A DNA stretch of 64,000 bases, taken from contig JALBYC010000004.1 of the NCBI GenBank assembly GCA_023212645.1, positions 682,001 to 746,000 of the forward strand. Direction: 5' to 3'. The notes under the pieces were generated by a model, which was not told where the DNA came from, ran no database searches, and saw nothing but the letters and a program-made list of their open reading frames with translations. Below, piece after piece: positions 1 through 64,000 of this stretch (positions are counted from its first letter, which is position 1; each line of letters opens with the position of its first letter). The position numbers and the translations under genes were made by a program. This DNA comes from Farysia itapuensis (lineage: Eukaryota; Basidiomycota; Ustilaginomycetes; Ustilaginales; Ustilaginaceae).

Positions 1-473
1 GCGTCGACGTCGGACACCACCGATCTTCCGGTTGTCAGCACACCAAATTTGGCGCCACATGAGAGAGCGTGCACAACGGCCGCTTCCAGGAGATGCACGG
101 CTGGCTTGTTTGGCGCAGACTGCCGCAACATTCCCACTAGCGGGTGATCCGAGAAGCAGGCGACAAGAAACGCGGAAGCTGGGTGGGCTGATAGCCCCGC
201 CGCGGACGCTGGCAACGAGCGGAGCAATGCTTGGTATGTTTCCGAGGCTGAGATGACTGACTGTGAAGCATCCTGTATCGATTCGGGCGCTGACGCTGGA
301 CCGGTGCCGAAAGAAAGCGTGCAGCCGGGTGGTGTATGCGGTGTGAGCGCTGCAGCTAGCGCATCTGTAATGACTGTCGAACTGTTCGGGTTGAGCACAA
401 GGATGTCTGTTGTTTGCGTGCCAGACGCTATTTGATCTCCAGACATAGCTGTAGTGTTGGCTATAGACGGCAT
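1..473 (-). CDS. Asp/Glu/hydantoin racemase-family protein (Dcg1-like), 5' part only
   Basis: The frame opens at an ATG (complement of 471-473) and stays open for 157 codons to the left edge, so the 3' end is missing. Visible are a first strand with ILVLNPNSS (residues 24-32), FLVACFSDHP with Cys106 in the place of the first catalytic Cys of the family, and a KFGVLTTG strand near the edge. The order and spacing match Asp/Glu/hydantoin racemases such as allantoin/hydantoin racemases and yeast Dcg1, a protein linked to allantoin (nitrogen) catabolism. A second ATG ten codons in is an alternative start. The second catalytic Cys would lie outside the window. The substrate cannot be read from this part. 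Confidence 0.7.
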   Translation of the reverse strand, partial: MPSIANTTAMSGDQIASGTQTTDILVLNPNSSTVITDALAAALTPHTPPGCTLSFGTGPASAPESIQDASQSVISASETYQALLRSLPASAAGLSAHPASAFLVACFSDHPLVGMLRQSAPNKPAVHLLEAAVVHALSCGAKFGVLTTGRSVVSDVD

Positions 474-789
474 GTTGCGATCTTCGTCAGAATCCAGTCC
501 TTTTCGAGGTGCAGAGGTCAGACTTTGCAACGTACCTGATCTATATATACATGGATTGCTGGCAAGAGAGAGGAATTGGTGTTCTCGAATTGACGTTGCA
601 CGGCGTTTATGCATCAAATTCCGTTATCTCAAAATGTTCGCATTCTCGACCGAGTTCGCGCTCTCGCTGTGGCCCCACAGCTTTACACCCTCCACAACAT
701 CTTCAGCACGGCTCAAGGTTGGCAATTCGTTGCATTTCAGAGTGTGTTTCGCAGTCTAGAGCGGGCTGTCGGAGATCTGCGTAGCTTCT
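474..789. other. intergenic, presumed promoter of the racemase-like gene
   Basis: No open frame here shows codon or family signal. The stretch separates two minus-strand genes, so it should hold the racemase promoter and the 3' UTR of the upstream gene. The only clear motif is the alternating T/A block at 541-550. Confidence 0.4.
541..550 (-). promoter_or_regulatory. TATA-like element upstream of racemase-like gene
   Basis: GTATATATAG on the minus strand lies about 70 bp upstream of the ATG at 473, a usual distance for a fungal TATA element. The call rests on motif and position only. Confidence 0.3.
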
Positions 790-1951
790 TCATTGCCTTT
801 CGATCATGGATGTGGGCTTCTTCATCTTCGGATCATCAGCAGAAGAAGTCTCAGCCGCTCTATCTCTGTTGATGTACTCTTGCTCCCTCATAACGATGGC
901 CCGGTCGCGAGCTCTCTGCTGCTCGATTGCGAAAGAGCCTCTAGCGAACGCGATACCGAGCACGCCAGCCACAAAGAGTCCCGCTGGACTGGGTGTGCCT
1001 CTTTTTGTGACAGCGGTGGTTTGTTCCCCTTGTTTGCGTTTTTGTATTCGAAGCAAACCCGGTTGGCTGGACGTAGCGTGATCACTGACGGGAGAAGTAC
1101 TCGGGGCCCTCTCCAGAGTCCTCGCTGAGTCGGCAAGCGCGCGAGTGGTAGCCTCTTGTTCTTGAGCGTTGATTCTTGCACTGTATTCGTTGAGCTGCTG
1201 AGTGGTGTCAATGTTGGACTTGATCTGATGACCGAGCATGTAGGATGCTACAACACTGACAGCTGAGGCGCCGATGATCTTTGGCGCATTTTTTGGATCG
1301 TGCAAATAACCTATCTTGCCGGTGGAAGTCTTCGCGGTATCAACCTTGGCCGACACGTCTGTTCGCGGCAAAGACTGCGGACCAAGAAGGCCTTGCTTGA
1401 ACACGGCAGAAGATGCAGGCGAGACAGCAGCCGGTTGAGGACCGAAGGCGGGAGAAAGTCGACCTGATCCCCCACCCTCTTTGATTCTCATCCCATCCTT
1501 GGATGACAATAGAGGGCTGCCGATCAAGACCTTTGTGTCTTGCTTGGGTCTCGCAAGGACTGATAATGCTTCACCTCCGTTGTGAAGCGGATCTCGTCCA
1601 GATTGTACAGCTCTCGCTTGTTCTTTGGCCGGAATCGTCGGGCTTTCTGAGCTATGAAAGCGGTCCTGAACACAATGCGCGCGAATTGTGGTCAAAAAGC
1701 GGACAGAACATCATGGCAGGATACACCATCTCTCTTACCATGAATCGGAAGCGTATTTCAGGCAACCTGTGTCCTTTGCCTCTGATCGTAGGGATTTTCT
1801 CGACCGTTTCAACAATGCCGTCTCTTTTCTTGAATCGATGAGGATCGGATCCAACTAAGGCAGGCTGCGGACCCAGGACCACATGCAGTGGTACGGCTGC
1901 CACGACCGCTACCAAGAGATAGCCAGCAACTACTATGCCAAGCACGCGCAT
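790..1951 (-). CDS. unknown protein with signal peptide and two further hydrophobic segments
   Basis: Two exons, 1951-1739 and 1665-790, joined across a 73-nt intron (1738-1666; donor GTAAGA, acceptor TTCAG, phase 0), give 362 residues. Residues 1-20 form a signal peptide or anchor (MRVLGIVVAGYLLVAVVAAV), followed by a KKR dibasic site at 41-43. A long Ser/Pro/Gly-rich stretch leads to hydrophobic segments at about 200-217 and 298-317, separated by a Gln/Glu/Ala-rich, possibly coiled-coil region. The C-terminus is charged. I recognise no family. It may be a membrane protein of the secretory pathway; mitochondrial import is an alternative. It is head-to-head with AIP1. Confidence 0.65.
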
Positions 1952-2316
1952 TTCGAGTCAGTAGAGTCGACAGATCCTCTGGATTCCTCTCTAGCTTTAT
2001 ATTGTAGCAGGCAGGACAACAAAAAGGCACACAGCTGGCATCATGCACTTGACCCACTTCATATCTATTTTTTGCTGCCACAGGTGTGCGAGTCCCCACG
2101 TTCTTCAGTCAGAAGCTGCTAATGAAGTTCTCTGCCACACCGTCTGCGATGTGTATCGACTATCGACGTATCGACGTATCGACTGTCGAGACTTGTTATT
2201 GTCAGACCGCGAATTTACCGCACGGGCCGCCCGGCCCAGCTCCTGAGAAGAAGCTGCTCCCGGCTGTGCAACACCTTCGACCTTTGTACCTCACTCTTAC
2301 GCAAGCAGCTCGCACT
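1952..2316. promoter_or_regulatory. divergent promoter between the unknown membrane protein and AIP1
   Basis: 365 bp between two start codons on opposite strands. It contains an 8-bp tandem repeat at 2154-2184. An in-frame ATG at 2086 would extend AIP1 by 77 residues, but that extension has no resemblance to AIP1 proteins and is better read as leader. Confidence 0.5.
2154..2184. repeat. tandem TATCGAC(G) repeat, about four units
   Basis: Units TATCGAC, TATCGACG, TATCGACG and TATCGACT follow each other directly. The core ATCGA is nearly palindromic. It sits 130-160 bp upstream of the AIP1 start, so it could be a binding-site array or a plain microsatellite. Confidence 0.6.
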
Positions 2317-4143
2317 ATGTCGGCGACCCTTCAGAATCTTCTGCCCTGTAACCCAGTGACGGTGCGAGCTCAATCCACCAAGCTCTCTGCCGATCCAAAA
2401 GGCGAACAGGTGGTGTACTGCCAGAACCGAACGGTGATAGTCCGCTCACTAGTCGATCCATCCAAGCCAGCGCTGGCATACTCGCAACACACGCAACCCA
2501 CTACCGTTGCGCGCATCTCTCCAACAGGATACTACTGCGCGTCAGCAGATCAGGCGGGTAATGTACGTGTATGGGACCTGGTCGGCGATGAGCAGATCCT
2601 CAAGAACGAGGTGAAAGTCATTGCTGGTCGCATCAACGACCTTGCGTGGGACGGCGAATCAAAGCGGATCATTGCAGTCGGAGATGGCAGGGAACGTTTC
2701 GGTCATGCATTCAGCTTCGATTCCGGTTCTAGTGTTGGCGAGATTACTGGACACAGTCGGCAGATAAACGCCGTGGCCATTCGCAAAGATCGTCCGTTCC
2801 GAGCTGTCACAGCCGGAGACGATAACCAGCTCATCTTCTACCACGGCGCTCCATACAAGTACAACAAGACCATCTCGACTCATACGCGCTTTGTGCAAGA
2901 CGTGGCCTACGCGCCGAACGGTGACCATTTTGTCTCTGTGGGCTCGGATGGCAAAGTTTTCGTGTACGACGGCAAGACGGGCGACACCGTCAGCGAATTG
3001 TCCGCCAAAGTCGGCACCGAAGGCCACAAGGGCACCATATTTGCCGTCGCCTTCTCCGCAGACAGCAAACGCATCGCGACAGCCGGTGCTGATGGTTCGG
3101 TAAAAGTCTGGAACATTGCAGCTGAGAAGATCGAGGCGACGCACGACTTTACCGGTCAGGGCCGCCAGAAGGTAGACGATCAACAGGTCGGGCTGACGTG
3201 GACCAGTGCTGGTCAGATCGTCTCGCTGAGCTTCTCAGGCGATCTCAACGTCATCAAAGACGGAAAGGCTACTAAGCTACATGGTGCCTGCAAGAGCTTT
3301 GGAGCACGTGCTTTGGACCTCGCGCCAGATGGCACAACGCTGATTGGTGGAAGCTACGACGGAAAGGTGCTCTCGTGGTCCCCGCAAGGCGCATGTACGC
3401 CTATCGCAGGTGATGGGCACTCAAATGCCGTTCTCGGCATACACTCCAGCCGCGACGAAGTCTTTACCGTTGGTATGGACGATAGTGTACGCACAATCAG
3501 CAAGGACGCCTTCTCTGGCCCATCTACACCAACATCCGGTCAACCCAAGGGTAGCGCTGCATCTACAAGCGGCGTTGTCGTGGTTGCAGCTCCTGCGGGA
3601 ATTGATATTGTTAAGTCTGGAAAGAAGCAGCACCACTCGACGTCCTACTCGCCATCAAGTGCCGCTGTGTCGGCCGACGGGAGCCTTGTTGCGGTCGGAG
3701 CCGAAGACGGCAAAGTGTATCTGTACACGCTCTCGGAGGACTTGGCGCTAAAAGAAAGCACTGTGTTCACCAACAACCGAAGCGCCGTCACTGCTCTCGC
3801 GTTTGACCCTCAACTGAGCCTACTTGCTGCCGGGGAGAGCACGGGCAAGATTCAGGTGTACGATCTTGCGTCCAAGACGCTCAAGATCGCGCACTGGGTA
3901 TACCACTCGGCGCGGATCAATGACCTGCGCTTCTCGCCGGACGGCACCCACGCCGTGTCGGCTAGTCTCGACACCCACGTCTACGTCTGGAGCACCAAGA
4001 AGCCGATGAAGAACATTGCTTTGAAAAACGCCCATGCCAATGGCGCGCAAGCCGTCACTTGGCTAAGCGACAATTCGTTCGCCTCAGCTGGTGCGGATGG
4101 ATGTATTCGCACCTGGTCTCTGAAACGACATGAAGGTGCTTAG
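2317..4143 (+). CDS. AIP1: actin-interacting protein 1 (WD40 cofilin cofactor)
   Basis: A single exon of 608 residues, the usual length for Aip1/WDR1. It works with cofilin to disassemble and cap actin filaments in cortical patches. The protein is WD40 repeats from end to end; examples are VRVWDLVGD, VKVWNIAAE, VYVWSTKKP and the final IRTWSLKRH. The N-terminus (LQNLLPCNPVTVRAQSTKLS, then KGEQVVYCQNRTV) is the typical Aip1 opening before the first of two seven-blade propellers. The start at 2317 was chosen because homology begins there; the frame is open upstream to an unlikely ATG at 2086. It is tail-to-tail with the ABC gene, 114 bp apart. Confidence 0.92.
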   Translation: MSATLQNLLPCNPVTVRAQSTKLSADPKGEQVVYCQNRTVIVRSLVDPSKPALAYSQHTQPTTVARISPTGYYCASADQAGNVRVWDLVGDEQILKNEVKVIAGRINDLAWDGESKRIIAVGDGRERFGHAFSFDSGSSVGEITGHSRQINAVAIRKDRPFRAVTAGDDNQLIFYHGAPYKYNKTISTHTRFVQDVAYAPNGDHFVSVGSDGKVFVYDGKTGDTVSELSAKVGTEGHKGTIFAVAFSADSKRIATAGADGSVKVWNIAAEKIEATHDFTGQGRQKVDDQQVGLTWTSAGQIVSLSFSGDLNVIKDGKATKLHGACKSFGARALDLAPDGTTLIGGSYDGKVLSWSPQGACTPIAGDGHSNAVLGIHSSRDEVFTVGMDDSVRTISKDAFSGPSTPTSGQPKGSAASTSGVVVVAAPAGIDIVKSGKKQHHSTSYSPSSAAVSADGSLVAVGAEDGKVYLYTLSEDLALKESTVFTNNRSAVTALAFDPQLSLLAAGESTGKIQVYDLASKTLKIAHWVYHSARINDLRFSPDGTHAVSASLDTHVYVWSTKKPMKNIALKNAHANGAQAVTWLSDNSFASAGADGCIRTWSLKRHEGA

Positions 4144-4257
4144 GCGAAACACTCACGCACATTCGTTTCTAGAAATACAGACATTGTCGTATAGACTTTG
4201 TGGAGTGTCCTCGAGCATGCTCTTGTCTATCTGAGGTTGTTGGTCAAGGTGATGTGG

Positions 4258-6282
4258 CTAAGGTATGCGTTCGACAACTACGCCGTCACGCAGACGAAGG
4301 AGCTTGCCGAACGAAGTTGGCCATTCTGATTCGTAGTGACTGACCACGACTACAGCCATGTCTCTCCTCGCTTTCGCGTCTACTTCACGCTGTTCCTCCG
4401 TAGAGCCGACCAGACTTGACTCGGGGTGGTCGAGGAATGCGCGCGTACGCTCGACCTGCTTCCTGTCCATGCCTTGGAAGGGTTCGTCAAGCACGACGAG
4501 CTGTGGATGTCCGACAAGCGCACGTAAAAACAGCACGACAGCTTGGCTGCCGTGGCTTAGCTCGGTGAATCCGCGCGACGAAAGTTGTTGCAGATCCGAT
4601 CGAGTCCATCGCGACGAGATCGAGGCCTCGCTCGTCGCTGCTTGTTGCCCAGCGCGACGTAAATGGACATTGTGACCTTGAGGCGTCTTGATCAGATCTG
4701 CAAAGAGTGCAAGCAGGTCGTATACCCGCTCCTTTTGTGTCTCGCTGTACTGCCGACGTGAGAACACGTTCTCGAACCCTGAGGCAATCACTTCGCCAAG
4801 CGTCAAGCCGCCTAAATGGGCGCTTTTCCTCGGAAAGGCGTTGTACAATTCGGGAGAAAGGTGGCCAATGCGTCGATTGATGAGTGTGCGGGCATTGGAG
4901 GGATGGTCGCGTGCGTGTCCAAACAGAGAGAGAGAGGCGGCTTCGAACGAAAAAGACTTGGGATGATCGCCCAGCAGCAGAGCCAAGAGCGTAGTCTTGC
5001 CAGATCCATTGTCTCCTGCCAAGATCCATCGATCGCCTGGATAGATGGATAGATCGACCCGGTTGAGCACAGTTTTGGGGCCGTATATGACCGAGACTCC
5101 GTTCAGTTCCACAAGCGCTGGGACATTTTCGTAGCCACAACCTATACGTCGCTCAGCGTTTGCAAGAACAGCTTCATATCCACCAGACGGCGACGCGGAA
5201 ACAGTCGCACTTGACTGTCCTGCAGCGGGCTTCGGTGTCAATTGCACCTGACTGTTTTCGTGCTCTCGAGGACCCACGTGGGTGATGGCTCCATTGTCAT
5301 CGATGCGAAGGATATGCGTGATGAGCTCTGGTATCACATCCTGCTCTCGCAAGATCAGAACGAGTCTAGGCTTCTTTTGAGCATGCAGCTGCTCAAAGAG
5401 TGCGTACAGCTTGATGCGTGTGGTAGCATCAATGCCGGAAAAGGGTTCCTCGAGCACCACCAACTCGGCTCCTGTGATGAGGGAGGACAAGATCCTTGCC
5501 CGACGCGTCTGGCCGTTAGATAGAGCAATGACGGGTCGATGAAGTAGGGCATCGTCTATCAGCAACAAAGGGGCCATCTGCTGGATGACAGCATCAGCGG
5601 CCTTTGCTTTCCGCAAAGCGCTCTGTCTCTCTGCTTCGCTTCGAAACTTGAGGCACCCAACATCTTGGTTCGAGTCCGGGGTTGCGAGGGGATCAGGAAG
5701 AAAGTGCTGTTGAGCCAAAGTTCCAACAGAGCAGCCAAGAAGGTCCATGAGCCGCTCATACAGCGTGACACGGTCTTGATCGCGAATGGCGCCATACCTA
5801 GCCGCGTAGTTTGTGAACTCGCCCGACGACGAGGTAGACCCCATTTTGGTCGCGAACGAGACATGCTTGATCGCTTCACTTTGACGCTTAGGTTGACTCA
5901 TCAGGGAGAAGTCGTCCGAAAGGAATGGATGAGCAGCCTTGTGAAGCTGACCAGCCTCGAGGCTTTTTGGACGAGCCTTGCCAAGAAGCAGATCCACCAG
6001 ATGACGACGCACGGCTCCACCTTGTTCGGAGGCAGGACCAATAACAGCCCAGCATTCTGACTTTCCTGCATCCTGAATAGTCCAATCTAGGCCGGCGTGC
6101 GTATCTTGTCCTGCCAAAGAGACAGACGAGGGGATACCAACGTTCCTTAGATGTAAAAGAGGCGGTGGCTGATTTAGTCTTGAGCATGCAGAAAACGCTT
6201 TGCGATGCGTGATGGCGTTCGAGATGCGCATGCCATGGCGCAAATTGAGCGAGAGAGCAGACTTTGTCACAAGGTTTCGCAT
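4258..6282 (-). CDS. soluble tandem ABC ATPase, probably mitochondrial (YDR061W/PhrA-ModF type)
   Basis: 674 residues with two ABC ATPase domains and no membrane segments, as in yeast YDR061W and bacterial ModF/PhrA proteins. The N-terminus is basic and Ser/Arg-rich without acidic residues for about 35 residues, consistent with a mitochondrial presequence. Domain 2 has a full Walker A (GDNGSGKTT, Lys429), signature LSHGS and Walker B LVVLDEPF. Domain 1 keeps signature LSNGQ and Walker B LVVLEEPF, but its Walker A position reads GPASEQGGAV (about 82-91) without the GKS/T core. Domain 1 therefore probably cannot bind ATP in the usual way. Substrate and function are not known for this family. 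Confidence 0.8.
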   Translation of the reverse strand: MRNLVTKSALSLNLRHGMRISNAITHRKAFSACSRLNQPPPLLHLRNVGIPSSVSLAGQDTHAGLDWTIQDAGKSECWAVIGPASEQGGAVRRHLVDLLLGKARPKSLEAGQLHKAAHPFLSDDFSLMSQPKRQSEAIKHVSFATKMGSTSSSGEFTNYAARYGAIRDQDRVTLYERLMDLLGCSVGTLAQQHFLPDPLATPDSNQDVGCLKFRSEAERQSALRKAKAADAVIQQMAPLLLIDDALLHRPVIALSNGQTRRARILSSLITGAELVVLEEPFSGIDATTRIKLYALFEQLHAQKKPRLVLILREQDVIPELITHILRIDDNGAITHVGPREHENSQVQLTPKPAAGQSSATVSASPSGGYEAVLANAERRIGCGYENVPALVELNGVSVIYGPKTVLNRVDLSIYPGDRWILAGDNGSGKTTLLALLLGDHPKSFSFEAASLSLFGHARDHPSNARTLINRRIGHLSPELYNAFPRKSAHLGGLTLGEVIASGFENVFSRRQYSETQKERVYDLLALFADLIKTPQGHNVHLRRAGQQAATSEASISSRWTRSDLQQLSSRGFTELSHGSQAVVLFLRALVGHPQLVVLDEPFQGMDRKQVERTRAFLDHPESSLVGSTEEQREVDAKARRDMAVVVVSHYESEWPTSFGKLLRLRDGVVVERIP

Positions 6283-7033
6283 ACTCTCGTCAATGTCATG
6301 TGAGAAGAAGAAGGCACTTCAAAGAAGTTGAAGTCGAGTCAGGCTTCTGTGCTTCGGCTATCAAGACGGTGGTTTTCTACGTGATATTGGCCGAGATGTC
6401 AATCGGGCCCAAAGCACCATCTGTTTCCCGATTGGAAAAAGGTCGCCGCTTTGCAGCACCGCCAGGCGCCAGCAGGTGTCCGCCCGCTCCATTGAAAGCT
6501 TCGACCGCTCTCCCGGCTCCGCCCACCTGCATAAAGTTTGCCGCCTTTCCCCGGTCTGAGCAAGCAGCGGTTCCGGTATTCGAAACGAACAAATGAAGAA
6601 CGGAACGGTTATACGACAGCCGGGAAGGAAAGGGTCAAATCGAGTGCCATTGTTGCAGACCTGCAGCTTGCTGACTAGGAACACAGAAAGGATGTACGAA
6701 ACAAACAGGATGCAGCTCGAGCAAGGTTTGGTACAGGCGCTGATGTCACTACGTCAATGCATTGCACAAAGTTGGACAAGAGCAGTGTGGGGAAACTAGA
6801 GAGAAAGCGTGTCAAGCGCACAGGACAAGTGAGTTTTCTTCGAAAATGGCAAAATTCGGGTTGTGGCCAAGTGCAGATATGCATATTGGAAGCAGCTTCG
6901 CTTTCACGGTGCGTGTACGGATGATGACTTCTTGCATCTCATGCCCCTTATATGTCTGTGTATGCTTCGCTTTTCTAAGCTTCCGTGTCTCTCTCTCCCT
7001 CTCCCATCCTGTATCTGACTTCATCCTGCCATC
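6283..7033. promoter_or_regulatory. 751-bp divergent intergenic region, ABC ATPase / MBOAT protein
   Basis: Only short frames without family signal are present. The last 60 bp before the MBOAT start are pyrimidine-rich (CTCTCTCTCCCTCTCCC at 6990-7006), a common leader of well-expressed fungal genes. No other element is clear. Confidence 0.4.
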
Positions 7034-8539
7034 ATGACTGTACAGGGCACACTCGAGAGGTTTTTGGGCCGACTTGCTGGTCGACCAACGTATTCAAAAT
7101 TAGGGTTCAAGCTGCTGCCATCAGACCCAGTGCTCGACACCTTTCAGCATCTCGGCTGGAAGGTGGTCGAGTATGATCTACCTCCCTACCCTCTGATGAC
7201 GGCTGGCATTATTGGCATTCGAATGCTCGGCTTCATCCTCGGCTCGACCATCGTTGCGCACTTGCTGTACCACCGAATTGCAAAGCGATCGCAGATCGGC
7301 AAGTGGATCTCCATCTTTGGCCTCATTGTAGCGCTCCTCGCCTGGCCTATGGTCACTGGTCGATCGGGCGTCATGCTGCTCGACTTTTGGCGACCTGCGC
7401 TCGGATTCCGATCATGTCTGCTTGTCTGGGATATCTTCCACATTCGAGGCAGACAAGAGGTCGAAAGCTGGTCCTTTGCTCGCTTCTTTGCTCAGCTCTG
7501 GATGTTTCCCATGGAGCTCGACGATATTGCTGATCGAGAGGCTGAGGAGGGCTTCAAGCGTAACCCCCGCCTGGAAAACCTCAAGGGTATGCCCAAGGTC
7601 ACTGTCGAGGCATTCCTTATGTTCGCGACACTCTACATTATCCCGCCCTACGAGCTGACCAAGGACATGAGCCAGCTTGCTTACCACCTGTACTGCTACG
7701 CACTCGGAATCTCTGTTCTTATGGCACTTGCACTCTTTGGCGATGGTATTCTCAAGCTCTTTGGTATTGGCCTCAACATCGAGATGGCCGATATGTTTGA
7801 AAACCCGATTGGAACCACCAACATCCGACTGTTCTGGAGTCACTGGAATCGCGCCATTGCTACTGTTCTTCATCGAGTCGTGTTTGGTGGTGGAAAGGCC
7901 AAGACGGCGCTTCGCAAGAAGCAAGCAGCTGACAAGCGAGAAAAGGTGATTGCCAACAGGAAGCGTCAGCACCTTGACCACCTCTCTGAGACCGACGCTG
8001 GACACACTTCCGGCGAGGAGGATGGACCACGACGCCAAAAGTCGGCAGGACTCAAGCCCATGACTCAAGTTGGCAAGGACGACTCGCAGCTTCGAAACCG
8101 AAAGACTGCTGCCAGCAACGCCAGCAAGGCCAACGGCAATGACAAGCAGGCTGCCGGCACCGAGAAGAAGAAATCGTCCTTCTTGCCCAAGGCTGTGGCG
8201 GCTATTGCTACTTTTGCCATGAGCGGTATTTTCCACGAACACATCACCTTTTTCACTCTCGGATTCGCCAACGGAGAGAACTTCCTCTTTTTCCTTGCCA
8301 ACGGTGTCGCCACTGTCGTCGCAACCTGGTTCAAAAGATCTTTCCCCGAGATCAACAACAAGATCCCCACCTTTGTTTCAGTCCTGCTGCTCCACAGCTT
8401 CTTCCTGGCCGTTATCCCGCTGTTCTGTGCGCCCTTTATTCGATCTGGCTTCTTCATCCAGCTCGAGGCACTCCGATACGAGCTGATGCCCATCCGCGAC
8501 AGGCCGCGTGGCAGCTTCATCTACCTGTTTGGCCAATGA
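7034..8539 (+). CDS. wax synthase-like membrane-bound O-acyltransferase (MBOAT)
   Basis: 501 residues, one exon. Multiple hydrophobic helices surround the two MBOAT hallmarks: FWSHWNRAI (around 275-283), and a helix with SGIFHEH whose His is the expected catalytic residue. This arrangement matches the wax-synthase domain family, which transfers acyl groups from acyl-CoA to hydroxyl acceptors in the ER. Between the two motifs lies an unusual insertion of about 110 residues (roughly 290-400), very rich in Lys, Arg, Gln and Ser, presumably a cytosolic loop. The acceptor (fatty alcohol, sterol, terpenoid or glycolipid) cannot be told from the sequence. Confidence 0.75.
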   Translation: MTVQGTLERFLGRLAGRPTYSKLGFKLLPSDPVLDTFQHLGWKVVEYDLPPYPLMTAGIIGIRMLGFILGSTIVAHLLYHRIAKRSQIGKWISIFGLIVALLAWPMVTGRSGVMLLDFWRPALGFRSCLLVWDIFHIRGRQEVESWSFARFFAQLWMFPMELDDIADREAEEGFKRNPRLENLKGMPKVTVEAFLMFATLYIIPPYELTKDMSQLAYHLYCYALGISVLMALALFGDGILKLFGIGLNIEMADMFENPIGTTNIRLFWSHWNRAIATVLHRVVFGGGKAKTALRKKQAADKREKVIANRKRQHLDHLSETDAGHTSGEEDGPRRQKSAGLKPMTQVGKDDSQLRNRKTAASNASKANGNDKQAAGTEKKKSSFLPKAVAAIATFAMSGIFHEHITFFTLGFANGENFLFFLANGVATVVATWFKRSFPEINNKIPTFVSVLLLHSFFLAVIPLFCAPFIRSGFFIQLEALRYELMPIRDRPRGSFIYLFGQ

Positions 8540-8851
8540 TGTTTGTCGTTTGAATGCTCAACCCTTGTATGCTGATTTGGCCGTTGTCTGAAATTGCGCT
8601 TCGAAAAAAAGAATACCATGAATTTTGCGGGGTTGTTATTGCCGATCTTGGATCGTCGTAAGGGCGCGTACAAGCGAGAATAGAAAGTGATTGGAGTTTG
8701 GACAAGCGGTCTGGGCTTGAAATTTGGCCGTTATTATGGCAACTCGCGCCTACTACGCCCAGATGGCAGCTGAAAGCGGTGACCTCTTTTTGTCTCCCTT
8801 GCTTCTTTATCCTACCATCATCCTATTCGTGTTGCAACACTGCTCAGCACC
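8540..8851. other. intergenic between two plus-strand genes
   Basis: 312 bp holding the 3' UTR of the MBOAT gene and the promoter of the small wall protein. The 8790-8840 stretch is pyrimidine-rich. I see no gene. Confidence 0.4.
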
Positions 8852-9415
8852 ATGTCTCGCCATGTATCTCTGTTAACGGTGGCACTTCTGGTGCTGGTTG
8901 TCGCAGATGCCCGCATGCTTATGCCAGAAAGGAGAGACGGTTCAACAATTACTGTTGAAACAACTCAGTTCAACCCAGCACTCACCAACCAGGGTGGCAC
9001 GACCAACCTTGCAGGTACTTTCAACGTTTCGCCATTGGCAACTTCGACCAGTTATGCTTTCCAGACTGTTCAGCAGACCAGTACATTTGCCGTGAATGGT
9101 GCGGCACCCACTGCGTCGGGGAGCAGCAACAACAGTGGTAACAGTGGCAGCAGTGGCGACAGCAGCAGCTCAAACGGAGATGGCACCATTGTTATTACGT
9201 CAACAGCTTCTACAACCCAGACTGTCGGCATGCCCACAACCACCGCCGCACAGGTGTCCGCCTCGGCAGCATCCAATGGCGGTCTCCCCACACTGGCTCT
9301 CGGCACATCCCAGAACGCTGCTCTGAGCACATCCCCATCCAACTATGGTCTCGTTACAGCTGGCATTGTTTGCGTCCTCTCCACTTCCCTCCTCGCCTCC
9401 TGTCTCCTTCTCTAG
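8852..9415 (+). CDS. small secreted Ser/Thr-rich protein with GPI-type C-terminus
   Basis: 187 residues. A signal peptide (about 1-20, ending in VVADA) is followed by a dibasic ERRD site and then a low-complexity domain rich in Ser, Thr, Asn and Gly with many likely O-glycosylation sites. The C-terminus is a hydrophobic tail (GLVTAGIVCVLSTSLLASCL) behind a Ser/Asn spacer, the pattern of a GPI-attachment signal. No enzymatic domain is visible. It is probably a cell-surface protein. The architecture resembles that of the small protein at 37476-37853. Confidence 0.7.
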   Translation: MSRHVSLLTVALLVLVVADARMLMPERRDGSTITVETTQFNPALTNQGGTTNLAGTFNVSPLATSTSYAFQTVQQTSTFAVNGAAPTASGSSNNSGNSGSSGDSSSSNGDGTIVITSTASTTQTVGMPTTTAAQVSASAASNGGLPTLALGTSQNAALSTSPSNYGLVTAGIVCVLSTSLLASCLLL

Positions 9416-9520
9416 CTTCCCCCCGTCTCCTGTGGATTGTCGATACCCACCGTACACTCCCCGCTTTGCTTTTGGAATGTCACACGCTCTCTGGAAAACT
9501 CACAACACCGTGCAAGGCGT

Positions 9521-9541
9521 TTGTGTGTGTGTGTGTGTGCG
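9521..9541. repeat. (GT)n microsatellite
   Basis: About nine GT dinucleotides in the 3' flank of the small wall protein gene, between two convergent genes. Confidence 0.85.
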
Positions 9542-9589
9542 TCTAGATGACTTGTTCTCTATTATTACAAATGCTGTTTGCGGGTAGTC

Positions 9590-11038
9590 TTAGTCTGTGC
9601 CTTTATTGCTGTCGGGCGGACTGGGAAGAGACTTTGTCGGGTCTCGTATGTAGGATGCAGATGGAGCGAGGGGAGTGTCGTTCCAGCCACCCGGGTTGAG
9701 TGGCGGAATGTAAGGTCGATGGTGTTGTTGTGGGAGAGGATGATGCGGGTACGGCATCGAATGCTGTGGCGGCCTGTTAAAAAGCCCTGTTGCGACGGAC
9801 GCAGTCGCCGTCGACGAAAGTGGCGCGTTGAGGGGCAAGAGTTGTTCCGGCTCCGAATCCTGTTTGCGTGACGCCCTTGCTTCGTTCTGCGCAACATCTT
9901 GCTTGGTCTTGCTGTCATTGTACATCCAAAGCCCATAAAAGGTCATGGCAATGCCGATCCACTGCAAGAACGAGACAGGCTGATGAAACCAGATAATGGC
10001 AAGGACAATGACGAAAACTCGCTTGAGCAGCGAGGCAATCGAATACGTCACCGGACTGACCATCGACAAGACATTGAATGCGAGGATGTTTTGCGAAAAG
10101 TGCACGAAGCCGTTGACGAGGAGCAGCGAGATCACAAGCCAGCCGCGGTCTGTGGGGTAGTCGGAGTCTGCATTCCACGGTCGGTTGCCGTCTCCGATGG
10201 TCGCAAACCAGAGAGAAGCACCGTCGTAGTACAGCGCCATGGGTACCATCAGCACGATAGAGCATGCTGAGCTGTAGAACAGAATGTTGAGCTTGTCAAG
10301 CTGCTGAGATTCACCGTGAATGTTGCTCTGACTGTTCTCCGGCTTTCGCAACAGTTTCTTGGAGTAGATGTTTTGCGCTACAAAGACAAAGGTCGAAGTC
10401 AGAGCAGCTGCCAGGCCTACCACATCGTCCGGGCTGAATGCAAAGCCTGTACATGCCATCATGACACCTGCCGTGAGAGGCAGTAGCGACATGTATGTCT
10501 GCGACGAGTAATGCACATTGAACAGGAACGTGTAGCTGACCACCGTGAACAGTGGCGAAAGCGCCTTGATTGTGTGCACCGTGGAAACAGGCACACGCGA
10601 GATGGCGAGAGAGGACAGCGCTTGACCAAGCACATTAAAGAAAGCCAGCTGCCCTACTTGGGCGACTCGACTCCACGTTGGTTTGACCAGCCGGGTCAGT
10701 GCCCTTCGGCCTAGGATTCTGCGAGAGGCGCATACAGCACAGCATGCATTGACGAAAGCGAAGTGGATCAACGTCAGCGTCACTGGGTATGGAAAGGCTG
10801 GAGGTATGGCTGAATATGGCAATTCTCTATCCGTGACTTTCTGCTTTGACAACAAGGCCTTGGACGTGTTGGACGACAGGGACGACGATGTGTACCAGGC
10901 CAGACAGCCGAGTAGAAAGACCAATGTTGAGCGAGACGGTGCCTTTATTGGCGCATCGTCTCGTGCAGCCAGTGCGCGACGTCTGTCCCCGCTACGTGCC
11001 AGGAATCGAGACTTGACACTCGCTATCACGCCGTCCAT
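9590..11038 (-). CDS. triose-phosphate translocator-family transporter (Sly41-like, SLC35 fold)
   Basis: 482 residues, one exon, with about ten hydrophobic helices of the drug/metabolite transporter fold. Typical TPT-family blocks are visible: WYTSSSLSSNTSKALL in helix 1, then SLAISRVPVSTVHTIKALSP, a block close to that of plastid phosphate translocators and yeast Sly41, and FVAQNIYSKKLL. In fungi these proteins sit in ER or Golgi membranes and exchange phosphorylated sugars or phosphoenolpyruvate-like compounds. The C-terminal 90 residues are hydrophilic and Pro/Ser/His-rich. It is divergent from the ubiquitin-conjugating enzyme gene (207 bp shared). Confidence 0.8.
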   Translation of the reverse strand: MDGVIASVKSRFLARSGDRRRALAARDDAPIKAPSRSTLVFLLGCLAWYTSSSLSSNTSKALLSKQKVTDRELPYSAIPPAFPYPVTLTLIHFAFVNACCAVCASRRILGRRALTRLVKPTWSRVAQVGQLAFFNVLGQALSSLAISRVPVSTVHTIKALSPLFTVVSYTFLFNVHYSSQTYMSLLPLTAGVMMACTGFAFSPDDVVGLAAALTSTFVFVAQNIYSKKLLRKPENSQSNIHGESQQLDKLNILFYSSACSIVLMVPMALYYDGASLWFATIGDGNRPWNADSDYPTDRGWLVISLLLVNGFVHFSQNILAFNVLSMVSPVTYSIASLLKRVFVIVLAIIWFHQPVSFLQWIGIAMTFYGLWMYNDSKTKQDVAQNEARASRKQDSEPEQLLPLNAPLSSTATASVATGLFNRPPQHSMPYPHHPLPQQHHRPYIPPLNPGGWNDTPLAPSASYIRDPTKSLPSPPDSNKGTD

Positions 11039-11245
11039 GATATGCCTTCTGGTGGTGTTGTGTGTCAGGAACGTGGCTCGGTCTTGAGCTTAATCACAAA
11101 TAATTTGGCGCGTTTCTCCGAGCGAAATTCGAAATTCCGACCAATGTCATGTTAGACTCCGATTTGCTTCCACCTCATCGCTCATCAGCTCATCAGCTCA
11201 TCAAAGTCATGAAAGCTTGTCCACTCCTCTGTCCCACCCGCCACC
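11039..11245. promoter_or_regulatory. 207-bp bidirectional promoter with a short TCATCAGC tandem repeat
   Basis: It lies between opposite start codons. At about 11176-11204 the motif TCATC(A)GC is repeated four times, close to the start of the plus-strand gene. No TATA element is evident. Confidence 0.4.
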
Positions 11246-12103
11246 ATGGCAACCACCACGTCGCACAACAAAAAGTCATCGGCAGTCAAACGAATACTGT
11301 CCGAGGCGAGGGAGCTGGCTTCCGACAAGAGTCAACTCTACACGGCTGCGCCGCTGGAAGATGACATCTTTGAATGGCACTTTACTTTGAGGGGTCCACA
11401 GTCGACCGAGTTTGAGGGCGGACTGTATCATGGTCGCATCCTCTTGCCCAGCGAGTATCCCATGCGACCGCCCAATCTGCTTCTGCTCACGCCCAATGGG
11501 CGGTGGGAATTGGGCAAGAAGATTTGTCTGACATTTACCGGTTACCATGAAGAGATGTGGCAGCCTGCGTGGGGTGTTCGCACGGCTCTGCTTGGCCTCC
11601 AGACTTTCATGACCGCAAAGGCAGAAGCAGCTGTTGGTATTGCCGCACTCAACTATCCTCCAGCTGTTCGTCAGAAGCTTGCCGTCGAGTCCCGGACGTG
11701 GACGTGCCCCCAATGCGCCGCTTCTAATCTCGATCTCTTGCCCGATGTCGATGCGGACGATACCAAGCAGGAGTCTTTACCGCCAGGACTCTCTGTTGAT
11801 CTCGCCCCTCCTTCCGCATCCGAGTCTGCGCCGTCAGAGCCCGCACCGGTAGACCAAGACGGCATTTCGCTTCCCCTTGCTGATCCACTACTCCATCCAC
11901 CATCAAGTGCGCCATCTGCACTGTCGCTTCCACCACCGCCAGTGACTCCAATAGAAGCTCAGCAGCCTAGACGACCGCTACCTGCGCCCTCCTCTTCTAC
12001 CCCTGCCTCTTTAGACACAGAACAAAAGTTGTTCTTGATCGACCGTCTCATTGCCCTTCTCGCATTTCTCGTCGCGCTGCTCATCTACAAACGTCTGGTA
12101 TAG
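11246..12103 (+). CDS. ER tail-anchored ubiquitin-conjugating enzyme E2 (UBE2J1/Ubc6 type)
   Basis: 285 residues. The UBC fold spans about 11-130. The active-site Cys94 lies in KKICLTFTGYHEEMW, the divergent motif of the UBE2J branch, which lacks the HPN tripeptide of ordinary E2s. PSEYPMRPPNLLLLTPNGRW upstream of it is also typical. A disordered Pro/Ser-rich linker leads to a C-terminal membrane anchor (LIALLAFLVALLIYKRLV), so the enzyme should face the cytosol on the ER and act in ER-associated degradation. Length and the KKICL context fit UBE2J1 better than yeast Ubc6; a second paralog elsewhere is likely. Confidence 0.88.
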   Translation: MATTTSHNKKSSAVKRILSEARELASDKSQLYTAAPLEDDIFEWHFTLRGPQSTEFEGGLYHGRILLPSEYPMRPPNLLLLTPNGRWELGKKICLTFTGYHEEMWQPAWGVRTALLGLQTFMTAKAEAAVGIAALNYPPAVRQKLAVESRTWTCPQCAASNLDLLPDVDADDTKQESLPPGLSVDLAPPSASESAPSEPAPVDQDGISLPLADPLLHPPSSAPSALSLPPPPVTPIEAQQPRRPLPAPSSSTPASLDTEQKLFLIDRLIALLAFLVALLIYKRLV

Positions 12104-12149
12104 TCCATCTAATCGCAAATTGCATTGTCATTGTTAGTCTCTTGCAACG

Positions 12150-13595
12150 CTATCTGTGGGAGTACACGAATTCGTAGAAAGTGAGGGGCAAGAAGCCGAC
12201 TCTTGCGCCGGACGTGCCGCCGTCTTTGACTTGCACTTCGATCTCTTCTTCGGAAAGACTGCGCAAATCGAGGCGCTCAAATGGCGAGAGGAAGGAGACA
12301 CGATAAACGGGATACGTGCGGACCGCTTCGTGGGGGGCAGGCATCTCTTCATCCTCGCCGTCTACTTGCGCTGAAATGCAATTGCGAAGAAATGAGAGAA
12401 TTTGGTCAGCGAAGCCCAAGCTATCTTTGGGATCCCATACGGACTCCTGGCGGATAATGGGCTCGCCGTTTTGTCCGAATTGGCCGGCGATGGGTTGGCC
12501 GGCACGAACCATGCGCGGGAGCCTCAGCGTCTCAAATTGCTGATGAGCTGTTAAAAAGCCATGAAAGTCGCGAAAGCCGACAACAATGGTTGCAATACCG
12601 AGCAAGTAGCTTTGCAGAAAGAATTTGAGGAGCTTCTGCTCGAACTTAGCCTGGTCAGTGACGGATCGTGCCCTGTTGCGTTGGAAAGGCGTGATGGCCA
12701 TCGATGTCTTGAGCTCCACGAGTTCCTCCTGTCCGGTAGAAGGGTTGGTAGTGACGGCATCTACCTCGCCGCCAATCAGCAGGCGGTGTGCGCCCAGCTT
12801 GGTCCGGACAACTTGACACCATTGCACATTGGTATTGACATCGCCGGACCAGCCAATGGGATGAAAATCTGGCGAAGTGGGCCGTGAAAAGGATGCGGCT
12901 TGTTCAGAACGATCGACGGTGCAGTAGCTCTCGAAAGAATAGCCATAGTATCCAAATCGCTGCATAGCCGGGTCTTGTTCTCGCTTGACCTTTGCTGCTT
13001 TTGCGTCGGCAGAAACGTATTCTTCCATATACAAGGTACCGTCGACCATCATGACATTGAGCTCAAACGGATCCGAGATGCGAGCTTGGGCTGTCTGGTG
13101 ATAGGCCGTGCAAAGCTTGGTCATGATCCCACGCCAGGTGACTACCTCTGCCTTTCGACGTTCTTCGTCGCTTTGCGGTAATGTGACGGTGGAACGGTGC
13201 TGGAGAGCTTTGACCAGAGCGTCAATATGCTCCGGCACACTTTCGTCCCGCTGTGTGAATCTGTCCATGCCATAGTTGAGGTCAGCTCCGGGTATTCGTG
13301 AAGCGCTGTCGGATGGGGGTGGAGGCCCTCGATAGTACTTCTTGCATCGGTCGTCGTGCCAGAGCCGCCTTTGTGCGTCGAAGGAAAAGCTGCAGAACGG
13401 GACTGGCTTTTGAAACGCTGGTGCGCTAATGAATGGTGATGAGCTCGGTCCAGCTGCCGAAGTCAAAGCATTCACCAATGGATGTTGCAGCGTTGCGAGT
13501 ACCTCTGAACCGTCTTTGCTGCTTGACTCGTGCAAGGCGCCCGGTGCTTGGCGTGGTGAGCGGTCGTCGAAACTTCCAGCTCTTTTCTCAACCAT
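12150..13595 (-). CDS. RAI1: decapping nuclease / 5' RNA quality-control enzyme Rai1 (DXO family)
   Basis: 481 residues. Rai1/DXO proteins remove incomplete mRNA caps and, in fungi, stabilise the nuclear 5'-3' exonuclease Rat1. Visible motifs are WRGIMTKL (Arg155), the YGYSFESYC block (217-225), GGEVDAV (Glu277, Asp279) and ELKTS (Glu295-Lys297), which supply the metal- and RNA-binding residues. The N-terminal 60 residues are a Ser-rich extension. It lies 46 bp tail-to-tail from the ubiquitin-conjugating enzyme gene and is followed on the same strand by GNA1 (135 bp). Confidence 0.9.
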   Translation of the reverse strand: MVEKRAGSFDDRSPRQAPGALHESSSKDGSEVLATLQHPLVNALTSAAGPSSSPFISAPAFQKPVPFCSFSFDAQRRLWHDDRCKKYYRGPPPPSDSASRIPGADLNYGMDRFTQRDESVPEHIDALVKALQHRSTVTLPQSDEERRKAEVVTWRGIMTKLCTAYHQTAQARISDPFELNVMMVDGTLYMEEYVSADAKAAKVKREQDPAMQRFGYYGYSFESYCTVDRSEQAASFSRPTSPDFHPIGWSGDVNTNVQWCQVVRTKLGAHRLLIGGEVDAVTTNPSTGQEELVELKTSMAITPFQRNRARSVTDQAKFEQKLLKFFLQSYLLGIATIVVGFRDFHGFLTAHQQFETLRLPRMVRAGQPIAGQFGQNGEPIIRQESVWDPKDSLGFADQILSFLRNCISAQVDGEDEEMPAPHEAVRTYPVYRVSFLSPFERLDLRSLSEEEIEVQVKDGGTSGARVGFLPLTFYEFVYSHR

Positions 13596-13730
13596 CGCAG
13601 CAACTCAAGAAACCCAGAAGAGTCTGCGACCATGGAGTGTTGCTTTGACTTAAGAAGCACATCTGCGAGTTGAAATTGCCGCTCAAAAGCTCAAAATATC
13701 GCACCAAGAAATTGACAGATTAAACGAAGC

Positions 13731-14393
13731 TTAATTGCTGGGAGAGTACTTCTTTGACATCTGCAGACCGCTATAGGTGAAGCCGCACTTCTCATAGAAA
13801 GCTGTCAGGGGTTACAAGCATATGGATCAGTACAGATCGACGCAGCAGTCCGAAAGAATCACGCACCTTTGTGGTCGTCATCGCAGTTGAGAATAATGTT
13901 GGAGACACGATGATGTTCAGCGATCTTGATGATAGTTTGCATGATGATTTTGCCAAAGCCTTTGCTATGTAAGCTGGTGTCTACGACAATGTCCTCGACA
14001 TGGGCTACACGTGTGAGACCTTTGAAGAATTTGAGCTCGATAAGTGCTGTGCCCATTGCGACGATTTGGTCGGAAGTTTGGTCGACAATGACGATGGGAA
14101 AGTAGGTGTTTTGTGCGGCGACCATTGCTTCAAAGCGCTCCTGCCATGCTTCCCGACCCACATCTGGTGTTTCTACGAGACATGCCAGCACGCGCAAAAA
14201 GCCACGATCATAGTCTGTCGATGCTAATGGTCGCAGCTGCGTATCGAGGATGTGGTCTCGGTCAGCTACAGACGATCGAGTATACACACTGGGAGCTTAC
14301 CTCGAAGCCCTTTGGAATCGAAGCGAGGCTATCTTGTGAGATCACATCGCGAGAGAAGGCGAGTCTCAAAGCTTTTTCCTGACCCGCGCTCAT
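13731..14393 (-). CDS. GNA1: glucosamine-6-phosphate N-acetyltransferase
   Basis: Three exons: 14393-14301, 14236-13867 and 13801-13731. Introns are 64 nt (donor GTAAGC) and 65 nt (donor GTGCGT, acceptor TGACAG); phases agree and give 177 residues. It makes N-acetylglucosamine 6-phosphate for UDP-GlcNAc, hence chitin and glycoproteins. The GNAT fold shows the acetyl-CoA loop region VEDIVVDTSLHSKGFGK, then IILNCDDDHKG, and the last exon adds AFYEKCGFTYSGLQM, the standard Gna1 ending. The middle exon alone would look like a truncated protein, so both introns matter. It is head-to-head with the sugar permease. Confidence 0.93.
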
Positions 14394-15158
14394 AGTGGCC
14401 GACTTGGTCTGCTTTCTTGTGTGGTTGCAGCGAGAGATAAGGATGGAAAAGCTTCTTATGATCAGGCTTAGGATATGGTTGGGTCACAAGGCACGACCCA
14501 TGTCGGCATGGGCACACCGACGCAATCAACACTAGGGACGCCTCCAACACTGCAACGAGATCCGCCTATGCGCTCAAGGGGCCGGGCCGACGTCGGACAG
14601 TCGTATCAAGGTCAAGGGCTTGATTCCAGACTCGGGCCCTTGTACCACATCTGAACCCTTAAACAGCCACTGAGCCGCAGGAATACTGATTGGCAAAATT
14701 GCAACACGAGAGCAGTGTAGAACTGCTCGGCAGGCTGTCGACCGATCCGAGCCGCGTCAAATGCGTCGGTCAATCAAATGGCATTAGCACCATCCTACTG
14801 GATCGACTGTAACCTCTCTCCCCACTGGTGGATCCATCGCTCGGCTGCCATGGACACGGCAGTTTTATGCTCATGCTCTAATTGGCCGACCCCACCCAAG
14901 GTCAGCTTGAAGGGTTCAATGCAGGCAACACACGATCCAGTAAAGCACTAGCACCCCCCATACTACGCCACTGCCATTGCCACGTGAAGCGGGCCATATC
15001 AGCCACATGGCAGAGGTTCACTAAGTTAAAAGAAGGCCTCTTTTTCACCTCTCCTTCCCCCCTCTTCCTTTCTCCCATCCTCCCCCACCGTCTTCCCCGC
15101 CTTTCCTTCATCGCCCCAACCCTTTGCCTCTCCCCCCCTCCCCTCGTACGACGTCGTC
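14394..15158. promoter_or_regulatory. 765-bp divergent region GNA1 / sugar permease with long CT-rich leader
   Basis: No coding signal. From about 15036 to 15155 the plus strand is strongly pyrimidine-rich (runs such as CTTCCCCCCTCTTCC), directly before the permease ATG. CT-rich leaders of this kind mark strongly expressed fungal genes. Confidence 0.5.
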
Positions 15159-16971
15159 ATGCTTGTCGACAAAGATCAAGTAGCCCGCATCGACCCCGAC
15201 ACGCGGGCCAAGCTGGTGGAAAAGTTTGGCAATCGATTCGACGAAGTCGTCACACGATCAGCGCGATCCACCGAGTGGCAGACCAAGGCCACACTCCGAG
15301 ACACGTTCAAGCAATGGCCGAGGTCGGTTGTCTGGTCGCTTCTCTTCAGTCTGGCCATTGTTCAGCTCGGATACGACAGCAGTCTGCTCAGCTCCTTTTT
15401 CGCACAGCCCGCTTTCCAGGCCCGGTTCGGCGAGTGTTCGGTTGGCACTGATGGCACCCAGACCTGCCAAATCTCTGCACCTTGGCAGCAAGGCTTGACC
15501 AACGGAGCCTGGATCGGTTCCATTATTGGACTGCAGGTCGCCGGTAGTCTGGCAGAGCGTCTTGGACATCTCCGACTCATGCTTGTCAGCGTTGTATCCA
15601 TGCTGGCCCTCGTCTTTATCCCCTTCTTTGCCAGCAGTCTGCCCGTGTTCCTCGTGGGCCAGCTGCTGATGGGTGTACCGTGGGGTGCCTTCCAGAGTCT
15701 GGCATCGGCCTACGCATCCGAAATCTGCCCAGTGGCCCTTCGACCCCTGCTCACCACCTACGTCAATCTGTGCTGGGTCTTTGGCCAGTTGCTCGCCTCT
15801 GGTGTTCTGCGTGCCACCGTTCTGCGCACCGATGTGTGGGCATGGAGAATTCCTTACGCTGTGCAGTTCTTCTGGCCTTTCCCCGTGCTCGCCACCTGCT
15901 TGCTGGCACCTGAATCCCCCTGGTGGCTCACCCGTCACGGCAAGGATGACGAAGCATACAAGTCAGTGCGTAGCCTTCTCTCGACCAAGCAATTTACCAG
16001 CGAGCAAGCCGACGAAGTGGCCCGCGACTATCAGGCCATGATCCAGTACACCGAGGCTATGGAGCAAGTCAGCAAGTCCAACGCAGATCAGCTGAGAAAC
16101 AACCGCTACATTGACTGCTTCCGTGGCGTCGATCTCCGCCGTACCGAAATCGCATGCTGGGCATGGCTGATCCAGATCACGTCCGGCTCGCCGCTGCAAG
16201 GATACTCTAGCTACTTCTTCACCCAGGCCGGCCTGTCGACCATCAACGCTTTCAACATGTCGATGGCCATGTACGCCGCCGGCGCTATTGGCACTGTCTG
16301 CTCGTGGTTCCTCATCAACCGCGTTGGACGACGCTCCATGTACCTCTACGGTCAGGCAGCCATGTTCTCGACCATGCTGATCACCGGTATTTTGGGCTGC
16401 GTTAAGCAGACTGAAGGCGTCTCGTGGGCCGTAGGTGCCATGCTTCTCATCTGCACCTTTTTCGTAAGTACAACCGTGTTGATATTTGCGCTAACGGACT
16501 CAGTGCTGACCCCAAACTTCATCTTTTCAACAGTACGACTTGACGGTGGGACCTGTCTGCTTCTCCATCATTGCCGAGGTGTCATCCACGCGACTGCGCA
16601 GCAAGACGATTGTGCTGGCATGCAACACGTACAACATTGCCCTGATTGTTGCCAACATCTTGCAGCCCGACATGCTGAACAGCAACATGTGGAACTGGGG
16701 CGCCAAGACTGGCTTCTTCTGGGCCGGCACTGGAGCGCTGTCGCTGGTATGGACCTACTTCCGCCTTCCCGAGCTCGCTGGACGCACGTTCGGAGAGCTC
16801 GATGTGCTCTTCGGCGCCAAGGTTCCTGCACGCAAATTTGCCACCACCAGCATCGATCAGTTCAAGACCATCGAGTCAGACATGACCAGCCAAGACGTCG
16901 AGAAGTTCAGCGAAAAGGACGACGCTGGTTCCGACAGTGGCCTTGCCAACGTTCAGCAGCTCGACAAATAG
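15159..16971 (+). CDS. MFS sugar transporter, alpha-glucoside/maltose permease type
   Basis: Two exons, 15159-16463 and 16534-16971, with a 70-nt intron (GTAAGT...CAACAG, phase 0) give 580 residues with 12 predicted helices. Sugar-porter motifs are present: PESPWWLTRHGKDDEA after helix 6 and ELAGRTFGELDVLF after helix 12. The loop RNNRYIDCFRGVDLRRTEIACW and GSPLQGYSSYFF resemble fungal maltose/alpha-glucoside proton symporters. It should import a disaccharide at the plasma membrane; the exact sugar is uncertain. A Zn2Cys6 regulator follows on the same strand, an arrangement reminiscent of yeast MAL loci. Unspliced translation reads through into a wrong frame, so the intron is essential. Confidence 0.87.
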
Positions 16972-17360
16972 ACCCACATAATCGCTTCCCTCACAACATG
17001 TAATTTCGCTTCATTCTCGGTAAAGGGCCACGCGATACGGAAGATTCAATGACATTCAATGCAAAATGCCAGATGACACGGCTGTGACGGCTGTCCTTCG
17101 GTCCAGCGATGGCAAAGCCAGAGGTACACGGACCGAGCTCGGATGTTGGCTGAATGAGCTGATGTTGAGGCAGGATCGAGATCGGAGTGAGAAAATGTAT
17201 CCCACCCTGAGACATGGGGGCTCACGAGATTAAGGCTGGACCCAGGCTGCCGTAGCGAGTAGCGAGGCGCGAGGAGAATTCGGCAGGTTTTGATTCGGTC
17301 AACGGTCCGGATAACTCTGTTTGCATGGATCCAATTAACGCAACGATCTCCGCACCTTGA
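16972..17360. other. intergenic between permease and Zn2Cys6 regulator
   Basis: 389 bp, both neighbours on the plus strand. I see no gene and no clear promoter element. Confidence 0.4.
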
Positions 17361-20345
17361 ATGGCAACACCTCCATCCTTGCACTCACCTTCCGACATTG
17401 CAAGTATGGCCACCAGCATCACAGAGTCACAGACCGTGCGTCAGCCGCGCGATGGGCCCAGCAGCACGCCCGAAGCACAACGCACCAACAACATCGACGA
17501 CGACGAAAACGAAGAAGACGAAGAGGGGAAACCGTCTTCCCAATCACCAGCCACGAAGCGAACACAGACCTGCTTTCGCTGCAGACAGAGCAAAGTCAAG
17601 TGCGTATTTGACGACAACAGTCCCTCTTCTTGTCGCCGATGCACACGCTTGGCAGTCAGCTGCGAGATGCAGGGCAAACGAGAACCTCTGAGCTGGCAGA
17701 CGCGTGTACAGAATCAGCTCGCTGCACTCGAGGGCACGCTGCAGACGTTCCTGGACAAGCAGGCATCGGGCAGCACCCTGCCTCCATTACAGCAGTCGCA
17801 CGCATCGAGGCTGAGAGAGTCGTATCCCTCCACGCCTGGCGACTCGAGTGGCAGAAGCGCTGGAAGCACGAGCGGCGTTTACTTCGACTCATCTGCTCCC
17901 TCGGGCTCCAAGAAGAGAAGAAGAGTGCAGGCAGGTGACGCATACGCTGCCAACGCAGCTCTTGCGGCAGGTAGTCCGCTCTCATACCAAAGTCAGTACG
18001 GTGGAGCTTCGTTGGGTGGCTACCCTGCCTCCTTCTCGCCTCGGTTTCCAGATGTAGAGCGCAGCCACCATCATGACGGTGCCGAGGTCTTGCATTCCTT
18101 TGCATCGCAAGGCTACGCCAACACACCACGCGGTGGTCACTCTGCTGCTGTAGATGGAGGCAGCAGCACTGGCGAGAATCGTGACGCATTCCCAGCGTCA
18201 GGCACCGCTGAAGAAGAGCATGACCAAGCTTCGAGACCGCTTGCAGCCATCCAGAAGCTCCGCATGAGTGTACTGGATCGCAAGAAAGACATACATCGTT
18301 CAAGCGAGCGGGTGTTTCCCAACCTGTATCATCTCGCTACCGTTGACGTTGGCAGCAAGGATCCTCGGCCCAACGTGATCAAGCAGGACCTCGTTTCGCC
18401 GTCAGATGCTGTGGTGTTGTTTCAGTTCTATGCCGACTATTTGGACCAGTACAGCTTTGGTTTCCCCACGTACAGACCAGATGCCATCATGTCGCCTATG
18501 ATTCTGACTTCAGTCGTCGCCGTAGCCTCACTCCATCATGCGCAGCTGAACACTATACACGCCCCTCTCAAAATGGATCTGATGGCTCGTTTGCAGACCG
18601 ATGATCCCAGCTTCCCCTGCTCCGACGTCTACGAGACCCTTTTCTCTTCGTCCATCGCTCGCTCGTCGCAAAACAACTTTTCAAACAGCCACAACAACAA
18701 CAATCTACAATTCGAAAAGGAGCTGGATCCAGAGCTTGGCATTGGTGTCGAAGAAATTGTAGGTGCGTCGCTCTTCGCTACCTGGTTTGGTGGAAAGCGA
18801 GCATGGATGGCTTCTCGACTGGCTCGCTGGTGGTCCGCCAAGTTTCTTCGACAGCAGCAACATCCTGCCATGATGACAATGGGCGAGATCATGAGCATTC
18901 TCCCACCACCGAGAGATCTGGGCAAGCAGGACCTCTTGAGGGTTTGGCTCAGTGCCTATGTGACTGAAATCCACCAGGCGTGCATGGAGGGCACGCCTTC
19001 CATTGCCGGCCTTTCGAGTCCCTTTGCCGTTTGCGACTCGTTGCAGTATTCCCGCGGGCTGTCGCAGCGTACCACGCTCCGCGACCGCATCCTGATCTTG
19101 CACTCAAAGATTGCGTGGATCGTAAGCAAGGCATATCACATTGCAGGCTCAGGCAGCTCTGACTGGAGCAAGGCAGAGTCGTCCACCGGCAAGACAGCTG
19201 CCAAAGCCGCCGGCTCTACCACCAGTGGCACCGGCTCCGTCGTCAATGCTGCTGACAGGGCCGGCCAACACTGTCAATCTTGCAGAGACACGGGGCGCAG
19301 CCATCTCGCTATCCACAGCGTTGGCAGCACACGAGACCTGGCTGCATCCGCATCGCCCTTTTCCGACGCGTCTGCTTGTCTGCAGTCCATCCTGGATGCA
19401 TTTGAAGAGCTCGATTCTTGTCAGGAAGAGATGGCGGGCAAGCTGGATGCACAGGCTATCGGTGAACCAGAGAGCATGTTGTACTTGGACTTATTCCTTG
19501 CTCGTGTACTGATCGCATCGATTGGCTGCGACTTTCTCGATTCGACACTATGGGATGGCAGCTTGGGTCAGCTGTCTTCCAGTGCACGCCGGCGTTCGGG
19601 CATTGGCTCTGGCAACAACGCAGCCGAGGCCGAGTTGCAAGACTTGCGCAATCGAGCTTTGCGAGAGAGCCTGACTCGCGGTGTAGAAGCAGCGATGCGG
19701 TCCCTCGAGCTTGTCTGCTTCCCCTCGTCCGCGGCTCAGATCGAAGGACCGGCGCGAGGCACCGAGATATCGATCAATCTGTTGGTGCTGCCGCTATGGT
19801 TCCACTGGGCGCTGACTCGCTCTGTGCTCTTTCTGATGAACATGCTCGCAGAGTATCCGGAACGACTGCTGCCGCGCGACCGTGCAAGGAGTGCCGATTT
19901 GATCTATACCTTCCTCGACATCTACTCGAAGCACATTGGGCATGCCAACATGGTGCTCAGCCATGGTACCACGCAACGCCCACCTGCACCCGATCCTCAG
20001 ACACAAACCCACGCGTGGTCTCCCTCGACGGGAGAATCCAGCGATCATCTCGGCGCCGCCGCCGCTGCTGCTGGTGCTTCTCGTTCCGCCAACTCCAGAA
20101 TGTCCAACGCCACAGTCGCTTCTGCTGCAGGCAGCAGTAGTGCCAGCTCGACTACCAACAACATTACCTCGAGTGCAAGTGCAACAGATCATACAGCACC
20201 TTCCTCGACCAGCTGGCATACAAGCGCTCACAATCCGCACGACTTGCAGCACCCCCCAGACGTCTCGCTCCAGCACCCAGCCACACCCCTGCTCGACACA
20301 CTCAACCAGTGCATCACCTGGGCCAGACACGGCGCCGTACTGTAA
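17361..20345 (+). CDS. Zn2Cys6 fungal-type transcription factor
   Basis: 994 residues, one exon. An acidic tract (47-56) is followed by the binuclear zinc cluster with Cys71, 74, 81, 91, 94 and 101 (C-x2-C-x6-C-x9-C-x2-C-x6-C). A Ser-rich region comes next, and the middle part (about 330-850) has the helical character of the fungal transcription-factor domain, including LFQFYADYLDQYSFGFPTYR. The C-terminal 120 residues before the last 30 are Ala/Ser-rich. The start could also be Met16 (17406). The target is unknown; its position behind a sugar permease suggests, but does not prove, control of sugar-use genes. Confidence 0.85.
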   Translation: MATPPSLHSPSDIASMATSITESQTVRQPRDGPSSTPEAQRTNNIDDDENEEDEEGKPSSQSPATKRTQTCFRCRQSKVKCVFDDNSPSSCRRCTRLAVSCEMQGKREPLSWQTRVQNQLAALEGTLQTFLDKQASGSTLPPLQQSHASRLRESYPSTPGDSSGRSAGSTSGVYFDSSAPSGSKKRRRVQAGDAYAANAALAAGSPLSYQSQYGGASLGGYPASFSPRFPDVERSHHHDGAEVLHSFASQGYANTPRGGHSAAVDGGSSTGENRDAFPASGTAEEEHDQASRPLAAIQKLRMSVLDRKKDIHRSSERVFPNLYHLATVDVGSKDPRPNVIKQDLVSPSDAVVLFQFYADYLDQYSFGFPTYRPDAIMSPMILTSVVAVASLHHAQLNTIHAPLKMDLMARLQTDDPSFPCSDVYETLFSSSIARSSQNNFSNSHNNNNLQFEKELDPELGIGVEEIVGASLFATWFGGKRAWMASRLARWWSAKFLRQQQHPAMMTMGEIMSILPPPRDLGKQDLLRVWLSAYVTEIHQACMEGTPSIAGLSSPFAVCDSLQYSRGLSQRTTLRDRILILHSKIAWIVSKAYHIAGSGSSDWSKAESSTGKTAAKAAGSTTSGTGSVVNAADRAGQHCQSCRDTGRSHLAIHSVGSTRDLAASASPFSDASACLQSILDAFEELDSCQEEMAGKLDAQAIGEPESMLYLDLFLARVLIASIGCDFLDSTLWDGSLGQLSSSARRRSGIGSGNNAAEAELQDLRNRALRESLTRGVEAAMRSLELVCFPSSAAQIEGPARGTEISINLLVLPLWFHWALTRSVLFLMNMLAEYPERLLPRDRARSADLIYTFLDIYSKHIGHANMVLSHGTTQRPPAPDPQTQTHAWSPSTGESSDHLGAAAAAAGASRSANSRMSNATVASAAGSSSASSTTNNITSSASATDHTAPSSTSWHTSAHNPHDLQHPPDVSLQHPATPLLDTLNQCITWARHGAVL

Positions 20346-20923
20346 GCTCCAAGCCCGGAGCTCCTGGTCGCAAAACAATCCAACCGGCAATAATTGTGCC
20401 AACACGTTTGCAGCGCTGTCCGAGCCAAGATCGGAGAGTCCGGACCGGTACCGTTTGTACCGTTAAACGAGCCTAGCATAGGCGGCTGAGGGCTGCTGTT
20501 CCTGCACATGTGGCTTGACTTTGTTTATGCCGAGAAGTAATGATGCTGTACCGTCTCGCCTGCATTTGTGTTCGTGTGTGGGGAGTGGAGTGCGGGGCGG
20601 GGGACTGGGCGGTTCCTGGGTGGTGCGGAGGGGCGCGTGGGGGAGAAAAAGGCGAGAGCTCGTCGGACCGAGCTCGGCGGTCTAGTGTACACGCCAGTAA
20701 AAATTGGGTTTCGTTTGGTGGAAAATGGCGCAGGTATCATTGGACGTGGGCGGGTTGGAGAGCAAGGAGCTCGGCGTGTGCTGCACCGAAACTGATAACA
20801 AGCGACTGCCAGTCTCGGACCCTACCTCAGAACTGTATAAAGGAAAAGCGCAGACGGCCAGTTAGCGGCGTGGCGCGGTCCTCTCCCTCCTACCACCGCA
20901 GAGAAAAGCTTTTACGCACAGTC
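20346..20923. other. intergenic with G-rich tract
   Basis: 578 bp. 20570-20650 is strongly G-rich on the plus strand (GGGGCGGGGGACTGGGCGG). A TATA element lies near 20836. I see no gene. Confidence 0.45.
20836..20842 (+). promoter_or_regulatory. TATA element of the Gfo/Idh/MocA gene
   Basis: TATAAAG sits 82-88 bp upstream of the ATG at 20924, on the correct strand. Confidence 0.5.
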
Positions 20924-22339
20924 ATGTCGATTGGAGACGTAGAAAACACGCGCAGGCCGGTCACGCTGGCCGTTTTGGGAGCTGGACAGCGAGGAAGCGC
21001 CTACGCTGCGTATGCCTTGCGCTACCCGGAGCTGTGCAGGGTCGTGGCCGTTGCAGATCCGTGGAAGTTCAGACGCAACAAGATGAGCACCATGCACAAG
21101 TAAGTTGTTCCCCCCCGGCCCCTACTCGAAGATTGACAGGATCAGGAGCTGACTCTGCTGGTGCACAGGGTGGAGGAAGCTAGACAGTTTGACGGCTGGC
21201 AGTCGTTTGCAAAGGCGTCGGCCGAAGGCAAGCTGTGCGATGCGGTGGCGATTTGCACAATGGACGACACACACGCCGAGGTAGTGTCGGCACTGGCTCC
21301 ATTGGGATACCACATTCTGTGCGAGAAGCCGATGGCCAATACGATCCAAGACTGTCTGAACATGGTTGACAGCATCGAAGCGTCCAATGCCAAAGCCGCC
21401 AGCGAGAGCGATAAGCTCGTGTTTGGGATCGGCCACGTACTGCGCTACTCGCCCTACAACCAGGCCGTCAAAAAGGTCATTGACTCTGGCGTGCTCGGCG
21501 AGATTGTCAATATCCAGCATATCGAGCCGATTGGCTGGCAGCACTTTGCACACAGCTACGTCCGCGGCAACTGGAAGTCGGAGGCGAGTAGCTGCTTCTC
21601 GCTCATGACCAAGTGCTGTCACGACCTCGACATCCTCTCGTTCTACATGGGCGATGACCGCCCCCACAAGCTGTCCAGCTTTGGATCTCTGAGTCACTTT
21701 AAGCCCTCGCGCAAGCCCAAACAGGCCAAAGACGCCCAACGTTGCACCGACTGCGACTACGAGCGTTCCTGCCCTTACAGCGCCAAGAAAATATATCTTG
21801 AACCAATCGGCGAGAAGCACGACCCGGAAAGATGGGCGCAGCACATTACCGACGTTGTCGACATCGAAAATGTCACCAAGGCGATAGAGCAGGGCCCCTA
21901 CGGCCTGTGCGTATACAACGGCCAGAACGACGTTGTAGACAATCAAGTGGTCAACATTGAGTTTGAGTCGGGCGCTACTGCCAACATTACCATGGTCGCC
22001 TTTACGGAAACGGTCTGCAACCGTCAGACGCGGATCCACGGGACCCGTGGCGAGCTGATCGGGGATATGGAGTCCTTTACCGTCTTTGATTTCAGCACAA
22101 AGCAGAAGCAATCCTTCACGCCGGAGAACGAGGGAGGCGGACACGGAGGCGGAGATCTCGGCCTTGCCCGCGCCTTTGTTAAAGCGGTAGCCGAGAAGGA
22201 CTCTTCCCACCTCGGCGTCACCCCACAAGACGTCCTCCGAAGTCATCTCATGGTCTACGCCGCTGAGACTTCCCGAACACAGGGCAAAGTCATCGATTAC
22301 AAGCAGTTTGAGCAGGAGCAGAAACAATTGTACTTATAA
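20924..22339 (+). CDS. Gfo/Idh/MocA-family NAD(P)-dependent oxidoreductase
   Basis: Two exons, 20924-21099 and 21169-22339, with a 69-nt intron (GTAAGT...TGCACAG) give 448 residues. The N-terminal Rossmann fold has AVLGAGQRG (Gly19, 21 and 24), and the family signature CEKPMAN (EKP 111-113) precedes the catalytic domain. That domain carries ARG-independent features such as HSYVRGNW and HDLDIL. A Cys-rich segment (CTDCDYERSC, about 240) is unusual for plain sugar dehydrogenases and may bind a metal. These enzymes oxidise sugars, inositols or related alcohols; the substrate here is unknown. It lies 86 bp tail-to-tail from the elongase gene. Confidence 0.82.
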
Positions 22340-22425
22340 TCTCACCCGAACGACACCATTCCAATCTATGTGCCATTCCATTGTGTCTATAAGCTTCGAG
22401 TGAGTTGAGGGGGAGAAAAGGGGGA

Positions 22426-23683
22426 TTATGACTTGGATGTAGGCTTTCCGTTTGGCTTCTGCACGCCATTTGGACTCTTTTGCGAGGCGGATGTGCCTTT
22501 GCTGCTCGCATTGCTCGTGGACGTACTCTTGAGGTAGGCTCGAATGAAGAAGTTGGCAAACAACCCCAGCAAGGGCTTACATGGCAACAACGACAAGACA
22601 GCGAGTCAGCAAACCTATTTTGCTTTTGAGAACAACGGCGAAAGAAGCAACTTACAAGCATGTAGCACGTGTTTACGTGTAAAGCAATCTCGGCGCCGGT
22701 AGACTGGAGACAGGTGGTTGGATCGACGGAATGAGAGCGTTGCAGCGCATAGTGGCGCAAGTCCCAGTCCGGAGCTAGAGCAGACTTGGAACTGGCAGCT
22801 TGTAGAACAAGGTCGGGACGCAACGAGGTGATGAGATACAGGTTTGTGATAAAGGTGCCGGATGCGATCTGGGCGATCTGTAGCGTGGTCAGATTACGCT
22901 TCACCGCGCGAGGAAAGGGCCATCGCATGGCAGAGCAGAAGTAGTAGCTGTACATGCAGGTATGCACAAAGCTGTTGAACAGGCAGAACACTGTTGATAC
23001 GATGCAAAGTCAGTCAGCAGTCGAGGCCTCGCATAGTGAAACGCACGATACGTACCCCAAACCGGCTGACTAGAGTAGCGGTAAGCAATCCACATGCAAA
23101 TGATAGCGCCAGCGTGGTGGTAAGACTGAAGATTCGACACTCGCTTTCCCTTGAGCAGCAAGACAACAGAGTCTAGCACCTCGTAGTACTTGCTGAGGTA
23201 GAAGAGATACGCATAGGGCCCCAGCATGTTGTTGACATTCGTCGGCATGGAGCACATGGCCAGCTTTGCGCCTTCCAGTCCAGCTAGATGGAAACCCTGA
23301 TGGAAGAAATGAGCGACAATGGGCAGCATCATGGCAAACGTCCAACCACTGTACACAGTCAGGAAGGCATTGTGCACCAGAATCGCACAGCGCAGAGTTT
23401 TTGCCCGAATGCCGGAGCCTTTGGTGTAGTCGTGGTTGCCATTGTTCTTCACCAGACTGTTGGCGGCGTGCGCAAGAAGGTAGTATGCTACCGAGAAGCC
23501 GAGCGGCAGTGCTGCGTTTAGTGTCCAGCTGTATGTCTGCGGAGACACGATGCGGGCCAAGATGGCGTCTGGATCCCGCGGGAATGTCGGATTGGGAGGC
23601 TTGGTGAGCAGATCAAGCCAACCGTTGCCCATGGGTGGATCCAGCGGATAGGGCGTGGTCTTTACACCCACGAGGATGGACAT
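22426..23683 (-). CDS. ELO-type fatty acid elongase (3-ketoacyl-CoA synthase)
   Basis: Three exons, 23683-23056, 22990-22656 and 22575-22426, give 370 residues. Donors are GTACGT and GTAAGT; acceptors are CAACAG and TGTAAG. It condenses malonyl-CoA with acyl-CoA in the ER. Evidence is the PLKYYEVLDS-like block LSKYYEVLDSVVLLLKGK, the histidine box in LQSYHHAGA, and the pairs MWIAYRYSSQPVW/VFCLFNSFVHTCMYSYYF across intron 1. The box reads QxxHH, not HxxHH. The last exon adds LLGLFANFFIRAYLKS and a Lys/Ser-rich tail. Two in-frame upstream ATGs (23785, 23809) exist, but MSILVGVKTTP is the more plausible start. Confidence 0.85.
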
Positions 23684-23888
23684 GATGGTGTGGTGCAGAG
23701 AGTGCCAACTAGCCAGGCGGGTGAGGCTCTCTGGTTGCCAAATTCGGCAGATATGCCTTAACGATGACCGCGATCCTTCTTCCATTCGAGGCTGACACGG
23801 ACACAACACGGATTATCTCATGGACCCTGGAAATACCACATTCACACACTGACCATTCCGCGTTTCACACGATTGCATTGCACACTGC

Positions 23889-25240
23889 CTACAGCTTGGA
23901 CTTGGGTGCCGGTCGATCAGGACCGTCTATTGCGTTTTGGCGGTAGAGCTGGATGCGTTGCTCGGCATCTGTCATGCCGAGTTGCAGCAGAATGTCGTCC
24001 GTGTGTTCGCCAGGGGTGAGGAGCATCTCCGCGGGATCCGACTCCCATTCCCCGCCTGGACTTCCCGCGGGTGGATTGGCAGGCGTGCGAGTCAGTCGCG
24101 GAGCCGGACTGGGCACGATAGGATTGCCATCGCCTACATTCTCTACCCCCGCACTTGGTTGGATCCCGTGTAGCGCAGCCTCATCTCGAGTGAGTACCGG
24201 CGCTACGCAGGCGTCAGTTCGCAAGAAATGCCTCTCCCACTCTGACCGTGGCAATTGAGCAAAGCATTGGGCGAAATAGTGACGCAGTTCCGGCCACAGT
24301 GCTCGGTCATGCTGTGTTTTGGGTGAAGGGTGTTTCGTGCCTTTCGGTGGCGTCGGTACTACGCGCCGGAGGATCTCGAGGAGCAGCTTGTAGAATTGTG
24401 GCTCAATGGCGCCGACGCTCATCCAGCCGCCGTCTTTACACTGATACACGCCATACCAGGGTGCCCCTCCGTCTAGCGTGTTTCTGCCACGAGAAGCATT
24501 GGTGCCGTCGTTCAGCACGGGACCCCAGTTGGGATGTGAGAGATAGCTTGACAAGAGCAAGAATGACGACACGTACCGCGCACCGGTCACCATGTCTGCC
24601 TCCACCACCTGCCCCTTCCCCGACTTTGCCCGCTCCAGCAATGCAATGAGTATGCCGAGGAGACAGATCATGGATCCACCGGCAAAGTCGCCGAGAATGT
24701 TGGATGGTGGTGCTGGCGCGCCCCCTGCGCTTCCGAGCATGGACAGAACACCACTAAGGGCAATGTAGTTGATATCATGTCCGGCCATATGTGCGTAAGG
24801 ACCGCTGCGCTGAAACCCTGTGAGGCGCGCAAACACTAGCCCTTTTTCCAGCTCGTTCTTAAAGTCTTCCGGCCCAAGACCCAGTCGTTCCAGCACACCA
24901 GGGCGGAAGGGATCGATGACCACGTCGGCAGACTGAATGAGCGACCTGATAATCCCATGCCCAGCCGGGTTCTTGGGCGAGACAGCAATAGATCGCTTCC
25001 CACGGCATAGACTGTCTGGGTTCAGAGACGAACCTGTCTTGTCGATCCGCACAACGTCTGCGCCGAAATCCGCCAGCACCATGCCAACAAACGGTCCCGG
25101 TGCCAATCCAGAGAACTGCACGAGTTTAAGTCCAGTGTCCATTGCTTTGCAACAAAGTCATCACCTACCTCTATAACCTTGATGCCTGCTAGAGGAAGTC
25201 TCTCGCCGGAAGAGCTGGTCCCACCGCCTAGCGTGACCAT
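23889..25240 (-). CDS. alpha-methylacyl-CoA racemase (CoA-transferase family III), peroxisomal
   Basis: Two exons, 25240-25169 and 25115-23889, with a 53-nt intron (GTAGGT...GTGCAG, phase 0) give 432 residues. The joined sequence reads IKVIE/FSGLAPGPFVGMVLADFGA, the classic opening of alpha-methylacyl-CoA racemases, which an unspliced start at 25142 would miss. Further family marks are DVVIDPFRPGVLERLGLGP, AGHDINY (active-site His) and GDFAGGS (active-site Asp). The C-terminus is -SKL, a type 1 peroxisomal targeting signal. It should equilibrate 2R/2S-methylacyl-CoAs before peroxisomal beta-oxidation. It lies 205 bp upstream of the elongase on the same strand. Confidence 0.9.
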
Positions 25241-25508
25241 CTTGTGGGAGTTCAGATGTGAGTGTCACTCGTCAAAGGTACGGGTCGGAATCACAAATAA
25301 CACCGATAGCCGGTGCAGCCAAAGCGAGATACACCAGCCAAACCAGATATGCATGCAAATTTCCAAGTCCCAAACCTAACACATGGATGCACTTTTCGAA
25401 GAATCAAGAGTGCTAAGTGACTCAAGCACGCACGCAAGCACGGACAGATGGAAGAGCGCACTATCTTTGAGCAGGGGGAGCGGAAGGTACAGCAGGAGAT
25501 GAGCGAGG

Positions 25509-26966
25509 CTACTTCTTTTTTCCGAGCAGGCCGCCAAGGAGACCGCTGCTTGACTTGCCGTTGCTGATCTTGCTACCGGGGAATTGCTGGGTTTTGGTGA
25601 AGTCAACCTTGACATTGGCGCATCCCGGGAATTTGTCCGCGAGTCTCTTGAGAGGTGCAGCAATCGCATTGTTGATCAGATCACTAGCAACATTGACGTC
25701 CGTGTACAAGAATCGCAGCTGCGAGGGGATGACACTCTCCACAAGAGCCTGGTACAGGTAGCACGAAAGAGCCGATGGATCCGACAAAAGCTTCTGTGTA
25801 TTGAACGCTCCACCGGTGAGATCGCCGACGTTAACACCTGCGAATGAGTTGATACTTCCCGTGTTGCCGCCGATCGAGAGCAGCTCAGGATGCTCGCTTC
25901 CAGACTTGACCAGATTGACCACAACATCAGCTAGGCTGAAACCTGCAGCAATCGGCCGGCGGTACCAATTCTCTGGGAATCTCTCGTGACCAGGCGTGTA
26001 GGTCAGAGCACCTGACTGAGCATCCCGAGTGATGGAGAAAAAGGGGAACAGGTTGGCCTCGTCGAGGTAAATGCGGTTGTTGCCGTTCTCATCGGCAGTG
26101 TTGTTGGCCATGAAGTTGACGATAAAATCGTGAGCAGCCGTAGTAACCACCAGACCGCCAAATGGAGAGTAGAAGAAATTAGGGTTCTTCTGGATCGAGT
26201 CCTGGAAGCGTTCCCAACAGTGCTCGGCAAGCACGTCGCGAGTGTAGACGTCTGCGCCACGGGTCTGATTGTTCTTGGCAATGTCAACCAGCTCCTGAAA
26301 GTAAGGGAGGTAGGTATGCACATTGTCGTTATTGGCACCGGGCTCATAGTAGTCACGTCGAGTCACGGAAGCATCTCCCTCATAGATGTTGTGAGTGTTG
26401 ATCCCCTGAGCTTGACCGCCGATCAGGTCGGTAACAACACCAGCGCCTGAGCCGGCAAAAGGACCACCGATAGACCACTCTTGCGAGGCAATGTTGCCTG
26501 TGAACACAGTGGCATACGCGGATAAAATGCCTCCCAGCTCAGGCGTAATGCCGTACACTTTTTCAACCACGTCGATGGCCTGGGTCAAAGAGACTACGCC
26601 GTTCCGAGGGAAGAAGCCGTGATTCGAGAGGACGTTCAGGCCAGGACAGGGTCCACGAATGTCGCCTTCACCAGGAGGTCGCCACTCGTGCTCGCCGGAC
26701 ACATCGAGATACTGCGCTGCTGCGTCAAATTTGAAGGAGTCCGGGTCGATTAGCGAGTCTTTGTCCCGCTTCTGAAGTCCAGCAACCTTGTTGGCAGACT
26801 TTTCGGAAGCCTCAAGAATTCGAGCTTTGAGCTTGGGACGCAGCTTGGCGCCCTGAGCGAGATTCCTGCCTTCCACCTGCTGAGCGACGGCGGGAAAAGC
26901 TAGTGCCCCACTAAGGAGAGAGAGCGAAATAGAAGCGGCCCCTGCAAGGCCAAGTCCAAACTTCAT
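25509..26966 (-). CDS. secreted heme-thiolate peroxygenase (UPO/chloroperoxidase family), copy A
   Basis: 485 residues, one exon. A signal peptide (about 1-24, ending GALAF-P) is followed by a propeptide-like basic region with KR at 66-67. Cys107 in GPCPGLNVLSNHGFFPRNG is the heme thiolate ligand of the family, and EGDASVTRRD (196-205) is the second conserved motif (Glu-Gly-Asp-x-Ser). The middle part holds NPNFFYSPFGG and AAHDFIVNF. The family uses hydrogen peroxide to oxygenate or halogenate organic substrates outside the cell. Copy B, about 1 kb upstream on the same strand, is nearly the same protein outside the N-terminus. Confidence 0.87.
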   Translation of the reverse strand: MKFGLGLAGAASISLSLLSGALAFPAVAQQVEGRNLAQGAKLRPKLKARILEASEKSANKVAGLQKRDKDSLIDPDSFKFDAAAQYLDVSGEHEWRPPGEGDIRGPCPGLNVLSNHGFFPRNGVVSLTQAIDVVEKVYGITPELGGILSAYATVFTGNIASQEWSIGGPFAGSGAGVVTDLIGGQAQGINTHNIYEGDASVTRRDYYEPGANNDNVHTYLPYFQELVDIAKNNQTRGADVYTRDVLAEHCWERFQDSIQKNPNFFYSPFGGLVVTTAAHDFIVNFMANNTADENGNNRIYLDEANLFPFFSITRDAQSGALTYTPGHERFPENWYRRPIAAGFSLADVVVNLVKSGSEHPELLSIGGNTGSINSFAGVNVGDLTGGAFNTQKLLSDPSALSCYLYQALVESVIPSQLRFLYTDVNVASDLINNAIAAPLKRLADKFPGCANVKVDFTKTQQFPGSKISNGKSSSGLLGGLLGKKK

Positions 26967-27987
26967 CGTTACTTGAACAAAGGTGGGCTAGAGTCGGGGA
27001 AGTTCTTTGAGAAGAGAGGTGCTCAGATGGTTGTTGTTGAAGGCTTGCCCGAAAGCAAAAAAACCGATGGGCTTTATATCCTTTGACAGATGATAGGACG
27101 GGACATCACGTCTTTGCTATACCTAGCCACTTACTCGTTCTTCCTTGGCCTTTGATCAGGCAAATTACGTGATGACTCTCCTCCGGAAAAGCCTTAGTCT
27201 GCACCTCCTATCCGCAGCTGTTTCTTCGAGGCGAAGCAGATACTGAAGACGTGCTCTGTCGTTAATGTGACAAACAATTTGCAGTTGAGCTTCGTAGAAA
27301 CTGCAAGTCCTTTGTCTTCCTGTGCGAATGGTCAGGCTACGAGCTAACGACTGCCGAACGCACATACCTCGGGTCAGCGTGTTATGCATTAGCCATCGAC
27401 TAGATCGTGTAGAGAGAAGAAGGCTTGTCTTGCATTCGCCAAGGCAAGTATTTGCCGCGACAGCAAGACGAAGGAGAGTCTGAGCATGTCGAATAGGGCG
27501 ACGCTAAGCGACGTGGGAAACTAGCCGAATGCAGACTGCGAATCATGTAGCTGGGATGACAAATGGCGAGATATCTATGGTGCGGCATTTGCGCAAAACC
27601 ACGAGCTTAGAACGCCAGCCCAAGGTCTGACCGAGAGGAAACTTGAGTCAAACTGTCTGTCAATCGAAGTCCCGTACCGGGCTTTGCGCCGCTGTCACTT
27701 TGTGCGAGCAATTGCCGGATACTCAGTGTTGGTGCTGAAGGCTAAGCTGAAAGCACATGCAGAAACCACTGCATTGCATGCTAGACGGCTTGACATTATC
27801 CGAATCCATGTTCTGGCAGATCAATTTGACGTGCTTTTCTACCGCGGTGGCGCTGATACTATGCGTACGTCAATTTCATCACTGCATGTTCGGCTCGCGT
27901 GCTTGACTCGAGTATCGCAAATTAACAAGATTAATCATCCTCTGTACGAATCGTGAATCTAGAACAAAGATGCGCTACTAAAAGATG
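26967..27987. other. intergenic between the two peroxygenase genes
   Basis: 1021 bp. It should hold the promoter of copy A and the terminator of copy B. Only short frames without family signal are found. A TATA element for copy A lies at 27073-27078. Confidence 0.45.
27073..27078 (-). promoter_or_regulatory. TATA element of peroxygenase copy A
   Basis: TATAAA on the minus strand, about 107 bp upstream of the ATG at 26966. Confidence 0.5.
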
Positions 27988-29451
27988 CTACTTCTTTCTG
28001 CCAAGGAGACCTCCAAGAAGACCAGTGCTCGACTTGCCGTTGCTGATTGTGCTTCCAGGGAACTTCTTTGTCTGTGTCATGTCGACTTTGACGCTGGAGC
28101 ATCCTGGGAAGTTAGCGGCGAGTCCCTTGAATGGACCTGTGATGGCACTCGTAACGAGGTCGCTGACAGTGCTTGCATCTTTGTACAAAAAGCGCAGCTG
28201 GGTCGGGATGACGCTTTCGACCAAGGCCTGGTACAAGAAGCAAGACATGGCAGCTGGGTTGGAAAGAAGCTTGGCAGTGTTGAGGGCACCACCAGTCAAG
28301 TCAGCGGCGTTGACACCGGCAAAGGAGTTGACCGTGCCAGTGTTGCCTCCGACGGAGAGCAATTCGGGATGTTCAGCACCGGACTTGAGGATGTTGACGA
28401 CAACGTCGGCCACGCCATAGGTTGCAGCGATGGGTCGACGGTACCAGTTCTCTGGGAATCGCTCGTGACCAGGTGTGTAGCTCAGCGCACCCGAACTAGC
28501 ATCGCGGGTGATGGAGAAGAAGGGGAACAGGTTGGCTTCGTCGAGGTAGATGCGGTTGTTACCGTTCTCATCTGCAGTGTTGTTGGCCATGAAGTTGACA
28601 ATAAAGTCGTGAGCCGCTGTAGTGACGAGCAGGCCGCCAAAGGGCGAGTAGAAGAAGTTGGGGTTGTTCTGGATCGAGTCCTGGAAGCGTGTCCAGCGGT
28701 GCTGAGCCACCAAGTCTCGCGTGTAGACATCGACACCCTTGCTCTGGTTGTTGCCGACAATGTCCACAAGCGACTGGAAGTAAGGCAAGTACGTGTGGAC
28801 GTTGTCGTTGTTGGCGCCGGGCTCGTAGTAGTCGCGACGAGTCACGGAAGCATCGCCTTCGTAAATGTTGTGAGTTGAGAGACCTCCAGCCTTGCCGCTG
28901 ACGAGGTCGGACACTGCGCCCAAGCCGCTGCCGCTGAACGGACCTCCGATCGACCATTCTTGTGCGGCGACATTGCCTACAAAGACAGTAGCGTATGCCG
29001 ACAAGACCCCTCCCAGGTCGGGTGAGATGCCGTACACTGTCTCGACTACCTCGATGGCCTGAGCGAGAGAGACGACCCCGTTACGAGGGAAGAAGCCGTG
29101 GTTCGAAAGAACGTTCAGGCCCGGGCAGGGTCCACGGATATCTCCCTCGCCAGGAGCTTGCCACTCGTGCTCGCCGGACACATCAAGGTACTGTGCCTTC
29201 TCGTCGAATTTGAAATCATTGGGACTGACCAAGGAGTCAACGTCTCTTTTGTGCATGTTGGCAAGCTTTTCAGCAGAGTCAGCAGAAGCTGCTAGGATTC
29301 TAGCTTTGAGCTTTGGGCAAAGTTTGGCAGCTTGACTGGAAGAAAGACTCCTGCTTTCGACATCTCGAGCAATGGATGGGAAAGCAGTAACGCTGTCCAA
29401 CAAGGACAGCGAGGCTGTGACAGCAGCCACAAAATATAAGGAGAACTTCAT
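27988..29451 (-). CDS. secreted heme-thiolate peroxygenase (UPO/chloroperoxidase family), copy B
   Basis: 487 residues, one exon. The signal peptide ends near SVTAF-P. It has the same GPCPGLNVLSNHG ligand motif, EGDASVTRRD motif, NPNFFYSPFGG block and C-terminal tail SSTGLLGGLLGRKK as copy A. Differences cluster in the first 60 residues and in scattered surface positions, so the pair looks like a tandem duplication kept functional. The C-terminal Gly-Leu/Lys tail is shared by both copies and has no obvious role. It is probably secreted and co-regulated with copy A, since each has a TATA element about 110 bp upstream of its ATG. Confidence 0.87.
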   Translation of the reverse strand: MKFSLYFVAAVTASLSLLDSVTAFPSIARDVESRSLSSSQAAKLCPKLKARILAASADSAEKLANMHKRDVDSLVSPNDFKFDEKAQYLDVSGEHEWQAPGEGDIRGPCPGLNVLSNHGFFPRNGVVSLAQAIEVVETVYGISPDLGGVLSAYATVFVGNVAAQEWSIGGPFSGSGLGAVSDLVSGKAGGLSTHNIYEGDASVTRRDYYEPGANNDNVHTYLPYFQSLVDIVGNNQSKGVDVYTRDLVAQHRWTRFQDSIQNNPNFFYSPFGGLLVTTAAHDFIVNFMANNTADENGNNRIYLDEANLFPFFSITRDASSGALSYTPGHERFPENWYRRPIAATYGVADVVVNILKSGAEHPELLSVGGNTGTVNSFAGVNAADLTGGALNTAKLLSNPAAMSCFLYQALVESVIPTQLRFLYKDASTVSDLVTSAITGPFKGLAANFPGCSSVKVDMTQTKKFPGSTISNGKSSTGLLGGLLGRKK

Positions 29452-30483
29452 CTAGAGATCCAGTGTGTACTTCCTTGGAGCAGTGGCTTGGGGGTCAAGT
29501 CTGGAGATTGGAGAAGAGGTGTCTTACAAGCCATAACAGGCATGAAACGGAATCATTCTTATACGTCTGTGCATGCTTCGAGCAGTATTACGAACGTACC
29601 CCCGCTACTGCTCGAGCCTCAAGCCTATCCGACCAGTGCTGCAGAGTCGCTCGACATGCGTGTGGCAAAACAAATGTGGGGAAGGACATGACGAGACCCA
29701 TAACACAAAGAGTCGCGAGGTGCGGCTCGGGAGAAACTTCAGGGGCCGCAGCCTCGCTTACCACTAGATGAGCGAGCGGTGTTCGAGTATCGAGACCGAA
29801 TGCAGTCTAGCTCGGTACAAATCTTGAGCCTGCTCGGTGGGGAAGTACATTGAGCATGCACCTAGCGAGACCTACTGCAACACATGGCCTGATTTTCGTC
29901 GACCACGGAGGGGTGCAAGCGCTCCGAAGACATACTCTCTGTGGACAAACCTAGCGGTGCTAAATCGTGACACGACAGTGTAGCCGAACTGGCAAAGGCG
30001 GACCGTTCGTTAAGCCGGAATGACAAGAAGACATAAAGAGCCTAAGCGGCGTGTCACTGTGCAGAAATGGACAAGGGCTGACACAGTACCAGCGCAAACG
30101 AGTCTAAAAGCGTCCTGCAATGTCAATCGCCGGGGCGGGGAATGCAAGGACAATGCCACAGGCTACACACAGGGTTTAGAGCTTAGAGCTTAGCGAGATC
30201 CCAGCTGACCCCGCAACAAAATTATGCATGCAGGTCACTTGCCGAGGGATTTTCGGAATCTTTTTTTCCTGCTTTACAGCTTGAGCCGAATCGCAACAAT
30301 GGGCTACCTTTGCCGCGGCTAACCATAACCTCTCGGTGTCTGCTAGCATCATTACAAGTGTCGCGCGCTACGCTCGAAGTTCGGCAAAGCACATGAACCA
30401 TTGCCTCGGTTCCAGGTGAACTGTAAAAGTGTAGATGTGTAGGTTATGTGCGATTTGTATGACATAACCAGATGTGAAATTCT
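29452..30483. other. intergenic, no gene seen
   Basis: 1032 bp between the peroxygenase B start and the stop of the GS-like gene. A TATA-like TATAAG on the minus strand at 29558-29563 fits the peroxygenase. A short direct repeat GAGCTTA lies near 30178-30193. Frames here are short and show no recognisable protein. Confidence 0.45.
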
Positions 30484-32042
30484 TCATACCAGCTCCATAT
30501 ACCTCTCCATCTCCCAATTTGTGACAGTCTGATTGAAGAGCTCGACTTCATGCAAGCGAGTGCCGCCAAAGTGCTCGACGAAAGTGTCACCCAGAATCTT
30601 GCGTGCAATACTCTGAGGCGCCATGAAGCGGCGCGTGGCATCCTCGAGTGAGGTAGGCAGCATAACTAGATCCTTCTTCGGAGTATTGATGTCCAAGGGA
30701 GCGAATGGCAAATCGAGTTCATGTTCGATACCATACAGGCCCAGAGCAAAGATGGCTGCAAAGGCGTACTGAGAGTTGACGTCGGCTCCTGGTACACGGA
30801 CTTCGAAGCGAGTGCCATACTCAGGCACGTCTGGTGGCCCAAGGATGCGAACCGAAGCAAGACGAGAGTCGTAGCCATAGGAGCAAATGTTGGGCGCCCA
30901 AAAAGTTTCGCCCGTGACGAGACGCTTGTACGAATTGATCGTCGGGCACAGCAGCGGCATGATCTCTGGCATGCCAGTCATCACACCAGCCAAGAATTGC
31001 TCGCCTTTCTTGGAAAGATACTTTACATCTTTGTACTTTGCATCTTTCCTTCCCCCCGCATCGATCTCGGCCTGGTCTAGCGCAAAGATGTTTTTGCCAG
31101 TCTTTGGATCCCGTAGAGAAACGTGAAGGTGGCCCGAGCAGCCTGCCAAATTAGCCCATGGCTTGGCCATGAAGGTGGGCATAACACCGTGCTTGATACC
31201 GATCGACTTGGCAAGAAGCTTGTAAAGGACCGCCATGTCGGCCATTTTGGTCACCTCAGTGTACGCCAATGCAGTCTCGTAGACACCGGGACCAGTCTCG
31301 GTATGGTGTCCTTCAATGTTGATGCCAAACGCCTCAGAGGCATCAAACAATTCAAGAAAGTAGTCCTTGTTCAGTGTCGTCCGGAGCATTGAGTAACCGT
31401 GGTTGCCTGGCGTGAGCGGGTTAAGTTTCACAAAGCCCTTGTCTTGAAGCGTCTCAGCTGTCTCAGCGAATTGAAAATACTCGAGCTCGGCGCCCCCCAT
31501 GCAGCTCCAGCCGCCCTGTTTTTCGGCGGTTGTTGTCACGCTCTTCAGCAAGCTCCTGGGACACACTGAGAGGGGAGATCCGTCCTGTGTGTGAAAGCGT
31601 ATAAGGAACAATGGCATGTTGTCTTCCCAAGGAATGCGTCGATATGACGAAAGATCGATGCGAGCCGAAAGATCTCGGTAGCCGTTGCCTTTGTTCGACA
31701 CGAGAAGCTCCTTTGGATACACAAGATCATGCATGTCCCATCCGCTGTCCACGAAGCAATGTCAGTACGAACTAAAGGACATCGCAGCCGGTCCACGAAC
31801 GTACAAGATAACGGAACAGAAGCCAAAGTCTGAACCCGGCTTGGCCGCTGACAGGAACTTCTTCTTGGACACATATTTGCCTCGCACGATGCCATCAACA
31901 TCAAGACCTGTGTGGAATACGAACGGTCAGGCACTTTGTGCATAGACACTCGCCCTTCTCTGCTCTTACCTCCTAGCTTGACTTTGTTGTCCTTCTCGAG
32001 CAGCTTCTCGAGATCCTCGTACCGGATCTCTTGATCGGTCAT
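30484..32042 (-). CDS. glutamine synthetase-like gamma-glutamyl ligase (PuuA/FluG/lengsin type)
   Basis: Three exons, 32042-31970, 31907-31805 and 31744-30484, with introns of 62 and 60 nt give 478 residues. The short first exons supply the typical opening KLGGLDVDGIVRGKYVSKKK. Catalytic-domain motifs of class I glutamine synthetases are all there: GAELEYF (metal Glu), ETGPGVYE, GHLHVSL (His) and FEVRVPGADVN (Arg). The sequence belongs to the GS-like branch that ligates glutamate to amines such as putrescine or aniline, or acts in fungal FluG-type proteins, rather than to ammonium-using GS. The gene is divergent from an aldehyde dehydrogenase, which suits amine catabolism. The true amine is unknown. 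Confidence 0.82.
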
Positions 32043-32265
32043 GATGCTGATGGTGCAGAGCGATAGAGCGTTGGTATAGACCCTTATCTATGCACGAGCG
32101 AGACGTCTCGTGACCGTTGTCACATGGTCCGTGGCCTTTTTCCGATCTGACAGTCGGCGAATTTCGAAGAAGTTTGAAAAAGTGGCCGAGAGTGGACACA
32201 CGCGAGAACTCATAAGAAGGTTATCAAGCGCCACCTACTTCTCTCTCCTCCACACTTGTCTCATC
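32043..32265. promoter_or_regulatory. 223-bp bidirectional promoter with three GATA-type sites
   Basis: It lies between the GS-like and ALDH starts. HGATAR motifs occur at 32061-32066 (CGATAG, plus), 32084-32089 (AGATAA, minus) and 32221-32226 (TGATAA, minus). GATA factors of the AreA/Nit2 type bind such sites to control nitrogen-source genes in fungi, so nitrogen regulation is a reasonable inference. Confidence 0.45.
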
Positions 32266-33687
32266 ATGCCCGGCATACAGACCACTATCGCTCCTTTCGA
32301 TCAGAAACCTGTCTGCGAAAAGCAGCTGCTTTCGGTGCAGGAACTTGATCAAGCGATTGATGAAGCCGCAGCCGCTCAAAAAAGCTGGGCGAAGACTAGC
32401 ATAGATGATCGAGTAGCTATCATCACGAAATGGATGGCCGCTCTCGATGCCGACAAGGAAGAGCTTGGCAAAGAGCTCTCCATCCAAATGGGTCGACCTG
32501 TATCTCAGTGTGCAGGTGAGATCAAAGGCGCGCTACAGCGGTGTCGTCACCTGTGCAAGATTGCCAAGGACTCACTGACAGACTCGCCACGCACTGATAC
32601 CGAGACACCCAATCTCAAGCTTTCAATTCGCCGAGACCCCTTTGGTGTCGTCGCTATTGTCACTCCATGGAACTATCCTTATCTGACCACGGTCAACGGC
32701 CTGATCACTGCTCTCCTTGCTGGCAACGCTGTCGTGCTGAAGCCCTCGCCACAAACCCCCTTGACTGCGGAGTCGTTTCAGCGCGGTCTCGAAGCTGCAG
32801 GTCTGCCCAAAGGTCTCCTGCAGATCGCCCACCTCGACTTTGAAACCACAGCCAAGCTAGCCGCTGACCCTCGAATTGGGTTTCTCATTTTTACTGGATC
32901 AGTTGCTGGAGGCAAGGCATTGGCGAAAGCAGCCGCAGGTGGCCCGGGCTTTAAAGGTGTCGGTCTCGAGCTTGGAGGCAAAGACCCTGCCTACGTCCGT
33001 TCAGATGCCGATATCAAATGGGCCGCCGAAGAGCTGGTTGATGGTGCCATGTTCAACTCTGGTCAATCGTGCTGCTCAGTGGAACGTATCTATGTACACT
33101 CTTCTGTCTTTGATGAATTTGTTGCGGAATTCGTCACTGTGGCCAAAGGATTCAAGCTCGGCGATCCAAGCGACCCGAAGACCACAATGGGTCCTGTCGT
33201 CAGCCTCGCATCAGCGGAAAGAATCCGCAAGCAGGTGAAGGACGCGTTGCAAAAGGGAGCTCGAAATATTATCCCGGCCGATCTCTACTCAGAAGCCAAG
33301 GAGGGTACGGCAGTAGTTGCCCCCACTGTTCTTATCAATGTGGACCACTCGATGGAGATCATGACAGAAGAGACCTTCGGTCCTGCCATCGGTATCATGA
33401 AGGTGTCCTCCGACGAGGAAGCACTGAAGCTGATGAACGACTCTCACTACGGCTTGACTGCCTCTATCTGGACCGACATTGAAAAGCCCGAGTCTGCTCA
33501 AGCCTTCGACAAGTTGGCGACTGCTCTTGAGACGGGCACGGTCTATCTTAACCGAGCCGATGTATTGGACCCCGCCCTGCCCTGGACCGGCGTCAAGGAC
33601 AGTGGACGCGGCGTCAGCCTAAGCACGCTCGGGTTCGACCAGCTCACACAGCCCAAGTCGATCCACATGCGCCTCCGAAAAGCCTAG
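32266..33687 (+). CDS. NAD(P)-dependent aldehyde dehydrogenase
   Basis: 473 residues, one exon, a complete ALDH. Asn137 (PWNYP), Lys159, Glu235 (LELGGKD) and the nucleophile Cys269 (FNSGQSCCSVER) are in place, and the NAD-loop FTGSVAGG is at 209-216. Length and the RPVSQCAGEIKGAL segment are close to the succinate-semialdehyde/aminobutyraldehyde group. The start at 32266 follows the leader ending CTCATC and matches the family N-terminus; the frame is open upstream without homology. Divergence from the GS-like ligase suggests it oxidises the aldehyde released from an amine or gamma-glutamyl-amine. Substrate specificity is not proven. Confidence 0.85.
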   Translation: MPGIQTTIAPFDQKPVCEKQLLSVQELDQAIDEAAAAQKSWAKTSIDDRVAIITKWMAALDADKEELGKELSIQMGRPVSQCAGEIKGALQRCRHLCKIAKDSLTDSPRTDTETPNLKLSIRRDPFGVVAIVTPWNYPYLTTVNGLITALLAGNAVVLKPSPQTPLTAESFQRGLEAAGLPKGLLQIAHLDFETTAKLAADPRIGFLIFTGSVAGGKALAKAAAGGPGFKGVGLELGGKDPAYVRSDADIKWAAEELVDGAMFNSGQSCCSVERIYVHSSVFDEFVAEFVTVAKGFKLGDPSDPKTTMGPVVSLASAERIRKQVKDALQKGARNIIPADLYSEAKEGTAVVAPTVLINVDHSMEIMTEETFGPAIGIMKVSSDEEALKLMNDSHYGLTASIWTDIEKPESAQAFDKLATALETGTVYLNRADVLDPALPWTGVKDSGRGVSLSTLGFDQLTQPKSIHMRLRKA

Positions 33688-33887
33688 ATTGGGAACGTGC
33701 AAAAATGGTATTGAACCGATTTAGTTGCCGAGTGTGTTTTGTGAGATGTGCCACGGCAGGCCGATCGGATGTCGGTGAAAATCACATGCATGGCCTTCGT
33801 TAAGCCGTAGCGATAAGCAACACTCGCGAAGATTCACATAGTATCCGGTACCCTTATCCCTTCCATTCCCCACTGACAAGATCAACC

Positions 33888-35298
33888 ATGCCCGGACTTC
33901 GACTTCCCCATAAAGTGAGACTCGTTCTTCGCAACGTTTGAGAGACGATAGGAATGCTGACTTGTCCTTGTGTTGCTTTGTCTGCCAGGTTGCCGTAATC
34001 ACCGGTGGCGGATCGTAAGTAAACGTGGCACTTACCAATGGAATTGGAAAACAAGCTGACGGTGCTATACAAACATACAGCGGTATCGGACGCGAGTGCG
34101 CCATCCTGTTTGCCTCAGAAGGTGCCAACCTTGTTCTGGCCGACATCAACTTGGACGCATGTCAGCAGACAGCGGACTACGTTAACAAGAGCTTTCAAGA
34201 CGCCGAGATTCCCGTCAAGGCTGTCGCCGTCAAATGCGACGTCAGCAAGGAAGCTGAAGTCGAAGCAATTGTCAAGCGTGCTGTCGATGAGTTCGGACGT
34301 TTGGACGTTATGGTAGGTGCTGAATGCGCGAACGCGGTAAAGAGCTGGTTCTGACGATGCCCATCTATGTCGCAGTTCAACAATGCTGGTATCATGCACC
34401 CTGCGGATGACAACGCCCTCAACACCGAAGAAAGGATCTGGGACTTGACTCAGGCTATCAACGTCAAAGGTGTCTGGTACGGTTGCAAGCACGCCATCAT
34501 TGCGATGCGAAAGGTAACCATCCCTTCTCTGAACTGGTACTTGCTCGGTCAGCTGACAACACTCTCATCTGTCTGTTCAGAATGCCACCGACGAGTCAAA
34601 GGGCCTCCACGTTGGAGGGTCTATCATTAACACTGCCTCCTTCGTCGCAAAGATGGGTGCTGCCACTCCTCAGATTGCTTGTAAGTCAGACCCTCTGCCT
34701 TTTCACGTAGCACACCCGACTCACTTCATCACTGTCAAATCTACCAGACACTGCAAGCAAGGGAGCTGTTCTTGCCATGACAAGAGAACTCGCCATGGTT
34801 CACGCTCGAGAAGGCATCCGAGTCAACTCGCTCTGCCCGTAAGTTTATTCTGCCTGCACTTGCCGGCCGACGCATTGTGCTGACGTACGACCCTACTCTC
34901 TCTTCCATGTAACACAGTGGTCCACTCCAGACTCCCTTGCTGATGGACTTCCTCAACACCCCCGAAAAGCTCAACCGAAGACTCACTCATCTGCCTCTGG
35001 GACGCTTCGGTGAGGCCATCGAGCAGGCCAAGGCGGTCCTCTTCCGTAAGTATAGCCATCCATTTTGTTCGACCAAGCTGGACTAACATTGCGCTTCACC
35101 ACCTTTTTAGTTGCCTCTGACGAGTCGTCGTACGTTATTGGCCACGACATGATGGTTGACGGTGGACTTTCGACCGCATATGTGGTATGTATATCAAAGC
35201 AGACAACGACCCTTCTTGAAGAATACTGATGTTGACCTTGTATCTCACAGACTGCCGAAGGAGCACCCGTTCTTCCACCTCCCAAGAACTTGGCCTAA
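33888..35298 (+). CDS. short-chain dehydrogenase/reductase with eight introns
   Basis: Nine exons: 33888-33914, 33989-34014, 34081-34312, 34376-34513, 34581-34680, 34748-34838, 34918-35045, 35111-35184 and 35251-35298. All boundaries are GT-AG and in phase, giving 287 residues. The spliced protein is a classical SDR: VAVITGGGSGIG (NAD binding), NNAG, the catalytic Ser in IINTASF and YTASK (Tyr/Lys), then CPGPLQTPLL and HDMMVDGGLS. The first two exons are only 27 and 26 nt. It oxidises or reduces an alcohol/carbonyl of unknown identity. It follows the ALDH on the same strand (200 bp) and is convergent with the flavoprotein. Confidence 0.9.
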
Positions 35299-35450
35299 AC
35301 ATCTGGGCCAGGGGTTCAGATCTGATTAGCTTTCATCATAGAAGTATCACAATAATCGTTTCTCAAAACAGCGCAAAGCTGAGGTGTTTTTCATCTTGAT
35401 CGATTGACGAGCGAAACGGAATGGTGCTAACGTCCAGAAGGCAGATCCGC

Positions 35451-36776
35451 TCAGGCATGGGATGCGGGCTGGACTGCGCCACGCTGCTCTCGAACGCTTG
35501 TTTCGATGTCTGCAAACATATCGTATGTGTTCATTTCGTTCACGGTCAATTTGTCCACTTTGGCCGCGATGGCTGCGTCATGGGCATTGAGCGAGGAGAA
35601 GCCTATCCTCTCGTTCAGATTATCAAGAGCACGTGCTGATGCATCCTGGACGCGGGTGGCACGAGGCTTCCGAACACGCTCGTACAGCGCTAGCCCTGCC
35701 TCGACGTCTGTTGTGAAGCTGTATTTGTCGGAAAATAGAATGCCGAGGGCGGCTGCATCCTCGATGGCCTGACACGCTCCCTGGGATTGATGTGGCATCA
35801 TGGGATGAGCCGCATCGCCCAAAATGCAGGTCTGTCTGCGGAACCAATGCGAATAAGGCTCGTGTACATAAAGACGCCAAGGTTTTCGCTCGACTGAATT
35901 GGCAATTAGCGTCTGACACAGTGGATCCAGTTTGCTGTAGTCCCCTGCGAGGATCTCTTCGGGAGGCACTTCAGCAAAGACGAATCCTTCAGCATGATGC
36001 TTGGTAAGCTCGGTTGGCATGAAGCAGTAGAACGAGACAATGTCGCCGCCAGCGCAAGGACTCATGACGATTTTGTAGTAGTGGCTCAACCCTGATTTGG
36101 AAAATCCGCCCCAGAATTGGATGGCAGGGTCGGCGGCCCAACTGAGACCAAGCCTTTCGACCTCTTGTTTGCTGACGTTGCAACGGTAGCAAGTCTGCGG
36201 AGCAGAGGTAATGTGAGGTACAACTCCAATCGAGCTGCGTACTTTGGAGCGGATTCCATCCGAGCCAATGATCAGGTCTGCCTGGACCGACGCGCCATTT
36301 CGAAAGTGGACTTCGCCCTTGTCGGTGTTAACGTGCTCGACAATGTGGTCCATGACCAGCTCGCATGGTGAACCTTCGCCCTCGATGGAGACGGCAGCCC
36401 TCATCAGCATAGCGTGCATGTCCTGCCGGTGAAACATGTTGTACACATTGCCCCAGACTTGCTCGTAGTCGTCCAGCTGGTATTGGTTTAGAATCTCGCC
36501 CGAGTGCCAGTCTCGCATCGTGAGGTCCATGAGAACAACCGGTCGTCCAGACGGGACATCGACATTCCAGTAATGCAGCCATTGCGTACCGTTGGCAGCA
36601 CAAGAGATAGAGGCCCCAACTTCGACATCAAAGCCTCTTCGTTCGTATATGGTGACATTGTGACCTGCTCTTCTGAGAGCAATACCAGCGCTGAAGCCTC
36701 CAATGCCTCCTCCCAAGATTGCCACATTCAGCTTTTTGAAAGACGGCATTGTGTCTCGTCCTGCTTCTTCTGTCAC
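35451..36776 (-). CDS. FAD-dependent aromatic monooxygenase (salicylate hydroxylase-like)
   Basis: 441 residues, one exon. The N-terminal FAD-binding GGGIGG (22-27) is followed by YERRG; DLIIGSDGIRSKVR is the second motif (the DG motif) and CILGDAAHPMMPHQSQGACQ the GD motif near 330-350. Together these define class A flavoprotein hydroxylases, which add a hydroxyl to an aromatic ring using NAD(P)H and oxygen. The closest functional relatives are salicylate and 3-hydroxybenzoate hydroxylases; some smut enzymes of this group degrade plant salicylate. An alternative start is Met10 (36749). It lies 152 bp tail-to-tail from the SDR, next to the ALDH/GS-like pair. Confidence 0.85.
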   Translation of the reverse strand: MTEEAGRDTMPSFKKLNVAILGGGIGGFSAGIALRRAGHNVTIYERRGFDVEVGASISCAANGTQWLHYWNVDVPSGRPVVLMDLTMRDWHSGEILNQYQLDDYEQVWGNVYNMFHRQDMHAMLMRAAVSIEGEGSPCELVMDHIVEHVNTDKGEVHFRNGASVQADLIIGSDGIRSKVRSSIGVVPHITSAPQTCYRCNVSKQEVERLGLSWAADPAIQFWGGFSKSGLSHYYKIVMSPCAGGDIVSFYCFMPTELTKHHAEGFVFAEVPPEEILAGDYSKLDPLCQTLIANSVERKPWRLYVHEPYSHWFRRQTCILGDAAHPMMPHQSQGACQAIEDAAALGILFSDKYSFTTDVEAGLALYERVRKPRATRVQDASARALDNLNERIGFSSLNAHDAAIAAKVDKLTVNEMNTYDMFADIETSVREQRGAVQPASHA

Positions 36777-37475
36777 TAGGACGTGGTAAGCACACGCTCA
36801 CGCTTTTATAGAGCACAATCGGGAACACAAGACGCTGCTGAGAACAGGCTCTGAGACCCTCGAATTCTGCACGCTGTAGAGCTCAACGCAAACACGACAG
36901 TCGAAACCCCTCGAAAGCGATACGTCGCTGCCTCTGACTTGTGATTTTCCAACACAATGATCGAATATCGATCAGCACGAGCCGGCGCTTGCCGACCAAA
37001 GTTTGATCTTCAATACGGAGATCGGCTTACTTTTCGACCCTTGTCAAAGCTGCCGAGTCTCTTTGCTCGGCGTCGCCGGTCACGAGAGACGCACAGTCGA
37101 AGCAGCCGAGGTCGTAAGGCATTCGATGCACATTGTGAGTCATGGCGAGCCATCGGAGTGTAGCGCGAAGCTTGTTGATTGTGCTGAGGATTAGCTTCTC
37201 GGCCCATTGCTGGCTGTCAAGCTTGGCAGCGGAGCAATCGCGATGCAGTGCTGATTCGCGAAACAGGGCAGGTTACGCCAAGACGCAGCAGAAAAAAAAA
37301 ATCGGATCCGAAATGCGTGTTAGGGCGCGATTTATGATTCGATAATCTGTGATTCAATTGGGCTCGGCGGCCGGCGAGCAGCACAGCAAACGGACGATCG
37401 TCTCTGTGTTGTCAATATCACCGCCACCATCATCATCATCTCGCGCGTCGCCCTATATCATCCCTCATTGTCATC
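36777..37475. other. intergenic, divergent flavoprotein / small secreted protein
   Basis: 699 bp, no gene recognised. It contains a short poly-A run near 37290-37300 and a CACCATCATCATCATC stretch near 37426-37441. Confidence 0.4.
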
Positions 37476-37853
37476 ATGCGATTCACCCTTTTCGCCTTGG
37501 CACTGGCCTGCGTCTGCCTACTGAGCTTTGCAAATGCCCAGCACGATGAGCTGTTGAAACGTCAAGCAGCCGCTGGAGGAGGAGGTGGTGTCACAACATC
37601 GTACACGGGCGTCCAAACCATCTCCGGCTACACCCCACCACCGTCATCCGCTTATGGAGTGCCATCCGTCTCTGCAGGAACCATCATGACCACTATTTCT
37701 GGCTACGGAAACACTTCCAATACCGGTGGATCTGGTGGCAGCTCTTCTGGTGCGCTCTCCCTCGTGCAAACACCACAATTCACCATCATCGCAGCTGGCT
37801 TGACCACCTTCCTCGGCGTCACAGTCGTTGCCGCTCTCGGACTCGCTTTCTAA
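37476..37853 (+). CDS. small secreted Gly/Ser/Thr-rich protein with GPI-type C-terminus
   Basis: 125 residues. The signal peptide (about 1-21, ending SFANA) is followed by LLKR, a Kex2-type site, a Gly run, a short Tyr/Pro/Ser/Gly-rich domain (TSYTGVQTISGYTPPPSSAY) and a hydrophobic C-terminus (TIIAAGLTTFLGVTVVAALG) after a Gly/Ser spacer. This is the layout of a small GPI-anchored surface protein. No cysteines remain after the signal peptide, unlike typical effector or hydrophobin proteins. Function unknown. It neighbours the repeat precursor at 38278-38649. Confidence 0.7.
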   Translation: MRFTLFALALACVCLLSFANAQHDELLKRQAAAGGGGGVTTSYTGVQTISGYTPPPSSAYGVPSVSAGTIMTTISGYGNTSNTGGSGGSSSGALSLVQTPQFTIIAAGLTTFLGVTVVAALGLAF

Positions 37854-38277
37854 ACACACCGCCATCTCCTGACCGCTGTGTTGAAACTCGCAACACATTT
37901 TTGCAAACACACTCTTTCCGTCTCAAGACGCGCTCACGCCTGGCGCCGTTGGCACCACTTTTGTCTTTTGCCTACCTATGGACGTTCTGCTTTCTCTTTT
38001 CCTACTACCCTGGCGCTTATAGCTTCCTTGTTCTGCAATATAATCCCGCGCTTGACCCATATAGCACCAGGTGCTATTGCACTCGCTGTTGGAGCTGCGC
38101 TTCAATTTGTTAGTCAAGCTTGCGAGCTGACGAGTGACTTTCATTCCGTCAGTGCTTTCCAATGAATGGTGGGCATGAATTGCTCATATCTGCGCAGACT
38201 GCTCGAGTATGTTCAAGTAATTAGAGGTTGCATAGTGTGAGGTAACAGAATCTATGAACAGAAGTGGGGCAGAGCTT
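37854..38277. other. intergenic between convergent small secreted-protein genes
   Basis: 424 bp between two 3' ends. Nothing recognised. Confidence 0.4.
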
Positions 38278-38649
38278 TTACAGTCCCAGAGCGGCTTCTG
38301 CGTCGCCGAGTTCGTCAATGAGGTTGTCCTTTCCGTCCTTGCATCGCTTTCGGAGACCAAGAGCGCCAGATGCTTCAGTGAGCTCGTCAATGAGGTTCTC
38401 TTCGCAGTCATCGCGCTTTCTCAAACCAAGAGCTGCCTCAGCATCACCGAGCTCGTCGATCAGATTGTCCTTCCCGTCTTTGCATCGCTTTCGGAGACCG
38501 AGGGCGCCAGATGCTTCAGTGAGCTCGTCAATGAGATTCTCTTCGCAGTCGCTTCGGGCGAGCAAAGAGTCGGAGACAGGAATAGGAGATGCACAGGTAA
38601 ATGTGACGGCGACAGCAGCGAGAATCGCAACGCAAGCAGTGAGCTTCAT
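38278..38649 (-). CDS. secreted repeat precursor with Kex2 sites (KEP-type, possible peptide precursor)
   Basis: 123 residues. A signal peptide (1-20, ending TFTCA) and a short pro-segment with a single Arg32 precede two alternating units bounded by RKR: unit A (DCEENLIDELTEASGALGL; 34-52 and 81-99) and unit B (Cys-Lys-Asp-Gly start; 56-76 and 103-123). Cleavage after RKR at 53-55, 77-79 and 100-102 would release four acidic peptides of about 19-21 residues, each with one Cys at or next to its N-terminus and a shared NLIDEL...ALGL amphipathic helix. This is the layout of fungal Kex2-processed repeat proteins, which include wall repellents, pheromones and RiPP precursors. No Tyr or aromatic residue occurs in the units. 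Function unknown. Confidence 0.85.
   Translation of the reverse strand: MKLTACVAILAAVAVTFTCASPIPVSDSLLARSDCEENLIDELTEASGALGLRKRCKDGKDNLIDELGDAEAALGLRKRDDCEENLIDELTEASGALGLRKRCKDGKDNLIDELGDAEAALGL
38281..38550 (-). repeat. 141-bp coding tandem repeat (two copies, second truncated by the stop)
   Basis: Copy 1 is 38550-38410 and copy 2 is 38409-38281. The B units differ at 14 of 63 bases and the A units at three positions; every change is synonymous, so the encoded peptides are identical. Confidence 0.9.
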
Positions 38650-40423
38650 GACGAAGGTTTGGTCGTCTAGGGGAAAAGGGGTCTAGGAGTCGAGGTGAGG
38701 TATCGTCGAGGCTTTATGGTGGAGCTGATTAATGGGGGATATGGCAACTCGCTCGACAGCACCTCTCTTATATGTCGGCGAGGCTCTCGTGAGGAATCGC
38801 TAATAGCGCAGTCGTCCTGGACAGCTTTGGCCTAGCTGTGCACCGAGCTGAGGCTTCCTGGATGCGAAGCTTATCTCTGGCCTTCACCTTCCGTCGAGCG
38901 AGGTAGGTGCTGTCACAGCAAAGCAGGTGTTTACCTTGTCGATAAGAGATGCTCGTCATCGACCGCTATGAAGCGTGAGAGTGCGCACACCGTCACCAAG
39001 GAAGAAGCTCTTATCAGTGACAAGTGCAGTCGATGCTGAAGCATGGATCTAGCTTAGTTCATCGGCGTCTGCAAGATTTCAAGCCTAAGAGCAAAGCATG
39101 CTGAAGTGCCATGAGAAGACGCCGGGATCCGGCATTGACGGGTCGCAACCGTAGGCGGTCGAGCCGCACGCTCGGTGTGAAAGACTTCGGTACTGACAGC
39201 TGTTCGGTACGCGGAGATATTTTACGCTAGCGCTATATGACGTTGCACAGTGGCAGTCAACCCTCCGCGCTCTTTGTCTGACAAGTGCGAAGCCAGAGAT
39301 TGCCAGTATCTCGCCAGTAAGGCTGCAGATGTCCAACTCGCTGTTCCGCGGATTGAGAAGAATTTACTTCCTGCCTACATTGTTGAGTGATGAAGATGAT
39401 GCAAGGTCGATCCTATTGAAAAGACTTGTCGTATCAGCATTCCGGCCTTCTTGTTTTGATCAATGTGAGCTACCCAAAACATGATGACAGAATGCGATGC
39501 AGTCGAGCAAGGCACTACAGCGAAAGCATAGAGACCAGAGGGGCTCAGAGGAAATCTGTCATGTCACCGCAGCAAGTATCGACGGCGTTGTAGCTCGCTA
39601 GCGTCGCGAGGCTTGGCAGTCGCGCAGATCGGAGCTCGGACACGCTTGTCCTAGGGAGCTACTAGGCTGATCAGGGTTCTGCTTCGTCCACGGTCACTGG
39701 AACAGGCAGAACTCAAGGTTCATACGTTCATAGATCGGTTTTCAGTATCTTGCCGATATGTATGCTGATCACGCTAACGCGGAGCCCATCTTTCGTCGAT
39801 CCGAGGTCACCAAAGATAAGCAATTCGCAAAAGAATTCCCCGGATCTGCACGATCAAGTCTGGTATCGGTCTTCAGCTCATTCGACTCTACGACGATCGC
39901 TGTCGGGCCGTTAGGTTCAGTGGCCGCTGAATGCAAGTCGCCGGAGGCAAGCCCGGATGCCGGATGCCGGATGCCTCGATACCCAGAGCACGTCTAACAT
40001 TGACGTGCTGTTCTTTTGATCTTTTGATCTTTAACGTTTCACATCGTATCGGCCATCATGTCTTTGCTTCTTGTGCAAGCTAACGCTTAGCAATCATCAC
40101 AGAATGGGTCGACTGGCGAAAAGTTAAGACGAGTCCGAGCCAGCCTTCTGACAAGCCGAAAGTAGCAAGCCAAGCAGGGCAACCGCTGACCTTGGAAACG
40201 CGGGCTTGGACATCTGAAAGGGCTAACGCAAGCTCACTGACAATTGAGCTGAAGGGCAGCACGCACACATGCAGAGCTCGAACATGCAGTCCAGTACGTC
40301 GAGTTAGACGAACCGCATTCGACGGTCTGAAGGCAAGCCTGATGGCGTGAAGTAGTTGATTGCAATGGCGATATGTTGTAGTGACGAGTAGAGGGACAGA
40401 CAAGCGGTCGACGCTCGGCTACT
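38650..40423. other. gene-poor 1.8-kb stretch
   Basis: The first 120 bp are the promoter of the repeat precursor (TATAAG on the minus strand at 38767-38772). Beyond that only short frames occur, without family resemblance. GGATGCC is tandemly repeated near 39953-39975. A short multi-exon gene cannot be excluded. Confidence 0.4.
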
Positions 40424-40967
40424 TTATTCTTGCTCCGTGTACTGTTGGGAGCGGACGTGGTGTGCAAGAGTCAGCAACCAGACCGGACTGAAGCGCCAGT
40501 CTAATCAAGACTTACTTTGTCTCGGATATCTTTCCATTGTTTCTGTGAACACGAGAAAGAAGAGATGATGATATTATCAGCAGATGCGTCAGACGATCCT
40601 TTCGCAGAGTAGGCATCGGGTACAGGTCGGCATTGATTGTTGCGGCTCCATATCGCAGGGGATCGGACCGCTCGCAAAGAGCAATCGAGCGCAATCTCAG
40701 ACCGTAGCGGCACCAGTGCTTAAGCTGAACCGATACTTACACCTCGGTTGTGGGAGTCCCAGAACGCTGATGTCGCGAGATCGTATCCGATGGCGAATCC
40801 GAAGGCACCAAAGAAGATAGTGCCGACGCTATCGGCAGGACAGAACAAAGAGTCAGCAAATCGGTGAGGAGCAACAAGAGCCATCGTGGAGACGTGGCCG
40901 GCACTTTGACTCACTAGACAGAGTTACGCTTGAAGACGGTGTTGTAGATTGTCTTGTAGACGGTCAT
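40424..40967 (-). CDS. QCR9: cytochrome bc1 complex subunit 9 (four exons, 61 residues)
   Basis: Exons 40967-40915, 40828-40741, 40542-40516 and 40441-40424 are joined by introns of 86, 198 and 74 nt (donors GTGAGT, GTAAGT, GTAAGT; acceptors GATAG, TCACAG, CAACAG). Phases agree. The protein starts MTVYKTIYNTVFKRNSVYVG, has one membrane helix (TIFFGAFGFAIGYDLATSAF), the conserved WDSHNRGKQWKDIRDK and a short acidic end. Order and length match Qcr9 of yeast, a single-span subunit of mitochondrial complex III beside the Rieske protein. The last two exons are only 27 and 18 nt, so ordinary ORF searches miss this gene. Confidence 0.92.
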
Positions 40968-41631
40968 GGCTGCAAATGTGTTGATCAAGGATGATGGAGC
41001 AGACGGGTTCGAGACGATCAGCATCTCAAATTGGCATCGACGAGCACCCGGTTCTTCCTCAGCTCAAATCACGATTTTCGGAGCCGAGCTCAGATCGGGT
41101 TCAAAAGCTCATTCGCACGAGATCGCAGCTAAACGCGTCGCGGGTGTTGGGTGAATCAGGATTCAGGGGCTTCACCACCCAGAAAAAGACCAACACTTTA
41201 GCCAACCGTCGTGGCCAGCCAACGCAATGCTCGTTAGCCATAGCAAGACGACAGATCACAGCGCAGCAAAGCATGGGCGCAAGCTCTCTCGTCCTGTGTA
41301 GCAATCACAATGTGAGAGCCTGCAGACTTTGTCACTGGATTCGTGCAGTTCATCCTGTGCCATCAGTGTGAACGTGTGGGATATTTGTAGCACTGGGTGC
41401 CGCACCGTAAGATGAGATGCCGCAGCGAAAGAAGATATACAGGTACTCGCAGCTGGTGACTTTTAGAGCACGGGCGGTTGAATGCGTGTCTGGCCCCTAA
41501 AGGTTGAGTACGCCAACGCGCATGTGATTAAGCAAGGATCGCTTCTTTGATGTGCGGCTTGCATGCATGTTCACCTTATGCCATCATCCTCCATTCTGAT
41601 CACAGGCGCGTAACAGCTTCGTATCCTCAAC
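40968..41631. other. intergenic between divergent QCR9 and Ivy1-like gene
   Basis: 664 bp presumed to hold both promoters. A GGTTCGAG string at about 41007 resembles a tRNA B box, but no A box or cloverleaf surrounds it. Confidence 0.4.
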
Positions 41632-44600
41632 ATGCGTAGGGTTCAGCGACTTATCGGCGTGACCGACGCCAAGCCAGCTTCGCTGAGCACGAGGCGAAGC
41701 AACGGCAACATGAACGCGCATGCATCCGACAGTTTGTCGGCATCATCCGAGACACAGCCAAACTTCCTCGCACCCCCGTCCCCTTCTAGACAGCTTACCT
41801 CATCGTCGCAACCAACGTCTCCCATCAGTCCTGGCTCATACATCGGGACACCCAGAGGATCGCCTCAGCCACCTAGCCCCAATGAGCAATACTTTGACTT
41901 ACAAACCAATGCCACTGCAGGACAACCCCAATCTGCTCGGCCCGTCACGCCAGTACAAAGTTTGGTCTCTCGACCCGTCTCCCCTCAGCCACTTGCTACG
42001 CTTGCCTCTAATGGTGTCCCACCTATCGACAGAACTGATTTGCATAAGGGTCTAAGAGCACTTGAGGCTTTGTTGGTCAATCTCGACGAGTATCGCGATT
42101 TGGCCGTCAGAATGGCGAAAGCGCAAAAGAAGCTGGCAAAAAGCGCTTCTGAGCTGGAGAAGATCAAGTCTGTCCGTGAAGCACCCTCACAAGCACTTCA
42201 AGTCAGCTCGCTCATGTTTGAAGCTCTGCACGAAGTGTCATCCAAGCACGCAAAGCAAGTCCAGAAAGAATACGAAGCCATCAATGACTCTTCAGCCAAA
42301 TACTTCAAACGGGTTGCCAAAGAAGAGCGAGCACATGACGAGCTGGTCGAAGCCCTAGATGCTAAGATCAAGAAGGCAAATGCCGCACATGAAAAAGTGG
42401 TGAAGAAGGCAACCGCAAACAAGGCTCTCGAATCTCACGACCGGTACATTGCTACCGTGCAAGGACTGGCCAGCGACATCACCCGGGCCAAGAGCAATCA
42501 CGCTGCTTCCATGGGCGCGAAAAGCCATCTCTCCAACTTGATGATTGCCAGCACCGTGGGCGGCCTTGCTGACCTGGAATTCCGTCGCACTTGCGAGTCT
42601 GTGAAACGCATGGGACCTACTGTAGGCAGACTGAACCAGATTCTCTGCTTCACTTCATCTGAGTTAATGCCAGCCTCGCAACCGCTGGACCTGGACGATA
42701 ACGAGACTGGTAAAGCCGAACAACTCAACAAACTGACAGCAAAAATGGAGTCGCAAGCGCGAGCCCAGGCTGAAGCAGAAGCTCAAGTAAGCAAAGAGGA
42801 AGAGATGCTTACGATGGCGCAACAGCTAGGCTGGGCTCCGCCTGCCGCTTCAAGTGGCGCGAACAAACTTGGCCGTGTCAGTAGCTTTGCCAGTACCAAC
42901 AGGAATGTCAGTGGAGACACCTCACTAGTCGCTAATGCGGTCATCTCGAAAGCCCCTCAAATCTCAAGTCTCGACAAACAAGATCGAACACTGACTGCTA
43001 ACGAAACCGATGGCGTATCCAGTGCACGTCTGCCCGATGCCGAGTCGTTGCTTAGTGACATCACAGACCAGACACCTCGGCACCACCACGAGCCCGTTCT
43101 CGGGCTTGCCGAGAACTTTCAAGCATCAGAATTACCTGCTCAAGTTTCGAGCACCGGGTTGCTGTCGAACCGTGCGGCTACACAAGAGCAATCGGCAGAC
43201 CAAGCCGAAGATGAACGAAGATATGCAAATCCTCTTGGGCCTGATTCGAGCTTCTCGAACAGTGTGCAAGGATCGGACGATGGCAGCCGTCTGCCAAGGA
43301 CACCAGATGACAGTGTGGGCGGTATACTAGGACCTCGCGATTTTCCCAAAGCCAAAACGCAGCGTCACGACTTTGAATCGGCTATGCCGAAGGCTCGACA
43401 GGATCCGGATCGACGACCGGCCGAACGAGCACTGGAGCAGTACAGGGCGTCTACATTTGCGACCCGCAGCCATGCCAGAGACGCACAGAACAGTAGCGAG
43501 GATAGGCCGGATAGGGCCACCCCAGACGTTCAACAAGAACGCCAAAGTCAGGATGACTGGGAGAAAGTTGGTCTCACACGCAAAGTGAGTCTGTGGGAGC
43601 GTGAGCGAGAGCGCATGAAGCAGCTGGAAAGAGAAGAGGAGCTGCAAAGGCAGCAGGAAATTCAGACCCGATATCGAGGAGGGCACGGAGTGGATCGCAG
43701 CAGCGGCAGTGGTTCGGACACCCTCTCGCGTACCGGCTCAGGCTTCTATGCGCCCTCATCCGGCTCTCGCAACAAAAGCAGTGGTATGCGTCCTAGGCAC
43801 AGCGAGCCCCTCGTAAGCGAACGAAATAGCTCTCTTGGCTTAGGCTTCCCGCGCCCAACGCCTGCCGAGCTGGAACAGTTCGCTCCTGCAGTTGGGTTCA
43901 CTCGTCTTTCGGCCACCGGAGTGACGCGGTCCCTCAGTACCGACACAACGGCGTCAGAACGAAGCTTTGTCTCCCGCATGAAGGCTCGCTACCAGGAGGA
44001 AAAGGACCTCGAACGAGAACAGCGGGAGCTCAACGTACTGAACAAGGAAAGGGCGGCACGTCGTATCACAATGGAACCTGCCAGTCGACGCGTGCCCGAG
44101 ATTGCTTCTCGCTATCAGAATCAAGCACTCGGTGCAGGAAGTCAGACTCTCACCCATGCTCAGGAGGTGCCAGGGCGCCGGTATCACGACAGTCTGCCTG
44201 CTGCTAGCGGATCTTCCCGTTTGTCATCAACCCGTCCGGCTCACGAGATAGACGAATTTGGTCATTATCGGAAAAGTGCCGAGCGCCGGGACGCCGAGAT
44301 CGTCAGCAGGAGCGCACGAGGCCCACTACCGAGCCCTGGTCAAAGCATCGAGCCCGTTCATTCCGATATTTGCGGATGCCACCAGTGCTCTGCGCGGTAC
44401 TACGGCGGTGGATCAAAGGGCGACGACCGCAGCGCGGAAAACACAAAGACGGTCAAATCGCTCAGTCCTCGTCCATTCAATGTACGTCGTACGACAATGC
44501 CGGCACCGATGCGAGGTGAACGGGATCTAGCCCCGACGAGCAATCAGCGCACAGGCGAGTCTGTGTCGGCCTTTTACGGCGCTGCATCCCGTCGGGATGA

Positions 44601-44709
44601 TCAGCTGTACGAGCCACCACGTGCTCCTCAAAGCCGTCGCAGCTTTGAAGACACCGTGGGCGACCGAAAAGTCTTGTTTACGCACGAGTCATCGCACACC
44701 AGACGCTAG
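41632..44709 (+). CDS. Ivy1-like BAR-type lipid-binding scaffold protein
   Basis: 1025 residues, one exon. The N-terminal 110 residues are Ser/Pro-rich. About 125-360 is a long helical, coiled-coil domain of Lys/Glu/Ala heptads (KALESHDRYIATVQGLASDI and neighbours) resembling the I-BAR/IMD-like domain of yeast Ivy1, a phospholipid- and Ypt7-binding vacuolar protein. The C-terminal two thirds are disordered, charged and Ser/Arg-rich, with an EREREREEEL-like helix near 650-690 and a small CGCHQCSARYY cysteine motif near 910. The Ivy1 assignment is tentative. It should act at vacuole or endosome membranes. It lies 46 bp tail-to-tail from the hydrolase. Confidence 0.6.
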   Translation: MRRVQRLIGVTDAKPASLSTRRSNGNMNAHASDSLSASSETQPNFLAPPSPSRQLTSSSQPTSPISPGSYIGTPRGSPQPPSPNEQYFDLQTNATAGQPQSARPVTPVQSLVSRPVSPQPLATLASNGVPPIDRTDLHKGLRALEALLVNLDEYRDLAVRMAKAQKKLAKSASELEKIKSVREAPSQALQVSSLMFEALHEVSSKHAKQVQKEYEAINDSSAKYFKRVAKEERAHDELVEALDAKIKKANAAHEKVVKKATANKALESHDRYIATVQGLASDITRAKSNHAASMGAKSHLSNLMIASTVGGLADLEFRRTCESVKRMGPTVGRLNQILCFTSSELMPASQPLDLDDNETGKAEQLNKLTAKMESQARAQAEAEAQVSKEEEMLTMAQQLGWAPPAASSGANKLGRVSSFASTNRNVSGDTSLVANAVISKAPQISSLDKQDRTLTANETDGVSSARLPDAESLLSDITDQTPRHHHEPVLGLAENFQASELPAQVSSTGLLSNRAATQEQSADQAEDERRYANPLGPDSSFSNSVQGSDDGSRLPRTPDDSVGGILGPRDFPKAKTQRHDFESAMPKARQDPDRRPAERALEQYRASTFATRSHARDAQNSSEDRPDRATPDVQQERQSQDDWEKVGLTRKVSLWERERERMKQLEREEELQRQQEIQTRYRGGHGVDRSSGSGSDTLSRTGSGFYAPSSGSRNKSSGMRPRHSEPLVSERNSSLGLGFPRPTPAELEQFAPAVGFTRLSATGVTRSLSTDTTASERSFVSRMKARYQEEKDLEREQRELNVLNKERAARRITMEPASRRVPEIASRYQNQALGAGSQTLTHAQEVPGRRYHDSLPAASGSSRLSSTRPAHEIDEFGHYRKSAERRDAEIVSRSARGPLPSPGQSIEPVHSDICGCHQCSARYYGGGSKGDDRSAENTKTVKSLSPRPFNVRRTTMPAPMRGERDLAPTSNQRTGESVSAFYGAASRRDDQLYEPPRAPQSRRSFEDTVGDRKVLFTHESSHTRR

Positions 44710-44755
44710 TTGACCTTTTCTGCATCCACCTAACTATATGTGTGCTTGCTAATTT

Positions 44756-45723
44756 TTAGAGATTTCGTTTGAGAAAGTCTACGTAGTCTGCGGAAGCACG
44801 GTCAAAGAATTTCCCGAGGTAAATATCAAAGTGGCCCATGTCTTTATAGTACTTGATCTCGCCCTTGGGCGCCTGCTTGGCGTAGCGGTGCGTGGGACCG
44901 GCGGGAGCGACAGAGTCTTTCCCGCAAATGCCAAACAAGATGGGACACTTGACATTCTTTGCGTCCCATCCTGGGTTGTAGAACGGCAGATGGAGCGCGA
45001 TACGTGCCGAGACTTGATCCTGGAACGGATAGTCGTCAGGGATGAGCTTGTTGCATGCCTCGACAACGTCGGCTGCGTTCATCAGTGCGGCTATTGGATG
45101 AATGAGGGCAAGCTTTCTGGGTCAGTGGTGAACAGGGATGCTGACTGTCGAAGGAACTTACTCTGTCCGGGATCTCCAGCAAGCGAAACGGGGATAATAC
45201 TGTCCTTGGCTGCGAAGAACTGATCTTGCACCGCTAGAGCTAGCACTTTCAACATGGGCCAAATGCCGAGCGTCATTGCGGATGCAAGACCCATGGTGTA
45301 AGGGCACTGGGAGATAGCCGCACTGACACGTGGGTCTCGTGCCGCGATAGTGATTGCATGTCCACCGCCAAAGCTCGACCCAAAAATACCAATACGCTGC
45401 TTGTCCACGTTCTCAAAGCTCGACACGTAGTCCAGCGCCGACGTCCAATCCTGCAGCTGGCTAGGAACGTCAATCAGCTGACGTGGCTTACCGCCGCTCT
45501 CGCCAAAGAAGCGGTAGTCGAAGCACAGACAGAGGTATCCAGCTGCACTAAAGGCCTCGGCGTACTTGTCCAGACACATTTCTTTGACAGCGCCCAGACC
45601 GTGGCCCAGCACGACGGCGGGCAGTTTTGCCGTCTTTGACGACGATGGTGGTGGTTTGTACAGCCATCCTGCGCACAGGTCTGAGCCTGAAGCGAACTTG
45701 ACATTCTCCCTCTTTCCCGACAT
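44756..45723 (-). CDS. alpha/beta hydrolase (dienelactone hydrolase / YcjY-like)
   Basis: Two exons, 45723-45162 and 45090-44756, with a 71-nt intron (GTAAGT, branch CTGAC, acceptor AATAG) give 298 residues. The acceptor was chosen because it is the only one in phase with the downstream frame. The triad is visible: nucleophile Ser117 in GSSFGG, an acid in CGKDSVAP and His in DMGHFDIY. HGLGAVKEMCLDKYAEAF and YRFFGESGGKPR are typical of the fungal YcjY/Af380-like group, some members of which act as acyl or polyketide transferases. Substrate unknown; probably cytosolic. Confidence 0.8.
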
Positions 45724-46056
45724 GCTGGAGGACAGTTACCTGAACGGTGAAGGTGGTAGGTCAAGGGAAAGCGACTATGGAGTAAAGGGTTCGTATGGTC
45801 TATCGTATCGTGTGAAAGCGGTAACTTGCCCAATTCGACAGCTCGTACAGCTCAACGTGGCGCTGACCAACGTTACCGCCTAATCATGTCAGATCGCTTA
45901 ACTACACAAAGGCACCCGGCAGCATATGCTGCATGGCAGCAGCTATAGCAGCTAGGCAGCTAGGCAGGCTTGGAGGCGTAGGCAACATGCAATTCGCAAC
46001 AATGCTTATTGCAAAGGTGCGACTAAAGTACAAGGGTTGTGTGAGCAAATGCCGAG
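45724..46056. other. promoter region of the alpha/beta hydrolase, with GGCAGCTA repeats
   Basis: 333 bp. AGCAGCTAGGCAGCTAGGCA near 45946-45966 is a small tandem repeat. No gene seen. Confidence 0.4.
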
Positions 46057-47453
46057 TTAGGCACCACACTTCCAGTAGGCGATCAGGCCATCTTCCATTG
46101 GGAAAGTGCGACCGACTTGGCGGTACTTGCCATTGGCTTTGACGGCAGCTTCCGTTCCGTACTCCTTCAAGTCGTCGAAGCTCATGATTTCACCGCAGAC
46201 AAACTTGGCCTTGAAGTCGCCGTGAATGATGCCAGCAGCCTCGGGAGCTTTGAGTCCGCGTCGGAAACTCCAGGCGCGCACTTCATCAGGTCCGCAGGTA
46301 AAGTAGCGAATCAGATCCAAACCATCGTAGCCTGCCTTGGTGATTTTGCCGAGTGCGCCGGTAATGTTGTCGCCAAGTGTCTTGAGCTCCTCAGCTTCGG
46401 CTTCTGGCGATCCCAACGCCAGCAGACGCTCCTCGAGCGAGACGGAGAAGGGAATCAACAAGTCGCCAGGGTTGTTTTCGTCAATCCATGCCTTGATCTT
46501 GGCGAGCCACTTGTTCTTGCGGCGGACGTAGTCCTTTTCTGACAAGTTGACGAGGTAAATGACCGGCTTAGCGGTAAGCAGCTGCAAGTTGTTAATGACC
46601 TCGACCTGCGAACAAATCAGCAAAAGTGTCAGTTACCGCGTCGAGGGAAGCAGGGGGGGGGCGGAGTAGTCGACGGAATCAGATGGTAACATGTTTATCT
46701 CATTTTGGCTGATGGGCCATCGACGAGCTGGGTTAAAGATTATCGAGTGTCTCATGTAGCGCACTCTTTATCATCATTTGAGAGAGGGAAAGGGGAAGGG
46801 AGCACAAGACTTACCTCGTTGTTGTTCCAGTCACCCTTGCGGATGTCCTTGTTGTCTTCGGCAACGTGTTTGAGGAGCTTTTCGATGATGGCGACTTCTT
46901 CTTTGCGCTTCTTGTCTTCGAGGGAGACGCTTCCGGCGGAGCGGGCTGTCTTGCGTGCGTTTTCGAGTGCTTTTTCGACCCACTCAATGTCTTTAAGCCG
47001 CAATTCGGTCGAGATGATTTCCATGTCGCGCAATGGGTTGACATCGCCTTCGACGTGAATGACTTCGGCATCGTCAAACGCACGAACGACCTGGAAGATA
47101 CCGTCTACACTGCGCACGTTGGACAAGAAGGCGTTTCCGAGACCAGCACCTGTGGAAGCACCGGCTGTGAGACCGGCAATGTCGATGCATGTGAGGAAGG
47201 CTGGGATCTCGGACTTGGGCTTGTACTGCTCGCACAGCCAGATGAAGCGCTCGTCTGGCACTGGAACACGTGCCTCTTCCGGCTCAATGGTAGCGTATGG
47301 GAAGTTGGCCGACTTGCCCAAGTCACACTTGGCAATGACGTTGAAGAGGGACGATTTGCCTACGTTGGGCAGACCAACGATGCCCATTTTGAGGTTGTTG
47401 GACGGTCGGCCCAGCTTGAGCTTCTCGACGGCGACCTGCTTTTTCGGCGGCAT
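46057..47453 (-). CDS. OLA1: Obg-like ATPase 1 (YchF family)
   Basis: Two exons, 47453-46815 and 46605-46057, joined across a 209-nt intron (GTAAGT...TCGCAG, phase 0), give 395 residues, the normal length. G1 is GIVGLPNVGKSS (24-35), G3 lies in DIAGLTAGAS, and the NLSEKDY block takes the place of the G4 NKxD. A coiled coil (about 135-200) and the C-terminal TGS domain (FTCGPDEVRAWSFRRG) follow. OLA1 binds ATP rather than GTP and is tied to translation and stress control. MPPKK matches other OLA1 starts, but the frame continues upstream to ATGs at 47543 and 47597 with a presequence-like stretch. Confidence 0.92.
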
Positions 47454-47796
47454 TTTCTTGTACGCGGTTCGGGAGACACTGAAGGAACGGATAAAGATGA
47501 GAGACGGACGTGGAAGGGCGAGACAAGGCTGCAGTAGAGCCATCGACGTGGGAATGATGCTGCCCAAATTTTCTTTCTTCTTGCTCTCTCTCTCCATCTT
47601 CCGATCGTTGTCCCATCTCGCACGAGAAGATTATGCTTTTTATCCCATAATTTGTTAGACCACCAGAATCGGAGATGGCCGAGCGCCGAGCGTACCGAAC
47701 CGAAGTTCCGAGCTCAAGCGCTCAAGCTTGGCACCCTGAATTGATATAAGAAGCAGCACTACGTCGCACTCTCTGCCAAAGCCACTCAACGACATC
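47454..47796. promoter_or_regulatory. bidirectional promoter OLA1 / purine nucleoside phosphorylase
   Basis: 343 bp between opposite starts. Its OLA1-proximal 140 bp are an open frame that could extend OLA1. No TATA box is clear. Confidence 0.4.
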
Positions 47797-48839
47797 ATGG
47801 CTGACCAGATTGACGTGTCGGCGCTGCCATCGCAATTCAAAGAAGCAGTCGACGCCATCAGGTCCCATGTGCCTGCGGAGCTTGCTAGCCCTACCTGGGG
47901 CATTATCTGGTACGTTTTAATTTGGCTATTAATGCATAGCAGTGCTGGATACTGATAGCAATTGTTGCCAACAGCGGATCCGGTCTTGCGGGTCTAGCGT
48001 CCTCGCTTGAGTCAGTGGTACACGTACCCTACACCTCAATTCCCGGGTTTGCGGAGAGCACCGTGGAAGGACACCAATCTTCGCTAGCCTTTGGATTCTT
48101 GTCGGCGGAAGGATCGGCGAAAGTGCCGGTGGTGGCATGTCTTGGTCGGTTCCACACGTACGAAGGGCACTCTGCACAGACATGTGTGTTTCCCACGCGC
48201 GTCATGAAGCTGCTAGGCGTGAAAGCGCTGGTGGTGACCAATGCAGCAGGTGGACTGCGGGACGACTTCCAAGTCGGCACCATCATGGCGATTCACGACC
48301 ACCTCTCCCTGCCCACCCTCACATCGATGAACCCACTCATCGGACACAATTACAGCGCACTCGGGCCACGATTCCCACCGCTGTCTAACGCATACGATCT
48401 CCAACTTCGTCTAGCACTCTACCGTGCCGCTCAGAAACTAGACCTGATCAACAGTCTCGAATCAGGCACTTACGCCTACGTTCTTGGGCCATCGTATGAA
48501 TCACGTGCAGACGCACGTTTCCTAAAACAAGTCGGTGCTGATGCAGTAGGAATGTCAACAGTGCCAGAAGTCATCGCAGCCGCCCACGCCGGAATCAAAG
48601 TCCTAGCCATCAGCCTAATCACCAACAAAGTCGTCCTCAAACCGTATTTTGACTTCCACACAGCTATCGCACAAGAATCCCAGCCCAACGCACCCAAAGT
48701 TGAACAGACCATCGCCGATCTACTCAAGCAGGACAACACCGAAGCTGCTACCCATCAAGAAGTCCTGGACGCGGGCGCCGCACGAGCTGATGACATTCGC
48801 CGCCTCGTCACCCACGTCGTCTGCTCCACCACGCTATAG
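47797..48839 (+). CDS. PNP1: purine nucleoside phosphorylase
   Basis: Two exons, 47797-47909 and 47975-48839, with a 65-nt intron (GTACGT...CAACAG) give 325 residues. It splits inosine and guanosine with phosphate in the purine salvage pathway. The junction restores IICGSGLAGL, the phosphate-binding Gly loop of trimeric PNPs. NAAGGLRDDF, MAIHDHLSLP, YVLGPSYESRADARFLK and GADAVGMSTVPEVIAA are further family blocks with the purine-binding Glu and Asn regions. The first 37 residues are typical for fungal PNPs. It is head-to-head with OLA1 and 72 bp tail-to-tail with PDB1. Confidence 0.92.
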
Positions 48840-48911
48840 ATCCATACACTCGGTCAATAGAAGCGAAAGAAAGATGATTTTTGGCACAAAAACAGAGCAT
48901 GTCGATAGTGT

Positions 48912-50129
48912 CTACTTGTAGAGCGCTCGCTTGGCGGCACGAACGACAATAGCCGTGTCGGGGAAGGAGAGCTTTTCCAGGTTCTCGGCATAAGGTGTGG
49001 GGACCGAGGCACCAGAGACTCTCTCGACGGGTGCGTCGAGGTGGTCAAAGGCAAAGTCGTTGATGGTCGCTGTGAGTTCCGAGCCAACGGAGAAGAGAGG
49101 GAAGCCAGATTCGACTGTGACCATACGGTTGGTCTTCTTGACCGAGGCAATGATGGTGTCGACGTCGAGAGGGCTGATGGTACGCAGGTTGATGACTTCG
49201 GCCTCGACGCCTTCCTCCTTCTTGAGGATCTCTGCTGCTTCCATGGCGTAGTTCATGCCGATCGAGTGCGAAACAATGGTAATGTCCTTGCCCTCTCGCT
49301 CAATCTTGGCCTTGCCAATAGGGATGGTAAAGTCATCCGAAAGAGCCTCTTGGGAAATGTCAAACGACTGTCCGTACAGAATCTCGTTTTCGAGGAACAC
49401 GACTGGGTTGGGATCACGAACGGCAGACTTGAGCAGACCACGGCAGTCTTCAGCAGACCATGGCGAGATTGTCTTGAGACCGGGGATCTGACCGTACCAG
49501 GAAGCGTAGTCCTGCGAGTGCTGAGCACCGACACCGGCAGCAGCGCCGTTGGGACCACGGAAGACAATAGGGCAGGGAACATTGCCGCCAGACATGTAGT
49601 AGGTTTTCGCACCAGAGTTGATGATCTGATCGATGGCCTGCATAGCAAAGTTAAAGGTCATGAACTCGCAAATGGGTCGCAGGCCCGACAACGCGGATCC
49701 GACAGCCAGACCGGCGAAACCAGACTCAGTGATGGGGGTGTCAATGACACGTCGCTCGCCAAACTTGTCCAAGAGACCACGGGTGATTTTGTAGGCACCG
49801 TTGTAACGTGCAACTTCTTCACCGAGAATGTAGACCTTGTCGTCTCGCAGCATTTCCTCCTCCATGGCTGAGTTGAGTGCATCTCGTACAGTAAGCTGCT
49901 GCGGCTTGCCGTCAGACGAGGCGTTGCGCGAGAATGCAGAGAGTGCGGCGGGGTTGGTGGTCAAGCGCGAGGAGCTGGCGACCGCACCGACGCTAGATGC
50001 TGGTGCCTTCTCCAACAAGCGGGAAGGCTGCTTAGACGCAGCCGAAGACGAGAGCGATCGCAGCCCGGAAAGACGAGCAGTGTGCGACCTGGCCAAAGAG
50101 GCGAAAGCAGACCTAGCGGGGGCTACCAT
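48912..50129 (-). CDS. PDB1: pyruvate dehydrogenase E1 component beta subunit, mitochondrial
   Basis: 405 residues, one exon. With the alpha subunit it forms the thiamine-diphosphate E1 that decarboxylates pyruvate for acetyl-CoA. The start at 50129 begins a Ala/Arg/Ser-rich presequence ([20 protein letters not shown]), followed by the mature protein from [23 protein letters not shown]-type [31 protein letters not shown] and the C-terminal [16 protein letters not shown] are characteristic of E1 beta. An in-frame upstream ATG (50243) gives a non-mitochondrial-like extension and is less likely. Divergent from casein kinase 2 beta. Confidence 0.93.
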
Positions 50130-50653
50130 GATGGGAATCTGCACAAGTGTGTGTGTGGTGAGGAAGGGAGGAAGGCGAGAAGAAGGGTTTAGCCAACAAA
50201 GAATTTCCAGATTGGCCGACCAAAGTGCAAAGCAGGGACGCATCGACGCACTTGCGACTTCAAAAACTACCCAACATCTGCTTTAAAAATCCCCCCTTCA
50301 CTTGTACAATCCACTATCGATGAACCAAAATCCCTCGCAATCTGCCGATGAACCTCCGATCCTCGGTCAAACCTTCTCGGCGCAGCATGGTTGTAGCAAT
50401 ACTAGCTTTGATCATACGCATGTCCTCTTGCAATGCTTGCACCACTGTTGTAGCCCAGCCTTCTGATGGTGGTAGCACGGACTTGATGTTGGGGACGTTG
50501 GGGGGGCGTGTGCTGCAGAATGTTAGATCGCAAAACGACGATCACGCACGGTACTTTTTGTCCGTTCGCGAGGTTCACGTTTTCAGGATTTTGACGTTTT
50601 GGCACTTGCTTCCTTCTCGTCGTCGGCTCATCATCCACGCGCCACGCTAGAGC
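50130..50653. promoter_or_regulatory. 524-bp divergent region PDB1 / CKB
   Basis: Contains only short frames without family signal. A GGGGACGTTGGGGGGGCG G-run lies near 50490-50510. No gene seen. Confidence 0.4.
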
Positions 50654-51679
50654 ATGATGGACGATCTCACAGACGCCAGCAGCGACTTTGCGGCCAACTC
50701 ATGGGTCACCTGGTTCCTTTCCACTAAGGGCAACGAGTACTTTTGTGAAGTGGACCAGGAGTACATCCTCGATCGCTTCAACCTCACCGGTCTGAATGCA
50801 GAGGTGCAACACTATCCACAGGCTCTCGATCTCATTACCGACTCGTTGCAGGATGGATTGTCAGACTCCATCAGGGATGCTGTCGAGGCACAGGCCAAGC
50901 TCCTGTATGGTCTCGTCCATGCCCGCTATATCATCACCACCCGTGGCCTTGCAAAGATGTTGGAAAAGTACAAGCGGGCCGACTTTGGTCGATGTCCGCG
51001 CGTCTTGTGCTGCCAACAACCCCTTTTACCAGTAGGACTCAGCGATCTCCCCTTCCAAAAAGCAGTCAAGCTCTTTTGTCCTCGCTGTGAGGACATTTAC
51101 TCTCCCAAGTCCAGTCGTCATGGTACGATTGACGGCGCCTTTTTTGGAAGCACGTTCCCACATATGCTCTTCATCGTGTATCCCAACATGCTTCCCTCCA
51201 AATCACCTACATCGCAGTCTCCCTTCTTGCTAGGCGGCTCGCAACAACGTGCAGAAGCGAGAGGATCTGGCTTTGCCGACCCGGGCGATGTGGATGATTC
51301 CATCATGTCCATCCCTGGCGATAGTGGTCCATCTTCTGCCGTCGGTGGAGCTACGGGAAGCACAGGAACAAGTGGTGCATCGGGCAACTCGACTTCCCAC
51401 TCGACCGCCTCTGCAGCTGCCAAAGTGGAACGCTATCGACCGCGCATCTTTGGCTTTCCCGTACACGAGACCAGCAAGTTGCACAAGTGGCAGGAAAAGA
51501 TGCGTGATCAACAGATCGAGCGACTAGAAACGATTGAGAACGCAGGTGGCATTGCCAGTGCCGGAGCTGCAGCCTTCTTCCGCAAACTGCCCCGCTTACC
51601 AACAGATGAGACACTTGCAACAGATTCATTGGATCCAACGTCAGTGCAGGCTTCTGTGGTCCCTCCAAGCACCCTTTAA
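50654..51679 (+). CDS. CKB1: casein kinase 2 regulatory subunit beta
   Basis: 341 residues, one exon. The beta subunit dimerises through a zinc ribbon and holds the two catalytic subunits. SWVTWFLSTKGNEYFCEVD (16-34) is the family opening, LYGLVHARYIITTRGL follows, and Cys114, Cys119, Cys142 and Cys145 (CPRVLC...CPRC) form the zinc site. PHMLFIVYP closes the conserved core at about 177. A Gly/Ser-rich insert (about 195-265) precedes GFPVHETSKLHKWQEKMRD and makes the protein longer than the roughly 215-residue animal form, as in many fungi. CKB1 versus CKB2 is a naming guess. Confidence 0.9.
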   Translation: MMDDLTDASSDFAANSWVTWFLSTKGNEYFCEVDQEYILDRFNLTGLNAEVQHYPQALDLITDSLQDGLSDSIRDAVEAQAKLLYGLVHARYIITTRGLAKMLEKYKRADFGRCPRVLCCQQPLLPVGLSDLPFQKAVKLFCPRCEDIYSPKSSRHGTIDGAFFGSTFPHMLFIVYPNMLPSKSPTSQSPFLLGGSQQRAEARGSGFADPGDVDDSIMSIPGDSGPSSAVGGATGSTGTSGASGNSTSHSTASAAAKVERYRPRIFGFPVHETSKLHKWQEKMRDQQIERLETIENAGGIASAGAAAFFRKLPRLPTDETLATDSLDPTSVQASVVPPSTL

Positions 51680-52458
51680 CTGTCCTCCCGCCATAAAGCA
51701 AACATAGACACTTGTAGATAGGTGTCCGATACCATTCAGCGTATGCCATGTAATTCATCCCAATCCACCGCATTTCATCTGGATCGTTATGTTTGACACC
51801 TGGCAAGAGTCCCGAGTTCCGGATACGGCAGGACGATCTTGGTGGCAAGTCGCATGGCAAGCTCGGGCAGCTTGTGACTGCATCCTTGTCGCGCGACTCG
51901 TGTCGCTTGAGATGAGCGAAGCGGGAGCAAATGCTCCGCAAACGCGGCGCTGCGTTACGTGACACGGCCAACTTAATCCTCAAGCTGTGACATCAAGATA
52001 ACCCAATTCTTCCCCAGAGCGAGCTTTGGTCATCGGACCGAGGCATTTTGTTCGGGATAGTCGGCTTGCCATGACATGGTGTCGGAAGACATGTTGCCGT
52101 TAGTGCTCGTCTGAGCAACGGCGCTAGTCGTAGCCTGCATCTCGCTTGGCTATTTCCTCCAAAAGACCCTCGCTGCTTGCAAGTTGGCAGCGTCCGCTTA
52201 CTCAAAAACAAGAGAGATAGCGGACCCTTGCTTTCCGCGTCTCGCTTAGCGAAACGCAGGCAATCCATCCACTCTTCGTTTCTTCTTGCCTGCCGCGCTT
52301 GTACCCCCTGATCTGGCCCTGCGGTTCGACAGACCGCTGGCTAGAGATGCATCTTGCGGCTGCACAAATCGACAGCTTCTGCACATAAATAGACTATCGA
52401 GCCAAGGACCCCTGTCGAGGACGCAACCCCCAACTCTCGTCCTCAGAGCTTCGACATC
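51680..52458. other. intergenic, promoter of the sedolisin
   Basis: 779 bp between two plus-strand genes. CATAAATAG near 52383 is a TATA-like element about 70 bp before the sedolisin ATG. Frames on the opposite strand overlap CKB and look like shadows. Confidence 0.45.
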
Positions 52459-54261
52459 ATGAAGCTTCTTTCCCTGGTGACTCTCACGTCGATGGCCTTG
52501 TCGGCCGGCGCTGCTTTGGTGCCCCGAGGCTCCTTCCTGGTCAAGGAGGACGTTGTCGTGCCCGAGACCTGGGTCAAACGCTCTACGCCGAATGACAACC
52601 ACCTTCTCGCCCTTCGATTCGCTCTCAAGCAGCGAGACCTTGCGACTCTCGAGGCCCGTGTACTGCAGACCTCGGATCCTGAGCACCACCTGTACGGTCG
52701 TCACCTGAGTCAGGAAGAGGTGTCCTCCTACTTGGCCCCCGAGAAGCGCACCGTCGAGACAGTCGAGCATTGGCTTCGAAGCAACGACGTGCACATTGAT
52801 GAGGCACTCGCCGCCCGAAGCATCCAGGGAGATGCCTTCACCGTGCATGTGCCCGTGTGGAAGGCGCGCGAGCTTCTCGACACTCGTTTCGAGACCTTTG
52901 AGCACAGAAGCACCGGACACTTGGCCGTTCGGGCACCCAAGTACAGCTTGCCTGAACAGGTGCACGACCTGCTTGACTACGTCGGACCACTCAGTCTGTT
53001 TACCGAGCCACGAACGCACAAGTCGACGGCCATCATCAGCCAGCTGGATGACGACCAGTCTGGAACAACGCTAGTCTCCTCTGGCCCTGCTGTCTGCAAC
53101 ACCAGCGCCGTTACGTCCATGTGTCTTCGAACTTTCTACAAGACCATCAACTATGTGCCCCAACGGGCTGGCTCCTTCAAGGTCGGTGTCAGCGGATTCC
53201 TGAACCAGTATGCCAACTTTGCCGACTACTTTGGCTTCTTGAAGGAGCAGCGTCCTGATGCCTATGCTGCAGGATACAACTTTAGCGTGACCAGTATCAG
53301 TGGTGGTCAAAACGATCAAGATCCCGCCAAAGCTGGTGATGAAGCTGATCTTGATGTCGAAACCATCGGCGGCTTCATTTACCCAATCCCATTCACTTTC
53401 TATACCACTGGCGGCAGTCCACCCTTCCAGGCAGACTTGGCAACGGTCAACAACACCAACGAGCCTTACGAGGCTCAGCTAAACTACCTCCTCAGCTTGT
53501 CGGACAAGGATCTGCCCAAAGTGCTTAGCACATCGTACGGTGACGATGAACAGTCTGTGCCACAGGCTTATGCAAACCGCGTTTGCAACCTGATCCTCGC
53601 CATGGGTGCTCGTGGTGTGTCGATGATCTACTCTTCGGGTGACAATGGTGTCGGATCCAACGGCGACTGCGTCAGCAACGGAGCTGTCTCCAAGAAAGGC
53701 ACCCGTCAATTCTTGCCCGCATTCCCTGCGAGCTGCCCGTGGTCGACTACGGTTGGTGCCACGCAGGGCTTTTCGCCCGAAGTGGCTGTTGACAGCTCCC
53801 TCGCTGGCTTCTACTCTGGTGGTGGATTCAGCAACCTTTTCCCTCGCGCACCTTATCAGTTTGTCGCTGTTCAGAACTATCTCAACAAGCTCGGCGGGCA
53901 GTTCCAGGGTCTGTACAATCCTCAGGGACGTGGCTACCCGGATGTTGCCGCTCAGGGCTCGCAGTACCGCATCAAGATCTCGGGCAAGTTCTACCGCATC
54001 GGCGGCACTTCGGCTTCTGCCCCTACCCTTTCCTCGGTCATTGCCTTGCTCAACGACAAGCGAGCTGCGCAGGGAAAGCCGACTCTTGGCTTCCTCAACC
54101 CGCTCATCTACTCGCGCTTCCTCGGCACCGCTGCACTCAACGACATCACCTCGGGCAGCGCCGCTGGCTGTGACACGACTGGCTTCCCTACTGCCAAGTC
54201 GTGGGACCCAGTAACGGGAGCTGGCACACCCAACTTTGTTGAGATGAGCAAGCTTGTCTAA
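52459..54261 (+). CDS. secreted sedolisin (S53 tripeptidyl-peptidase-like protease)
   Basis: 600 residues. A signal peptide (1-18), a pro-domain (about 20-185; HHLYGRHLSQEEVSSYL is its hallmark) and the S53 catalytic domain. Glu295 and Asp299 in GDEADLD, Asp395 in SSGDNG (oxyanion) and Ser518 in GGTSASAP complete the Ser-Glu-Asp machinery. The C-terminal calcium site follows (DITSGSAAGC...TGFPTAKSWDPVTGAG). Sedolisins work at acid pH and release tripeptides or act as endopeptidases outside the cell. The gene uses frequent codons such as CTC and GTC, which suggests strong expression. It is 28 bp tail-to-tail from FAL1. Confidence 0.92.
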   Translation: MKLLSLVTLTSMALSAGAALVPRGSFLVKEDVVVPETWVKRSTPNDNHLLALRFALKQRDLATLEARVLQTSDPEHHLYGRHLSQEEVSSYLAPEKRTVETVEHWLRSNDVHIDEALAARSIQGDAFTVHVPVWKARELLDTRFETFEHRSTGHLAVRAPKYSLPEQVHDLLDYVGPLSLFTEPRTHKSTAIISQLDDDQSGTTLVSSGPAVCNTSAVTSMCLRTFYKTINYVPQRAGSFKVGVSGFLNQYANFADYFGFLKEQRPDAYAAGYNFSVTSISGGQNDQDPAKAGDEADLDVETIGGFIYPIPFTFYTTGGSPPFQADLATVNNTNEPYEAQLNYLLSLSDKDLPKVLSTSYGDDEQSVPQAYANRVCNLILAMGARGVSMIYSSGDNGVGSNGDCVSNGAVSKKGTRQFLPAFPASCPWSTTVGATQGFSPEVAVDSSLAGFYSGGGFSNLFPRAPYQFVAVQNYLNKLGGQFQGLYNPQGRGYPDVAAQGSQYRIKISGKFYRIGGTSASAPTLSSVIALLNDKRAAQGKPTLGFLNPLIYSRFLGTAALNDITSGSAAGCDTTGFPTAKSWDPVTGAGTPNFVEMSKLV

Positions 54262-54289
54262 TCACACAGTAGTACAAAATGGAATACAT

Positions 54290-55480
54290 TTACAGCATGT
54301 CGTCCAGCTTGACCGGCATCTCGTCGATCTGTGTTGAGTAAAATTGTTCAATGTCGCGGAGGATGCGTACGTCGTCGATGGTGACAAAGTTGATGGCGAC
54401 ACCTTTGCGACCAAAGCGGCCAGACCGACCGATGCGGTGGATATAGTTCTCACGGTTGGTAGGAAGATCGTAGTTGATGACGAGCGAGATGTTGGCAATG
54501 TCGATGCCACGAGCCCATACATCGGTTGTGATGAGGACGCGCGATGAGCCCTGACGAAACTCGGCCATGATGGCGTCGCGCTCCTTTTGCTGCATCTCTC
54601 CATGCATGCTGCTAATCTGGAAATTGTTTTCGCGCATCTTTTCGGCGAGCCAGTCGACTTTGCGCCTCGTATTGCAGAAAATGACGGCCTGTGTGATGGT
54701 CAGGGTGTCGTAAAGGTCGCAAAGGGTGTCAAACTTCCACTCTTCCTTCTCGACGGCAACAAAGAACTGCTTGATGCCCTCGAGTGTCAATTCGTCTCGT
54801 TTGACAAGGATCCGGATCGGGTCTGTCATAAACTTGCTCGTCATCTCGAGTACGTCATGTGGCAGGGTGGCTGAAAGCAGCACGACTTGTGTCGCTGGTG
54901 GCAGATATCGGTAGATGTCGTAGATTTGGTCTTTGAAGCCCATGTTGAGCAGCTCGTCGGATTCGTCAAGGATGAGCATCTTGATATTCTTGGTGCGCAG
55001 ATTGCGTCTACGGATCATGTCAAACACTCTTCCCGGTGTGCCGGAAACAATGTGTTGCCCATAGTCGAGCTTGCGAATATCTTCTCCTACGCTGGTGCCA
55101 CCAATGCAGGCATGACACTGAACATTGAGGTAGTCACCGAGCGCGAGCACGACGCTCTGGATCTGTATTGCCAGCTCTCTTGTCGGACTCAGAACCAACG
55201 CCTGTGTCTCGCGCAGCGTAGTGTCTATGGACTGGAGCATGGAAATGGAGAATGTGGCTGTCTTTCCCGTGCCAGACTGCGCCTGGGCAATGACGTCTCT
55301 GCCGCGAATGATGGGCAGAATAGCACGCTGCTGAATAGCCGATGGTTTTTCAAAGTTGTAGGCGTAGATACCGCGAAGCAGATCCTCCTTGAGCCCCATA
55401 GCGTCGAACGTAGAGGCTACTTTGACCTGCTCCGAGGACTCAAACACCAGCTTGGCATCGCCATCGTTCACGCCAGACAT
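54290..55480 (-). CDS. FAL1: DEAD-box RNA helicase FAL1 / eIF4A-III
   Basis: 396 residues, one exon, helicase core almost without extensions. Motifs: Q motif near 43-50, I AQSGTGKT (67-74), Ia PTRELA, GG, Ib TPGR, II DESD (172-175, instead of DEAD), III SAT, IV VIFCNTR, V ARGID and [15 protein letters not shown]. High likeness to eIF4A-III, the exon-junction core; in yeast the orthologue Fal1 works in 18S rRNA processing. The Ser in motif II is unusual but conservative. It is head-to-head with PRP9/SF3A3 across 164 bp, so the two probably share a promoter. Confidence 0.92.
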
Positions 55481-55644
55481 GATGGATGAACGTCAAAGCC
55501 TTCTGTCAAAAGAGAAGAGAAAAGGATCAAATAAATTGGAGAAATAATTGGATATTCCATTGTCAGATCGTAGTTTTCTCGAGTTTCTTCTCGATCTTCT
55601 CCAACTGCTTCGCCCTAGTCTGGTCAGTACAGCCAACCACGACC
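55481..55644. promoter_or_regulatory. 164-bp bidirectional promoter FAL1 / SF3A3
   Basis: It lies between opposite starts of two RNA-processing genes. AT-rich at 55510-55560. The frame of SF3A3 is open through the whole interval, but the upstream part shows no homology. Confidence 0.5.
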
Positions 55645-57297
55645 ATGGCAGACACTTCGCTGCTCGAAGTGGCACGTCAGACACACGAAGAAGCAGAGAG
55701 ATACCAACAGGCCCTTGTAGATATCCTCGTCACTTCTGCCGCCACGTCGGCCATTACACACAAGAATAAGTTGAAGCGCGCACATCATGCTTCCGACCTC
55801 CTCGACCGCATCACGTCTCGTTACAGCTATCTCGACCACTTCTACGCCGACGCCACAGGGGAACGTGCCGCCGAGCTCGAGTCGTTGTCCAGTCAGCACG
55901 AAGACGATGGTGTGCTGGGCGAGTTCTACGCTCGATTGAAACGAATCAAGCAGTACCATGAAAAGTATCCAGGCGCAGCACCAGACGCCTTTGCGGTTGA
56001 CTTTGGCGCACTAGAATCCAGCAGCGGGGGAGCGAGCAGTTCCAGCGCAGCTCAGTACCTCGATGCCGCGGGACTGGACTTTATCGATCGCATGTTTTCG
56101 GGTGAAGAAATGGCCGGACGCTTCCTCGACCTCTACGTTCACCACGAAGCCTATCTCAACCTCAAAGGTGGCGTGTCGAGAAACTCGTACCTCGACTACA
56201 TTGACTCATTCGACCATCTCGTAGGCCCAAGCTCTAAGATCCCGGATGAGACCAAAAAGTCGGAAGCATATCGCACATATCTCACCTCGTTACGGCAGTA
56301 TTTGTCCAGCTTCCTGCGCAAAACGCAGCCATTGGCCAACATTGACGAGATCGAGACCACAGCGCTGGACACATTTGAGACCGATTGGGAAGCTGGTCGT
56401 GTTGTTGGCTGGCCAGATCGAGGTGAGCGGCTGTCAGGTCAGCACAGCAGCAGCAACAGCAGTCAAAAGCTGAGTGCACCGCAATCTGACGGGATCTGGT
56501 GTGAAGCATGCCGTCGATCCTACTCGAAGCAAACGGTGTACGATGCGCATCTGAAATCGCCAAAGCATCTCAAGGCCGCCGAACGTCTGGCGACGAATGA
56601 CGGCAAGGCACAACCATCTGCACAAGTTTCCGAGAAGAGTGCTGTGGAAAGCGCCAAGCGCCAGGCACGGGCAAAGGCAACTGCCCGCGAGGAGGTTCTC
56701 GTCATGGCCCTCGGCCGCTCTCTGCAATCCATACGAGCCGATACAAAGAGCAATGTCGAGCGCAAAGCGGCGTTGACCGATCGAGAACGACAAGCTGAAG
56801 CCGAAGCTGCAGACGAAGAGCTCAACCGCATGAGCGCCCTCAACCCCTCATCCGGTCTAGACGGAGACGCTGCAGCTGACGGCAACACTGAGCAGGACGA
56901 CGACGACGCAACATCCAAAGTCTACAACCCGCTCAAACTGCCCCTAGGCTGGGACGGCCGTCCCATCCCCTACTGGCTGTACAAACTGCACGGTTTGGGC
57001 CAGGACTTCCAGTGCGAAATCTGCTCCGACTTTGTCTACCAGGGACGCAAGAACTTTGAAAAGCACTTTCAGGAGTCTCGCCATGCATTTGGCATGCGCG
57101 CACTCGGACTACCCAACACGGTGCAGTTCCGTGACGTGACCAAAATCGCAGACGCCCTCGCGCTAGCCGAGAAACTGCGCAGACAGGGCAGACTGACCAA
57201 CGAAAACCAGAACGACGCAGAAGAAGTCGAAGACGAACACGGAAACACGTACTCGAAGAAAACCTACGAACTCCTCAAGCGTCAAGGCCTCCTCTAA
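55645..57297 (+). CDS. PRP9: splicing factor SF3a60 (SF3A3/Prp9)
   Basis: 550 residues. It is part of the U2 snRNP SF3a complex, which is needed for branch-site recognition. The start at 55645 (MADTSLLEVARQTHEEAERY) matches the SF3a60 opening. An N-terminal helical domain (to about 260) carries the SF3A2/SF3A1-contacting segments, followed by a U1-type C2H2 finger (WCEACRRSYSKQTVYDAHLKS) and a second, matrin-type finger near the C-terminus (FQCEICSDFVYQGRKNFEKH, then RHAFGMRALGLPNT). An acidic linker stands between the fingers. It is 23 bp tail-to-tail from the RNase H2 gene. Confidence 0.93.
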   Translation: MADTSLLEVARQTHEEAERYQQALVDILVTSAATSAITHKNKLKRAHHASDLLDRITSRYSYLDHFYADATGERAAELESLSSQHEDDGVLGEFYARLKRIKQYHEKYPGAAPDAFAVDFGALESSSGGASSSSAAQYLDAAGLDFIDRMFSGEEMAGRFLDLYVHHEAYLNLKGGVSRNSYLDYIDSFDHLVGPSSKIPDETKKSEAYRTYLTSLRQYLSSFLRKTQPLANIDEIETTALDTFETDWEAGRVVGWPDRGERLSGQHSSSNSSQKLSAPQSDGIWCEACRRSYSKQTVYDAHLKSPKHLKAAERLATNDGKAQPSAQVSEKSAVESAKRQARAKATAREEVLVMALGRSLQSIRADTKSNVERKAALTDRERQAEAEAADEELNRMSALNPSSGLDGDAAADGNTEQDDDDATSKVYNPLKLPLGWDGRPIPYWLYKLHGLGQDFQCEICSDFVYQGRKNFEKHFQESRHAFGMRALGLPNTVQFRDVTKIADALALAEKLRRQGRLTNENQNDAEEVEDEHGNTYSKKTYELLKRQGLL

Positions 57298-57320
57298 TGC
57301 GCTGTGTCAATTGCATCAAT

Positions 57321-58649
57321 CTATTGGACAAAGGCTGCCGCACAGCTGAGCAAGCCGAGATCCTTTTGCAACTTGCCGATATTGGTGGTGGCTGAGTTTG
57401 TTGTTTTGGCACGCCGTTGTGGTTCTTGCAGCATGCAGGCATTCAGTGCCTGTTGGGTTTCAGACAGTCTGAATGGATCGTCCTCTGCAGTGTTGGTTAA
57501 AGAGGTAGGGGTGGATTTGGGCTTGACAGCGCCAAAGAACTTGGAAATGGCCACCGGTTCGTCGGTCCATTTGACCTTGTATGCCCTGGTCACCGTGCTG
57601 CCGGGTTTGGGAACAGGGAGGGGAGTGCCAAACAGCGAGGTCGCTGGCGTCGCTACGGCGTCGTTATCTACAACGAACGAGTTGGAGCGCGAGAGCGAGC
57701 GTGTTGTGCTCCCATTCGCCTTGAGTGGCACAACGGTATTGGCAGAGGGCAATTTGAGCTTGTCCTCCAGCATGGTTTTCGCCGTGGCCCAGGAGAAGCG
57801 AACAATGCCTGGCCAGCCAAACACGGGATCCAAGGTACGTTTGAGGTAGGCTACGGTATTCGGGTCACCTGGGTAACCACTGCCCAGTGCACCCAGATTG
57901 GCCCATACATCTTTGCCAACAGCAGCTTCTGCGTACTGCCAGTGTTCAATGCAGCGATCGCGAGTGACTTTCGCGGCGATACTGGCGGCTCCCACGATGG
58001 GGTAGATTGCATCGGCTTTGCTCGTGACGGTCCATTTGATGTGTGGATGTTTGGGGAAGTGAGAGCTGAGCAGTCGGCTGTAGCTTTTGGGATCTCCCAC
58101 TGTGTCGACGTAGATTTCGGTGACGTCGACGCCTGCTGCGAGGACTCCGGCGATGAGCTCAACGGTAGCCTGACTCGACTGAGCGTTGAGATTGACCGGC
58201 CTCCGTCGCAGCATTCCTGCTGATATGTCTTGTGGACTCATCACGCGGACCGCCCAGCCAAGATGGTCACCTTCTGATATCAGCGAGCCTAGCAACGTGT
58301 CTCGTCGTTCGGCCGTCAACGCCTTGGAGTCGGCAAAGCCAACCTCCTTGAGCTCAGCATCGTGGTAGGAGAGTGGACAGTACGCAATGCCATACACCAA
58401 CGGCCCCAGTACCGGTCCCCTCCCTGCTTCGTCGACGCCCAAGACGCACGGCACTTTTCCGCTGCCACTCTCGTCGTCCCTCTTGGAGCAATGGACCGGC
58501 ACAGCCGATGCATACGTATATGAGTTGGTGATTGGTCCCACCGGCTCGGACGGAATTGGTGGCGCACTCGGCAATACAGCTGCTTCCACCGGTGTCTCTG
58601 CTTCTGCAATATCGTCTGACGTTTGCGTGCTCGCCTTTCTCTTTGGCAT
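57321..58649 (-). CDS. RNH201: ribonuclease H2 catalytic subunit A
   Basis: 442 residues. It cuts RNA in RNA-DNA hybrids and removes single ribonucleotides from DNA. The type 2 RNase H core (about 66-297) contains Asp73-Glu74 (VDEAGRGPVLGP), Asp182 (YVDTVGDP) and Asp213 (KADAIYPIVGAASIAAK), the four metal ligands. There is a Ser/Pro-rich N-terminal extension and a long C-terminal tail. In that tail PVAISKFFGAVKPKS (366-379) resembles a PCNA-interacting motif, normally seen in the B subunit of RNase H2. The core is otherwise complete. Head-to-head with RRP6 across 180 bp. Confidence 0.93.
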   Translation of the reverse strand: MPKRKASTQTSDDIAEAETPVEAAVLPSAPPIPSEPVGPITNSYTYASAVPVHCSKRDDESGSGKVPCVLGVDEAGRGPVLGPLVYGIAYCPLSYHDAELKEVGFADSKALTAERRDTLLGSLISEGDHLGWAVRVMSPQDISAGMLRRRPVNLNAQSSQATVELIAGVLAAGVDVTEIYVDTVGDPKSYSRLLSSHFPKHPHIKWTVTSKADAIYPIVGAASIAAKVTRDRCIEHWQYAEAAVGKDVWANLGALGSGYPGDPNTVAYLKRTLDPVFGWPGIVRFSWATAKTMLEDKLKLPSANTVVPLKANGSTTRSLSRSNSFVVDNDAVATPATSLFGTPLPVPKPGSTVTRAYKVKWTDEPVAISKFFGAVKPKSTPTSLTNTAEDDPFRLSETQQALNACMLQEPQRRAKTTNSATTNIGKLQKDLGLLSCAAAFVQ

Positions 58650-58829
58650 GTTGTGTGTGTTGGTCGTGATCAGGCACGCTCACTATACGCGTCAAGTTGG
58701 TGTTGCTCTTTTGCGCTTTTGCTCTTTTGCTTGTGCCATGTTAGAGTCGCGCTATATGCACATAAATTTCAGAAAAATAAAAAAGCAATTTCTTGACTTT
58801 CTTCCACTGACCAACACAGAGATCCAAGC
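58650..58829. promoter_or_regulatory. 180-bp bidirectional promoter RNH201 / RRP6
   Basis: It lies between opposite starts. A short AT-rich stretch lies at 58760-58790. No TATA box is clear. Confidence 0.45.
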
Positions 58830-61640
58830 ATGGCTACCGATCCAGGCAGTCCATCGTCGTCCTCTTCCAACGTAGCAGACCCAAAGGAGGATGTGTCGGC
58901 ATATCTGCTTCGCTTGCAGTCGGCGTTGCAGCCCTTGACTCGCGATGCTGCCCAATTGCCGAGCCATGGTGATCTGGCTTTTCACCGGAGCATGGACAGG
59001 AAGCTGGCCAAGAAGCTGGACACTGAGGCCGACCGCATACTGCAGCGCATTACAGAGCTCGCCGGATGGATAGCTGCCGATCCTCGTGCGCCGCAAGTAC
59101 CGCTGTTGGCTGACAAGGCCAAGCGCAAAGCAGAGCTGACTCATGCCGACGTCGCTACCAAGGAGAGCTTCTCCTCGAATCTCGGCGAGCTGGTGGATCA
59201 TCTGCTCGAAAGCGCCGACACCTGTCTTGACGAGTACGCCGGCAAACTGGCACCGCGCAATCTGACCAATGCTTCGGAAGCTGCTGAAGCATCAAAGTCG
59301 CAGTCCGGTGAGGCAAAGTCGCTGCCCAAGGTCGGTCCTTTACCCAGCCGCATCCTCAACGCACCCATATCCCCACCACCTCAGCGTTTGTTCACCACAC
59401 AGCCGGACAACTCGCCCGATACACCTTGGTCTCGCAAGCTCAAGTTTGGTAAACCCAATGCGCTGGTTCCGCTTGGTCATGTCAACCAGCCAATGGCCAG
59501 CGCGGACGGACAGGCACCGCTTCGTGGGCCACGACGAGGCGTATATTGCGCAGAAGGCGATCCACTCGACAACCCGTACTACCACGAAATCATGCACGCC
59601 ACTCCGCCCTTGAGCGCTCTTTCCAGACCAGATCCACACTATAAGGACCACCCGCCACCGCCCATCAACGAAAAGGACCCTTCGCTGTCGACCGACTCTT
59701 CGCCCTTCATTTGGGTCAACACCAAACAGCAGATTGAAGCGCTGCGTGATCATTTGGACGAAGACCGTGTGACAGAGATTGCCATCGATCTAGAGCACCA
59801 CTCTTTCCGCACGTACCAGGGCATCGTCTGTCTTATGCAGCTCTCCACACGCTGGGGAGACTGGATCATCGATACCCTCGCTGACGAAGTCCGCGAGAAT
59901 GCAGAACTACTCAACTCCTCCTTTACCAACCCGGCCAAAGTCAAAGTGCTGCACGGCGCAAACCATGACGTGCTCTGGCTGCAGCGCGACCTCGGGCTTT
60001 ACCTCGTGAATCTGTTTGACACGTATCATGCCACCAACGTGCTCGTATTCCCCAGTCATGGGCTCAACTACCTCATGGCACGCTACTGCGACTTTGACGC
60101 CGACAAACGCTACCAGCTTGCAGATTGGCGTATCCGTCCCTTGCCCAAAGAAATGCTCTACTATGCGCGCAGTGATACCCACACTTTGCTCTACATATAC
60201 GACAACTTGCGGCATGAATTGATGGAAGCAGGCGGCGTCGACGCCATCCGTCAAGTATTCACTCGCAGCAAGGATGTGGCAAACGCGGTGTATGCCAAGG
60301 AAGAGTGGGATGCAGAGGGCGAGACGCGCGAAGGATGGCGCACTCTCTGGCGCCGATGGGGTGGTGAAGCAGCCCTCGGCACCGAGAACCGCACGCAACT
60401 CAGCGACATGAAGAAGGAAGAACGCCTGGTCCGCGCCCTGCATCAGTGGAGGGACGGCGTCGCCCGCCAAGAAGACGAGTCTCCACGCTACGTGCTCAAC
60501 GCCAACAACCTCATGCAACTCGCCGCCCGCGCGCCCACAACGCCGGAAGGCGTGCTCACATGCATCCCACCCAACGCCGCCATCCTCAAGAAACGCACAA
60601 AGGACATTGCCGCCCTCATTGCACAAAACCTAGCTGCATGGGAAGCCGATTGCCAAAATCGCGAGCAGCGAAAGCAGCAACAGCTCGCCCAAGGGCTTGT
60701 GGAGAGCAGTGTCGCACTCGACAGCATGGATGTGGATCTTGGCCAGGCTGTTGCTCGACCCGCCGCTGAAGGCCAGTCCAGCATCTCGGCGCAAAGCAGA
60801 GTAGCAGCCTCTCTACCCCCCGTCGACGCGTCCGTATGGAACCCCTCGGCACAGCCAACTTTGACCGCAGCTCCGTCGAAGTCGCTCTTCGGTGGAGCTA
60901 TGCGCTCCTTGGCTTCAGGCCTCTTTGGCAACCGCTCAAAAAGCGCCACCGCCCCCGCATCGTCTGTGGGAGCGACGCAACCTCTCACGTCTTCATCGTC
61001 AAAATTGTTTGGTGGCCAGGCGTTGGCCCGCCGCCCATCGGCGCGCTTAGTACTGGAAAAAGTAGAGTCAGTCAAGGCTACGTTTGCGAGCGAGGTGGCG
61101 AGTGTCCTTCGCGCGGGTGCTTCCCCTGCCGAACAAGTTGCAGCGACGGCGGTGGTGGAGCAGCCAAAGCTCGAGCCAGAGACGATCGCATTTGTGCCAC
61201 TTTCCGAGCGCACAACCACCACCACCACCACTACCACCCCCGCCGACGAAGACGATGACGACGAGCCGGCTGAGACTAAAGAAGACTACATCATCGTCTC
61301 ATCCGCCAAGCACAAGTCGAAGAAACACCCAACCGCCAACACTGCAGGCGATAGGAAGAAGAAGAAACGCAAATCTCCAGCGGACGCTACGGCAGAGAAG
61401 CCGGCCAAGACGGCCAAAACTCTCTACGCGGGCGAGTTTGACTTTTCCACCCGGCCCAACGGCACAACGTCGTCACAATTTGAAACGACGCCTGAAGTAG
61501 CGTCGACGGCAGCAGCGGCGGCGTCTAAGCCAGGGAAGGGCAAAGCTTCGCGCAGTAAAGCAGATGCGACGACGCCCGCTTCGTTCCGACAGCCTCGTGA
61601 TCGGGCCAGAAAGAACGTCGGTGCCGGTGCTACGTTGTAA
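58830..61640 (+). CDS. RRP6: nuclear exosome 3'-5' exoribonuclease Rrp6 (EXOSC10)
   Basis: 936 residues, longer than yeast Rrp6 (733). An N-terminal PMC2NT-type helical domain (about 15-130) and a linker precede the DEDDy exonuclease (about 285-460): Asp320 and Glu322 in AIDLEHH, Asp380 in GANHDVLWL, and Tyr445/Asp449 in YARSDTHTLLY. An HRDC domain follows (about 530-615; RLVRALHQWRDGVARQEDES). The C-terminal 300 residues are low-complexity with a His/Thr-repeat stretch (TTTTTTTPADEDDDDE) and Lys-rich blocks near 830-850. Rrp6 trims and degrades nuclear RNA with the exosome. Confidence 0.94.
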   Translation: MATDPGSPSSSSSNVADPKEDVSAYLLRLQSALQPLTRDAAQLPSHGDLAFHRSMDRKLAKKLDTEADRILQRITELAGWIAADPRAPQVPLLADKAKRKAELTHADVATKESFSSNLGELVDHLLESADTCLDEYAGKLAPRNLTNASEAAEASKSQSGEAKSLPKVGPLPSRILNAPISPPPQRLFTTQPDNSPDTPWSRKLKFGKPNALVPLGHVNQPMASADGQAPLRGPRRGVYCAEGDPLDNPYYHEIMHATPPLSALSRPDPHYKDHPPPPINEKDPSLSTDSSPFIWVNTKQQIEALRDHLDEDRVTEIAIDLEHHSFRTYQGIVCLMQLSTRWGDWIIDTLADEVRENAELLNSSFTNPAKVKVLHGANHDVLWLQRDLGLYLVNLFDTYHATNVLVFPSHGLNYLMARYCDFDADKRYQLADWRIRPLPKEMLYYARSDTHTLLYIYDNLRHELMEAGGVDAIRQVFTRSKDVANAVYAKEEWDAEGETREGWRTLWRRWGGEAALGTENRTQLSDMKKEERLVRALHQWRDGVARQEDESPRYVLNANNLMQLAARAPTTPEGVLTCIPPNAAILKKRTKDIAALIAQNLAAWEADCQNREQRKQQQLAQGLVESSVALDSMDVDLGQAVARPAAEGQSSISAQSRVAASLPPVDASVWNPSAQPTLTAAPSKSLFGGAMRSLASGLFGNRSKSATAPASSVGATQPLTSSSSKLFGGQALARRPSARLVLEKVESVKATFASEVASVLRAGASPAEQVAATAVVEQPKLEPETIAFVPLSERTTTTTTTTTPADEDDDDEPAETKEDYIIVSSAKHKSKKHPTANTAGDRKKKKRKSPADATAEKPAKTAKTLYAGEFDFSTRPNGTTSSQFETTPEVASTAAAAASKPGKGKASRSKADATTPASFRQPRDRARKNVGAGATL

Positions 61641-61792
61641 CTCCTTCACTTCGCACACACGCTCGCAACTGTTTAGGGTTCATTATACTAATAGCATTTA
61701 TCGTGTACAAAGAGAGTAAAGTGTTCCAGTGTGGTCGAAAAAGAAAAACAATTGTTCATGGTGGCGAGAAGAGGGGATGATGAGCGGGGGGT

Positions 61793-63586
61793 TTAGGGAG
61801 CGGAGCAGTTGGGGATGGTGAGGCCGTCTTTGAGCTGTTTATCGCTGGTAAAGAGGCCCCAGTGAGCTTCAACGCCGCCGTACAGGGGGTCCTTCCAGGG
61901 CTCGTCAAAGGCTTCAAAGATGAAGCTGGGCTGGAGGTTGAGCGAGGTGACGTTGGTGTTGGATTGACAGACAAAGGTGGCTAGGAATTCGTTGAGTTCG
62001 GCAATGCCGGCGGTGGCGCCTTCGTACGTCATGTAGGCCGTAGCATTGGCGCCAGTGGGCCAGCCGGCCTCGGCGACGTAAAGTGTCGGTTTGTTCGGCG
62101 CCAACAATGCCGTACTAGGAGCATTCGTATTCGTGTACTCCCAAATCCACCCGGCCGCCTGGTCTACAGGCAAGCCACCAAACCATGGGTGCACGTTGGC
62201 CATGATATAGTCAGCACCCGTCGCGAGCGTCGTCGTAACCATCGACCCGGCATCGGCCGTACCGACCGGCAAGACTTTGCCCAAATTCGGCAGCGCCTGA
62301 ATGGTCGTGTTCACCGTCTGGATTTTGGCCAAGAGATCGGTGACACTCCCGCCGTTGAGCAGGTACTCGTTGCCGACCGTTACGCCGGCAATGTGGTCTG
62401 TGCCGTAGGCGGTGATGGCGTCGGTAATTTCCTGCACCTGGCGCGAAAAGGTATCGGCATCATCATCGACCCAGACGGCGAGAAAGACCTGCATGTCGAC
62501 CTTGGTCTCTCGAATGGCCTCGAGTACGAGCTGCGACGTGTTGCAGTCCGCACCATACAGCCGCAACCTGGTAGTCAGCTGCGACATGATCTGGATATCC
62601 TCCGTCACGTTGGCCTGTGTCGCACCACAGCCGGGATACTGTGCATTAAAGGGGGTATAACACAGCCCATACATGCTCTGATGCAGTCGGTCGTCCTTTG
62701 TAAAGACACTGGGATCGTTCGGGTTGCTCTGCACTGCACCGGCTGTTTTCTTGCCGTTGCTTCCCGCCACCGTCGAGCCCGAGGTGGAAGGGAGGGACGA
62801 ATTAACTGCATTGCGCGTGGCGAAAAAGATAATGATGGCAAACACCACGGCAGCACCAAAGGAGCCACTGCCGATTAGCCAGTACTTTTGCTTGCGCGTC
62901 AGGTTGAAGCGCGAAGCTTTTGCTGCGCTTGTGAATTCGTACGGTTCTCCCGAAGCGGCGAGTGCTGCCTGCTTGCGGCTGATGTAGCGCTCTCGTTTGT
63001 GTGCTAGGGACGCCTCGCTGCCGGCTTCTGCCAGATTGGCATACGCGGCCGAGGGACTCTTGGTCAAACCCCAGGCATCCTGATCCTCGTCGTCTGAGTA
63101 AGCACCGTCGTGGCCGTAGTGATGGTCGACGCTCTCGGTGGCAGCGTGGTCGTCGTACATCTGAGGCTGGTAGTAGGAAGTGCGATTGGCAGTGGGTGTG
63201 TGGTAGAGCGAGTCTCGGCTGTCAAAGGTGGGGAGAAAGGTGTCTTGTCTCCCACCATACGAGTGACGATTCGACGGGTAGGGGCTGGCAAAGCCGACAG
63301 GAGGCTGGGAGGAGGAGGAAGAGGAGAGGATGCCACTCGGCGCTGGATGCAATTCCTGCATCTCGTTTCTGTCGTACCCGTAGCCGAAGCCAGCCTCGCT
63401 CTTCCGGGGCGAGGCATATGGCGAGGCATACGGACTTGCTGGCGTAACAGCATCATGGTGCGGATAAGGAGAAGCTGAATGCTCGGTGCTCAGCAGATGC
63501 GGAGCAGGAACTCCAGCGGCTGAATCCCAGTAGTCGGTAGTATCTGCATCCACACCCACTGGTGCGGCCGGATATCTCGCTGGCAT
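61793..63586 (-). CDS. GH17 glucan endo-1,3-beta-glucosidase, membrane-anchored (BtgC-like)
   Basis: 597 residues. A long cytosolic Ser/Tyr/Asp-rich N-terminal part (1-233) is followed by one membrane helix (about 235-258; YWLIGSGSFGAAVVFAIIIF) and then an extracellular GH17 barrel, so the protein is type II. Glu407 in VTVGNEYLLNGG is the acid/base and Glu506 in VAEAGWPTG the nucleophile. Family blocks RLYGADCN and ADYIMANVHPWFGG are present. It should cut beta-1,3-glucan in the wall during growth or septation, like Aspergillus BtgC. Tail-to-tail with RRP6, 152 bp apart. Confidence 0.9.
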   Translation of the reverse strand: MPARYPAAPVGVDADTTDYWDSAAGVPAPHLLSTEHSASPYPHHDAVTPASPYASPYASPRKSEAGFGYGYDRNEMQELHPAPSGILSSSSSSQPPVGFASPYPSNRHSYGGRQDTFLPTFDSRDSLYHTPTANRTSYYQPQMYDDHAATESVDHHYGHDGAYSDDEDQDAWGLTKSPSAAYANLAEAGSEASLAHKRERYISRKQAALAASGEPYEFTSAAKASRFNLTRKQKYWLIGSGSFGAAVVFAIIIFFATRNAVNSSLPSTSGSTVAGSNGKKTAGAVQSNPNDPSVFTKDDRLHQSMYGLCYTPFNAQYPGCGATQANVTEDIQIMSQLTTRLRLYGADCNTSQLVLEAIRETKVDMQVFLAVWVDDDADTFSRQVQEITDAITAYGTDHIAGVTVGNEYLLNGGSVTDLLAKIQTVNTTIQALPNLGKVLPVGTADAGSMVTTTLATGADYIMANVHPWFGGLPVDQAAGWIWEYTNTNAPSTALLAPNKPTLYVAEAGWPTGANATAYMTYEGATAGIAELNEFLATFVCQSNTNVTSLNLQPSFIFEAFDEPWKDPLYGGVEAHWGLFTSDKQLKDGLTIPNCSAP

Positions 63587-64000
63587 GGTGCGTCAGGGAA
63601 CAAGGGGGAGGGGAGGCTGAAAAGCGGGAGGAGGATGTGGTAGAGCAGCAAGGGTTGACAAGAGGGACGAGCTCCAGGGATCCAAGGGCCAGGCACGGAC
63701 TTCCGTCTGCGCCTTTCCGGCACCTGTCCTACCACTACGCAAGCAGGGGCAGTGTTGGATAGGGGTTCTACGCGTCCCACTCACACCAACTTCTATTTGG
63801 CCGCAATTCCGCAAACAAGATCGGGAACACAATCTCGTAGATCGCGATTAATGACATAAGCACATGTCAGCACCCATGGCGCGCGAAGAAAAAGCGGCTT
63901 TGAAATTGGTCGTCTGCCCCCTCTCTCTTGCTTGTCATTGCGCCTTCGAGTGAGAGAGCATGCTGCGGTCAATAGCAGGCACACTAGCCTCGACGGCGAG
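63587..64000. other. 5' flank of the GH17 gene to the window edge
   Basis: 414 bp. Purine-rich on the plus strand at 63590-63640, that is a pyrimidine-rich leader for the minus-strand gene. No further gene recognised. Confidence 0.4.

Follow-up and report, generated by a model that had tools for sequence, protein, structure and literature searches.

A probable Kex2-processed repeat precursor in Farysia itapuensis with relatives in other smut fungi

What does a short open reading frame built from two alternating acidic repeats encode, and in what form would its product work? The question was raised by a locus within a 64,000-nucleotide stretch of contig JALBYC010000004.1 of Farysia itapuensis, hereafter called the window. 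The original prediction, made from the letters of the DNA, read it as a 123-residue precursor of the form A-B-A-B with RKR separators, and this arrangement was borne out on the minus strand: an N-terminal segment and a pro-region are followed by the four units, with RKR at each of the three junctions. The parts are listed in Table 1.

Table 1. Features of the F. itapuensis precursor gene (positions in the window)
Feature	Position	Strand	Basis or remark
Precursor gene, 123 aa and stop, intron not needed	38278..38649	-	Open reading frame and relatives
Possible TATA box (TATAA), about 120 bases 5' of the ATG	38768..38772	-	By eye
Hydrophobic N-terminus, probable signal peptide, residues 1-20	38590..38649	-	Hydropathy script
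Pro-region, residues 21-32, ending in LLAR	38554..38589	-	[L/M]xxR at this boundary in six of six members (alignment and script)
Unit A1, SDCEENLIDELTEASGALGL	38494..38553	-	
RKR site 1	38485..38493	-	
Unit B1, CKDGKDNLIDELGDAEAALGL	38422..38484	-	
RKR site 2	38413..38421	-	
Unit A2, DDCEENLIDELTEASGALGL	38353..38412	-	
RKR site 3	38344..38352	-	
Unit B2, residues identical to B1	38281..38343	-	Fourth LGL abuts the stop codon

The best 12-residue hydropathy of the N-terminus was 2.73, at residue 6, and the (-3,-1) rule permits a cut after residue 20. Phe17, within this segment, is the only F, W or Y of the whole protein, and the predicted peptides are thus free of aromatic residues, as had been claimed. 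The protein had no Pfam match at E 0.1, in agreement with the initial failure to recognise the peptide among described families, and the window had no Rfam match at gathering score. Tandem Repeats Finder reported periods of 72 and 141 bases in the gene. A DNA pattern for NLIDEL gave four matches in the 13.7-Mb genome assembly, all within the gene, and the protein searched against the same assembly matched only itself; this single-copy statement holds for the 13.7 Mb searched, which may be a partial genome (assemblies described in PMC8951962 range from 18 to 36 Mb).

The approximately 3 kb 5' of the gene (38650-41631) hold only short open reading frames, of at most 126 aa, and the next long one upstream starts at 41632, which makes this a long upstream region for the window. 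With respect to the pheromone response element of Ustilago maydis, 8 matches with at most one mismatch were found in the window versus 12.05 expected, the nearest lying more than 6 kb from the gene. Tail to tail with the precursor gene lies a small, probably secreted, Gly/Ser-rich protein of 125 aa (37476-37853, plus strand) with LLKR after its N-terminus, a hydrophobic C-terminus and no Pfam match. Further away, an aldehyde dehydrogenase (PF00171) stands beside a FAD monooxygenase (PF01494) at 32266-36749, a group in which pieces near 34367-34630 read by eye like a short-chain dehydrogenase; the monooxygenase weakly resembles 3-hydroxybenzoate and salicylate hydroxylases, with scores under the NCBIfam cut-offs, and the group is perhaps concerned with degradation of aromatic compounds. 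Two neighbouring minus-strand genes (25509-26966 and 27988-29451) form a tandem pair of Peroxidase_2 genes of the haem peroxidase/peroxygenase type, 76% identical (371/487), each with PF01328 as its single Pfam match.

Whether the reading frame is a gene, and on which strand, could not be taken for granted. The opposite strand is also open, its reading frames there reaching 138 and 122 aa. Between the repeat copies one antisense frame is almost silent, with 2 of 42 residues changed and no stop. Because the antisense frame is nearly silent too, silence by itself favours the sense frame only weakly. It is the relatives described below, predicted in the sense frame in three smuts, that settle the strand, and a chance open reading frame was ruled out by five relatives sharing the layout of the precursor. 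That the locus is no gene at all, being either a chance frame on a repeat or the reverse of a coding strand, we consequently regard as extremely improbable.

The constraint on the units was assessed from differences between their copies. The two B copies differ at 14 of 63 bases and at 0 of 21 residues, and the copies of the A core, DCEENLIDELTEASGALGL, differ at 3 of 57 bases and at 0 of 19 residues, confirming the claim that the copies differ only synonymously. Over the A-B unit of 43 residues, 17 changes fall on approximately 30.7 silent and 98.3 replacement sites. When 17 changes were distributed randomly over the first A-B unit with the base-to-base spectrum kept, all were silent in 0 of 200000 runs, with a mean of 10.2 amino-acid changes and a minimum of 3. 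These data support amino-acid constraint on the units, and selection on their residues was what the original prediction had proposed.

The two kinds of unit have different histories at their silent sites. In B, 14 of 21 codons differ versus 12.4 expected from random synonymous codons (P 0.31), so there is no excess, and selection for extra silent divergence between the B copies was rejected; in A with its RKR, 3 of 22 codons differ versus 13.7 expected (P 0.00002), the expectations being drawn from the codon usage of 22 of the window's 46 long open reading frames. The difference between A and B was significant (Fisher p 0.0005), and a breakpoint in silent divergence as strong as the one observed appeared in 16 of 20000 permutations. 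The silent sites of B therefore look randomised: the silent memory of the duplication is gone and every residue has been kept, which points clearly to constraint acting on the peptide sequence. The A stretch, in which silent sites are not randomised while those of B are, was made uniform more recently, possibly by gene conversion. The claim that silent divergence speaks against a recent duplication accordingly held for B, where randomised sites rule out a recent tandem duplication as the full account, and failed for the recently homogenised A. The peptides had also been called identical, and this is true of B and of the 19-residue A core; immediately before that core, copy 1 has S, next to LLAR, and copy 2 has D, next to RKR, and cuts after LLAR and RKR would therefore yield A1 and A2 peptides with different first residues.

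Five relatives were obtained in three protein searches, the first with the single sequence and later ones with a profile. Ustilago trichophora UTRI_06452_B (P0003) was found with the single-sequence query at E 3.7e-3, and four others were scored while not in the profile: Melanopsichium pennsylvanicum MEPE_06460 (P0004, E 3.0e-23), Ustilago loliicola NDA16_002927 (P0005, E 6.5e-23), P0007 (E 8.2e-20) and P0008 (E 1.4e-8). The sources of P0003, P0004 and P0005 are all smuts. The searches covered lengths of 0.55-1.75 times the query, and the last scored the 7998 candidates sharing most words, limits by which longer or more distant members, those of U. maydis included, may be missed. One further candidate, P0006 (E 7.8, PF01402 domain), was dropped as unrelated, and Pfam matches of P0004 and P0005 fell below cut-off (for example MF_alpha_N for P0005, 17.2 versus 22 bits) and were discounted.

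All six members have in common a core like NLIDELxxAxxDLGL, and LGL ends 15 of their 17 units. Eight of these 15 ends stand before RKR, RRR or KKR, four before the stop codon and three before a non-basic linker, GDAEA[K/S][D/N]. The two units lacking LGL are the second of P0003, which diverges after KDL, and the second of P0008, divergences that may be either real or artefacts of the gene models. The original prediction had looked to homologs with conserved RKR spacing; homologs were found, and in two of the six members, P0005 and P0007, some or all A-B junctions carry the linker instead. P0005 has the order A-linker-B-RKR-A-linker-B, with one dibasic site, and P0007 is a single A-linker-B with none, which means that a cut at the A-B junction is not a trait of the whole family. 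Only the F. itapuensis precursor and P0004 have at least three units with basic sites at every junction. A further claim, that Cys-mediated dimers are possible, was excluded as a family trait, as 0 of 5 relatives have a Cys after the N-terminal segment and such a residue is confined to the F. itapuensis protein. We also observed that the B core (38422-38484 and 38281-38343) contains GDAEA, five letters of the linker of P0005 and P0007, which may be chance or may be the trace of a recombination between core and linker.

Position-wise conservation was surveyed in 13 core variants picked for their LGL end, with A and B of the window each counted once and two of the 17 units dropped, so that LGL in 13 of 13 is a product of selection. 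Asp4 was found in 13/13, Asn1 and Ala9 each in 12/13 and Asp12 in 11/13; position 12 is Ala in both F. itapuensis units. Hydrophobic moments compared with same-residue shuffles gave P values from 0.009 to 0.214, below 0.07 in 9/13 variants. The 15-residue cores of F. itapuensis itself were not more amphipathic than their shuffles (P 0.12 for A and 0.21 for B). Of the common NLIDEL...ALGL amphipathic helix that had been proposed, then, the core recurs in the relatives and the amphipathicity is not seen in the F. itapuensis units. Structure models placed a helix in each unit, with mean pLDDT of 55.1 and 57.3, so helix formation is weakly supported by modelling, and at these values the models were too uncertain for a fold search. 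A sequence search of solved structures returned four weak matches, the best to eIF2 beta at E 0.027, which we do not believe.

Taken together, the locus probably encodes a smut KEX2-processed repeat protein (KEP), which would release acidic peptides of approximately 2 kDa. This reading follows from the placement of RKR exactly between units, the relatives, the constraint and the presence of a kexin gene, and upholds the Kex2-type precursor first suggested. Judging from its N-terminus the protein would enter the secretory pathway, and judging from the motifs kexin would cut after LLAR and after each RKR. A Kex1-type carboxypeptidase would be expected, from the known pathway, to remove the basic tails. 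The predicted products would be two peptides from the A units, each 20 residues long, and two from the B units, each of 21. All would be acidic (net charges -6, -7 and -4) and would end in LGL, which is also the C-terminus set by the stop codon of the gene. The kexin gene is represented by one PF01483 match in the 13.7-Mb assembly, at 96.4 bits versus a cut-off of 21 and in an open reading frame of 797 aa. The preference of Kex2 is described as Arg at P1, Lys at P2 with tolerance and an aliphatic residue at P4, with LxxR named as an expanded motif (PMC8528282); LRKR, LRRR, LKKR and five of the six pro-boundaries match this preference, and the sixth pro-boundary is MVKR, with KR. Several observations count against this reading: the first cut rests on the non-dibasic LLAR, a non-basic linker follows 3 of 15 LGL ends, 2 of 17 units have no LGL, the structure models are poor and the F. 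itapuensis units are not more amphipathic than shuffles.

The same linkers bear on the form in which the units would act. If RKR triplets were themselves linkers, the precursor would work uncut as a single repeat protein, and since the A-B junction of P0005 and P0007 is non-basic, joined units must be usable there; however, basic triplets or a stop stand at LGL ends in the proteins of four species besides F. itapuensis, and a kexin gene is present in the genome, which leaves this account quite unlikely. Equally doubtful is the proposal that the working product is the A+B pair and not the single peptides, different smuts holding the pair together differently. Under this proposal P0005 of Ustilago loliicola and P0007 would keep A and B joined through the conserved linker GDAEA[K/S][D/N], and in F. 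itapuensis, where RKR stands between them and each carries one Cys, a disulfide could re-join them; if it were true, gain or loss of a protease site would let the family alternate between a single long product and a pair of short ones. The geometry does not agree, since a linker that connects the C-terminus of A with the N-terminus of B would favour antiparallel pairing and cysteines close to both N-termini would favour parallel pairing. In addition, P0003 and P0004 carry basic sites without any Cys.

With respect to the job of the predicted peptides, we lean, tentatively and at less than even confidence, to a soluble extracellular ligand that would fit a specific partner by means of a short helix and a free LGL end. 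A recognised helix with a free end is suggested by the fixed Asp and by LGL being encoded at the stop in four proteins. Such a ligand might, with similar reservation, act on the fungus itself or on the plant, and would be neither a bulk surface coat nor a membrane-breaking peptide; a lytic peptide is disfavoured by the acidity of the predicted products. Wall peptides with surface activity, comparable to the U. maydis Rep1 repellents, gathering on hyphae and altering wettability or attachment, are a less probable alternative. Smuts do make such peptides from Kex2-cut repeats (PMC4617103, PMC8528282), and most relatives' cores are amphipathic as helices, but Rep1 repeats are described as 34-55 residues long (PMC4617103) versus 20-21 here, the F. 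itapuensis cores do not exceed their shuffles, and a yield of two or four short acidic peptides from each precursor would seem little for a bulk coat. Plant-directed effector peptides freed during infection we hold to be about as improbable as repellents: three relatives come from smuts, and roles in infection are reported for other repetitive proteins of smuts that carry Kex2 sites (PMC4617103, PMC7329392), but no sequence feature points to a plant target. Whichever holds, the job may be subtle, because six KEP knockouts in a mushroom were reported to have no visible phenotype (PMC9769878); what fungal KEP peptides do is described there as largely unknown.

Among known systems the closest are the KEPs, which have a signal peptide, as the precursor probably does, and like it have dibasic sites between units (PMC6339444, PMC7329392) and often hold more than one repeat kind (PMC7329392), as the precursor holds A and B. 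The rule of Umemura is given as at least three repeats of at least eight residues separated by KR, KK, RK or RR (PMC7329392); applied by hand, we found four units of 20-21 residues with three RKR, the front of A1 being bounded by the non-dibasic LLAR. Judged from their description, the precursor also lies near the pipeline criteria of Le Marquer (PMC6339444), and its core is absent from the conserved motifs named in the part of that paper available to us. No description of the NLIDEL family was found in the parts of the main texts covered, among them those of PMC6339444 and PMC7329392. Analogous by design, when set side by side from their descriptions, appear to be Rep1 and Hum3 of Ustilago maydis, smut repeat precursors that likewise carry Kex2 sites (PMC4617103). 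Rep1 is described with 12 repeats of 34-55 aa and Hum3 with 17 repeats of 31-36 aa and a hydrophobin domain (PMC4617103), whereas the precursor has four units of 20-21 aa. In ascomycete alpha-type pheromone precursors Kex2 frees short identical peptides from one protein, a layout like that predicted here, but the XA/XP (STE13 signature) that follows the Kex2 sites there is replaced here by CK, DD and CK, and the precursor has no Pfam match. The Candidalysin precursor Ece1 is cut by Kex2 and Kex1 into short helical peptides, much as would happen here, but Candidalysin is likened to cationic antimicrobial peptides (PMC12153327) and the peptides predicted here are acidic. Ustiloxin-type (dikaritin) cores are described as needing Tyr for ring closure (PMC7329392), and the precursor lacks F, W and Y beyond residue 17; a search for UstYa (DUF3328) gave 0 matches in the 13.7-Mb genome, as it did in the control genomes. 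The locus is thus a real gene of a small, apparently undescribed smut peptide family within a general class that is already known. The family differs from the KEPs in that some relatives have no dibasic sites between units, and its odd points are an A-B junction that carries a Kex2 site or a linker depending on the member, and a Cys in F. itapuensis only. Being small and synthesisable, with a clear core and natural relatives whose A-B junction is cleavable or uncleavable, it is a tractable system in which to ask whether the peptides act singly or joined.
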